Virus record (IMG/VR): IMGVR_UViG_3300031952_000056
Span: 1-38,117 of that record
Length of the DNA stretch: 38,117 bases
Reading direction: 5' to 3' (one strand)
Source of the DNA: a virus
Position numbers and translations under genes: made by a program. Shown here one piece after another: positions 1 through 38,117 of the stretch (positions are counted from its first letter, which is position 1; each line of letters opens with the position of its first letter). A model generated the notes under the pieces. The model had not been told where the DNA came from, made no database searches, and saw only the letters and a program-made list of their open reading frames with translations.

Positions 1-125
1 TGTACACGGCCGACGGGACCATCTCAAGGCCGTACAAGACCATCCAGGCGGCGCTCGTAGTCGCGACATCGGGCGACTTGTGCATCGTCGCTCCTGGCAC
101 GTACACGGGGGCCGTGACGATACCG
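1..125. repeat. Terminal direct repeat, left copy (genome closure)
   Basis: Bases 1-125 are identical to 37993-38117, starting TGTACACGGCCGACG and ending GACGATACCG. The repeat lies inside one reading frame that stays open across the joint. This is what an assembler leaves when a circular or circularly permuted genome is written as a line; a biological 125-bp terminal repeat is possible but less likely because it falls in the middle of a tail-fibre gene. Unique length is therefore 37,992 bp. Confidence 0.95.
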
Positions 126-941
126 AGCGGCGTCTCGATTCAGGGCAGCGGAACGAGTGGCACGACATTCTCCGGCACGGTCACGACGACCGCCGGAGGG
201 AACGTGCACCTGTACGGCATCAGCTTCAGTGCAGCCGTCACGCTCAACACGGCGACGTCGCTCATCGACTGCTACTTCTACGACGCCGTCACGGTCAGCG
301 GGACCGCGACCATCCAATCGTGGAACACGCACTACACGCCGTCGAGCAGCGGAGTCACGCCCATCACGATGAGCTCAAGCGGCAAGCTGCAGGTCGTCAT
401 GTCGAGCATCACGTCACAGGGCGACGTGCCGGCCATCGACCAATCGAACGGCATGGTCATCCTTGAGCTGTGCCAGGTGTCGGGAAGCCGAGCGGCGAAC
501 CCCATCCTGAACAGCACGGCGGGCATCGTGAATCTCTTGAACGCGTACGTGCTCAACTACGGAGGCGGCAGCGCGGCCAGCCTGAACAACGGAGCGACGA
601 CCACTCCGAACACAATCAACGGGGTGTTCGCAGCGGGGAACGTGGCGTGCGGGACGGCAGCGACGGTCGTAGAAGGCCTCGCGTTCGCATCCGGCTCCCT
701 GTCGGGTTCTGCGCTCGCATACAGGCCGGCGAGCAGGATAGCGAACACGCCAGCGGGCAGCATCGCGGCGACGGACGTGCAGGCAGCCATCAACGAACTC
801 GACACGCTGAAGCCCAACATCAGCATCGGGGCGGCCCATCCGGTATCTCCCGTGCTCAACCAACTGTTCGTCAACAACACCGGCGGGCCAGGCGCGCACA
901 CGCTCGAAATCTGGACCGGCGCAGCATGGGAGACTCTCTGA
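1..941 (+). CDS. Tail fibre / receptor-binding protein, C-terminal part (continues from 35646-37992)
   Basis: The frame is open from base 3 and stops with TGA at 939-941; it is the 3' end of the gene starting at 35646 once the genome is closed. The first part reads as a right-handed beta-helix of pectate-lyase type: the sequence just upstream (YVDANRGDVYTADGT), then APGTYTGAVTIPSGVSIQGSG-like turns and Ser/Thr/Gly-rich strands to about base 650. The end carries AAINELDTLK and LEIWTGAAWETL, both of kinds common at phage fibre tips. Known family role: trimeric beta-helix fibres bind or cleave surface glycans; no catalytic residues are evident here. Likely part of the adsorption apparatus. The protein is 1095 aa in total, about 313 of them encoded here. 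Confidence 0.85.
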   Translation, partial: YTADGTISRPYKTIQAALVVATSGDLCIVAPGTYTGAVTIPSGVSIQGSGTSGTTFSGTVTTTAGGNVHLYGISFSAAVTLNTATSLIDCYFYDAVTVSGTATIQSWNTHYTPSSSGVTPITMSSSGKLQVVMSSITSQGDVPAIDQSNGMVILELCQVSGSRAANPILNSTAGIVNLLNAYVLNYGGGSAASLNNGATTTPNTINGVFAAGNVACGTAATVVEGLAFASGSLSGSALAYRPASRIANTPAGSIAATDVQAAINELDTLKPNISIGAAHPVSPVLNQLFVNNTGGPGAHTLEIWTGAAWETL

Positions 942-954
942 GAAGGTGAAGCGC

Positions 955-993
955 ATGAAGAACCCAAGGACGGACGACGACGACGAGGAGTGA
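955..993 (+). CDS. Possible 12-residue acidic micro-ORF
   Basis: ATG at 955 follows a fair ribosome binding site (GAAGGTGA at 942-949) and encodes MKNPRTDDDDEE before TGA. It fills the small gap between the fibre gene and the tail-completion gene. It may only serve translational coupling or be chance; nothing is known about such a peptide. Confidence 0.2.
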   Translation: MKNPRTDDDDEE

Positions 994-1005
994 AGGTGGA
1001 CCTGA

Positions 1006-1470
1006 ATGCCGATAGCCATCGACGCGGAGGACTTCGCGGAGAAGTTCGAGAGGGCGCTGCAGGACTTCGCGCTCAACATGGCGCAGAGGCTGGCCGATGC
1101 GGCACCCGCGGACACGGGCGAGCTGCGTGCGGGTATTCGCAACGGGTTCACGGTCAAGCGCGTATCGAAGGGCGAGTGGCACGTGGATTTCAACATGCCG
1201 AAGCAGGCGGAGTACATCGAGTTCGGGACGGGAATATGGGGACCGACCGGGGCGCCCATCCAGCCGAAGAATCCAGACGGAGTGCTCGCGTGGAAGGCCG
1301 GAGTGAAGTTCCGCGACAAGTACGGGCCGATGCACAACTACAAGGGAAGCTCCAACTGGTACGCGTTCAAGAGCGTGAGAGGCATAGAACCGCACCCGTT
1401 CATCCGGCCCACGCTGCACCAACACTTCGCCAAGGAATTGAACGATGCGCTCAAGGCGAACGTGAAGTGA
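1006..1470 (+). CDS. HK97 gp10-like tail completion protein
   Basis: 154 aa. The pattern fits the HK97-gp10/tail-component family: an N-terminal helix (about residues 8-32), the family-typical ADAAPADTGELRAGI at about 31-45, a short beta region with YIEFGT, and a C-terminal PHPFIRPTLHQHF motif near 131-143, where members characteristically read P-h-hRPA. These proteins sit at the head-tail interface and help join or terminate the tail. AAGGTGG at 994-1000 is the ribosome binding site. Its place directly before a tail-terminator-like gene and the tail tube is the usual order in siphoviruses. The call is firm at family level; the exact step in assembly is inferred. Confidence 0.85.
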   Translation: MPIAIDAEDFAEKFERALQDFALNMAQRLADAAPADTGELRAGIRNGFTVKRVSKGEWHVDFNMPKQAEYIEFGTGIWGPTGAPIQPKNPDGVLAWKAGVKFRDKYGPMHNYKGSSNWYAFKSVRGIEPHPFIRPTLHQHFAKELNDALKANVK

Positions 1471-1474
1471 CGAC

Positions 1475-2125
1475 ATGGCAATAGACGAACTCAAGCTGCG
1501 GGAGGAGCTCGAAGTGTTCCTTCGGAACTCCGACGTGATGAGCGTGGCCAAGCGAGAGGTCACGACGTACGTCGAAGTCTTCACGGCCTCGGCGGGCCAG
1601 CTCGTGTTCACGGTCGCGCAGCCGGGCATCAAGAACGTCCGGAGCGTCAAGAACAACGCGAGCGCGCTCAAGTACGGCACGCAATACACGTCAGACTACC
1701 ACTCCGGCAAGGTCACGCTCGCGGCCGCGTGCTCCGGCGGCGAGGCCATCGAGATAAAGTTCGACGCCGGCGTGGGCGACCACATCTTCTCCGACCTGCC
1801 GCGCATCGACCTCTCGCTCGAGAGCTACCCGCGCATCGGGTTTGACGACATCAGCCACGCGAGCGTCGAGCAGTGCCTGGGCGGGACGCTCGTCAAGACG
1901 GACATCCTCGTGAGCCTCGTGTGCTACGCGACCACGAAGGAAGAATGCCTGACCATGTGGCAGGCGTGCCGCAACGCGGTGCTGGCGAACAAAAAGAACT
2001 TCTACCATATCTCATTCATCACGCTCGCGGGTGCGGGCCCGCTCGCGAAGAGCGCGGGCAGGCACGAGAAAGTCATGCAGAAAAACCAGGACTTCCGCAT
2101 CCCGTTCGAGTTCGAGGCAACGTAA
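1475..2125 (+). CDS. Putative tail terminator / minor tail protein
   Basis: 216 aa, starting 5 bp after the gp10-like gene. Mixed alpha/beta with a helical N-terminus, a hairpin-rich centre (VFTVAQPGIKNVRSV, YTSDYHSGKVTL resembling the small beta domain seen in several tail proteins at about residues 34-95) and a C-terminal half with VKTDILVSLVCYATTKEEC and a helix. No family is recognised with certainty. In siphoviruses the gene between the gp10-like protein and the tail tube is usually the tail terminator, which caps the finished tube; the call rests mainly on this position and on size. Confidence 0.55.
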   Translation: MAIDELKLREELEVFLRNSDVMSVAKREVTTYVEVFTASAGQLVFTVAQPGIKNVRSVKNNASALKYGTQYTSDYHSGKVTLAAACSGGEAIEIKFDAGVGDHIFSDLPRIDLSLESYPRIGFDDISHASVEQCLGGTLVKTDILVSLVCYATTKEECLTMWQACRNAVLANKKNFYHISFITLAGAGPLAKSAGRHEKVMQKNQDFRIPFEFEAT

Positions 2126-2147
2126 ACAAGGAACGAGGGAGAGACAC

Positions 2148-3176
2148 ATGGCACAGACCTACTACAGGGGCATCGGGACGTACGTCATCTACGGCGAAGA
2201 GACGAGCTACGGCGCGGGCGGGACCCCGAGCGGCACGAACAAGCTCGGCAAGGTTCGCTCAGTCAGCATCAGCGTCAACAACAATCAGTTCCTCGTGCAG
2301 GGCCTGGGCGACGGGGCCAACGCGACGGACGCGCTGTTCGGCGCGCTCGACGTCACGGGCAGCGTCGAGTTCCAGGTGAGCACGTTCGACTTCCTGCGGT
2401 ACGCCGTTGGCATCCGCGACGGGGCCGGCACGGTCGGAAGCCCGTACAGGATTGTCGAGAAGGACTGCATAGGATACGGCGCAACCCTGACTCCGAGCCT
2501 CGCGCTCGAGATTGGCGCGACCGGCTGCGGCGGCGCAGGCGGGAACGACGTGTGGAAGCTGACGGGCGTCGTGTTCAACACGGCCACGCTCAACTTCAAG
2601 GTCGGCGACATCGTGACCGCGACCGTGGACTTCACGGCGCGCTGGTTCGAGATAGGGACCACGCTGACGTCCGTGACGCCCGACCTCGCGAGCCCGTTCG
2701 TGTTCACGAACCTTGACGCGCAGCGCGCGAGCACGTCATGGTTCGGCGTGCAGGAGTTCTCGCTGACCATCGCCGCAAACCCGTTCATCTTCCGCGACCT
2801 GAGCGCGGGCGAGAGGGCCATCAAGCAGCCGGCACGCGGCATCCGTCGCTACGAGTGGAACATGACCATCAAGAAGATAGACGATGCCGTCGAGGACGAC
2901 TACAAGGACGCGCGCGCTGACCTGATGAGCGACGCGACACAGCCGACCACCACAGCCGTCCCGAACTTCTCGACACTCAAGATGGTGGGCGACCAGGGAT
3001 TCGGACCAGGCGCGAAGCACTTCACGCTCCAGCTCGAGAACAGCACGTTCACGAACGTGGACGAGAAGATAGAGGTGGAGGACGGGCTCACGGAGGCCGG
3101 CTTCAAGGGCACGGCGCTGAGCGCGCTGACCGCAGGAGCCGACAAGGTCCTCGTCACGTACTACACGGAAGCGTAG
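2148..3176 (+). CDS. Major tail tube protein
   Basis: 342 aa from ATG 2148 (ribosome binding site GAGGGAGAG at 2135-2143); an upstream in-frame start at 2031 would lie inside the previous gene and is less likely. The N-terminus MAQTYYRGIGTYVIYGEE and the body of alternating beta strands (GSVEFQVSTFDFLRYAVG; FKVGDIVTATVDFTA; FTLQLENSTF) fit a tail tube protein with an extended C-terminal domain. Such proteins polymerise into the hollow tube through which DNA leaves. It lies immediately before the frameshifted chaperone genes and the tape measure, the canonical place. Family-level assignment is from composition and synteny rather than a diagnostic motif. Confidence 0.75.
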   Translation: MAQTYYRGIGTYVIYGEETSYGAGGTPSGTNKLGKVRSVSISVNNNQFLVQGLGDGANATDALFGALDVTGSVEFQVSTFDFLRYAVGIRDGAGTVGSPYRIVEKDCIGYGATLTPSLALEIGATGCGGAGGNDVWKLTGVVFNTATLNFKVGDIVTATVDFTARWFEIGTTLTSVTPDLASPFVFTNLDAQRASTSWFGVQEFSLTIAANPFIFRDLSAGERAIKQPARGIRRYEWNMTIKKIDDAVEDDYKDARADLMSDATQPTTTAVPNFSTLKMVGDQGFGPGAKHFTLQLENSTFTNVDEKIEVEDGLTEAGFKGTALSALTAGADKVLVTYYTEA

Positions 3177-3186
3177 AGACGCTCAA

Positions 3187-3200
3187 GGCGCAAGCGCGCC
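3187..3200 (+). other. Small hairpin between tail tube and chaperone genes
   Basis: GGCGC (3187-3191) pairs with GCGCC (3196-3200) around loop AAGC. No T-tract follows, so it does not look like a terminator. It may protect the mRNA end or be chance in G+C-rich DNA. A similar AAGC-loop hairpin is at 34299-34312. Confidence 0.35.
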
Positions 3201-3231
3201 GAGAGAGAACGTAAGATAGGAGGCAAGTGCC

Positions 3232-3579
3232 ATGAAGGAAATCGAAGTCGAAGTGATTCCCGAGGGCGAGAACCCCGGCGGGAAGTTCATCCTTGCGAGG
3301 CCAAAAGCCGGCGCGAGGAACAGAGCTCTCATCGCGGCCGAGACGCCGCAGGGCATCAAGCAGACCACTCTCTGCATGGAGCTTCTTCCCGTGTGCATCA
3401 AGACGCACCCGTGGGGAGACAAGTACAAGAGCATCCGCGAGGGACTCGACGACCTCGAGTTCAAGCAGTACGACCAGCTCCTGAAGGTGATGGGCGACCT
3501 GATAGTCCCTCCGGAGGATGCGGAAAAAAAGTCCGTGCAATCATCCGGACCGGAACCATCAAAGAGTCCGACGCTCTGA
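3232..3579 (+). CDS. Tail assembly chaperone, short form (gpG-like)
   Basis: 115 aa; strong ribosome binding site AGGAGG at 3219-3224. It begins MKEIEVEVIPEGENPGGKF and is acidic/mixed, about the size of lambda gpG or HK97 gp13. It sits between the tail tube and tape measure genes, where siphoviruses encode a chaperone pair that coats the tape measure during tail assembly. A classic slippery heptamer lies at 3525-3531 near its end, and a fitting open frame continues in the -1 frame, so most ribosomes should make this form and a minority the longer one. No sequence family was recognised; synteny plus the slippery site make the call strong. Confidence 0.8.
   Translation: MKEIEVEVIPEGENPGGKFILARPKAGARNRALIAAETPQGIKQTTLCMELLPVCIKTHPWGDKYKSIREGLDDLEFKQYDQLLKVMGDLIVPPEDAEKKSVQSSGPEPSKSPTL
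3525..3531 (+). promoter_or_regulatory. Programmed -1 ribosomal frameshift site A_AAA_AAG
   Basis: In the frame of the 3232 gene the codons here are GAA AAA AAG, so the heptamer A AAA AAG is in exactly the register for a -1 slip. After the slip, translation continues from 3531 with GTC CGT. GTCCG at 3531-3535 can pair with CGGAC at 3546-3550, and that CGGAC can alternatively pair with GTCCG at 3566-3570, offering a possible downstream stimulatory structure. Frameshifting here is a well-known feature of tail chaperone genes. Confidence 0.8.
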
Positions 3580-3743
3580 GGCCGTACTTCGACCTCTATC
3601 GCTGGGGTCGCAAGTTCGGATTCGGCAAGGACTACGAGGACTTCGACGTCATCACGGCTGACATGCTTATCCTCATCGACAGGGAGATGGACGAAGAGAA
3701 AGACCGGCTGAAAAGGAAGGCAGAGGCGAGACGACATGGCTGA
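3531..3743 (+). CDS. Tail assembly chaperone, -1 frameshift extension (gpT-like)
   Basis: This 70-codon stretch has no start codon of its own in a sensible place and is expressed by fusion to residues 1-100 of the upstream protein, giving about 170 aa. It reads VRAIIRTGTIKESDALRPYF followed by DLYRWGRKFGFGKDYEDF and a charged helix, ending four codons inside the tape measure start. The T-like part is known in other phages to recruit the tail tube protein while the G-like part binds the tape measure. Protein-like composition starts at the slip site and not before it, which supports the frameshift. Confidence 0.75.
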   Translation, partial: VRAIIRTGTIKESDALRPYFDLYRWGRKFGFGKDYEDFDVITADMLILIDREMDEEKDRLKRKAEARRHG

Positions 3744-5037
3744 GGAACTCATCAAGGCGCGCATCGTGTTCGACACGAGCGCCATCGAGAAGGCATCGCG
3801 CGGCGTGGGCGGCGGCGGCGGAGGCGGCGGCATCGCGGGAGGCGTGGGCAGCGTGGCCAAGAACATCGCGCAAATCGCGACGGGCGTCGCCATCGGGAAC
3901 AAGATAGCGGACACCGTCACGAACCTCATGAACAAGCTCGTGCAGTCCAGCCCCGTTCTTCAGAACAGCATCGCCATCATGAGGAAGAGCTTCGAGTTCA
4001 TTCTCAGGCCGATAGGCGACACGATTGGGAAGATGCTGCGGCCCGTGGCGTTGTTCTGGCTGCGGTACGCGCTCAAGTTCTACCGCGAGATAGCCCCGCA
4101 GATGGGCAAGTGGTTCGAGAACATCGCGAAGGCCATCAGCGACACGGTCGTGAAGCCCGCAGCGGCGGGCCAGCCAGGCGGCGCGCAGGAGGCGGCATCT
4201 GCCGAGTTCGTCGCGAAGCAGCAAGAAGTCATGGCCGACAAGACGATGAGCCTCGGCGAGAAGCTCATGGCCATGATGCCACCCGCACTCGTCGAGACGG
4301 TGGCGGCGCTCGGAGACGCGCTCCTTGCGCTGTGGAACGCGCTCGTGGGACTCGCCACGATGCTTTATTCCGCACTCAAGCCGGCCATCGACGGGTTCCT
4401 CGAGGGACTGAAGGCGCTCGCGTTCCTGCTCGGACTCGCGCTCCTGGGCGCGTTGAAAGTCCTCACGATAGCCTTCATCGGCCTGGAGGCCGTCCTCACC
4501 ATCCTGCAGGCCGCGTTCCTCTGGGCAGCTGAAAACTTCCAGTGGTTCTGGGGTGTCCTCAGCGACTTCATCGTGTGGATTGCCGTCGAGGGAATCGCGT
4601 GGCTCATCAAGGCATGGGACAAAATCAAGACGTTCTTCACGGTGGACATCCCGGCCGCGTGGGACACGCTCAAGGCGAAGATAGGCAGCGTCATGGACTC
4701 CATCAAGAGCGCGGTCAGCGGGGCCGTGTCGTGGGTGCTCGACAAGCTCGCGAAGCTCAACCCGTTCAAGAAGTCAGAGACGACACCGACGACCACGACC
4801 AAGGTCCAGAGAGACTTCATGGTGCGCGGCAACACGGTCATCCCGTTCTCCCCGCAGGACACCATCATCGGGACGCAGGGCGGCCTTCCGGGTGGAGGCA
4901 CGAACGTCACCATCAACATCAACGCGCTGGACGCGCGGAGCATCAACGACAGCACGCTCAGGCTGATAACTGACGCGATAGACCGCGCGCAGAGGCGCGG
5001 CGTCATGAGCCGGACGATGCAAGCTGCGGGGAGCTGA
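3736..5037 (+). CDS. Tape measure protein (short)
   Basis: 433 aa; overlaps the frameshift extension by 8 bp. A poly-Gly run lies at about residues 25-32, followed by long helices, a strongly hydrophobic helical stretch at about 190-290 (VETVAALGDALLALWNALVG, ALAFLLGLALLGALKVLTIA, LTILQAAFLWAAENFQWFWG) and a C-terminal NVTININ beta tail after DTIIGTQGGLPGGG, which is typical of tape measure proteins. It sets tail length during assembly and probably contacts the host membrane at injection. At about 0.15 nm per residue it predicts a tail of roughly 65 nm, short for a siphovirus; that number is inference from the protein length only. Confidence 0.8.
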   Translation: MAEELIKARIVFDTSAIEKASRGVGGGGGGGGIAGGVGSVAKNIAQIATGVAIGNKIADTVTNLMNKLVQSSPVLQNSIAIMRKSFEFILRPIGDTIGKMLRPVALFWLRYALKFYREIAPQMGKWFENIAKAISDTVVKPAAAGQPGGAQEAASAEFVAKQQEVMADKTMSLGEKLMAMMPPALVETVAALGDALLALWNALVGLATMLYSALKPAIDGFLEGLKALAFLLGLALLGALKVLTIAFIGLEAVLTILQAAFLWAAENFQWFWGVLSDFIVWIAVEGIAWLIKAWDKIKTFFTVDIPAAWDTLKAKIGSVMDSIKSAVSGAVSWVLDKLAKLNPFKKSETTPTTTTKVQRDFMVRGNTVIPFSPQDTIIGTQGGLPGGGTNVTININALDARSINDSTLRLITDAIDRAQRRGVMSRTMQAAGS

Positions 5038-5042
5038 TACGA

Positions 5043-5417
5043 ATGGGCGGAACACTCGGGACAGTCAACCTGGACAACATCCAGACCGTCAACCACCGGA
5101 AGAGCGGGAACGTCATCGTGTTGCCCGTTCCCACAAAGGATTCGAGCGAGGTGGAGACGTTCGACATGGGCGGCAACCAGGAAGTCGTCGACGTCAAGGG
5201 CTACTACAGCACGACGTCCATCGCGGACACGAAGACTCTCGTGGACGCGCTGCTCGCGCTCATGGACGCGGACCAGGCGGTCATCGACCTCGTGACGCAA
5301 CAGACCGGCACACTGACGGTTCGCGTCGAGGGCATTCAAATCGACTGGGACGTGAGCACCACCGCGACGTCCGTGGTGGCGAACTACGGAGTCACGTGCG
5401 TGCGCACGAAGGCATGA
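5043..5417 (+). CDS. Small distal-tail / baseplate protein
   Basis: 124 aa, between tape measure and hub genes. Mostly beta, with LDNIQTVNHRKSGNVIVLP at the start and a C-terminal IQIDWDVSTTATSVVANYGV, one helix at about residues 62-80 (TKTLVDALLALMDADQAVID). No recognised family. Position suggests a distal-tail component that joins the tube to the hub encoded next; the genes are 1 bp apart, so they are probably translationally coupled. Function is inferred from order only. Confidence 0.5.
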   Translation: MGGTLGTVNLDNIQTVNHRKSGNVIVLPVPTKDSSEVETFDMGGNQEVVDVKGYYSTTSIADTKTLVDALLALMDADQAVIDLVTQQTGTLTVRVEGIQIDWDVSTTATSVVANYGVTCVRTKA

Positions 5418-5418
5418 G

Positions 5419-7290
5419 ATGGTCCAGCGGCTCAAGTCGGAAGTGAAGGTCAACGGGATAGACATCACGTCCGTCGTCACGAGCTGGTCGGTTGTTTCCA
5501 CGTTCGGAAATTCCATCTCGGAGTGCGACATCCGCGCGACTGCGGGCGTCAAGAAGCTGCTCGACGTGGCGAACGGACAGAGCATCACGATTAAGCGCGG
5601 CATCGTCGGCAACGAGGAGTTCGTGTTCGAGGGCATCGTGGACGAGTTCCACCAGGAGTACCCGCAGGTCAAGATACTCGGCAAGGACCGGCTGCTCGAG
5701 CTGCTGCGCAACGAGGTGACGAAATCGTACGACATCGACATCGACGTGCAGGCCGGCGTGGGCAGCGAAATCTTCAAGGACCTCGTGAACACGTACACGC
5801 CGCTGGTCGCGGACAACACGAGCGTCGTCCCGACGCCCGCAGGCGCGACGCTCAAGAAGTTCATCTGCAACCACGTGGACGTGTTCCAGAGGGCGCTCGC
5901 GCTCGCGGACATCTACGGGTACCAAATGAGATACAGCCCCGTGGACGGCAAGGTCCACTTCGAGCCGCAGGGATTCGTCGACAAGACGGGCGACGTGCTC
6001 ACGGTCGGCGTCAACGTCTCGCAGGCGCTCAAGTGGGAGCTCGACAACAGCCAGTGCGTCAACGACCTGACGGTCGAGGGAGCCGTCCAGGACACGGAGG
6101 TCGAGCAGAACTTCGTGGGTGACGGCGCGACGGCCGTGTTCACCATCGCGTTCGTCCCGAAGAGCGTGCGCGTCCAGGTCGCGGGCGTGGACAAGACGCT
6201 GGGTGTCCCCGACTCCTCGAGCGCGTACAACTACTCGGTCGACAAGGACAGCAAGCAGATACGATTCGTTCCCGCGAGCGTTCCTACGTTCGGCCAGGCC
6301 ATCAACGTCAAGTACATCACGCCGAAGCCCGTACCGATTCGCGTCAAGAACAGCGCGAGCATCGGCGCGTATGGCACGTATCGCATGACGAAGCATTTCG
6401 AGGACGTGCAGACGGTCACGGACGCGCGCAAGAAGGGTGAGCAGTTCGTGGCCATCTACGGCGTGCCGTTCATCCGCAGCAGGGTCCCGGTCATCGGGGC
6501 CATGACGAGCTGCGCGCCCGGCGAGATGCGCCGCGTCGTTGACTCGCAGAACGCGAGGACCGACGACGTCGTGGTGAACCAGGTGCAGAAGCGGTACCCC
6601 GAGCACGAGGACCTCGTGAGCGTCGGCAACAAGGAGTACAAGACGCAGGAGCACGACACGAAAATCAGCGAGCGCATCAAACGCCTCGAGGAGGAGCTCG
6701 TGAAGAACCAGGACATCCTCATCAGCGTCGAGACGTTCGGCGGCAGCGGCACCGACAACCTCGTGCGCGTGCGCAAGCGGTTCGCCCGGATGCTCCTGTA
6801 CTCGTGGACGGGGACGCTCGTTCTCCTGTGGGACAACCCGCTGTACGGCACATGGGACGCGCAGGACTGGGGCCAGATGGGAACGGGCGACGAGCCCACG
6901 TGGGTCGTCACGAGGCTCGTGTGGCCCGACGGAACGTTCGAGGAGGAGTTCATCGACGACGCGTTCAAGGACGCGGGAAATACGACGGCCACGTGGAACG
7001 TCACGACGCACGTGCTCTCGTTCGCGCCAGCGCAGGTCGCGCAGAGCACGGTCGTGTACACGAACGACGAGACGTACGCGAGCGCGGTCGTGACCGTCAC
7101 GTTCGCCGGCACGCCAACTTTCTACATCAGCAGCGACAACGGAGCCACGTGGACGACATGCGCAGGTTTAATAAGCGGCAAGGCCAAGACGGTCGCCATC
7201 ACGAGCACGACGGGCAAGGGGCTCAAGTGGAAGGCGACGGGCACGACAGGAGATAGCATCACGAGCGTACTCATCGCCCCAGGAGTGTGA
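5419..7290 (+). CDS. Tail hub / baseplate protein
   Basis: 623 aa. The N-terminus reads like the barrel and insertion domains of phage hub proteins (T4 gp27/gp44-like): VNGIDITSVVTSWSVVSTFG, later FEGIVDEFHQEYPQVKILGK, then a helix-containing region with GATLKKFICNHVDVFQRALA. A beta domain around residues 230-300 contains VGDGATAVFTIAFVPKSVRV. The C-terminal 130 residues look like a separate beta-sandwich (DNGATWTTCAGLISGKAKTV), probably an accessory adhesion domain. Hub trimers close the tail tip and open on adsorption. No lysozyme or peptidase motif is visible. Family assignment is moderate. Confidence 0.65.
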   Translation: MVQRLKSEVKVNGIDITSVVTSWSVVSTFGNSISECDIRATAGVKKLLDVANGQSITIKRGIVGNEEFVFEGIVDEFHQEYPQVKILGKDRLLELLRNEVTKSYDIDIDVQAGVGSEIFKDLVNTYTPLVADNTSVVPTPAGATLKKFICNHVDVFQRALALADIYGYQMRYSPVDGKVHFEPQGFVDKTGDVLTVGVNVSQALKWELDNSQCVNDLTVEGAVQDTEVEQNFVGDGATAVFTIAFVPKSVRVQVAGVDKTLGVPDSSSAYNYSVDKDSKQIRFVPASVPTFGQAINVKYITPKPVPIRVKNSASIGAYGTYRMTKHFEDVQTVTDARKKGEQFVAIYGVPFIRSRVPVIGAMTSCAPGEMRRVVDSQNARTDDVVVNQVQKRYPEHEDLVSVGNKEYKTQEHDTKISERIKRLEEELVKNQDILISVETFGGSGTDNLVRVRKRFARMLLYSWTGTLVLLWDNPLYGTWDAQDWGQMGTGDEPTWVVTRLVWPDGTFEEEFIDDAFKDAGNTTATWNVTTHVLSFAPAQVAQSTVVYTNDETYASAVVTVTFAGTPTFYISSDNGATWTTCAGLISGKAKTVAITSTTGKGLKWKATGTTGDSITSVLIAPGV

Positions 7291-7296
7291 TTCAAC

Positions 7297-8178
7297 ATGA
7301 CAGGCAGCACAGGAATCCCCAACGTCGCCATCGACGCCATCATGAACCGGGCGTACACCGCAACGGCAACCGAACTCCCCCCGAGCAGGTTCCAGGTCGG
7401 CCTCGACGGGACGGCGTTCACGCCTGCGGACACGGCGCTCCTGGACCCCGTGCCAATCAGCGGCACGGAGGTCGTGGACTCATGCGACGCGACCGCTGGA
7501 TGGGCGGCCGGCACGGATTCGGCCGTCACGCTCAACACGGTCTCGTTCGTCGAGGGCACGGGAAGCATCTCTCTCGCGAAGAGCGGGACGGCCGGCACCA
7601 CGGCCAGCATGAGCAAGACGACGCCGAGCCTCAACTTCACGGGCAAGACGTTCTTCTGCTTCCTGAAAATAGTGGACCTCGCGGACCTCAAGAGCAGCGG
7701 CACGGCCGCGAGGGTCCGGTTCGGAAGCGACTCGGGAAACTACTACCAGTTCGACGTCGACGTCTCGCTCCTCATCGCGGGATGGAACATCGTCATGTTC
7801 AGGAGCACGGACGCGGTCGTCGTGGGTGCGCCCGCCATCGGAGCGTGCGACTACACGTACGTTGCGGTGTTCACCGACCTGGCGGCCGACACGATAGCGA
7901 CGGACAGAATCCTGTGGGATGACATGAAGCTCGCGAGCGACAGCGACTACTACAAGGCGCTCGAGATTGGATTTCCCGCGGTCGACACCGTGACCGACCA
8001 GGTCACGTACGAGGGACGACTGACTACGACCGACGCGAACGGGTGCCTCATCCGAGAGTTCGGCGGGTTCGACGCGAACGTGTCGCCGCTCATGTGGAAC
8101 CGCTCGACCATCAACCCGTTCAGCAAGAGCCTCCAGGACGAGATAATCTTCCAGGAGGTCGTGAGATTCACGAGGTGA
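7297..8178 (+). CDS. Baseplate protein with carbohydrate-binding-like jelly roll
   Basis: 293 aa, ribosome binding site overlapping the preceding stop (GGAGTGTGA). Residues about 60-210 resemble a lectin-like/CBM beta-sandwich: SCDATAGWAAGTDSAVTLNT, a SFVEGTGSISL strand, LIAGWNIVMFRSTDAV and a final RILWDDMKLA strand, which is the pattern of jelly-roll domains in many secreted and tail proteins. The last 80 residues (DQVTYEGRLTTTDANGCLIRE) resemble proteins with a conserved Asp-rich tail-tip domain but are not recognised. Probably binds a host surface glycan or links fibres to the hub. Inferred from fold pattern and position. Confidence 0.5.
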   Translation: MTGSTGIPNVAIDAIMNRAYTATATELPPSRFQVGLDGTAFTPADTALLDPVPISGTEVVDSCDATAGWAAGTDSAVTLNTVSFVEGTGSISLAKSGTAGTTASMSKTTPSLNFTGKTFFCFLKIVDLADLKSSGTAARVRFGSDSGNYYQFDVDVSLLIAGWNIVMFRSTDAVVVGAPAIGACDYTYVAVFTDLAADTIATDRILWDDMKLASDSDYYKALEIGFPAVDTVTDQVTYEGRLTTTDANGCLIREFGGFDANVSPLMWNRSTINPFSKSLQDEIIFQEVVRFTR

Positions 8179-8185
8179 TGAAAAC

Positions 8186-8680
8186 ATGACACTGCCGTAC
8201 ACGTACGTCGCCGGCACGAAGGCGAAAGCCGGAGAAGTCAACGCCAACGAAGCGAAGCTCGACACGCAGAGCCCCCCGATAGGAGCAATTCTTCCGTGGG
8301 CCAAGACGCTCGCGGGAGTTCCCGCACTTCCGGCCGCATGGGTGGAATGCAACGGCCAGGTGTTGAGCGACGTGGACAGCCCGCTCAACGGCGACACGAT
8401 TCCGAACCTGAACGCTTCAGGCGGAGGAACGCAGAGATTCCTCAGAGGAGCGACGGCATCAGGTGGAGTCGGCGGAGCAGAAGCGCACGTGCATCAGGTC
8501 ACGGCTGCGGGTGGAAGCGGCGGCATCCCCGCGAGCTTCTCAAGCGACTCATGCGTTTCATACGACGCAAGCGGGAACGCCATCAACAGCAACATCGCCA
8601 CATCGGCGAACCACTACACGACCAGCGTGTCGACGCTGCCGTCCTACTACGAGGTCGTGTTCATCATGCGGGTGAAGTGA
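8186..8680 (+). CDS. Phage tail collar domain protein
   Basis: 164 aa. Clear tail-collar pattern: PPIGAILPW near residue 29, then WVECNGQVLS (the usual GW..CNGQ), IPNLN, QRFLRGA, AEAHVHQVTAAG with the His-x-His that binds metal in this fold, and a C-terminal SYYEVVFIMRVK. Such domains form receptor-binding tips or fibre collars. Ribosome binding site GAGGTGATG at 8157-8165 on the stop of the previous gene. The short length suggests a stand-alone fibre tip. Confidence 0.85.
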   Translation: MTLPYTYVAGTKAKAGEVNANEAKLDTQSPPIGAILPWAKTLAGVPALPAAWVECNGQVLSDVDSPLNGDTIPNLNASGGGTQRFLRGATASGGVGGAEAHVHQVTAAGGSGGIPASFSSDSCVSYDASGNAINSNIATSANHYTTSVSTLPSYYEVVFIMRVK

Positions 8681-9624
8681 TGACGAAAGGCCTGACGTTC
8701 TGGGAGTCCATTCGATTGCTGCTCCAGCACGTGTTCTGCCGCGACGAACTCAAGGAGCTCGCGGAAGCGGAAGAACAAAGGGATGCGGCGCAGGCAGAGA
8801 ACGTCCAGGTGCACGAGGCGCTCGCGCAGCAGGGTCTCCAGATAGCGGACCTCAATGTACTCGTGAAGAAGCTCAAGGAGAAGCGAGGCATCGAAATCCC
8901 GGAGAGCATCAAGGCGAAGGCGGCGGAGATTCGCGCGAAGTACCCGGCGGCATTCATCTGCTACAAGGGTTTTAAAATCGAGCTCAAGTCGGGCACGATA
9001 ACGCCCGAGATACGCCTGCAGGACTTCGTCCACGTGCTGCCGTCGCACCGGAACTTCTGCGAAACAAGGGGGCTCACGCTGGCCAATTATGTCGAGAACA
9101 ACCCTGACATCGAGTTCGGCGAGCTCGTCAACGAGCTCGCGTGGGACATCTATCTCGCGTGGCTTGACAGCAAGAAGTACAAGACCGACGCGGACCTGTA
9201 CGGCGTCGAAGAACAATGGTCGTCCCTCCTGGCCACGTGGTACGTCCGCGAGATGGACTGCGAGAACTCGACGCTCGAATACCAGGCACTCATCGAGGCG
9301 GCCGGACTGGTCGGCGACCTTCGCGCGTTCTTCTGGAACGTGTGCGGGTCGACGTACAGCGGGTTCGGCCACAGCACGCTGAACGCGTACGACTTCCGCG
9401 ACGACTGCTTCCGGCACGTCGAGACGACGCTCACCGTGACGAACAAGAAGTCGTTCCACGACCTGCCGCGATGGGACAGTTCGGCGGACCTTCTCAACAT
9501 CCGGGACGTGTGGTTCTCTTTCAACAGCGAGATGGCACGCCACACCTTCAAGACGGATTCAGCCGCCGAAACGTTCAAGAACCGGGGCAGATTCCGGAAC
9601 GTAGTCATCAAGGGAATGAGGTGA
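8680..9624 (+). CDS. Transglutaminase-fold cysteine protease, candidate endolysin
   Basis: 314 aa from ATG 8680, which overlaps the previous stop (TGATGA). Residues 1-70 form a charged coiled coil. The C-terminal two thirds carry a transglutaminase-like signature: YKTDADLYGVEEQW (167-180), then EMDCENSTLEYQALIEAAGL with Cys194 after Asp193, GFGHSTLNAYDF with His231, and an acidic stretch DFRDDC (238-243) followed by HVETT. Cys-His-Asp in this order and spacing is the catalytic arrangement of the superfamily that includes archaeal-virus pseudomurein endoisopeptidases (family C71). It is the last gene before the holin-like proteins, so I infer a lysis enzyme acting on the host envelope. Alternatives: a tail-associated protease for entry, or a non-catalytic structural protein. 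Confidence 0.65.
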   Translation: MTKGLTFWESIRLLLQHVFCRDELKELAEAEEQRDAAQAENVQVHEALAQQGLQIADLNVLVKKLKEKRGIEIPESIKAKAAEIRAKYPAAFICYKGFKIELKSGTITPEIRLQDFVHVLPSHRNFCETRGLTLANYVENNPDIEFGELVNELAWDIYLAWLDSKKYKTDADLYGVEEQWSSLLATWYVREMDCENSTLEYQALIEAAGLVGDLRAFFWNVCGSTYSGFGHSTLNAYDFRDDCFRHVETTLTVTNKKSFHDLPRWDSSADLLNIRDVWFSFNSEMARHTFKTDSAAETFKNRGRFRNVVIKGMR

Positions 9625-9628
9625 ACGA

Positions 9629-9910
9629 ATGAACGAAGCACAGGCGACGGCACTGACGGTACTCGGGCACGCGGCCACGGGAGCCCTCCTGGGGGCCGTG
9701 TACAGCGTCACACAGGGGCTGCAGGGCGGCACAACGGACTGGCGCGTCTTACTCGGGGGCGCGGCCATCGGGGCCTCGTTGGCCTTCCTGAAGGCTCTGG
9801 CGGACTACCTGGAGGGGCTCCAGAAGGCGCCTCGGACCACGGGAGCCAAAGCCGGCAAGCCGACCAAGAAGGCACCGGGCAAGACGACCCGCGCGTTCTT
9901 CGGCGTATGA
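9629..9910 (+). CDS. Holin-like membrane protein
   Basis: 93 aa; ribosome binding site GAGGTGA at 9619-9625. Two hydrophobic helices at about residues 7-29 (ALTVLGHAATGALLGAVYSV) and 38-62 (RVLLGGAAIGASLAFLKALA), small-residue rich, then a basic tail (KAGKPTKKAPGKTTRAFFG). This topology fits a class II holin that permeabilises the membrane late in infection. It follows the protease candidate and precedes another membrane protein, giving a lysis cassette. No named family recognised. Confidence 0.6.
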   Translation: MNEAQATALTVLGHAATGALLGAVYSVTQGLQGGTTDWRVLLGGAAIGASLAFLKALADYLEGLQKAPRTTGAKAGKPTKKAPGKTTRAFFGV

Positions 9911-10035
9911 GACTGACACCGCTGGAAAGGCGGCTCGCGTGGGCCGCGCTCGACCGCATCGAGCGGGAGACGAACGAGGAGCTCGCGCTCCTCGTCCGGA
10001 TGCTCCCGCGCAAGGGTACGCAGCATGGCGCCTGA
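9907..10035 (+). CDS. Small basic/helical protein in lysis region
   Basis: 42 aa, ATG 9907 overlapping the holin stop (ATGA) and its own end overlapping the next gene by 11 bp. MRLTPLERRLAWAALDRIER followed by an acidic-hydrophobic helix; predicted to be a single amphipathic helix. The overlaps on both sides argue for a real, coupled gene. Function unknown; a holin modulator would fit the place. Confidence 0.5.
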   Translation: MRLTPLERRLAWAALDRIERETNEELALLVRMLPRKGTQHGA

Positions 10036-10264
10036 CGACAACCACAACGGGATAAGCAACCGCGAGCTGTTCCAGAAGCTCATGGACGTGGTCGAGAAGA
10101 ACCACGAGGCGCAGAAGGCGACCGTTGAGGCGCTCAAGAAGATAGAGGAGCAGCTGGGGACGATACGGAGCCTGCTCGAGAGCCGCATGTGGGTGCTGCT
10201 CATCGTCCTCGTGACGGCCCTCCTGGCCGCCGTGGGAATCAAATTGGCGTGGCCCACCGTCTGA
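10025..10264 (+). CDS. Coiled-coil protein with C-terminal membrane anchor (lysis accessory)
   Basis: 79 aa. Residues about 12-52 form a heptad-like coiled coil (LFQKLMDVVEKNHEAQKATV, EALKKIEEQLGTIRSLLES); residues 55-76 form one membrane helix (MWVLLIVLVTALLAAVGIKL). Coiled coil plus a tail anchor is common among holin partners and membrane-bound phage accessory proteins. It is the last gene of the late operon; a promoter for the next gene starts about 20 bp downstream. Role inferred from position and topology. Confidence 0.55.
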   Translation: MAPDDNHNGISNRELFQKLMDVVEKNHEAQKATVEALKKIEEQLGTIRSLLESRMWVLLIVLVTALLAAVGIKLAWPTV

Positions 10265-10282
10265 GAAATCCGCAAATTCTCC

Positions 10283-10300
10283 GGAAGTTTTATAAAAGGC
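10283..10300 (+). promoter_or_regulatory. Archaeal-type promoter (BRE/TATA), class A
   Basis: GGAAG directly before TTTATAAAA (10289-10297). The 16 bp AAGTTTTATAAAAGGC at 10285-10300 recurs exactly at 12648-12663. A start site about 25-30 bp downstream (near 10320) would give a leader of about 50 nt before the gene at 10368. The rest of 10265-10367 holds no gene I can support. Confidence 0.75.
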
Positions 10301-10367
10301 AACGCACCTATACCTACTTAGAGCGGCAACGCCGGCGCCGAACCAACAGCCGACGGGGGCAACGACC

Positions 10368-11597
10368 ATGACATCAGAAGAGTACAACTACGGCGAACTG
10401 AAGCGCATCGCCAAGGACTCGGGACGCAGCGTGAACGACATGCTCGCGCTCTCACCGAAGAACGACCCGTTCTACGTTGGCAGCGACGGCCAGGTGGCGC
10501 TCGCGCGGTGGTTCTCAGCCATCTACGCCAAGATGGGCAGGCCGAGGGAATGCCACATCAGGCGCGTGCACTACTGGCTCGTCTCGCAGGAGCCGAAGTA
10601 CGCAAAGCCGGACGGCAAGCAGTACATGAACACCGAGAAGGACTGGGACATGCTGACGATTGCCGCGAAGTACGCGCGCTACCTCGAGCTCGTGCCGGTC
10701 GAGAACATGGTGGACCGGCGCAACCCGGAGCCCCACGTGTACGCGCTCAACTGGGAGCACACGCTGCCGAGCGACGACAAGGAAGGCATCGACGCCGAGG
10801 ACATCATCGAGAGCGTGTCGAGGAAGTTCATGTGCGCGAACCCTGCGAGAACTCAGCCCGTCATGATGGAACTGTGGTGCGAGAAGAGCACGATGAACGA
10901 CGTGCTCGAACCTCTCGCGCGCAAGTTCGGCATGAACCTCGTGACGGGCCTCGGCGAGCTCAGCATCACGGCCGTGTACTCGCTCATCAAGCGCGTGCGC
11001 GACGCGAGCAAGCCCGTGCGCATCTTCTACATCAGCGACTTCGACCCGGCTGGGGAATGCATGCCCGTCAGCGTGGCGCGCAAGATTGAGTTCTTCCTGC
11101 GCGGCCAGGACGAAAGCGAGAACCACGACGTCAAGCTGCGCCAGGTGATGCTGACGGAGGAGCAGTGCAAGAAGTACAGGCTCCCGAGGACGCCCATCAA
11201 GGACAGCGAAGGAAGAAAGGAGGGGTTCGAGGACCGCCACGGAACCGGCGCGACCGAACTGGACGCGCTCGAGGCCGTGCGGCCTGGCGAGCTCACGAAG
11301 GTCATCACGAGCATCGTGATGCCATACTTCGACGTGGACGCGTGGAACGACGCGGTCAAGCTCAACGAGAGCATCCGCGAGCACGTCGCGGACTTCCTGA
11401 AGGACAAGATAGGCGACGTCCTAAAGACGTGCGACCTCGAGGAGTTCGACGAGGAAGTGAAGGATTTGCCCGGCTACGACGACGAGCCCGTCGAGATGGA
11501 CGGAGATGCCGATGAAGATGCCGAGTGGATTCTCGACAGCGAACTCGACTACGAGGGGCAGCTCGCGGAGTACAAGAAGTTCCAGGGGAAGGACTGA
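10368..11597 (+). CDS. Topoisomerase VI subunit A / Spo11-like Toprim protein
   Basis: 409 aa. The N-terminal part has ECHIRRVHYWLVSQEP (residues 61-76), resembling the winged-helix CAP domain of TopoVI-A/Spo11, with Tyr69 in the place of the strand-cleaving tyrosine. A Toprim-like domain follows: MELWCEKSTMNDVL with Glu172, LVTGLGELSITAVYSLI, and IFYISDFDPAGECMP with the Asp-x-Asp-Pro-Ala-Gly metal motif at 224-229. The C-terminal 100 residues are acidic. Known relatives are orphan A-subunit-like proteins in archaeal and bacterial mobile elements; no B subunit (GHKL ATPase) is encoded here. Possible role: nicking or cleavage of DNA in replication, recombination or packaging. It is the first gene after a class A promoter, so probably early. 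Confidence 0.7.
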   Translation: MTSEEYNYGELKRIAKDSGRSVNDMLALSPKNDPFYVGSDGQVALARWFSAIYAKMGRPRECHIRRVHYWLVSQEPKYAKPDGKQYMNTEKDWDMLTIAAKYARYLELVPVENMVDRRNPEPHVYALNWEHTLPSDDKEGIDAEDIIESVSRKFMCANPARTQPVMMELWCEKSTMNDVLEPLARKFGMNLVTGLGELSITAVYSLIKRVRDASKPVRIFYISDFDPAGECMPVSVARKIEFFLRGQDESENHDVKLRQVMLTEEQCKKYRLPRTPIKDSEGRKEGFEDRHGTGATELDALEAVRPGELTKVITSIVMPYFDVDAWNDAVKLNESIREHVADFLKDKIGDVLKTCDLEEFDEEVKDLPGYDDEPVEMDGDADEDAEWILDSELDYEGQLAEYKKFQGKD

Positions 11598-11758
11598 TGA
11601 CATCACGGTCCCGCGCCCGTGCCTCAACACCCCGCGAGGGGATAGGAAGACCGAGGCCGGCACGAGAATGGCAGCACGGAAAGACGGCGACAACTTCTCC
11701 CCCGGCCGACCTGGTAGTCCATGCCGGGGGGGTCGTTGCCCCAATGAATGAGGTGTGA
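11597..11758 (+). CDS. Possible small ORF in structured spacer
   Basis: 53 codons from ATG 11597, overlapping the preceding TGA by one base, ending at TGA 11756-11758 inside the next ribosome binding site, an arrangement seen for several real genes here. The predicted product is Arg/Pro-rich and low complexity (MTSRSRARASTPREGIGRP at the start) and codon use is unlike the neighbours. The same DNA can fold into two hairpins (11630-11641 and 11697-11732), so the stretch may be a structured untranslated RNA instead. Confidence 0.25.
   Translation: MTSRSRARASTPREGIGRPRPAREWQHGKTATTSPPADLVVHAGGVVAPMNEV
11697..11732 (+). other. Stable hairpin in 5' region of the 11764 gene
   Basis: CCCCCGGC (11699-11706) pairs with GCCGGGGG (11723-11730); a T-G and a C-G pair extend the stem to 10 bp, with a 16-nt loop. 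No T-tract follows, so it is not an obvious terminator. Upstream at 11630-11641, CCCC and GGGG flank a GCGA (GNRA) loop. Together they suggest a folded leader between the Toprim gene and the coiled-coil genes. Confidence 0.45.
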
Positions 11759-11763
11759 CGCAC

Positions 11764-11904
11764 ATGGATGAAGCAACGAAGAAGGTGAAGTGGATACAGG
11801 ACACGCTCGGCGGGGCACAGAACCACACGGTCGCGTTCCTGGGCGAGATAGCATGGCAGCTGAAGCGGCTGGCCGACCAGCTCGAGAAGGGGTTGCCGCG
11901 ATGA
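11764..11904 (+). CDS. Small helical protein, unknown
   Basis: 46 aa, ribosome binding site GAGGTGTGACG at 11750-11760. MDEATKKVKWIQDTLGGAQN is followed by a helix AFLGEIAWQLKRLADQLEKG. Its stop overlaps the next start (ATGA). No family recognised; likely an early accessory protein or a subunit that pairs through its helix. Confidence 0.55.
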   Translation: MDEATKKVKWIQDTLGGAQNHTVAFLGEIAWQLKRLADQLEKGLPR

Positions 11905-12128
11905 CACGCACGGATGAGGACGAGAGGAGAGAGGCGCGCGACCGCAGATTCACGCTTAAGGCACTCGCACAATACCGGGTGGTCATGAAGCGAGCGCTCA
12001 AGAACGCGGGCATCGCGTTCGAGAACGATGCGCGCACGGCCGACCTCGAGGCCAAGGTCGCGGAACAGCTGCTTGCCGACAGGGACATACTCAAAGAACT
12101 GAGGGAGGGTGAGATTCGTGGATTCTGA
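11901..12128 (+). CDS. Small charged helical protein, unknown
   Basis: 75 aa. ATG 11901 overlaps the previous stop. Highly charged start (MTRTDEDERREARDRRFTLK) and a later helix LEAKVAEQLLADRDILKELR. Predicted all-helical. It ends 11 bp inside the following gene, so the three genes 11764-12675 look translationally coupled. No function recognised. Confidence 0.5.
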   Translation: MTRTDEDERREARDRRFTLKALAQYRVVMKRALKNAGIAFENDARTADLEAKVAEQLLADRDILKELREGEIRGF

Positions 12129-12675
12129 ACCGCGCGTGACGGAGGAGACGGTGGCGGACTTCGACGAGCTCGCGAGGCAACTCGTGCTCGTGACGGAGGA
12201 GTACGCGGCCGAGGAAGAGAGCATCGTGTCCGAGACGGAGGAGCTCAAGCGGCAGATAGGGATGCTCAGGACGCAGCTCGACGTCGTGTTCCACGGCCAC
12301 GACGACAAGATGACGCTGCTCGAGCAAAGACGAGAGGCGGTGCTCGTCGACCTCGCGAAGTTGTGGGGCGACCGGCCGAAGACGCAGGAGCTCGAGACGC
12401 ATGTAATCCGCCGGCGCGACAACCGCTTCGTGGCCATCCTGAGCAAGGACCGGCTCATCGAGGAGCTGACGGTCATCCGCAAGCTGCCCGAGGCGGTGAC
12501 CAAGTTCGACGACAAGGTCCTGATGGGGCTGCTCGAGGTCCACGTGCTGACGAGCGGGGCCGCCGAGGTAAAGACACGGACGACCATCTCGTGCACGAGG
12601 AAGGAAACGGCGCAGAGCATTCCACCGACGGAAGACGCTCCGATAGAAAGTTTTATAAAAGGCGCAGAGAACTGA
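12118..12675 (+). CDS. Coiled-coil early protein, unknown
   Basis: 185 aa from GTG 12118, chosen because GGAGGGTGA (12104-12112) sits 5 bp upstream; GTG 12109 is the alternative. An N-terminal coiled coil runs over about residues 10-80 (ESIVSETEELKRQIGMLRTQ), then a small alpha/beta region with THVIRRRDNRFVAILSKDRL. The layout loosely recalls Mu Gam-type or Gp157-type phage proteins that bind DNA ends or protect DNA, but I see no diagnostic motif. The 3' end overlaps the class A promoter at 12648. Next to recombination and replication-type genes. Confidence 0.5.
   Translation: MDSEPRVTEETVADFDELARQLVLVTEEYAAEEESIVSETEELKRQIGMLRTQLDVVFHGHDDKMTLLEQRREAVLVDLAKLWGDRPKTQELETHVIRRRDNRFVAILSKDRLIEELTVIRKLPEAVTKFDDKVLMGLLEVHVLTSGAAEVKTRTTISCTRKETAQSIPPTEDAPIESFIKGAEN
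12646..12663 (+). promoter_or_regulatory. Archaeal-type promoter, class A, second copy
   Basis: GAAAG precedes TTTATAAAA (12652-12660); 16 bp (12648-12663) match the promoter at 10285-10300. The predicted start site falls about at 12680, which is the ATG of the weak ORF there and just before a GNRA-loop hairpin. It lies within the last codons of the 12118 gene. Confidence 0.75.
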
Positions 12676-12679
12676 AGGG

Positions 12680-12958
12680 ATGCACAAGACGGTGACCGAC
12701 CCCGCAAGGGGTCCCGGTCGCCCGGTTTTGGTGAAAAACGATGGACGAGGGAGTGACGCAGCATATAAAGGTTACGGCCGAACGGCCGCAAATCCTCCGC
12801 TCGATTTCTCGCATTCACTCAACCGAAAAGGCGTGGCCACGCGGTTGTGGCCACACGGGGTACTCAACAACAAGGACTCGTCATTTCAGCAGAAGCGTAT
12901 ACTCCAGGCAATAGGTCCGCGCTACACAAGCGTACACTGGATGTTCATTATAGATTGA
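12680..12958 (+). CDS. Doubtful ORF within the control region
   Basis: 92 codons. The ATG is about 24 nt after the centre of a TATA box, as in a leaderless transcript, which is the only point in favour. The product (starting MHKTVTDPARGPGRPVLVKN) shows no domain, mixes rare codons and covers a hairpin, a second TATA box and palindromes. More likely non-coding DNA or a structured leader RNA. Confidence 0.2.
   Translation: MHKTVTDPARGPGRPVLVKNDGRGSDAAYKGYGRTAANPPLDFSHSLNRKGVATRLWPHGVLNNKDSSFQQKRILQAIGPRYTSVHWMFIID
12694..12719 (+). ncRNA. Hairpin with GCAA tetraloop at predicted transcript start
   Basis: GACC-GACCCC pairs with GGGGTC-CC-GGTC around loop GCAA (12704-12707), a GNRA loop, with a 2-nt bulge at 12714-12715. 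It starts about 14 nt after the predicted start site of the promoter at 12652. Could be a regulatory leader or small RNA; no T-tract marks an end. Confidence 0.4.
12831..12855. repeat. GTGGCCAC palindrome pair 1
   Basis: GTGGCCAC at 12833-12840, within the 12-bp perfect palindrome GCGTGGCCACGC (12831-12842), and again at 12847-12854 within TGTGGCCACA. Start-to-start distance is 14 bp. Confidence 0.8.
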
Positions 12959-12982
12959 GGGAGAGAGGCGAAAGAGGGCGAG

Positions 12983-13003
12983 AGGGGACACAACGTGTCC
13001 CCT
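12983..13003. repeat. Inverted repeat AGGGGACAC / GTGTCCCCT
   Basis: Perfect 9-bp arms at 12983-12991 and 12995-13003 with a 3-nt spacer (AAC). It follows a purine-rich run and lies between the two palindrome pairs, 47 bp before the ATG at 13050. Possible operator or cruciform element; no T-tract. Confidence 0.7.
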
Positions 13004-13020
13004 GAGCCAGGAAGGCGCGC

Positions 13021-13042
13021 GTGGCCACACTCGCGTGGCCAC
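13021..13042. repeat. GTGGCCAC palindrome pair 2
   Basis: GTGGCCAC at 13021-13028 and 13035-13042: same 8-bp core and same 14-bp spacing as pair 1, 188 bp further on. It lies directly before the ATG at 13050, so a protein bound here would block the start of that gene. Confidence 0.8.
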
Positions 13043-13049
13043 ACACAAA

Positions 13050-13361
13050 ATGGCACACAAGAGACGCACGAAGCGGGGGGAGTTTTTCAAGTTCCGGCTG
13101 GATACGCTCAGCCAGATGGTGCTCAAGGCGTGGCAGCGGGATGGGGTCAACCCGAGCGAGAAGATTCGGTCGTACGTCAAGCGGCACGCGTTGCCCGCGA
13201 ACACGCCCGCGAAGGAGCGCGTGGCGTTTTACACGTTCCTGAAGCGCGAGCTGGCGAAGGAGCTCGAGGACCGGCGCAAAGCCCTCGAAGAGGAGTATGC
13301 GCGCGAGTTCGACGTCATCGACCGGCAACTGAGGGAAGCGAAAGAAAACAAGGAGGCGTAA
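13050..13361 (+). CDS. Basic N-terminal helical protein, candidate DNA-binding
   Basis: 103 aa from ATG 13050; GTG 13035 is in frame but falls in a palindrome. The start is strongly basic (MAHKRRTKRGEFFKFRLDTL), followed by helices SQMVLKAWQRDGVNPSEKIR and a long coiled coil (KRELAKELEDRRKALEEEYA). The basic head plus coiled coil suits a dimeric DNA-binding protein. Its start lies 8 bp after the second palindrome pair, so autoregulation or origin binding is a reasonable inference. No family recognised. Confidence 0.5.
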   Translation: MAHKRRTKRGEFFKFRLDTLSQMVLKAWQRDGVNPSEKIRSYVKRHALPANTPAKERVAFYTFLKRELAKELEDRRKALEEEYAREFDVIDRQLREAKENKEA

Positions 13362-13365
13362 CGAA

Positions 13366-13734
13366 ATGGAGACAACAGGGACATGCGACATCGCGGGAAC
13401 ATGCGAGAACGCACAGAAGGAGATAGACGCAGCGATGGGCCTGGCCGACCGGAGAATACTGAGCCATTCAGAGGTCGCGCTCATCGTCAACAAGTGGAGG
13501 ACAGTCCTCGGATTGCCCGTGTGGACGGCCGAGCAGTTCGAGGAGAACATCCTGACGCCCGCGAGGAAAGCGAGCGAGGCCATGGCGGAGCAGCGCAAGA
13601 AGGCCGAGGAGGCGAAGGCCGTGCAGGTCGAGGCCGCCGCGAGGCAGGGAGTGATTCGCAAGCTCGAGGACGACAAGAAGATTGCGACTCTGCAGGCGGA
13701 GGTCGCGGCGCTCAAGGAGGCGAAGAAGCAGTGA
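13366..13734 (+). CDS. Coiled-coil protein, unknown
   Basis: 122 aa. N-terminal part with two cysteine pairs' worth of Cys (TCDIAGTCENAQ), then VALIVNKWRTVLGLPVWTAE and a long Ala/Glu/Lys coiled coil over about residues 60-122 (KASEAMAEQRKKAEEAKAVQ). Stop overlaps the next GTG start. No family recognised; the place, next to the basic protein and zinc proteins, suggests an early role. Confidence 0.5.
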   Translation: METTGTCDIAGTCENAQKEIDAAMGLADRRILSHSEVALIVNKWRTVLGLPVWTAEQFEENILTPARKASEAMAEQRKKAEEAKAVQVEAAARQGVIRKLEDDKKIATLQAEVAALKEAKKQ

Positions 13735-13892
13735 AGCGCAAGGTCACGAGCGTGGTGGGCACGGTCGACCGGCCGTGCGAGAAGTGCGGCAAGCCGGCGA
13801 CGTGCGAAGTGATAGAGCGCCGAGGCAAGGTCGAAATCGTGTGCCAGGAATGCAGGGGGTCGGGACATGGACGCCGTCATCCAAGGCATTAG
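13731..13892 (+). CDS. Small zinc-ribbon protein
   Basis: 53 aa from GTG 13731, which overlaps the preceding stop. Two Cys knuckles: CEKCGKPATC and CQECRGSG, giving a four-Cys zinc site. The rest is short and basic at the C-terminus (GHGRRHPRH). Ends 26 bp inside the next gene. Likely a nucleic-acid or protein adaptor; no precise role. Confidence 0.55.
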   Translation: MKRKVTSVVGTVDRPCEKCGKPATCEVIERRGKVEIVCQECRGSGHGRRHPRH

Positions 13893-14124
13893 GGTCGTGC
13901 TCCCGGCGGAGTGCCCGGAGTGCGGAGGTTCGCTCATCGAGAAGCGCGACGGCGACAGGTTCTGCCTGCCGTGCGGAGCCACGTACTCGCTCCCGCGCAG
14001 GGGATTCGTACCCGAAGAACAACGAACAACGACGAAAGGAAAACAACACAGAGGTGTGACGACACATGGAACAAGAGAAGAAGCCGGTGGAGAGGAAGCT
14101 CGCCGGTACAGTCGAGGATGTTGA
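13867..14124 (+). CDS. Zinc-ribbon protein (end of frame uncertain)
   Basis: Up to 85 aa. CPECGGSLIEKRDGDRFCLP plus CG gives a CxxC...CxxC ribbon of the kind found in TFIIB-like and transposase-like zinc domains (residues about 16-40). After GFVPEE the frame becomes low complexity and runs 59 bp into the 14066 gene. An adjacent frame ends at TGA 14057-14059, exactly in the next ribosome binding site, so either a frameshift (real or sequencing) shortens it or the overlap is genuine. Confidence 0.5.
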   Translation: MDAVIQGIRVVLPAECPECGGSLIEKRDGDRFCLPCGATYSLPRRGFVPEEQRTTTKGKQHRGVTTHGTREEAGGEEARRYSRGC

Positions 14125-14479
14125 AGACAAGGGGAAGTACCTGCGGCTGAAGATAAACGGCACGTGGTACTCCAGCTGGGAGAAGGTGGTCCCGCGTATC
14201 GGAGAGGTGTGGGCGTTCAACGCGTACTCGTCCGAGTCGAGGGGCAAGACGTACACGAACTGCGTCGACATGATGCTCGTGCCGAAAGACGCGACGCAAC
14301 AGACGCAGCTTCCGGCCGGAGCCGAGAAGGCCATCGACGACATGCTCGGGCGCGAGAGAAGAATGATGCGGCAGACAAGCGTGAACGCAGCGGCGACGTT
14401 CCTACAGCCGGCAGCGGACAAGAACATCAAGGTGCTCCTGGCGTATGCCGAGGAGATAGAGAAGTGGATTAACAGGTGA
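14066..14479 (+). CDS. Putative OB-fold (single-strand-binding-like) protein
   Basis: 137 aa, ribosome binding site GAGGTGTGACG at 14051-14061. Residues about 11-75 look like an OB barrel: LAGTVEDVEDKGKYLRLKIN, a WYSSWEKVVPRIGEVWAF strand pair and TYTNCVDMMLVP. The C-terminal half is helical (AEKAIDDMLGRERRMMRQTS). No single-strand-binding family is firmly recognised; phage proteins of this shape often bind ssDNA. Followed 5 bp later by another small beta protein. Replication or recombination role is inference. Confidence 0.45.
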   Translation: MEQEKKPVERKLAGTVEDVEDKGKYLRLKINGTWYSSWEKVVPRIGEVWAFNAYSSESRGKTYTNCVDMMLVPKDATQQTQLPAGAEKAIDDMLGRERRMMRQTSVNAAATFLQPAADKNIKVLLAYAEEIEKWINR

Positions 14480-14484
14480 GACAC

Positions 14485-14754
14485 ATGGGAAAAGTAAACG
14501 TGGAGTTCAACGAGATGGAACTGGCAAAGATAGAGAGCACGGTGCGCGAGGACGTCGAGGGCGACCAGGACGTGTACAAGGCGACGTTCAAGGCGGACCG
14601 CAAGGACGGGAGCAAGGTGTCGGTCATCGTGCAAATCAACCAGCCGGCAGACAAGGGCGGGAGGAAGAAGCTGCCGTTTGCGGGCCTGCTCGTCGGACAG
14701 AAGCACGACGTGGAAATCGGCAACAAGCACCAGACGACGCTCAAGATGCCATGA
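14485..14754 (+). CDS. Small beta-rich protein, unknown
   Basis: 89 aa from ATG 14485 (AGGTGA at 14473-14478; GTG 14476 is an alternative). MGKVNVEFNEMELAKIEST then strands VYKATFKADRKDGSKVSVIV and FAGLLVGQKHDVEIGNK. Looks like one compact beta domain. Stop overlaps the next start. Possibly a partner of the OB-like protein just upstream; no family recognised. Confidence 0.5.
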   Translation: MGKVNVEFNEMELAKIESTVREDVEGDQDVYKATFKADRKDGSKVSVIVQINQPADKGGRKKLPFAGLLVGQKHDVEIGNKHQTTLKMP

Positions 14755-14984
14755 CGTGCGACGTCAAGGTGGCGGGACTGAACGACCTCGCGATTGAGCT
14801 CGTCTTCACGTGCCCCAAGGGAGACTACCCGTTCCTGTACAACCGCGCGACGAAACGATTGAGTCGCTGCCTGTGCGTGCACGGGTCATTCTTCCGGGGG
14901 AACAAGAGCGAGCTGTGCGCGCACGCGCGGCATGTCGTCCAGTTCCTGACGAGCGAGTGCAACATCAAGGAGGTGTGCCCGTGA
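14751..14984 (+). CDS. SWIM-type zinc finger protein
   Basis: 77 aa. The Cys/His pattern CLCVHGSFF...LCAHARHV (about residues 41-62) matches the SWIM zinc finger C-x-C-x(n)-C-x-H. SWIM domains are common in small haloarchaeal and mobile-element proteins and bind DNA or protein. N-terminal part TCDVKVAGLNDLAIELVFTC. Overlaps both neighbours by 4 bp, so it is part of the coupled early operon. Confidence 0.6.
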   Translation: MTCDVKVAGLNDLAIELVFTCPKGDYPFLYNRATKRLSRCLCVHGSFFRGNKSELCAHARHVVQFLTSECNIKEVCP

Positions 14985-15316
14985 ACAGCAGGCGCGAGAA
15001 GGTCCGGCAGATGAAGGAACTGCTGAAAGAGAACGCTCGGATGGGCGTGTGCGCGATGGCGGACCGCATGAAGGTTCCGGTCAGCACGGCGTACGACGTC
15101 CTCCAGGAGATTCACGGGACGTACGACATGCGCGTGACGTTCAGGGAAAGGGCCGCTCCGAAGCCCGCGTGCCCGAGGTGCGGCAAGACGCAGCTCACGT
15201 ACGAGATAGTCAACCGGCTGAAGCTCGTGAAGTGCGGGGGCTGCCACGAATCTTTTTTAAGGTCGCAGTTGTCTCGGAAGCTCAAGAGCGCGATAGAGAA
15301 GGCGGTGAACGCATGA
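14981..15316 (+). CDS. Winged-helix plus zinc-ribbon regulator
   Basis: 111 aa from GTG 14981 after AGGAGGTGTG (14969-14978). N-terminal helix-turn-helix: REKVRQMKELLKENARMGVC, AMADRMKVPVSTAYDVLQEI (recognition helix about residues 33-45). A zinc ribbon follows: CPRCGKTQLTYEIVNRLKLV and KCGGCHESF, then a basic helix. Typical archaeal-type transcription regulator layout. Probably controls viral or host genes early in infection; target unknown. Confidence 0.65.
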   Translation: MNSRREKVRQMKELLKENARMGVCAMADRMKVPVSTAYDVLQEIHGTYDMRVTFRERAAPKPACPRCGKTQLTYEIVNRLKLVKCGGCHESFLRSQLSRKLKSAIEKAVNA

Positions 15317-15417
15317 GCGCATGGACGAGGTTCAAGTACAGGGTCTGCGCATGGCTGTGCCACGCGTGGCGATTCTGCGCGGCCTGCGACTACGTCAAGG
15401 AGAGGCCACGCCCATGA
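15313..15417 (+). CDS. 34-residue Cys/Trp-rich peptide
   Basis: ATG 15313 overlaps the previous stop and its own stop overlaps the next ATG, so coupling supports it. MSAWTRFKYRVCAWLCHAWR then FCAACDYVKERPRP: four Cys (C12, C16, C22, C25) and aromatic residues suggest a small zinc or membrane-active peptide. Unknown function. Confidence 0.45.
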   Translation: MSAWTRFKYRVCAWLCHAWRFCAACDYVKERPRP

Positions 15418-16136
15418 ACGACGGCCATAGCAACCTCGTGCCGCTGCAGGACCGGACGCCCGAGGACCGGCGGAGAATCGCGAGCATGGGCGGCAAGGCG
15501 AAGCTCGGGAGAGTGATGTACCCGCATCGGTGGCAGTGCAAAAACTGCCAGTTCCTCAACGATTGCCCCGTCGGGCCGAAGCTCATCGAGGCAGCGGCGC
15601 TCGAGACGGACCCCGCGAAGAGGAAGGCGATGTGCAAGATTCCCCAGGCGAAGCGGATAATCCTTGAGAGCGGGCTCAACTCGACGAAGCTGCTGCAGAT
15701 GACGAAGGCGCTGCTGGTCGACGGAGCACTTCGGGCGACGACCGTCATGGAGACGGCCGTGATGGCGCGCGAGACGCGGGCCCTGGCCGCGCACCTCGAG
15801 CCGCCCATACAGCGGACCATGACGTTGAGCGCCAACGTGGACCTGCAGAGCGCGCTCGACATCATCTACAAGGTCCTCATGAGAAGAAAGGACTGGCAGG
15901 AAGCGATTGACGAAATCGAGAAGGAGTTCTTGAAGAGCACGGGAGGTGTGGTGAATGAAATTGTACTGGATGCACGAGCGGACGGGCCGCATGAAGAACG
16001 TGGTGCAAGGGTTCCTGATGGGGATGCCCCTGGACGCGGAGGACCTGAGGATTCTGAAGGACTACATGAAGCAGTGGATAGCGCCCCCGATTGCGATGCC
16101 GGACCTCAACAGGATGGCGTTCAACGAGCAGATTGA
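15414..16136 (+). CDS. Possible small-terminase-like / DNA-binding protein
   Basis: 240 aa as read. The N-terminus NLVPLQDRTPEDRRRIASMG-GKAKLGR matches a motif (NL.P...RT.EE...I...GG.A) common at the start of phage proteins including some terminase small subunits. A Cys cluster CKNCQFLNDC follows (about residues 43-52), then helices (LLQMTKALLVDGALRATTVM). The last 60 residues after GGVVNE overlap the 15955 gene and look like an out-of-frame shadow; codon use suggests the true end is near 15955. The large terminase is 8.5 kb away, so the terminase idea is weak. Confidence 0.4.
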   Translation: MNDGHSNLVPLQDRTPEDRRRIASMGGKAKLGRVMYPHRWQCKNCQFLNDCPVGPKLIEAAALETDPAKRKAMCKIPQAKRIILESGLNSTKLLQMTKALLVDGALRATTVMETAVMARETRALAAHLEPPIQRTMTLSANVDLQSALDIIYKVLMRRKDWQEAIDEIEKEFLKSTGGVVNEIVLDARADGPHEERGARVPDGDAPGRGGPEDSEGLHEAVDSAPDCDAGPQQDGVQRAD

Positions 16137-16209
16137 AGCGGCGACCGACGCGGCCACGCTGCGCAAGGTGACGCACGCGCTGCTGCAGTTCGGCATCGAC
16201 CCGTTCTGA
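15955..16209 (+). CDS. Small helical protein, unknown
   Basis: 84 aa; ribosome binding site GGGAGGTG at 15941-15948. MKLYWMHERTGRMKNVVQGF, then LDAEDLRILKDYMKQWIAPP and a C-terminal helix TLRKVTHALLQFGIDPF. Codon use matches neighbours, which favours this frame over the overlapping end of the 15414 frame. Helical bundle; no family recognised. Confidence 0.55.
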   Translation: MKLYWMHERTGRMKNVVQGFLMGMPLDAEDLRILKDYMKQWIAPPIAMPDLNRMAFNEQIEAATDAATLRKVTHALLQFGIDPF

Positions 16210-16219
16210 GGCGAGCGAC

Positions 16220-16366
16220 ATGGACGACGAGATTTGCCAGTGCGGACACAGCAAGGGGTACCACGAGGCGCATCCTCTCGACCCGCATGGCGGGCCGTGC
16301 GAGAAGTGCGGCTGCGAGGGGTACACGTGGAAGACCTTCGTCGACTACGCCAAGGTGAAGAAGTGA
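16220..16366 (+). CDS. Small CxCGH zinc-binding protein
   Basis: 48 aa. CQCGHSKGYHEAHPLDPHGG then PCEKCGCEGY: the pattern C-x-C-G-H...H...G-P-C-x-x-C-x-C, familiar from small zinc proteins in phages and actinobacteria. Probably one or two zinc ions. Stop overlaps the next start (TGATGG). Role unknown. Confidence 0.6.
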   Translation: MDDEICQCGHSKGYHEAHPLDPHGGPCEKCGCEGYTWKTFVDYAKVKK

Positions 16367-16821
16367 TGGCAGACGAACCACTGGAAGATAATTCAATGAG
16401 AAAGAAAAGCGTGACAGAGTTTCCAAAACCGACAACAACCAGGCCATCACTGAGAGACGAACCACCGAAGATACCGACAACGCCGTGTCCTAAATGTGGC
16501 AGAGCCCTGATTGGTGGCTATCATTTAAGTAAAGAGGATTACTACGCCTGTCGTAAGAAAAAGACGACCGAAAGGACAGACGAACCACTGAGGACGCTAA
16601 AGGAGATACGCCCACGATTGATGAGAGAGATTCCAGAAGAAGGTTATTGGTGGATTCGAGAAAAAGACCTCAGAGCCGAGGCGATTCGATGGGTGAAGGA
16701 GATGCGAAAAGATGACCGTTATTGGAGCACCCACGATGAGGATATAATCCACTGGATAACGCACTTCTTCAATCTGACGGAGGAGGACTTGAAGGAGCGC
16801 GACTCGGAGGCGCCGCGATGA
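16366..16821 (+). CDS. Zinc-knuckle protein, A+T-richer (acquired)
   Basis: 151 aa. Disordered N-terminus (KPTTTRPSLRDEPPKIPTTP), one CPKCGRALIGG knuckle with a lone later Cys (YYACRKK), then a helical half RAEAIRWVKEMRKDDRYWST and DIIHWITHFFNLTEEDLKER. The third codon positions are markedly A/T-richer (AAA, GAA, AGA, ATT) than genes on either side, so it looks recently imported. Its 3' end carries the junction sequence GAGGCG(C)CGCGATGAG shared by two other genes in this cassette. Confidence 0.5.
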   Translation: MADEPLEDNSMRKKSVTEFPKPTTTRPSLRDEPPKIPTTPCPKCGRALIGGYHLSKEDYYACRKKKTTERTDEPLRTLKEIRPRLMREIPEEGYWWIREKDLRAEAIRWVKEMRKDDRYWSTHDEDIIHWITHFFNLTEEDLKERDSEAPR

Positions 16822-17090
16822 GACCGACACCCGAGGAAGCGATGGAAGGGTTCATCGACCAGGCGGCGGAGATTGAGCGCCTGAAGGCGGAGCTCGCGCG
16901 CGTCAAGGAGGAGTGCGAAGCCAAAGCGGCGAGGTGCGACGCGCTCGTGCGCCGGCATGGCACCGCGAGGATACGCATGCGCGAGACGCTCGGGAAGATA
17001 GCGCACCTCAGCGAAGCAGAACTCCAGGACGAGGACGTGTACATGCGGGAGCGCGAGCGGGAGTGCATCGGCACGGAGACGCGACCATGA
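16818..17090 (+). CDS. Coiled-coil protein (intact parent of a degraded copy at 19162)
   Basis: 90 aa. MRPTPEEAMEGFIDQAAEIE runs into a heptad coiled coil (RLKAELARVKEECEAKAARC) and ends RERERECIGTETRP. The start context and the last residues recur in a 30-aa ORF at 19162-19254, an apparent internally deleted duplicate. High G+C codon use. No function recognised. Confidence 0.55.
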   Translation: MRPTPEEAMEGFIDQAAEIERLKAELARVKEECEAKAARCDALVRRHGTARIRMRETLGKIAHLSEAELQDEDVYMRERERECIGTETRP

Positions 17091-17224
17091 GAACCGAGAT
17101 TGAAATCCGCAAGCGGCTGCAGCGACTGACCGAGGAGTTGCCGAAAGCCCAAATGCCCGAGGAGAGCGACTTCCTCGACGACAAGATAAAGGAGCTCAAG
17201 TGGGTGCTCAGAGAGAAACGATGA
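17087..17224 (+). CDS. Small charged helical protein
   Basis: 45 aa, ATG overlapping previous stop. MRTEIEIRKRLQRLTEELPK followed by FLDDKIKELKWVLREKR. Amphipathic helical hairpin. Stop overlaps the methyltransferase start. Unknown. Confidence 0.5.
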   Translation: MRTEIEIRKRLQRLTEELPKAQMPEESDFLDDKIKELKWVLREKR

Positions 17225-17817
17225 GTCAGTTGAAATACCGCCGCGACGTGTGGGCGCTCGGTCCGAACCAGACGGGTTATCCTGGTGGATTCCCTAACGG
17301 ATTCATCGAGCAACTTAAAAAGAACGGATGGTGGGGGGAAAAGAGGCTGTGGGTATTCAGCGGCGGATTCAAAGACCGAGAAGGAACAACAGTAGACATC
17401 AAGCCTGAATGCAACCCCTCGGTCGTGGCAGATGCCACGGCGCTTCCATTCGATGATGAATCATTCGATTTCGTCTGCCTTGACCCGCCATATTCTGAGA
17501 AGGAATCTCAGGAACTTTATGGTCTACCAATGCCGAGTATAACGGCGTTCCTGAATGAGATGGCTCGTGTTCTCAAGCCTGGTGGGACAGCCGTCCTACT
17601 CAGCCGCATTGTCCCAAACTGTTATCCACAGCAAAACGAACACTGGCGGCGGCTGTATTGGAAGGGCATAATTGGAGTGTTCACAATCGCAGGGATAGCG
17701 AACATGAGAGCGCTTTGTGTCTGGGGGAAAGAGCAGACGCTAAAAACAAACCCCCGCTGCGAACCCCCCAGGGCCGGAGCGACGGCAGAGCCAGAGAAGC
17801 AACAAACGGACGTTTAA
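17221..17817 (+). CDS. SAM-dependent (DNA-type) methyltransferase, acquired
   Basis: 198 aa. Class I methyltransferase core: ADATALPFDDESFDFVCLDP with DPPY at residues 88-91, the catalytic motif IV of amino-methylating DNA enzymes, and EMARVLKPGGTAVLLSRI. Motif I is poorly marked (LWVFSGGF about 43-50), and the protein lacks a clear target-recognition domain. A+T-rich codons differ from neighbours. Could protect viral DNA from restriction or modify another substrate. A second methyltransferase is at 22630. Confidence 0.65.
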   Translation: MSQLKYRRDVWALGPNQTGYPGGFPNGFIEQLKKNGWWGEKRLWVFSGGFKDREGTTVDIKPECNPSVVADATALPFDDESFDFVCLDPPYSEKESQELYGLPMPSITAFLNEMARVLKPGGTAVLLSRIVPNCYPQQNEHWRRLYWKGIIGVFTIAGIANMRALCVWGKEQTLKTNPRCEPPRAGATAEPEKQQTDV

Positions 17818-17830
17818 GGAGGAATAGAAA

Positions 17831-18619
17831 ATGTGCAAAGCATTCAGTTGTGTGGTGAAGAAGAGCACAGGCAAGGTCTATTGGAAGAGGGCGATTGACT
17901 CTCACGATGGCATCAAGAATCACTTCAAGCTGAAGGACGACACAGAGGACGGCCTGTGCAACATCGAGGTCACGCCAGACAAGGGCTATCTGTGGCCGGA
18001 GAAGCACTGGACGATGTTCTTTGACAACACATCGAAGGCACCGCCGGAATGGTGGAAGAAGTCACATGACGATGCGGTGATGCACGCATTCGAGGATTGG
18101 AAGAAAGAGGCCTATGCGCTGATTGACGTGAAGAAGCTGCGCTCATTGAAGAACCCGCTGAGCGGCAAGCCGAAGAAGCCGACGAAGGAGGATATAAGGA
18201 ATCTTAATGTTTATGCTTCGCTCGGGGCTTCGCTCGGGGCTTCGCTCGGGGCTTCGCTCGGGGCTTCGCTCTGGGCTTCGCTCGGGGATTCGCTCTGGGA
18301 TTCGCTCGGGGCTTCGCTCGGGGATTCGCTCTGGGATTCGCTCGGGGCTTCGCTCGGGGATTCGCTCTGGGATTCGCTCGGGGCTTCGCTCTGGGATTCG
18401 CTCTGGGATTCGCTCGGGGCTTCGCTCTGGGATTCGCTCAGGGATTCGCTCAGGGATTCGCTCAGGGATTCGCAGAAGAGAGAAATCAAGAGAGTCTTCA
18501 GCGCGAATGCCGCGCTGTGGAAGCGCGGCTTTGTCCCGCTGACAGCAGACTACAAGACATGGTATCTCTATTCAGGCAACCCGGCGAAGAGGGTATATAC
18601 GCTTGAGGCGACGCGATGA
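17831..18619 (+). CDS. Tetrapeptide-repeat protein, (A/D)-S-L-(G/W/R) x 21
   Basis: 262 aa; strong ribosome binding site AAGGAGGAA at 17815-17823. Residues 1-128 form a basic, Trp-rich domain ([40 protein letters not shown]). Residues 129-212 are 21 uninterrupted four-residue repeats plus DS. The last 48 residues ([31 protein letters not shown]) form a second small domain. Leu recurs exactly every 4 residues, compatible with a helical or solenoid rod. Proteins with similar SV-W/R-D/A repeats are, to my memory, scattered in metagenomic phages, without known function. A+T-richer than its surroundings. Confidence 0.7.
18215..18472 (+). repeat. 12-bp coding tandem repeat GCTTCGCTCGGG, 21.5 copies
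   Basis: Unit is G(C/A)T TCG CTC (G/T/A)GG. Variation is confined to two bases per unit: C/A in the first codon (Ala/Asp) and G/T/A at the first base of the last codon (Gly/Trp/Arg). No length errors break the frame. The repeat also keeps other frames open, which explains spurious ORFs over it. Confidence 0.95.
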
Positions 18620-19022
18620 GCAAAAAGAAATCATCAACGACGGAGGTAACGAAGATGGACAACGAAGGGATAGAACTCAACGGCAAGAAGTATGTGCTCG
18701 CATCGAGCATCAGAGCAACGAAACAGCGTGAGAGCCTCGCGGCGAAGAAGTATGTCATCGTCAGGACATACAGCGCGGGAGTGTTCGCAGGACGGCTCAA
18801 GAGCAGAGTCGGTCAGGAAGTGACGCTCCAGGATGCGAGGCGAATTTATTGGTGGGAGGGAGCAGCGTCCCTGAGCCAGTTGGCGATTGATGGGACAAGC
18901 CTCCCCGATAAGTGTAAATTCCCTGCTGCGGTAGATGAGATTCTGCTGCTGCAAGCGATAGAAATCATCCCCTGCACAGACAAGGCAAGAGTGAGCATAG
19001 AAGCAGTCAAGGAGTGGAAGTT

Positions 19023-19026
<4 letters not shown>
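18616..19026 (+). CDS. Widespread phage protein family (DUF6948-like)
   Basis: 136 aa. Core: KKYVIVRTYSAGVFAGRLKS, RRIYWWEGAASLSQLAIDGT, VDEILLLQAIEIIPCT. This combination is characteristic of a family found in many unrelated tailed phages; I believe it is DUF6948, from memory. Function unknown. ATG 18616 overlaps the stop of the repeat protein and lies in the shared junction sequence GAGGCGACGCGATGAG. Its stop overlaps the start of the Gly-Ser peptide, so all three are probably co-translated. Confidence 0.7.
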
Positions 19027-19148
<122 letters not shown>

Positions 19149-19161
19149 AGGAGGCGACGCG

Positions 19162-19254
19162 ATGAGACAGCGCGAGCGGGAGTGCATCGGGACGGAAAAA
19201 TTACCCAAATGGGCAATAAGGCATGGTGAAAAATTCCCAAGAGGACGACGATGA
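19162..19254 (+). pseudogene. Degraded duplicate of the 16818 coiled-coil gene
   Basis: 30 codons, MRQRERECIGTEKLPKWAIR-HGEKFPRGRR. The start region 19151-19167 matches 16807-16823 with one mismatch, and 19169-19196 matches 17050-17077 with one mismatch in 28 bp, i.e. the start and end of the 16818 gene joined with about 70 codons missing. It could still be translated (AAAGGAGG at 19147-19154). Confidence 0.6.
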
Positions 19255-19652
19255 ACAAACCCGAGATAACGCGAGAGATTCCCGCGAAGAAGAAGCCGAC
19301 GTGGAAGTGGAAGCGAACGGGCAGATGCCAGCCGGCCAAGTGCGGTGCGGCTTGCTGCAGACTCGGACCAGTTCTCGCGTCATTCAATCCGAAGGACAGG
19401 AAGGAGCATCTTGACTATTCAGCCATGTACGACATGTTCGGATGGTTCAAGGTCGCGCAGATAAAGGACATGGCGCTCTACAGCGACGGGAGAACGTGCA
19501 AGAATCTCGTCGGCAACAGGTGCGCGATTCAGAAGACGAAGCCGCAGTGCTGCCGGGAGTTCCCCGTGGTGCCGGAGCACGCCTGGTTCGAGGTCGTAAA
19601 GAAGGTGTGCACATACAGATTCGTGAAGGTGAGGCTACATGAACAAGATTGA
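19251..19652 (+). CDS. YkgJ-like CxxxC...CC zinc/iron-chelating protein
   Basis: 133 aa. RCQPAKCGAACCRLGP near residues 25-40 and CKNLVGNRCAIQKTKPQCCR with EFP near 84-106 fit the YkgJ/UPF0153 metal-chelating domain (C...C...CC, then C..L...C.IY..RP..CR.FP). Eight or more Cys could bind a metal or Fe-S cluster. Codon use returns to G+C-rich here, so it marks the right edge of the imported cassette. Role in a virus is unknown. Confidence 0.7.
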   Translation: MNKPEITREIPAKKKPTWKWKRTGRCQPAKCGAACCRLGPVLASFNPKDRKEHLDYSAMYDMFGWFKVAQIKDMALYSDGRTCKNLVGNRCAIQKTKPQCCREFPVVPEHAWFEVVKKVCTYRFVKVRLHEQD

Positions 19653-19977
19653 CACGATGCGCAGGCGCAACGACATCGCGCGACTCGTGCGCTCAAGCAA
19701 CGCGTGCGGCTCGCACCGGAACTGCGTCCGCATCAACGTCGGCAACACGCTCGCGCACGAGTTCAAGAAGCTCGAGATGGCGTACCATCTCATCCGGGCG
19801 GGACACGAGGTCTTCACGGAGGCGGAGTTCGCGACGGGCGGCAGGGCCGACGTGCTCGACCTCGACACCGCGGAAGTGATTGAAGTGCTGGCCAGCGAGA
19901 GCGAAGACGAGGCGCAGGTGAAGGCGAGGAAGTACCCGCCGCAGCTGCGCGTATCGACCGTCAAGGCAGGAGTGTGA
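19639..19977 (+). CDS. PD-(D/E)xK-like nuclease fold protein
   Basis: 112 aa. NTLAHEFKKLEMAYHLIRAG-HEVFTEAEF then GGRADVLDLDTAEVIEVLAS is the order helix-E, beta, D, beta, E-x-x of PD-(D/E)xK nucleases, with Asp of RADV and Glu of EVL as metal ligands; the usual Lys is replaced by Leu, though Lys follows in QVKARKY. Could be a small nuclease with a migrated Lys or an inactive relative. Overlaps the previous gene by 14 bp. Confidence 0.5.
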   Translation: MNKIDTMRRRNDIARLVRSSNACGSHRNCVRINVGNTLAHEFKKLEMAYHLIRAGHEVFTEAEFATGGRADVLDLDTAEVIEVLASESEDEAQVKARKYPPQLRVSTVKAGV

Positions 19978-19982
19978 CACGA

Positions 19983-20192
19983 ATGGAAAAAGACATCAAG
20001 GAAGCGAAGAAGGAACTGACGAGGAAAATCTTCGACGACATCGAAGCATTCCACGAGGAGTTTCCCGACAACACCGTCGAAGGGATAGACCTCGTCACCT
20101 TACCAGTGGCGGGGAGCAGTTCATGCCTCATCAGCGTGGACGTGCACATCAAAGTGAACTACACGTTTTCCGGAAAGGTGGTGGAGAAATGA
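19983..20192 (+). CDS. Small protein, unknown
   Basis: 69 aa from ATG 19983 (GGAGTGTGA upstream at 19968-19976; GTG 19974 possible). Charged N-terminal helix MEKDIKEAKKELTRKIFDDI then a beta half SSCLISVDVHIKVNYTFSGK. No family recognised. Stop overlaps the next start. Confidence 0.5.
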   Translation: MEKDIKEAKKELTRKIFDDIEAFHEEFPDNTVEGIDLVTLPVAGSSSCLISVDVHIKVNYTFSGKVVEK

Positions 20193-20485
20193 CCAACGTC
20201 CAGGACATGAGCATCGAGGCGTACAACGACATCAAGGAAACGCAGGCGCACATCGCGGAGCGCATCTACCAGCTGCTCCTCGCGTTCCCCGACCTGTGCG
20301 ACAAGGAGATTGCGAAGAATCTCGGCATCGAGCTGAGCACCATCTGCGGGCGTCGGAACGAGCTGCTGAGAGCTTTCCGCATCGAGAGCGAACACGACAA
20401 GGTCAGCCCGTTCACGGGCCGGTACGTGAAGGCGTGGCGCGTGAGGAACTTGACGAGCACGAACGTCGCGCAGGGGCCGTACTGA
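20189..20485 (+). CDS. Winged helix-turn-helix DNA-binding protein
   Basis: 98 aa. AYNDIKETQAHIAERIYQLL, then DKEIAKNLGIELSTICGRRN (HTH with recognition helix at about residues 48-60) and a wing with PFTGRYVKAWRVRNL. This shape is widespread among phage regulators and replication adaptors (step: stop-start HTH plus wing). Likely binds viral DNA. ATG overlaps the previous stop. Confidence 0.65.
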   Translation: MTNVQDMSIEAYNDIKETQAHIAERIYQLLLAFPDLCDKEIAKNLGIELSTICGRRNELLRAFRIESEHDKVSPFTGRYVKAWRVRNLTSTNVAQGPY

Positions 20486-20700
20486 TGGGATGCCCCGACT
20501 GCGCGCCATGCGGGACGGACTGCCGGGGTCCGCTGGCCCGACACGCGAAGGACCCGGAAGACTACGAGCTCGAGTGCGAGTGCGCGTGCCACCGCTGCGG
20601 GTTCTGCGGGAGCCCGTTCTGCGAATGCGTCGGCGGACACGAGAAGTGCGAGCCGGCAAGATTCGACGGCCAGCGAATGCGCGGAGGAGAACCCGAATGA
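20485..20700 (+). CDS. Cys-rich zinc protein (12 Cys)
   Basis: 71 aa. GCPDCAPCGTDCRGPLARH, then ECECACHRCGFCGSPFCECV and GHEKCEP: twelve Cys plus His, enough for three metal sites. Overlaps both neighbours by one or four bases. Treble-clef or knuckle arrays of this kind bind nucleic acid or host protein. No family recognised. Confidence 0.55.
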   Translation: MGCPDCAPCGTDCRGPLARHAKDPEDYELECECACHRCGFCGSPFCECVGGHEKCEPARFDGQRMRGGEPE

Positions 20701-20993
20701 GCCAGAACAACGCGCTGCACGTGCTGTTCGAGCGGGCGAAGGCCAACGAGGACGACATGGGGCGGTGGTGGATGACGAGTGCGGAAATCAACGTCGAAAT
20801 CATCAAGGCGCTCGGTTGCCGGAACCACCACTCGAGCACGACGCACGCACTCGCGAAGCTCGAGGGATTCGACATCATCTCAAAGGAGGAGAACGACGAG
20901 AATTATCCGAGGAGGTTCAACCAAATCGTGTACAAGTGGCGGCTCACGCGGAAGAACTACGACATCCTTAAAAGGGGAGAACGCACAACATGA
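20697..20993 (+). CDS. Winged-helix protein
   Basis: 98 aa. RWWMTSAEINVEIIKALGCR, NHHSSTTHALAKLEGFDIIS (HTH, recognition helix about residues 46-56), then a wing ending QIVYKWRLTRKNY. Same architecture as the 20189 gene, suggesting paralogous regulators. The stop overlaps the next start by four bases. Confidence 0.6.
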   Translation: MSQNNALHVLFERAKANEDDMGRWWMTSAEINVEIIKALGCRNHHSSTTHALAKLEGFDIISKEENDENYPRRFNQIVYKWRLTRKNYDILKRGERTT

Positions 20994-21469
20994 AACTGAC
21001 CATGACGACGAAGGAACTGGCGGACCAGCTCAACGCGAGCGACAACATCATCGACCGCATGTGCGGCGCGGGCATCGTGTTCCGAGGCGGGGATGGTGAA
21101 ATCGTTCTCGGCCTGACGACGACACAAGACCCCGCACAGCCGGAGGCCGAACACATCAAGCCAACGAAAGAAGAACTGGACAAGTACCCTCTGAGCGCAT
21201 CCTTCCCCCGAGTGGAGAATGAAGCGACGAGGGCCAAGAAGGAACTCAAGGAGTTCGTGGAGAACCTTCGCAACGCCCGGAAGTGCAAGTCATGCGGCAA
21301 TCCGTGCGAGCCTGGCCAGAAGAAGTACTGCAGGGCGTGCGCGATAGCCAAGTACCCGAGCCAGTACGCCCCGACGCACGCGAGGGAACACACGTCCAGA
21401 GAAGAGAAGAAGACGCGCGCGAGGGGTCCACAAGACAAGTACTTCGAGCGCATCCCGAAGAACCCATGA
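20990..21469 (+). CDS. HTH plus zinc-ribbon protein
   Basis: 159 aa. N-terminal MTTKELADQLNASDNIIDRM resembles an excisionase/MerR-like HTH. A long linker leads to a zinc ribbon CKSCGNPCEPGQKKYCRAC (about residues 103-121), then a basic tail. No excision system is evident (no integrase), so a role in transcription or DNA recruitment is more likely. Confidence 0.5.
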   Translation: MKLTMTTKELADQLNASDNIIDRMCGAGIVFRGGDGEIVLGLTTTQDPAQPEAEHIKPTKEELDKYPLSASFPRVENEATRAKKELKEFVENLRNARKCKSCGNPCEPGQKKYCRACAIAKYPSQYAPTHAREHTSREEKKTRARGPQDKYFERIPKNP

Positions 21470-21660
21470 GCGACACGAACTGCTGCTGGAAGTGCGGCCA
21501 GGAGAAGCCGCGAGATGAGATGAAAGCCGTGCGACTCCTGGGTGGACCGCGCGAATGGGGGGACGGATGGGCGTGGCAGTGCCGCGACAGGGACAACTGC
21601 GAGCGCGTGGCGGACGGGATAGCGACATGGTCATCAAGAGGGAACCGTTCAAGGTCGTGA
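21466..21660 (+). CDS. Small zinc protein overlapping HNH gene
   Basis: 64 aa. NCCWKCGQEKPRDEMKAVRL and WQCRDRDNCERV give two Cys pairs. Overlaps the HNH gene by 34 bp in another frame. Possibly a cofactor or co-expressed partner of the nuclease; unknown. Confidence 0.45.
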   Translation: MSDTNCCWKCGQEKPRDEMKAVRLLGGPREWGDGWAWQCRDRDNCERVADGIATWSSRGNRSRS

Positions 21661-22085
21661 AGCCGCAGGAGTACCTCGACCGCGAGGCGAGAGGCGAGTG
21701 CCCCGTGTGCGGCAAGCCGAAGGCCGAATGGAAGCCGAACAGGCGGCGGTACGGCATCTGCTCGCACGAGTGCAAGACGGAATTCTGGGAACACGCCATG
21801 TGGGGCGAGGCCGGCATGAAAAGCAAGGCGCTCGTGAGAGACGACCACAAGTGCCGGAAATGTGGCGTCCACGTGTACGGCGGCAGCAACAGCATCATGG
21901 ACCACATCGTGCCCATCGCGCTCGGCGGTCCTCAATGGGACCTCGCGAACGTCCAGACGCTATGCGAGGATTGTAACGCGGTTAAGACGAGAATGGACGC
22001 GCGGGACATCGCGCGAGCGCGGCGCCAGGAGAAGGTGGACGCGTACCTCGCGGCCAGGCGGGAGAACCAGCGCACGCTCGCCTGA
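21627..22085 (+). CDS. HNH endonuclease
   Basis: 152 aa. Classic HNH: HKCRKCGVHVYGGSNSI (75-90), MDHIVPIALGGPQWDLANVQ with His93 and Asn108, LCEDCNAVKTRMD with zinc Cys at 113/116 and His-equivalent Lys end. A second Cys site is CPVCGK...CSHEC (25-49). Close in spirit to McrA-type and terminase-associated HNH proteins. It may cut during packaging or act on host DNA, or be a homing enzyme; no intron or intein is seen next to it. Lies 1.1 kb or less from the Hjc-like gene. Confidence 0.85.
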   Translation: MVIKREPFKVVKPQEYLDREARGECPVCGKPKAEWKPNRRRYGICSHECKTEFWEHAMWGEAGMKSKALVRDDHKCRKCGVHVYGGSNSIMDHIVPIALGGPQWDLANVQTLCEDCNAVKTRMDARDIARARRQEKVDAYLAARRENQRTLA

Positions 22086-22118
22086 GTGAATCGCCCAACA
22101 GCCGGAGGCGAACCGCAA

Positions 22119-22130
22119 CGCATAAATAGA
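22119..22130 (+). promoter_or_regulatory. TATA promoter before the Hjc-like gene
   Basis: ATAAATAG at 22122-22129 preceded by AACGC, with predicted start near 22150 and a short leader holding GGGGGTG (22165-22171) before GTG 22176. The 22086-22175 gap has no other gene. Confidence 0.6.
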
Positions 22131-22175
22131 AGCGCCCCCATGCGAACCTCATGTAATTGGAAAAGGGGGTGTGAC

Positions 22176-22511
22176 GTGCCTAATCGTTCTTACGCAAAGG
22201 GGTACCGTTTCGAGCGCCGCGTGATGGCGGCCCTGTCGAAGCAACTCTACAAGGTCGTGCGCCAGGGAAAGTCGAGGTTCCCGGACCTCATCGCGCTGCC
22301 CGAGCGAATCGACGGGATGAAACCAGGCAACCTGCTCATCGTGGAGTGCAAGGTCAACAAGTACATCCGCGCGGACGAGCGCGTGGCCTTCGACGAGTGG
22401 AAGGCGTATGGCGAATGCCTCGTCGCATACCCCGGCGAGCTCCGACCCGGCCGGCACCGCGACATCATCTTCTGCAAGCCCGACAACTACGAGGAGGTGT
22501 TCCGCCTGTGA
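22176..22511 (+). CDS. hjc: Hjc-like Holliday junction resolvase
   Basis: 111 aa from GTG 22176, ribosome binding site GGGGGTG. The archaeal Hjc pattern is plain: KGYRFERRVMAALSK (Glu13), VVRQGKSRFPDLIALP (Asp37), LIVECKVNKY (Glu57-x-Lys59), followed by a helix and LVAYPGE. This is the E-D-ExK catalytic set of PD-(D/E)xK resolvases. It cuts four-way DNA junctions left by recombination or replication before packaging. Family assignment is strong from the motif order; homologous phage or host nucleases are possible. GTG start is chosen because the upstream ATG is followed by a stop. Confidence 0.75.
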   Translation: MPNRSYAKGYRFERRVMAALSKQLYKVVRQGKSRFPDLIALPERIDGMKPGNLLIVECKVNKYIRADERVAFDEWKAYGECLVAYPGELRPGRHRDIIFCKPDNYEEVFRL

Positions 22512-22629
22512 ATCTTTCCAGTTCCGATGCTGCAACCGGAGCACATCCCGGAATCTCCCGAGGGCCGGGTGAACGTTCATTCCGCTTCTTCTCAACAACG
22601 ACTCAGCAACGGCCAAGTGGGGCGATTTC
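22512..22629. other. 118-bp spacer before the ParB-methyltransferase gene
   Basis: No TATA box is obvious and no convincing ORF; GTGGGGCGA (22617-22625) may serve as ribosome binding site for ATG 22630. The palindrome-like CCCGAGGGCCGGG (22556-22568) is the only structure noticed. Confidence 0.4.
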
Positions 22630-23889
22630 ATGGTAGACGTGCCCCCCGTCGCACTCGTGCGCGTGGCCGACCTCAAGGTCGACGGAAGAAACCCCAACGT
22701 GATGACGAAGGCGCAGATGGAAGCGCTCAAGGAGAACATGAAGCGGTACGGGTTCATCGTGCCCGTCATCTGCAACAAGGACCTGCTGGTCGCGGACGGA
22801 GAACACAGGCTCCAGGCGGCCAAGGAACTCGGCATGACGGAGGTGCCCGTCGTGGCGCTCGACGTGACGGACGTGGACCGGAAGATGCTCCGACAGGTGC
22901 TCAACAAGCTGCGCGGACAGCATGACCCCGAGAAGGACCTCGATGAGTACAAGGCGCTCATGGACTCCAACGAACTCCAGACGTTGGCGGACCTGACAGC
23001 GCAGGATGCCAGCAAGCTGCTCAAGCTGATGGACCAGGGAGACACGTACGTCGACCAGGCCTTCGACGTCGACAAGGCATACGAAGGGGCCCCTGTGGCC
23101 TCCGTTGGCGACGTTTGGCGGCTTGGGGACCACACGATGGTCGTGGAGGACTGCACGCAGGACGCAACGTACGAGCTCTTCAAGGAGCCATTCCACGTGA
23201 CCCTGACGGACCCGCCGTACAACGTGAACTACAATGCCGTGGCGAGGCATCACCCCAACACGACCTCGTGCAGCGGAACCATCATGAACGACAACCTACC
23301 GGACGCGGCCTACGAGAGCCTGCTGAACGGTATGGCGCATCAGATTCTCAAGCGGACGCTGGGAAGCATCTACATCTGCATCGGAGCGCAGAGCCTACCG
23401 GTTCTCATGGGGGAGATGCTCAAGCAGGGGGGGCACTGGAGCACGACCATCATCTGGGCGAAGAACCACTTCACGCTCACGCGGAAGGATTACCACAGCC
23501 AGTACGAGTGCCTGTGGTACGGATGGAAGGAAGGCAACAAGCACACGTTCTTCGCAGGCCGTACGACGAGCGACTTCTGGGAGCAAGAGCCGTCCGCGCG
23601 AGGCCGCAAGCCAGGCAACCGGACGGACATCTGGCGACACCCGAAACCGAACGCGAGCCCGAACCATCCGACGACGAAGCCGCTCGAGCTCTGTCGGCAC
23701 GCCATCCTGGACAGCACAACCAAGGGCGAGACGGTCTTCGACCCGTTCTTGGGCAGCGGCAGCACACTCATCGCATGCGAGCAGACGGGACGCAAGTGCG
23801 TGGGGGTCGAACTCGACCCTCGCTACGCGAGCGTGGTCATCCTGCGATGGGAGCATTACACGGGCAAGAAGGCACACAAGGAGGTGTGA
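22630..23889 (+). CDS. ParB-like nuclease domain fused to N4/N6 DNA methyltransferase
   Basis: 419 aa. Residues 1-95 are a ParB/Sulfiredoxin-type domain: RNPNVMTKAQMEALKENMKR, VADGEHRLQAAKELG (GEHR at 57-60). A linker leads to a methyltransferase with catalytic motif TLTDPPYNVNYN (DPPY 194-197) first and SAM-binding motif VFDPFLGSGSTLIACEQTGR (371-380) last, i.e. beta-class order. The region between (about 200-360) may include target recognition. Fusions of this kind are common in phages and are thought to modify viral DNA against restriction; no cognate restriction enzyme is encoded. Ends in the ribosome binding site of the next gene. Confidence 0.9.
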   Translation: MVDVPPVALVRVADLKVDGRNPNVMTKAQMEALKENMKRYGFIVPVICNKDLLVADGEHRLQAAKELGMTEVPVVALDVTDVDRKMLRQVLNKLRGQHDPEKDLDEYKALMDSNELQTLADLTAQDASKLLKLMDQGDTYVDQAFDVDKAYEGAPVASVGDVWRLGDHTMVVEDCTQDATYELFKEPFHVTLTDPPYNVNYNAVARHHPNTTSCSGTIMNDNLPDAAYESLLNGMAHQILKRTLGSIYICIGAQSLPVLMGEMLKQGGHWSTTIIWAKNHFTLTRKDYHSQYECLWYGWKEGNKHTFFAGRTTSDFWEQEPSARGRKPGNRTDIWRHPKPNASPNHPTTKPLELCRHAILDSTTKGETVFDPFLGSGSTLIACEQTGRKCVGVELDPRYASVVILRWEHYTGKKAHKEV

Positions 23890-23893
23890 CGAC

Positions 23894-24433
23894 ATGACAG
23901 ATATAGTGGAGCACAGGCCAGAGCACAGGTACGATGCGTACATCGAAGGCGGGACACTCGTCCTCGTGGACGAGATAGGCCCGCAGCAAATCATGACACC
24001 CGAGCAGAAGCCGATAGGCCAGCGAACCACCATCATCCACGACCGCGTGGACCTCAAGGACAGCGAGGCGTTCCTCGAGGTCGTGAAGAAGCAGGTGGAC
24101 GAGCTGGGCCACGCGTGCGTGCGGACAAGGGAGCAGCTGAAGGCGCTCGAGAACCAGGGCGCACTCGAGCTCGGCCCGCGCCTCGACGACATCATCGCGC
24201 TCGGGCAGAAGCTGAGCCCAGGCAAGGCCGGAATGGACAAGCTCGAGCGGGCGCTCAAGAAGCTGGGGCCGCAGGCGACGCAGTGGGGCGGCTACAAGCA
24301 GGCGTCGTTCAACCACGAGCAATTCAAGGACCAACACGCGCGGGCATCGCTTCAACTCCAACTCATCAGGCGCGCGATGGAGGGCAAGAACGATGGGAAG
24401 GCACCCGAGTCTCAGCATCTGGCCCCGCGTTGA
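23894..24433 (+). CDS. Protein upstream of large terminase (possible small terminase)
   Basis: 179 aa; GAGGTGTGACG precedes ATG 23894. Beta start (DAYIEGGTLVLVDEIGPQQI), then a long helical region (ACVRTREQLKALENQGALEL, KLERALKKLGPQATQWGG). No HTH is evident. Being just before the large terminase suggests a small subunit or packaging partner, but helical content alone does not prove it. Confidence 0.4.
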   Translation: MTDIVEHRPEHRYDAYIEGGTLVLVDEIGPQQIMTPEQKPIGQRTTIIHDRVDLKDSEAFLEVVKKQVDELGHACVRTREQLKALENQGALELGPRLDDIIALGQKLSPGKAGMDKLERALKKLGPQATQWGGYKQASFNHEQFKDQHARASLQLQLIRRAMEGKNDGKAPESQHLAPR

Positions 24434-24450
24434 CGGGGTGAAGAGCCGCT

Positions 24451-26061
24451 ATGTTTGCCGTTGCGGCGCAGGACCGTTCGGAAGCGCCAGCGCCCTGGCC
24501 TTACACGAATTCGCCTGCGCGTGGCATTAGGGACGAGCAGCCCGCGCTGATAACGGGCTGGCACTCGTGCAGGTATCGCATCAACGAGCCCGCGTATGAT
24601 ACCTTCATGCACTTCGTCGCGAACGAGCTCGCGCCTCAGATGGAGATTGCGCTCGTGCGCGAGGATTTCTATCCAGTACTTTGGCACCGGTGGAACGCCC
24701 GGAAGTACACGATTGACGAGATAGCGCGTGGTCACGGCAAGACCGAGTGGGGCATCTGGAACATCCTGTGGAACGTCGTGCGGCAGCCGAAGAACCCGTG
24801 GTGGGACCTGCCGGGCGAGAAGAGAATCACGGAGCAGCTCGTGGTGTCGTGCGGCATCACGGAAGTGAACGAGATAGGGGACCGCATCGAGGACTACGTG
24901 TTCAGCTCAGAACTGTTGAGCAAGCTCGTGCCGAGGGGCGCGCGGAAGAACGAACTAAGCAGCGTGTGGAACAAGAAGAAGAAGGTATTTACCAACGGGA
25001 GCACGCTTCACTTTCGCCCCGTCAAGTGCAAGAGGGGCCTGCACGTGGACTGGATTTGGCTCGACGACCTCATCACGGAGAGCTCGACGCTGAGCGACAA
25101 GGAGACGGTCAAGTTCGTGCAGGGAGTCATCATGCCGATGGGCGCGGCCAAGCGCGCGCCAGTCCGCATCACGGGAACGCCGCTGCGCGCCACGGACATC
25201 ATCCACGTGATGGACAAGACGAACCGATACGACCACGTGAGGCTGCCCGCCATCCTGGACTACGCAAGCAAGGCGATGCTGAGCAAGCGGTTCACGTGGG
25301 ATTCGCTCATGGAGATGAGGGCGCACATCCATCCCGCGAAGTTCGAGGCGGAGTACATGCTGAACGCGCTCGAGGCGCAGACGGGCGTGATAAGAAGAGC
25401 CTGGCTCGAGGCATCGTTCGACGAGACGTTCGACCTCGCGAACCCCGCGACGAAGGGCTGGAGAACGCCCTACTACGCGGTCTACGGCGGCGTCGATTTC
25501 GCGTTCGCCGACTTGTCCACGTCCGACTGGTCCGTGTACGCGACGATTGGCGACCGCGGAGCGGACGTCCAGGGGAGGAGGTTCGACGTGCTCGAGGTGG
25601 AGCGATTCCAGGGCAAATCTCTCGGGTGGCAGATGAATTTCCTCCGCGAGTGGCACGCGCGCTGGGACCACGACCTCATCGGCATGGAGGCGAACTCGAT
25701 ACGCGGCAGCGTGAAGGAGATAAGGGAACTGGGCATGCCCGTGAAATTGTTCTGGACGGGCACGCGCGACGAGGAAGAGAAGATGCGGCCGGCGGCCGAG
25801 GAGGACTTCGCGGGCAACATCCACACGGTCAGCAAGCGCAACTTCGCGCTGCGCCAGGGCCTGCAGTACGAGCAGGGACGCATGCGTATCCCGTACGCGA
25901 GCCAGCGCGCGCGCGACATGGCGGACCGGCTGCTCCAGGAGAGCGTGTCGTGGGCGCTCGAGGAACAAAAGCTCGTCGAGATAGGCGAGCACCCCGACGT
26001 GCCGATAGCAATAGGATACGCGCTCGAGGTCGCGCTCGGCCACGCGTTCGTGGTCGGGTGA
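24451..26061 (+). CDS. terL: Terminase large subunit
   Basis: 536 aa. ATPase: ARGHGKTE at residues 92-99 (Walker A, slightly unusual), IWLDDLI at 202-208 (Walker B), TGTP at 241 (motif III). Nuclease domain: GGVDFAFADLSTSDWSVY (346-363) gives the first Asp, GMEANSIRG (411-419) the Glu, and HPDVPIAIGYAL (514-525) a late Asp. The motor pumps DNA into the prohead and cuts it. The portal gene follows after a small regulator gene. Family certain; whether packaging is headful or site-specific is not visible, but circular permutation would fit headful. Confidence 0.93.
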   Translation: MFAVAAQDRSEAPAPWPYTNSPARGIRDEQPALITGWHSCRYRINEPAYDTFMHFVANELAPQMEIALVREDFYPVLWHRWNARKYTIDEIARGHGKTEWGIWNILWNVVRQPKNPWWDLPGEKRITEQLVVSCGITEVNEIGDRIEDYVFSSELLSKLVPRGARKNELSSVWNKKKKVFTNGSTLHFRPVKCKRGLHVDWIWLDDLITESSTLSDKETVKFVQGVIMPMGAAKRAPVRITGTPLRATDIIHVMDKTNRYDHVRLPAILDYASKAMLSKRFTWDSLMEMRAHIHPAKFEAEYMLNALEAQTGVIRRAWLEASFDETFDLANPATKGWRTPYYAVYGGVDFAFADLSTSDWSVYATIGDRGADVQGRRFDVLEVERFQGKSLGWQMNFLREWHARWDHDLIGMEANSIRGSVKEIRELGMPVKLFWTGTRDEEEKMRPAAEEDFAGNIHTVSKRNFALRQGLQYEQGRMRIPYASQRARDMADRLLQESVSWALEEQKLVEIGEHPDVPIAIGYALEVALGHAFVVG

Positions 26062-26116
26062 GTGTCTACTTTTAGGTAATCCAACATTAGAAAAGGGGGG
26101 GCATCTCTCTTAAAGC

Positions 26117-26287
26117 ATGGTGACATTAATGAACTTTAGCGTCGAGCCTGAGCTGAGAGAAGAGTTCAAGGATGCGGCCTTCCAGGACGGCCGCTCGATG
26201 GGGAACGCACTGCGACTCTGCATGCGGCAGTACATCGCATGGGTGCGGGAGAATCTCGAGGAACGGACAAGCAATCGCAACGCTTAA
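26117..26287 (+). CDS. Ribbon-helix-helix regulator (CopG/MetJ-type)
   Basis: 56 aa. After MVTLM the strand NFSVEPEL is followed by helix REEFKDAAFQDGRSMGN and ALRLCMRQYIAWVRENLEE, the RHH pattern. ATG 26117 or 26129 are both possible. It is the only clear RHH protein and sits between terminase and portal; its stop codon falls inside the TATA box of the portal promoter (26284-26290), so it may regulate that promoter, possibly its own operon too. Target is inferred. Confidence 0.75.
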   Translation: MVTLMNFSVEPELREEFKDAAFQDGRSMGNALRLCMRQYIAWVRENLEERTSNRNA

Positions 26288-26304
26288 AAAGTACGATTCC
26301 CCAA
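26276..26304 (+). promoter_or_regulatory. Late promoter (class B) of portal gene
   Basis: CGCAACGCTTAAAAAGTACG then ATTCCCCAA; TATA TTAAAAA at 26284-26290. It recurs at 30657-30685 with one mismatch in 29 bp. ATG 26316 is about 29 bp from the TATA centre, so the mRNA is leaderless or nearly so. This placement supports ATG 26316 over an upstream in-frame start at 26172. Confidence 0.75.
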
Positions 26305-26315
26305 GTGGAATCACG

Positions 26316-28427
26316 ATGGGAATTCTGGACGGCCTGAGGCAACGGCTCAACGTCAAGGCAACACTCGCGCACCAATCGCAGGTCGTCGCTGAACTGGCCT
26401 CAACACCCGAGGCGGCATACAGGCAGGCGCAGAACAGCGCCATACTAAAAAGTCCTTCGCCAACATACCTCGTACGGCCCCCGTTCGGGATTCCCCTCAA
26501 CAAGAACGTCGTGGCAATCCGCAACCTTGCGCGCAACGCATACGTCTTCTCGGCCGAGCAGACGATAGCAGACGAGATTGCCGCGTCCGATTGGGAGGTC
26601 GTCCAGAAGGAGGGCTTCCACGTGTCGGACGCCGACCTGCAGCGGGTGCACGCGTTCTTCGACAACCCCAACGGGAACGACGAGAGCTTCGGCGACTTAC
26701 TTCGGCAGATGGTGCCCGACATCCTGGAGCTCGACGCGGGCGTCATCGTCAAGAGCTTCTCGTTCGAGAAGTACGTGTCGAGCAGCACGCCGGCCGGGAC
26801 GGGCGCGCTCAAGGGCGGCCAGCTGCGACAAATCTTCGCCAAGGACGGCGGGTCATTCCTCGTCAACCCCGACTTCTACGGGTACATCGGCAACAGGGCC
26901 GACTTCATCGCGCCCCTGTATGCGAGCGGAGACGTTCCTCAGCTGGTAAGGGACCAGCTCAACCAGGCGCTCATGGGGAATCTCCCGACGTTCGGCAACC
27001 TGAGCGAGCAGTACCCCGCGCTGTACCAGCTGTACGCGCAGAAGTTCATGCCGCAGGCGGCCTATTTCCAGTACCCGACGGTGAACGCGCAGCTGCCCGT
27101 CCCGTTCGGAAAGCGAGAGCTCATCTACATCAAGCGGAACCCGCGCACTCATCAGCACTACGGGTACGGGGCCGTCGAGATGATGGCCGAGATAATCTTC
27201 ACGCTCATCTACGGGAGCAAGTACAACCTCGACTTCTACCTCAACAACAACATGCCGGACGGCGTCGTCGAGATGCTGGGCGCGAACCGCAACGACATGC
27301 TCGGGTTCAGGGAACAATTCCAGAAAGAGTTCCGCGCGACCGACACGTTCGGCAACATCCGCAAGTTCTTCTTCAAGACGCCCATCGTGAGCACGCCATT
27401 CAAGTTCGTGCCGTTCAACCTGCCCCCGGAGCAGATGGACATCATAGGCCAGCAGACGTGGTTCATCAAGCTCCTGTGGGCGTGCATGGGAGTCAACGCC
27501 GACGAGATGGGGTTCACGGAGGACTCCAACAGGGCGACGGGCCACGCGCAGGCGAGCGTCGTGAAGCGGAAGGTCATCAACCCGATTCTCCGGAAGCTCG
27601 CGTACCACGTCAACATGCAGCTCATCCCGGAGTTCGGCGTGCCGGGCATCGAGTTCAAGTTCCGCGACTACGACCTCGCGGACGAGCACGCGAAGGTCGA
27701 TTTGTACGCGAAGGAAGTGGCGCTCGGCATCCGCAGCAAGCGCGACATCGCGGAGGAACGCGGCATCGACTTCGACAAGCAGCTGGCCGACATGGAACAG
27801 GACGGGGACAACCCGGAGCCCGAGTCCATCATGCCGAGCGGGACCAGCGTCCCATCCGACTCCTCTCAGCAAACGAGCGGACCAGGAGCAGAGGAGAAGC
27901 AACCCGAGGAGCTTGTAGCGTCACACCTCGGCTCCAAGGGCCTTCCCTCGACCTGGCCAGCCGAGCCGTACTATCGCGCCATCCCGCGCACGAAGGCGCG
28001 AGGCAAGGCCGCGAGGGACCAGGACGTGGCGGCGCTCGCGCGAGGATACGCGGTCGAAAGAGCGGAGCACCCCGAGTTCGCGGACACCGACGTGCTGAAG
28101 ATTGTGCGCGACCACCTGCGCGAGGACCCACTCTACTACGACAAGCCGGAGCACAAGGCCCCGCTCGACGAGGAGACGCGCGCGCGGCTCGACATGAAGG
28201 CGCTCGTCCACTGCGGCAAGCGCTTCAAGGAGCTGGAACCCGGCGTCCAGGAGGCGTGGCTCAGGGAGACGGCCACGTGCGCGAAGGCGGCCATCACTGG
28301 ACACACTGGACAGGCGGACGACCTGGGCGTGATTGCCAAGGTGATGCGCGAATGGGAGAAAGAACTGCTCAAGTTCCTGGACGGGGAGGCGGGAGCGCAT
28401 GCCAAGGAGAAGCCCGCCACGCCGTGA
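26316..28427 (+). CDS. Portal protein with C-terminal extension
   Basis: 703 aa; ATG 26316 is chosen from promoter distance. Portal features: NVVAIRNLARNAYVFSAEQT near residues 65-85, the wing region GKRELIYIKRNPRTHQHYGY, stem helices after YGSKYNLDFYLNNNMPDGVV, and MGVNADEMGFTEDSNRATGH around 395-415, the usual portal clip/stem pattern. Portals form the dodecameric ring for DNA entry. Residues 537-703 are an extra domain beyond normal length (RAEHPEFADTDVLKIVRDHL then EDPLYYDKPEH), which recalls the DUF5661 type. Overlaps the next gene by 29 bp. Confidence 0.9.
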   Translation: MGILDGLRQRLNVKATLAHQSQVVAELASTPEAAYRQAQNSAILKSPSPTYLVRPPFGIPLNKNVVAIRNLARNAYVFSAEQTIADEIAASDWEVVQKEGFHVSDADLQRVHAFFDNPNGNDESFGDLLRQMVPDILELDAGVIVKSFSFEKYVSSSTPAGTGALKGGQLRQIFAKDGGSFLVNPDFYGYIGNRADFIAPLYASGDVPQLVRDQLNQALMGNLPTFGNLSEQYPALYQLYAQKFMPQAAYFQYPTVNAQLPVPFGKRELIYIKRNPRTHQHYGYGAVEMMAEIIFTLIYGSKYNLDFYLNNNMPDGVVEMLGANRNDMLGFREQFQKEFRATDTFGNIRKFFFKTPIVSTPFKFVPFNLPPEQMDIIGQQTWFIKLLWACMGVNADEMGFTEDSNRATGHAQASVVKRKVINPILRKLAYHVNMQLIPEFGVPGIEFKFRDYDLADEHAKVDLYAKEVALGIRSKRDIAEERGIDFDKQLADMEQDGDNPEPESIMPSGTSVPSDSSQQTSGPGAEEKQPEELVASHLGSKGLPSTWPAEPYYRAIPRTKARGKAARDQDVAALARGYAVERAEHPEFADTDVLKIVRDHLREDPLYYDKPEHKAPLDEETRARLDMKALVHCGKRFKELEPGVQEAWLRETATCAKAAITGHTGQADDLGVIAKVMREWEKELLKFLDGEAGAHAKEKPATP

Positions 28428-29082
28428 ACTCGTGGCGAAGGGACTCGCGGAGTCCTTCACGTCGATGCTCGACCGCATCGTGGACCTGCGCACCATCCGT
28501 CTCGTGGTCGACCGATTCCTCAGCAAGCACTACGACGCCGGCCTGAAGCGGCAGGGCGTCACGTACGGCGTCAACTTCCAGCGCAACGAGGGCACGATTG
28601 CGTACCTCCAGGACGCCACGTTCGAGCACATCAAGGGCATCACGGACGACATCCGCACGCGGCTCGAGAGCGAGCTCAGCAAGGCGCTCGCGGCCAACGA
28701 GGACCGCGAGCAGATACGCAGGAGAATCGCGGACGTGTTCCGCGGCGACAATCCCACGAGGATAAACTTCGAGGACAGGGTCGAGCTCATCCGGCGCACG
28801 GAAATCGCGAGGGCAGAGAACTACGCGGCCCTGGACGCCGCGAAGCAGCTGAAAATCAGGACGAAGAAGCGGCTCGCCATCACGCTCGACGAGCGCACGA
28901 GCGACATCTGCCGCGCGATGAGTCGAAAGTACGGGGACGACGCGCAGGCGATAGAGAGGGACGAGCCCTTCGTCGTCACGGTCAAGGTGGGGAACAAGAC
29001 GCAGACGATAAGCGAGATGGCGCCCCCCTTTCATCCGAATTGTCGTTCCGGTCTTCAACTCGTGACACAGAGGGGTGAGTGA
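28399..29082 (+). CDS. SPP1 gp7 / Mu F-like minor head protein
   Basis: 227 aa. Helical N-terminus, then the family's conserved end: RRTEIARAENYAALDAAKQL, TLDERTSDICRAMSRKYGDD and APPFHPNCRSGLQLV, matching the Mu-F/gp7 pattern (D.R.C..C...H...HP.CR). Minor head proteins of this family assist head assembly or DNA ejection and lie after the portal gene as here. Missing Cys in the usual second position is noted; the fold should still hold. Confidence 0.85.
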   Translation: MPRRSPPRRELVAKGLAESFTSMLDRIVDLRTIRLVVDRFLSKHYDAGLKRQGVTYGVNFQRNEGTIAYLQDATFEHIKGITDDIRTRLESELSKALAANEDREQIRRRIADVFRGDNPTRINFEDRVELIRRTEIARAENYAALDAAKQLKIRTKKRLAITLDERTSDICRAMSRKYGDDAQAIERDEPFVVTVKVGNKTQTISEMAPPFHPNCRSGLQLVTQRGE

Positions 29083-29083
29083 G

Positions 29084-29461
29084 ATGCTGGTGATGGACAT
29101 AACGTTCGAGCAGATGCGCAGCCTGTTCAGCCGCGTCGTGAACAGCCGGCCGATATACAAGCTCGACCGGGGCACGCACTGGGAGTTCTACATGGACGCG
29201 AGCGAGAACATCGTTCTCAGGTCGCGCAAGGACAAGAAGGGCGCGGAGCTCGACGCCATGTTCCTCACGACGTTGCCGGCGGAGAAGATAATCCGCGTTA
29301 ACGCGGTCGTGTGGGGCAAGCACGTGGTCGTCAACTCGCTCGTGCAGGAGACGAGAGAAGAGCCTGGCGAGAACAACGACGCGGAGCACGACACGGTCCC
29401 GGACGTCCCCGTGACGCCCGAAGTTCAGACGTACAGGGACGAAGATGAGCCTCCTCAATAA
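29084..29461 (+). CDS. Small acidic-tailed head protein, unknown
   Basis: 125 aa from ATG 29084 (GAGGGGTGA at 29070-29078; GTG 29075 is an alternative). MLVMDITFEQMRSLFSRVVN, strands HWEFYMDASENIVLRSRK, ending in an acidic tail TREEPGENNDAEHD. Between minor head protein and fibre-like gene. Probably structural; no family. Confidence 0.4.
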   Translation: MLVMDITFEQMRSLFSRVVNSRPIYKLDRGTHWEFYMDASENIVLRSRKDKKGAELDAMFLTTLPAEKIIRVNAVVWGKHVVVNSLVQETREEPGENNDAEHDTVPDVPVTPEVQTYRDEDEPPQ

Positions 29462-30401
29462 GACGCCAATCGAGGACATCCGGCAGCGGACGTTCGACGA
29501 GACGAAGGACGCGTGGCGCGTGACTTTCGTCGCGGGCAGCGGCATCGACGTCAACAACTGGCCGACCGACTACCCGGATGCGGGCACGCACACGCGCCTC
29601 GACAAACTCACGTTCGACGGGGACGACCTGCAGACGAGAGAGCAGAACCTGGACGCGAACGGGCGCATACGGAACTCCGCGCACCTACTCGGAAGCGACG
29701 ACGGAGGCACGACGCTTCGCACGCTCAAGACGAAGGCCGACGGGACGCTCATCATAGAGGTTCTGCAGCCTCCTTATTCGCTCACGGCCTCGGACGTCGG
29801 GGCATCGTCAATCCCCGGAATCACGGAGACGCTCGCGAGGGGAGACCACGCGCACAAGGGCGTATCCTCGCTCAAGTCGAACGGGAATCCGCTGCTATTC
29901 GGGGACGTGGTGCTCAAGACGGGCGCAGGCATCGCGCTCAGCCAGGCGGGAAACGAAATCACGATAGCGAGGTCGGCCGCGCTCGCCAAGTGCCAGTTCT
30001 TCGCCGCGACCAACTACGACGCGAATCTCGGGAACTACCGCGTGCAGACCGTCGGGGCAAGCAGCTCGCAGCGGTTCACGTTCAAGATTCCGCAGCAAGC
30101 CGTCACCGTCATCAGCATCCAGCTCGTCGGAATCATCGCGGCGGGAGCGGCGGGTTCAGGCAAGAACATCGACCTGTACTCCGACTACGCGACCATCGGC
30201 GAGACGTACAACACGCACACGCAGAGTAGCACGACGGCCACGTACGACTTCACGGGCATGACGAACAAGATAACGGCGATAGACGTCACGAGCCTGTTCA
30301 CGGCGATAGCACCGGACGACGTGTGCGGAATCCTCGTCGACCACATCGCCATCGGGGGGAACATCTACTACCTCGGCATCGTCCTGCACTACAGCGAATG
30401 A
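29445..30401 (+). CDS. Head-fibre-like or decoration protein
   Basis: 318 aa. The centre carries ITETLARGDHAHKGVSSLKS then NPLLFGDVVLKTGAGIALSQ and NEITIA, a repeat module seen in phage fibre and head-fibre proteins (G...L.GDV.L..G.GI.I...NTI.I). The N-terminus (LDANGRIRNSAHLLGSDDGG) and C-terminal half are beta-rich with a terminal jelly-roll look. Placed in the head cluster, so a capsid-surface fibre is more likely than a tail fibre; family not certain. Confidence 0.5.
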   Translation: MSLLNKTPIEDIRQRTFDETKDAWRVTFVAGSGIDVNNWPTDYPDAGTHTRLDKLTFDGDDLQTREQNLDANGRIRNSAHLLGSDDGGTTLRTLKTKADGTLIIEVLQPPYSLTASDVGASSIPGITETLARGDHAHKGVSSLKSNGNPLLFGDVVLKTGAGIALSQAGNEITIARSAALAKCQFFAATNYDANLGNYRVQTVGASSSQRFTFKIPQQAVTVISIQLVGIIAAGAAGSGKNIDLYSDYATIGETYNTHTQSSTTATYDFTGMTNKITAIDVTSLFTAIAPDDVCGILVDHIAIGGNIYYLGIVLHYSE

Positions 30402-30409
30402 GGGAACAC

Positions 30410-30655
30410 ATGGCAGACTACACGTTCGGCAGGGAGGTCGTGGACGGCCTGTACAACATCGACAATCCGGCGCGCGTCGACGAGCTCGGGAACCCGATAC
30501 ACCTCGCGCGCGAGGTCGAGGATGCGCTGCCCGGCAAGACGTTCACGCTCGACTGCGCGGGCGACGTCGCGACGTTCTCATTCGAGGCCGAACTCACGGG
30601 AGCAGAATACGCGACGCTCGCCGCGACGGTGGCACGCCACAAGACCAACGCGTGA
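30410..30655 (+). CDS. Small head-cluster protein
   Basis: 81 aa from ATG 30410 (ribosome binding site GAGGGA at 30400; ATG 30398 is in frame and overlaps the previous stop). MADYTFGREVVDGLYNIDNP, later KTFTLDCAGDVATFSFEAEL. One short domain, no family recognised. Its stop is followed at once by the class B promoter. Confidence 0.45.
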   Translation: MADYTFGREVVDGLYNIDNPARVDELGNPIHLAREVEDALPGKTFTLDCAGDVATFSFEAELTGAEYATLAATVARHKTNA

Positions 30656-30656
30656 A

Positions 30657-30685
30657 CGCAACGCTTAAAAAGTACGACTCCCCAA
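30657..30685 (+). promoter_or_regulatory. Late promoter (class B), protease/scaffold gene
   Basis: 29 bp identical, except T to C at one site, to 26276-26304; TATA TTAAAAA at 30665-30671. GTG 30701 is about 33 bp after the TATA centre (near leaderless) and ATG 30719 51 bp. Confidence 0.75.
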
Positions 30686-30700
30686 AAGAATCCAACACGT

Positions 30701-32749
30701 GTGACGCGGAACATTCACATGCCTTTTGGTCCATACCGGGATTTTTCTGACTGCGTCTTGCACAACCACGACAAGCGCAACCCCGAGGCATACTGCGGAA
30801 CGATACAGCGCGCCGTCGAGGGCAAGCAATCCCTGACGGAGCAGGACTGGCAGGGCTTCAACCCGCGCGACCGCATGTTCTTCCACTATTTTCCCGTCGA
30901 GGCGAAGCCGAAGGTGAGCATCATCGAGGATGGCAAGGACAAGACGAAAGAACTCATGAGCTCGAACGAATCAAAGTCGTACACGTTCTACACGAACGGC
31001 CTCGGCCACGAGGAAGTTCTGGTCACGAAGGGGAAGCCATCGCGCTACTTCGTGACGGGCTACATCAGCACCCCCGATGTGGACCTGGTGAATGACCTCG
31101 TGACGCCGCAGGCGTTGGCCGAGATGCTGCAGCAGCTGAAGGGCGGGACCATCCCGCTCAAGCTCGACGTGGAGCACGAGTCCGTGGACCTAAACACTGG
31201 CCAGATGAAGAATGTCATCCCGGCCGGCATGATAGTCGAGGCGCGCCAGGACGACAAGGGCCTGTGGGTCAAGGGCGAGCTGAACGCGGGCGTCGAGCGA
31301 TTCGGCGACGTGTGGAACTCCGTAAAAAGCGGCTTCCTCGACGCGTTCTCCATCACGTTCCGCGTGAAGGACAGAGCCTACCGCATGATAAACGGCGTCA
31401 AGACGCGCATCATCAACTCGCTCGACCTTCTCAACGTTGCGCTGACCGGCACGCCCGTGAACCCGCAGGCGACGATAACCGAGGTGTTCGCGAAGGCGGT
31501 CCGCGAGGACAAGAGCGCGAGCATCGAGCGAATCATCGCGGACGCGCGCCAGATGGGCGAGTCGGGCAAGACGGAGGACCAAATCTACTCCGAACTCAAC
31601 AACTCGTGGAGGAAAGAACTGCACGACTCCGGCTACCAGGACAGCGAAATCGAGCAGGCGTTCCGCAGCATGGCGAAGGAGAGCGCGCAGCTGTTCGGCG
31701 GGCGCTCGAAGGCGGCGAAGAAAGGCGAGACGTTCAGGGGCGCGAAGGTCGTGGTGGCGTTCGGCCCGCTGAAGGGCAAGGAGGGCACGGTCACGGAGGC
31801 GCGCGACTGGGCCGACACGGTGAGCATTCAATTCGACGATGGCAGCGCAGGCACGGCGCACCTGAGCGAGATTCAGCAGAAGGCGAAGGAGACGGGCGAC
31901 GTCGAGACGGATTCATTCCTCAAGATGATGCGGGGCAAGGCGGACACGAAGGACTTCACCGTTTGGAGCAAGCATCCGAGCCAGACGGAGTGGCAGGTCG
32001 AGAGAACCTTCGGCGTACGTTCGTACGCAGAGGAACTCGCCGACTCCATCAAGGAGAAACTCGGCAAGGACGTCAAGATTGTCGAGAACAAGGCATGCTC
32101 CAAGGAAGAGAAGGAGATGGCGGACTTGCAGAGGTTCCGCGAGAAGGCGTGCCACGCGAAGCTGAGGAACAAGATTCACGCTCCTACTGAACAGAAGGGA
32201 GGGAACGTCATGACGACTGAAGAGAAGAAGATGCCGGGCGACGAAGCCCCGAAGGGACACGAGCCAGGGCTCACCAACGAACAGGCCGCGACAACGCAGG
32301 CACCCGCCATCAACGCGGGGGCCGCACAGGGCAAGCCGTTCATCAACGAGGACGCCGGTCAGAAGAAGAAGCTGTCGTGGAAGTTCGAGATGGACGACGG
32401 CAAGACCGAGGAGGTCGAGGCCGACGACGAGGACGACGCCGTCAAGAAGGCGATGGCGAAGGGCATCAACCCCGACAAGGTCAAGCGCGTAATCAGCCCC
32501 AAGGGCAAGAAGGCTGACGACGAAGAAGAGGACGAGGAGGACGAGATGGACGAAGAGACCAAGGCGTCAATCAAGGCGCTCCCCGAGCTCAAGGGCGCGG
32601 TGGAGCTCCTCAAGAAAGAGAACGAGAGTCTGAAGGCCGAACTGAAGAGCATCATGGAGATGCCCATCATGAAGGCCAGCGGACCGAGCACCGAACCCGT
32701 GAAGCCTGTCGAGGAGAAGGGCAAGACCCCCCTCGAGATGCTTCGCTAA
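30701..32749 (+). CDS. Prohead protease with scaffold C-terminus
   Basis: 682 aa from GTG 30701 (ATG 30719 is possible). N-terminus FGPYRDFSDCVLHNHDKRNP-EAYCGTIQRA is typical of HK97-type proteases in this gene family. The S78/U35 protease core has VEHES with His159, LDAFSITFR with Ser217 and NVALTGTPVNPQA (245-257). A KOW-like beta insert (VVVAFGPLKGKEGTVTEARD) sits near 350-385. The C-terminal 180 residues are a charged coiled-coil scaffold (MDEETKASIKALPELKGAVE). Protease and scaffold direct capsid assembly and are cleaved. An internal start at 32210 can yield the scaffold alone. Confidence 0.85.
   Translation: MTRNIHMPFGPYRDFSDCVLHNHDKRNPEAYCGTIQRAVEGKQSLTEQDWQGFNPRDRMFFHYFPVEAKPKVSIIEDGKDKTKELMSSNESKSYTFYTNGLGHEEVLVTKGKPSRYFVTGYISTPDVDLVNDLVTPQALAEMLQQLKGGTIPLKLDVEHESVDLNTGQMKNVIPAGMIVEARQDDKGLWVKGELNAGVERFGDVWNSVKSGFLDAFSITFRVKDRAYRMINGVKTRIINSLDLLNVALTGTPVNPQATITEVFAKAVREDKSASIERIIADARQMGESGKTEDQIYSELNNSWRKELHDSGYQDSEIEQAFRSMAKESAQLFGGRSKAAKKGETFRGAKVVVAFGPLKGKEGTVTEARDWADTVSIQFDDGSAGTAHLSEIQQKAKETGDVETDSFLKMMRGKADTKDFTVWSKHPSQTEWQVERTFGVRSYAEELADSIKEKLGKDVKIVENKACSKEEKEMADLQRFREKACHAKLRNKIHAPTEQKGGNVMTTEEKKMPGDEAPKGHEPGLTNEQAATTQAPAINAGAAQGKPFINEDAGQKKKLSWKFEMDDGKTEEVEADDEDDAVKKAMAKGINPDKVKRVISPKGKKADDEEEDEEDEMDEETKASIKALPELKGAVELLKKENESLKAELKSIMEMPIMKASGPSTEPVKPVEEKGKTPLEMLR
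32210..32749 (+). CDS. Nested scaffold protein (internal start)
   Basis: 179 aa, same frame as the protease gene, beginning MTTEEKKMPGDEAPKGHEPG. A strong internal ribosome binding site GGGAGGG (32197-32203) lies 6 bp upstream of ATG 32210. Nested scaffolds within protease genes are known from lambda (Nu3 in C). It would supply scaffold in excess over protease. The domain contains an acidic run (32515-32550) and a coiled coil ending in LEMLR. Confidence 0.7.
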   Translation: MTTEEKKMPGDEAPKGHEPGLTNEQAATTQAPAINAGAAQGKPFINEDAGQKKKLSWKFEMDDGKTEEVEADDEDDAVKKAMAKGINPDKVKRVISPKGKKADDEEEDEEDEMDEETKASIKALPELKGAVELLKKENESLKAELKSIMEMPIMKASGPSTEPVKPVEEKGKTPLEMLR

Positions 32750-32773
32750 ACACTCCTACGGAGGGAGAGCAAC

Positions 32774-33892
32774 ATGCCAGCATTTGGGACAGTAGAAGTC
32801 AACGCAAGCGACGTGTACGCGAAGTCGTTCGGGGCACTCCCGAACGGAACGTGCTACACGGGGAAGTACATCAACCACGAGCAGAAGGGCGCGATGGGCG
32901 ACATGCGTCCGGCCCTGCAGAAGCGGTTCGAGATAGGCGTCAAGGCCTTCGAGTCGACGAGCGGCGGAGCCGGCTCGACCGACAAGGTCATGGTGCCCAT
33001 CTACCTTGACCCCGTCATCGTGGACATCTCGCGCAAGTGGACGCCGCTCGTCGAGCTCGTCCCGCGCGTGACCAACCTCGGTATCACGGCCGACTACAAC
33101 GTGATAACCGCGAAGGGCGCGGCCGCGTGGCTCGCCGAGGACTCGGTGTTGACCGAGGCCGACAGCACCCGCGTGAGGCGCAGCAAGCCAATCAAGTACC
33201 TGTACGCCGTCGGCAGAGTGACCGGCCAGGCGCAGGCGGCCGTCCCGAGCTTCATGCTCATGGGCTTCCAGCCCACGGGCATCGGGTCTCCGGACATCAA
33301 CCTCGCGGACGTGAGCGCCCCCAACGCGCGGCAGCTCCAAATCCTCGAGGCCACGAGGTCCATCAAGGAGAAGGAGGAGTACACCATCATCAACGGCTCC
33401 ATCGCCCTTGATGCGAACTCCTACGACGGGCTCATCGTGCAGATGACGGGCATCAACGAGCTGGACAAGACCGGCAACGTCATCGCGCTGAACGACCTCC
33501 ACACGGCGGTCCAGAAGGCGTTCGACGCGGGCGGCAGGCCGAACCTGGCCGTCAGCAACTCGCGCGCGTACACGGACATCCTGAAGCTGCTGAGTACGCA
33601 AATCACGTACAGAGAGGCGGCCAGGCAGGTCTTCTGGGGATTCTCCGCGCTCGTGTTGTACAGCATCGTGGGCGAGATACCCCTGATAGCTTCCATGTGG
33701 ATGGACAACACGGAGGACAAAGGGCAGATTCTTTTCCTTGACCTCACGGTCATCGAGATGAGAGTGCTCCAGGACCTCACGTACATGGAGCTCGCCAAGA
33801 CGAACGACAGCGACAAGTTCTTCCTGAAGATATACGAGGTCCTCATCATGAGGGCCCCGACGTTCTGCAGCCAGATAATCAACATCCACTGA
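32774..33892 (+). CDS. Major capsid protein (HK97 fold)
   Basis: 372 aa; ribosome binding site GGAGGG at 32760-32765. HK97-type features: TDKVMVPIYLDPVIVDISRK and WTPLVELVPRVTNLGITADY (start of the fold, about 68-108), a central beta/alpha domain, RPNLAVSNSRAYTDILKLLS and a C-terminal LDLTVIEMRVLQDLTYMELA (P/A domain). Located right after the protease/scaffold, as expected. No separate delta domain cleavage site is assigned; the acidic-neutral N-terminal 65 residues may be retained. Confidence 0.9.
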   Translation: MPAFGTVEVNASDVYAKSFGALPNGTCYTGKYINHEQKGAMGDMRPALQKRFEIGVKAFESTSGGAGSTDKVMVPIYLDPVIVDISRKWTPLVELVPRVTNLGITADYNVITAKGAAAWLAEDSVLTEADSTRVRRSKPIKYLYAVGRVTGQAQAAVPSFMLMGFQPTGIGSPDINLADVSAPNARQLQILEATRSIKEKEEYTIINGSIALDANSYDGLIVQMTGINELDKTGNVIALNDLHTAVQKAFDAGGRPNLAVSNSRAYTDILKLLSTQITYREAARQVFWGFSALVLYSIVGEIPLIASMWMDNTEDKGQILFLDLTVIEMRVLQDLTYMELAKTNDSDKFFLKIYEVLIMRAPTFCSQIINIH

Positions 33893-33954
33893 GTGGACGG
33901 CAGACGGAAGAACGGCAACTGACAACGCACAACACGAACGGAGAGTGAAACGAC

Positions 33955-34221
33955 ATGGTAGCAGACCTCGTCGAGACCTTCATCGCCGGCATCGCTCCTC
34001 ATCTGGGGAAGTCGGGCAAGGGGATGAAGTGCCTCACGTACAACATCACCAAGGTCACGCAGAACGACACAGTCACCCTCGGCGACTTCGCGACCATCGC
34101 GATGGCTCTCGTATGGTTCCCGGCATCCGGGGCATACGATACCACTACAATGGCAGGCAACGTCTTGACGCTGGCATCAGCGACAACCGGCGCAGCGAAG
34201 CTCATCGTCTGGGGATACTGA
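33955..34221 (+). CDS. Small capsid-associated protein
   Basis: 88 aa; GGAGAGTGA at 33940-33948. MVADLVETFIAGIAPHLGKS, then beta strands LTYNITKVTQNDTVTLGDFA and TLASATTGAAKLIVWGY. The Thr/Ala-rich beta pattern suits a decoration or capsid-stabilising protein; it ends just before the terminator, so it is the last gene of the head transcript. Family not recognised. Confidence 0.45.
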   Translation: MVADLVETFIAGIAPHLGKSGKGMKCLTYNITKVTQNDTVTLGDFATIAMALVWFPASGAYDTTTMAGNVLTLASATTGAAKLIVWGY

Positions 34222-34254
34222 GTCGCGAAGGCGACCTGGGCAAGTGTGGTTTCG

Positions 34255-34289
34255 GGGAGGCCTTCGGGCCTCCCTCTTTTTCATTTTTG
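34255..34289 (+). terminator. Hairpin/T-tract terminator after capsid genes
   Basis: GGGAGGCC (34255-34262) pairs with GGCCTCCC (34267-34274) around TTCG, followed by TCTTTTTCATTTTT (34275-34288). 8-bp stem with a UUCG loop and a T-tract is a textbook intrinsic terminator. Hairpin (34299-34312, CCCGC-AAGC-GCGGG) follows closely. Archaeal polymerases stop on T-runs alone; the stem is more bacterial in style. Confidence 0.85.
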
Positions 34290-34336
34290 GCAACGACGCC
34301 CGCAAGCGCGGGTTAAACGCATCAGGAGGCAGTCAA

Positions 34337-34966
34337 GTGGCGCCAACCTACACGACAGCGGCAGAAGTCTATCGACTCTCCGGCATGGATTCTACTCTCG
34401 TCCCGTCGGCCGACGTGGACCTTCACATCGAGGACGCGGAGGCGTGGCTCGACGAACACCTGCACACGACGTTCAAGGCGGGCGGCCAGAGCGTGACGGA
34501 GTACCTCGACGGCACGGGCGACAAGGCCATCTTCGTCTCGTGGTTCGGCAAGGTGTTCCGGGACGCGCAGCCGTTCGTCACAATCTCGAGCCTCGTGGTG
34601 GACGGCGTGACCGTGACCCCGAGCAAAGTCTACGTCTATCCGTACGCCGGCAAGCTGTACCTCAAGGACACGGCCGAGGTCGCGAAGTTCACGGCCACGA
34701 AGCCGCAGAGCGTCGTCATCACGTACACGTACGGGCACAGCGCCATCCCGCGCGTCATCAAGCAGCTCACGGGCCTGATTGCCGCGCTCCAGGTGCTCGC
34801 CGAGAAGATGGGCGGCACGTTCAACTCCGTCAACTCGTACACGCTTCCCGAGTACAGCGTCAACAAGGGCGACCAGGTGGCGAAGCTCGCGACGACCTTC
34901 GAGCACCTGAAGCTCAAGGTTGACTACATGCTGGCCGAGATAACACCGACGCCATCGTGCGCATGA
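34337..34966 (+). CDS. Head-tail connector (gp6/gp15-like)
   Basis: 209 aa from GTG 34337 (AGGAGG at 34324-34329, 7 bp upstream; earlier in-frame starts pass through the terminator). Typical for the DNA-packaging/connector family: TTAAEVYRLSGMD, DVDLHIEDAEAWLDEHLHTT (helix), then ISSLVVDGVTVTP, YPYAGKLYLKD, VVITYTYGHSAIPRVIKQLT and helices. It attaches to the portal and prevents DNA loss before the tail is added. Strong position and pattern match. Confidence 0.75.
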   Translation: MAPTYTTAAEVYRLSGMDSTLVPSADVDLHIEDAEAWLDEHLHTTFKAGGQSVTEYLDGTGDKAIFVSWFGKVFRDAQPFVTISSLVVDGVTVTPSKVYVYPYAGKLYLKDTAEVAKFTATKPQSVVITYTYGHSAIPRVIKQLTGLIAALQVLAEKMGGTFNSVNSYTLPEYSVNKGDQVAKLATTFEHLKLKVDYMLAEITPTPSCA

Positions 34967-34981
34967 GAGGGTGAAGACGAC

Positions 34982-35500
34982 ATGATAGGCGTTCCGAACG
35001 ACTTCCTGGGCGAGGCCATCGTGGGCCTCGGGCGGACCGTGAGGTACTTCCCAGTTGTCAAGGTGATAAGCAACGTCGAGGGAGACGAGACGATAAACCC
35101 TGGGCCGGAGCACGACATCGTGGCGGTCCTGTACCCCAAGACGACCAACGTGTTCATGCAGGCGAAGGAAGGGTTGTTCCAGGACGGCGACGCGTACATG
35201 CTCAGCAAGCCGACGGACAACGTCCAGAAGAACGACCTGGTCGTGTGGGAAGGCCGATTCTATCGCATCGACGCAGTCGTGCGCCGGTTCTGTGACGAGA
35301 GCGCGGGCACCGCGCTGTACGACTACTGCACGCTGTTCCTCCATGAGGGCATCCCCATCGGACCCGTGCCGGGCAGCGGCCGGTTCATCGGGACGTTCGC
35401 GGGGATTCCCCCGAGCGCGAGCATCGGCGACTCGTGGTTCGACTCAACGGACAAGCAGTTCAAGGGATGGGACGGCACGCAAGTCGTCATCCTCGGGTGA
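34982..35500 (+). CDS. Head-tail joining protein with fibre-type C-terminal motif
   Basis: 172 aa. Beta-rich first half (VGLGRTVRYFPVVKVISNVE, KNDLVVWEGRFYRIDAVVRR) like a head-closure/stopper protein. The last 40 residues, GIPPSASIGDSWFDSTDKQF then KGWDGTQVVILG, form a short motif that recurs in the next two genes. The motif is typical of fibre-associated proteins, so this protein may also present a binding domain. Confidence 0.6.
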   Translation: MIGVPNDFLGEAIVGLGRTVRYFPVVKVISNVEGDETINPGPEHDIVAVLYPKTTNVFMQAKEGLFQDGDAYMLSKPTDNVQKNDLVVWEGRFYRIDAVVRRFCDESAGTALYDYCTLFLHEGIPIGPVPGSGRFIGTFAGIPPSASIGDSWFDSTDKQFKGWDGTQVVILG

Positions 35501-35505
35501 TGCAC

Positions 35506-35640
35506 ATGACAACGAGAAGCTCATTCAGGGGCAACGTGGCGGGCACGCCGGCCGACAAGCAAGCGGGCGACTACTGGTTCGACACGACCGACAAGCAATA
35601 CAAGGGATACGACGGCACGAAGGTCGTCATATTGGGGTGA
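35506..35640 (+). CDS. Stand-alone motif peptide (44 aa) similar to neighbour's C-terminus
   Basis: From ATG 35506 (GGGTGA at 35495-35500; ATG 35500 also possible). SSFRGNVAGTPADKQAGDYW then FDTTDKQYKGYDGTKVVILG: nearly the C-terminal motif of the 34982 protein (WFDSTDKQFKGWDGT). Looks like a tandem duplication made into a separate small gene. Role unknown, probably structural. Confidence 0.6.
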   Translation: MTTRSSFRGNVAGTPADKQAGDYWFDTTDKQYKGYDGTKVVILG

Positions 35641-35645
35641 GGCTC

Positions 35646-38117
35646 ATGGGAGACAAGACGTACACGGACAGCATAGGTGTGTGGTATCCGCTCAGGGCGG
35701 CGAGCGACCCCACGGGAGTGACCGAGGGCGCCATCTACTACAACGTCGTCAGCAAGCAGCTCAAGTACTTCAACGGCACGGTTTGGCTCGTCATGGACAC
35801 GGGCGACATCACGGGAGTGACCGCGGGCAACGCGCTCTCGGGCGGCGGCTCATCGGGCGACGTGACGCTCGACGTCGTCGAGAGCGACATCGACCACGCG
35901 AACCTCGCGGGCGCGGGCACGAACACGCACGCGCAACTCGACACGCACGTGGCCGACGCGACCATCCACTTCACGGAAAGTTCCATCGACCACACGAACA
36001 TCCAGAACGTCGGGAGCAACACGCACGCCGACATAGACCTCCATCTCGCAAGCTCCGCGAACCCGCACGGCGTGACGCTGCAGCAGTCCACGACTGCGGG
36101 CAACTCGACGACCGACGACATCGTCCTCCTCGGAGCGAGCAAGCTCGACTTCTCGGGCGCGGCAGGCGACGCCGTCATACTCCTCAAGCCGGCCACGCAG
36201 TTCCGCGTGAACGATGGCACGAATGACCTGCTCCTCGTGGACGCCACGCAACTCGACATCTCCGGGATGACGGCAACCCTGCGCACTTTCAAGCTGTACT
36301 CTGATGTGAATGGTGACGCAAGTCTCCTTTTCGACCGAGGAACGATAGGGGCCTTTGAAAACTCTTGGATGTTGACGACCCCAAGCTCAGGTGGTGGTCC
36401 TTTGGTCTCGATGAACGTCTTGAGCACCATAACGGACGGCATCGGACTCTTCGGGCCATCGGGGACACAGGTTGTCGCATTTGGAAAGCAGTTGCCAGAC
36501 GACCCCTGGACGACCTACAATCCAGCGGTCTGTATGCTCTTTCACACGGTCTCAGGCGGCCTGAGGCTACTCGCGACTGATGACTTGAACGGAACCGGAC
36601 AGAGAGGATTCCAGTTCTCTGAGAACTTCGGGAATCCAATGCTTGCGCTTCTGAGTGGATGGCAGCAACTAAGCAACGGAACGAACTTAGTGAGCCTGTC
36701 CGCATACGATTCATCTCCTTCTGGATTCACCGGGCTGGACTTCTCCGGGACAGATACCAGCTTCGGAGGCGACGGTGCGAGCCCGCTCTTCGCAGCGCTG
36801 CTCGACTACGGAGAGGGCGCATACCTATTTTTCAACCGAGGTGCAAAGCAGTGGTCGCTCGTTACATACGATGGAGCAATCCCTGGTTCGACGGAGCACA
36901 AGATACGCTTCGACAAGGACATCTTCGCCTATTCGGTTGGTGGATTGGACAGATGGGGAATCTCCGACGGGCTCTTCGACTGCTCCGGGATGACCAACGA
37001 GGTCACGTTGAAATTCCCGGCAGGAAAAGGATTCGTCGTTGAGGAGGACGGAAGCGGGGTTCAGTTCTCAATCGGAGACACGTATGGAGACCAGTGGTTC
37101 GCTCCGACCATCGCCTTCGGGAACGGACTCCCGCAGGGATTCCATCTGAACCTTGACAGTTCAAGCGACACCGCAGCGAGCGGCTCGATGATTGAGTTGC
37201 GGAGGCAGAGGGACACGACTCCGATTGTCGCCGATGGAGACATCCTCGGAGGGTTCTTGTTCAAAGGGCACGACGGAAGCAATCTCATAGATGCCGCAGC
37301 AATCAGGGCAGAGGTCAATGGCACTCCGGGCACGAATGTGATGCCGGGACGCATCAAGTTCTTCACGAACAAGGGGGACGCAAGCCTCTACGAGACGCTC
37401 AAACTCGAATCGTGGGACGACGGCGGACAGACGGGAACCGGAATGACCATCAGAGGATGGAATGGCTCGACCGATGCCATGCTTCAGATGGGATGGGACA
37501 ACAGCGGAGCAATCACAATCGGCAAGACGGGCGGGCCATCGTTCCCGCACTTCTCCATCTGGCCGACGGACAGGCTCATAGGGCTCCCCGTGGGAGACGG
37601 GACCGGAGTGACCGGCATCTACATGAGTGACGATGCCGACGGGTGGTTCTACGACCAGGACGCCAACGTCATGAACCTCACGGCACCGGGCGGCCTTCAG
37701 CTGCTCGGCGCGGGCGCGACCGTCACGGAGTTCTCGACGGACGTCACACTCGCGGGCGACAGCGACACGGCCCTTCCGACGGAGCACGTGGTCAAGACGT
37801 ACGTGGACGACGGCGTGACCGCTGACCTCGGCACGCACACGGGCGACGCGAGCATCCACTTCACGGAGGCGAGCATCGTCCATCAGAACGTCAGCGGCGC
37901 GGGGACGAACACGCACGCGGACATCGACACGCACATCAGCGAGCAGACGCAGGTCACGAAGACGCTGTATGTGGACGCCAACAGGGGCGACGTGTACACG
38001 GCCGACGGGACCATCTCAAGGCCGTACAAGACCATCCAGGCGGCGCTCGTAGTCGCGACATCGGGCGACTTGTGCATCGTCGCTCCTGGCACGTACACGG
38101 GGGCCGTGACGATACCG
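35646..38117 (+). CDS. Tail fibre / receptor-binding protein, N-terminal part (continues at base 1 as 1-941)
   Basis: The frame is open from ATG 35646 to the last base and across the circular joint to 941, 1095 aa in all; here 824 codons are present (42 duplicated in the terminal repeat). N-terminal WYPLRAASDPTGVTEGAIYY and QLKYFNGTVWLV resemble the neighbour motif. Two similar segments (ATIHFTESSIDHTNIQN at about residue 105; ASIHFTEASIVHQNVSG at about 735) flank a block (36290-37400) with A/T-richer codons, probably an exchanged receptor-binding insert. The end begins the beta-helix. Adsorption role. Confidence 0.85.
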   Translation, partial: MGDKTYTDSIGVWYPLRAASDPTGVTEGAIYYNVVSKQLKYFNGTVWLVMDTGDITGVTAGNALSGGGSSGDVTLDVVESDIDHANLAGAGTNTHAQLDTHVADATIHFTESSIDHTNIQNVGSNTHADIDLHLASSANPHGVTLQQSTTAGNSTTDDIVLLGASKLDFSGAAGDAVILLKPATQFRVNDGTNDLLLVDATQLDISGMTATLRTFKLYSDVNGDASLLFDRGTIGAFENSWMLTTPSSGGGPLVSMNVLSTITDGIGLFGPSGTQVVAFGKQLPDDPWTTYNPAVCMLFHTVSGGLRLLATDDLNGTGQRGFQFSENFGNPMLALLSGWQQLSNGTNLVSLSAYDSSPSGFTGLDFSGTDTSFGGDGASPLFAALLDYGEGAYLFFNRGAKQWSLVTYDGAIPGSTEHKIRFDKDIFAYSVGGLDRWGISDGLFDCSGMTNEVTLKFPAGKGFVVEEDGSGVQFSIGDTYGDQWFAPTIAFGNGLPQGFHLNLDSSSDTAASGSMIELRRQRDTTPIVADGDILGGFLFKGHDGSNLIDAAAIRAEVNGTPGTNVMPGRIKFFTNKGDASLYETLKLESWDDGGQTGTGMTIRGWNGSTDAMLQMGWDNSGAITIGKTGGPSFPHFSIWPTDRLIGLPVGDGTGVTGIYMSDDADGWFYDQDANVMNLTAPGGLQLLGAGATVTEFSTDVTLAGDSDTALPTEHVVKTYVDDGVTADLGTHTGDASIHFTEASIVHQNVSGAGTNTHADIDTHISEQTQVTKTLYVDANRGDVYTADGTISRPYKTIQAALVVATSGDLCIVAPGTYTGAVTIP
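37993..38117. repeat. Terminal direct repeat, right copy
   Basis: Identical to 1-125; see the left copy. Trimming one copy yields a closed 37,992-bp genome with an unbroken fibre gene. Confidence 0.95.

Follow-up and report, generated by a model that had tools for sequence, protein, structure and literature searches.

Why does a tailed phage carry a gene in which one 12-bp unit is repeated 21 times in the same frame, and does the variation between these units reflect the behaviour of the DNA or a demand placed on the protein? The gene lies in a virus record of 38,117 bases, the whole of which was analysed and is referred to here as the window; both head and tail genes of a tailed phage can be recognised in it.

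The array gene and its surroundings

The open reading frame concerned (17831–18619, plus strand) runs from an ATG to a TGA, encodes 262 amino acids and is preceded by a good ribosome-binding site (AAGGAGG, 17816–17822). It consists of an N-terminal domain (aa 1–128; 17831–18214), a tetrapeptide array (aa 129–212; 18215–18466) in which each 12-bp unit encodes [AD]SL[GWR], and a C-terminal domain (aa 213–262; 18467–18616), and relatives have both end domains. The 21 perfect (A/D)-S-L-(G/W/R) repeats reported in a preliminary description of this DNA are indeed present, as exactly 21 uninterrupted units, and their origin by chance is excluded. TRF places the array at 18217–18473, with a period of 12 and 21.4 copies, and detects in it, as a weak fit, a higher-order period of 36 bp. 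Variation is confined, as had been claimed, to two bases per unit: base 2 (GCT/GAT, Ala/Asp) has a diversity of 0.52, base 10 (GGG/TGG/AGG, Gly/Trp/Arg) one of 0.62, and the remaining ten bases one of exactly 0. The array opens with a run of ASL[GW], after which A/D and G/W/R are mixed without strict order; unit order is near-random in arrays generally, with only a weak preference for even lags. The RNA structure of the window array is nothing special (z = -1.2). It had also been stressed that the frame is never broken, which is true but is weak evidence, because five of the six frames of the window array have no stop codon and most other arrays are also open in several frames, so an intact frame is not evidence in itself.

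A methyltransferase gene ends 13 bp before the start of the array gene, and the next gene downstream (18616–19026, plus strand), encoding a DUF6948 protein (PF22253, E = 5e-31), overlaps the array gene by four bases. The array gene has unrelated small genes on both sides and lies about 6 kb from the terminase (24451) and head genes (portal, 26172; prohead protease, 30701; SU10-like capsid protein, 32774), with the tail genes (tail tube, 2031; tape measure, 3736) in another part of the window. These neighbours are absent beside the array genes of relatives, with the exception of DNA methyltransferases in a few loci, and this lack of conservation fits an accessory gene. A ParB-like N-terminal domain fused to an N6/N4 DNA methylase is encoded at 22630–23889 (plus strand), and relatives of this methylase occur near array genes in six loci. 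The window also contains a second in-frame array, 0.6 kb downstream (19023–19148, plus strand), in a 41-aa open reading frame made up almost entirely of Gly-Ser/Asp/Tyr dipeptides; it is built from a GGCTCA hexamer repeat and shows a four-base overlap with the stop of the DUF6948 gene. L068 and L070 likewise have a GS[DY] array, separated by a few kb from the tetrapeptide one.

Relatives of the array protein

IMG/VR scans yielded relatives at over a hundred loci, with two architectures. In the first, which is that of the window, an N domain with the motif MCxxFSC and an invariant DSH is followed by an array of [AD]S[VL][GWR] units and a C domain of the form LWxxGLVPSFDGKxWRLH. The C domain of the window protein is a divergent copy of LWxxGLVPSFDGKxWRLHxG. 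Thirteen columns of the N domain are invariant in 15 relatives (C2, S6, W18, D23, S24, H25, E46, P49, D65, P72, W74, W90 and P109). The window protein has C2, S6, D23-S24-H25, W90 and P109, and it carries the C-domain pattern LWxxG[LF]VP...W.L..G in divergent form, its own C domain giving tblastn matches in only three loci. In L041, L042 and L056, the array and the C domain are the same but the N domain is a different one. In the second architecture, which includes shorter relatives of the same type, the array stands ahead of DUF6745 (PF20530; E-values of 1.8e-27 in L001, 6.8e-53 in L003 and 1.8e-68 in L004), a domain for which a Pfam search of the window protein gave no match. These DUF6745 proteins (for example L001, L003, L004 and gene 38 of the M. 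abscessus prophage prophiGD102-1) have the same kind of array, placed between conserved segments, but their end domains differ from those of the window protein and their arrays are longer (median 25 versus 17 units). The prophage gene has 46 units of the [GD]QL[GWR] type, and another protein of this architecture, in MW202476, has SSL[GWRE] units; both of these come from isolate or annotated records.

The N domain is also combined with other repeats, in two gut phages and one bacterial contig: 9-residue repeats of the NSQVGEMRE type in L140 (2001–2753) and L141 (2001–2454), and 8-residue repeats of the GGTVSAIR type in L145. Such combinations suggest that the repeat module is exchangeable. A single protein among the N-domain relatives with a readable linker (L111) has the same domains joined by a 65-residue non-repetitive linker; the array is thus not an absolute requirement. 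In 297 genomes of the phylum to which the L018 genome belongs, the N domain gave one match, near a contig end and with a different repeat, and a scan of genome contigs found three array-bearing loci, two of which are doubtful (short pure DSLW runs). At L012 (5001–5637), short open reading frames in tandem contain DSLG/YSLR-like arrays; these occupy more than one frame and include THSG repeats.

Library searches gave little for this family. The window protein has no match in Pfam and only weak, repeat-based matches in PHROGs and NCBIfam, and the N domain has none in Pfam, PHROGs, NCBIfam or solved structures. The DNA pattern of the window unit has no exact match in viral contigs, and a tblastn search with the protein gave no matches among annotated phages and plasmids, in part because low-complexity filters mask the array. 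Judged from these comparisons, the array proteins form a large phage family that is undescribed in the libraries searched (Pfam, PHROGs). The preliminary description would have been undermined by relatives with frame-shifted arrays or arrays dominated by stop codons; in the relatives found, the frame of the array is kept and the [AD]S[VL][GWR] rule is the same, although written in different codons.

Variation within and between arrays

The analysis of variation covered 60 non-redundant arrays, each with 10 or more units. Base 2 had a mean pairwise diversity between units of 0.45 and base 10 one of 0.65, close to the maximum for two and three states, respectively; no other base exceeded 0.11. 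In all 60 arrays, the outer residues are variable and the Ser and Val/Leu codons almost constant within the array, and in 51 of the 60 the third bases of these two codons do not vary at all. Between arrays, 22 combinations of Ser and Val/Leu codons are found under a single amino-acid rule; codons are free to differ from one array to another, and the feature that is shared is therefore the rule rather than the DNA. These figures bear on the idea that the array is a neutral 12-bp minisatellite without function. It is a simple tandem DNA repeat, and arrays do grow and shrink between near-identical contigs, but variation at amino-acid-changing bases in 60 of 60 arrays, and almost never at synonymous ones, together with one rule under 22 codon backgrounds, makes this explanation barely credible.

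Codon usage at the variable residues points in the same direction. Gly is encoded by GGG in 355 of 365 cases and Arg by AGG or CGG in 433 of 434, as expected if each variant is one step away from a homogenised unit in which Trp (TGG) has to be encodable. A single type of Arg codon is used per array in 59 of the 60 arrays, which argues against random mutation at base 10. The base that varies depends on the residues concerned: at residue 1 it is base 1 for Q/E and base 2 for D/G or A/D, some arrays have S/Y at this position, with the varying base moving with the residue, and bases 10 and 11 both vary when residue 4 is L/S/R/G. As the residue positions are constant and the varying bases are not, selection on the protein is indicated, rather than drift or a DNA hotspot. 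Targeted mutagenesis of bases 2 and 10, for example by a diversity-generating retroelement or at a G-run hotspot, would accord with the finding that in most arrays the two varying bases flank a GGG run. However, random change at base 10 would yield AGG and CGG, whereas all arrays but one have just one of them; the varying base shifts in arrays with other residues; and one pair of closely related arrays (L065 and L068) differs by whole units only. The adenine-spread substitutions that are the signature of a diversity-generating retroelement are absent, base 10 being T or G plus either A or C, and targeted mutagenesis is considered highly improbable. It is, by contrast, very probable that the array is hypervariable and selected at the level of the protein.

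Repeat number and unit order, the comparison of which among close relatives had been proposed in the preliminary description, both prove to vary. The contig pairs compared are metagenomic assemblies, in which repeats are error-prone, so that the following array differences could partly be assembly errors: L065 and L068 have 29 and 33 units, with no other difference in the array and a single differing base in 4.1 kb of flank; between L027 and L028, 11 of 204 bases are different in the array versus 9 of 6,560 in the flanks (Fisher p = 2e-12); between L039 and L069, 15 of 204 are different in the array, every one at base 2 or base 10, versus 35 of 4,193 outside (p = 3e-9), and the arrays also differ by one unit in length (a 12-bp indel); and between L128 and L129 the array shows one difference (at base 2) versus 7 of 5,935 outside. 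Even so, several pairs from different assemblies are identical (L068/L070, L033/L034 and L045/L046). The strings of units suggest that blocks were shuffled, rather than single bases mutated. In L014 and L009, the flanks of which are 85–89% identical, every Ser codon has nevertheless changed (TCG versus AGC), which implies that the whole array was either replaced or expanded anew.

Predicted structure and possible role

The full protein was modelled with AlphaFold2 from an alignment with 23 relatives, and the N domain was also modelled alone. Both ends are predicted to be folded: the N domain has a pLDDT of 87 when modelled alone, with values by ten-residue block of mostly 77–96 (lowest 70, near residues 51–60), and the C domain is predicted as a helix and three strands with a pLDDT of about 88–92. 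The array has a pLDDT of 33–39 over most of its length and below 50 across aa 138–208. Foldseek and VIA-align found no solved relative (best Z 3.6 for the full length and 2.7 for the N domain), a null result that does not make the fold new. The alignment had raised the idea of an N-terminal Cys nucleophile, given the M-C start and the invariant C2 and H25, and this received no structural support.

A selected rod with variable exposed residues, rather than decay, was the interpretation originally offered. Selection on the protein and the two folded ends agree with it; the rod and its exposed residues do not fare as well, because AlphaFold2, which was to distinguish a solenoid from a helix, gives the array no structure. 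In a structural or adhesive rod, the array would be a solenoid or fibre that belongs to the virion or to the cell surface and binds a receptor through its variable residues. A solenoid would go well with units that recur exactly every four residues, 5 to about 50 times, and that combine two fixed with two variable positions. Apart from the low confidence of the model, the rod is countered by the location of the gene among small genes, at a distance from the terminase and head genes and apart from the tail genes, and by family searches that found no signal or tail-fibre domain. Nothing points to the virion or the surface, as the filament, adhesive or membrane-active role once considered conceivable would have it, and we regard the rod as unlikely. 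Weak array matches, to ClfA and to a type I specificity subunit, were put down to low-complexity chance; the latter was the sole match in PADLOC (E = 0.012), which found no defence-related domain in the window protein. A profile search gave a further weak match between the array and PDB 9ikm (TLP-4; E = 0.03).

The low pLDDT of the array is better suited to a flexible, disordered spacer, or to a sticker-spacer chain with W, R and D as stickers, in which length and composition matter rather than fold or order. The near-random order of units, the non-repetitive linker of L111 and the presence of other repeat types beside the N domain in L140, L141 and L145 also favour such a chain. The constraint on S and V/L is nonetheless stronger than a plain spacer needs, and so is the persistence of a hydrophobic residue at every fourth position even where the DNA is degenerate (L030 and L086; 95–96% of phase, p<0.0002), which leaves the spacer a possible but somewhat doubtful explanation. 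The L111 linker has no significant four-residue periodicity (p = 0.75), and this protein was set aside as proof of a structurally required period.

The closest precedent is gp54 of mycobacteriophage Tweety (Che8 gp57, PMC gp51; phrog_3416), which has 48 units of A-A-[GWQ]-[SY] between unique ends (PMC2884959). Like the window protein, it is a phage accessory protein with a 12-bp, four-residue array and distinct ends; two residues of the unit are fixed and two variable, G or W is specified by an NGG codon through its first base, and copy number differs between relatives (48, 26 and 15), as it does in the window family (PMC2884959). Its substitution pattern was read in 2007 as selection for variation (PMC2884959). 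Later work, as related in two reviews, reported that Tweety mutants escaping the Phrann prophage defence had gained or lost gp54 units, so that repeat number, by experiment, tunes a counter-defence (PMC9262239, PMC8549241). The units themselves differ, being [AD]-S-[VL]-[GWR] in the window family, and the end domains have no detectable homology to gp54 (hhalign probability of 0.2% for the N-domain profile); gp54 matches phrog_3416 at 1e-142, and the window protein does not match it.

Two other systems invite comparison. Variable region 2 of bbp36, a non-essential gene of Bordetella phage BMP-1 that has been likened to Tweety gp54 (PMC2884959), is an in-frame, short-unit array of variable length, but its 24-bp element, compared here by description, combines a 19-bp repeat with a 5-bp spacer of one of three kinds. 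Pentapeptide repeat proteins (PF00805) share a short exact period with fixed and free positions, but this period is 5, with the form A(D/N)LXX, rather than 4; the window protein has no Pfam match to them and AlphaFold2 predicts no beta-solenoid.

As the layout and mode of variation are shared with gp54 and the ends are not, it is proposed that the window protein works in the manner of gp54 without belonging to its family. An accessory gene acting as a non-homologous analogue of Tweety gp54 would best explain the evidence as a whole, with a probability that we put at about 0.42, and a counter-defence-like role in particular is a tentative suggestion, held at a little under even odds. Against this reading stand the failure to find a defence-related domain, the lack of detectable homology between the end domains and gp54, the repeat-free linker of L111 and the chance that some array differences are assembly errors. 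The gene would probably serve the phage in counter-defence or in some other interaction with its host or a resident prophage. The chain of units may hold two conserved, folded domains at a variable distance, or let them face a variable surface; in-frame recombination or slippage between near-identical units would generate new lengths and orders, and phages with an array of a length or order suited to the current opponent would be retained. It is also conceivable, if unlikely, that unit number and order serve as a rapidly evolving code, for recognition or for distance, against host and prophage defences that themselves change, driven by recombination independently of retroelements, shared by many phage lineages and recruited by several unrelated protein families.

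One phage protein of this design was already known, namely Tweety gp54, described in 2007 and shown in later work to be tuned by repeat number. The relatives collected here show that this design is common among environmental phages and that it occurs there in at least two architectures without relation to that of Tweety, with arrays that obey an amino-acid rule in their variability and outpace the surrounding phage. Whether the number or order of repeats sets the defence that is beaten thus becomes testable in many systems, and these proteins represent an unannotated class of candidate counter-defence genes, hidden from ordinary searches by low-complexity filters.
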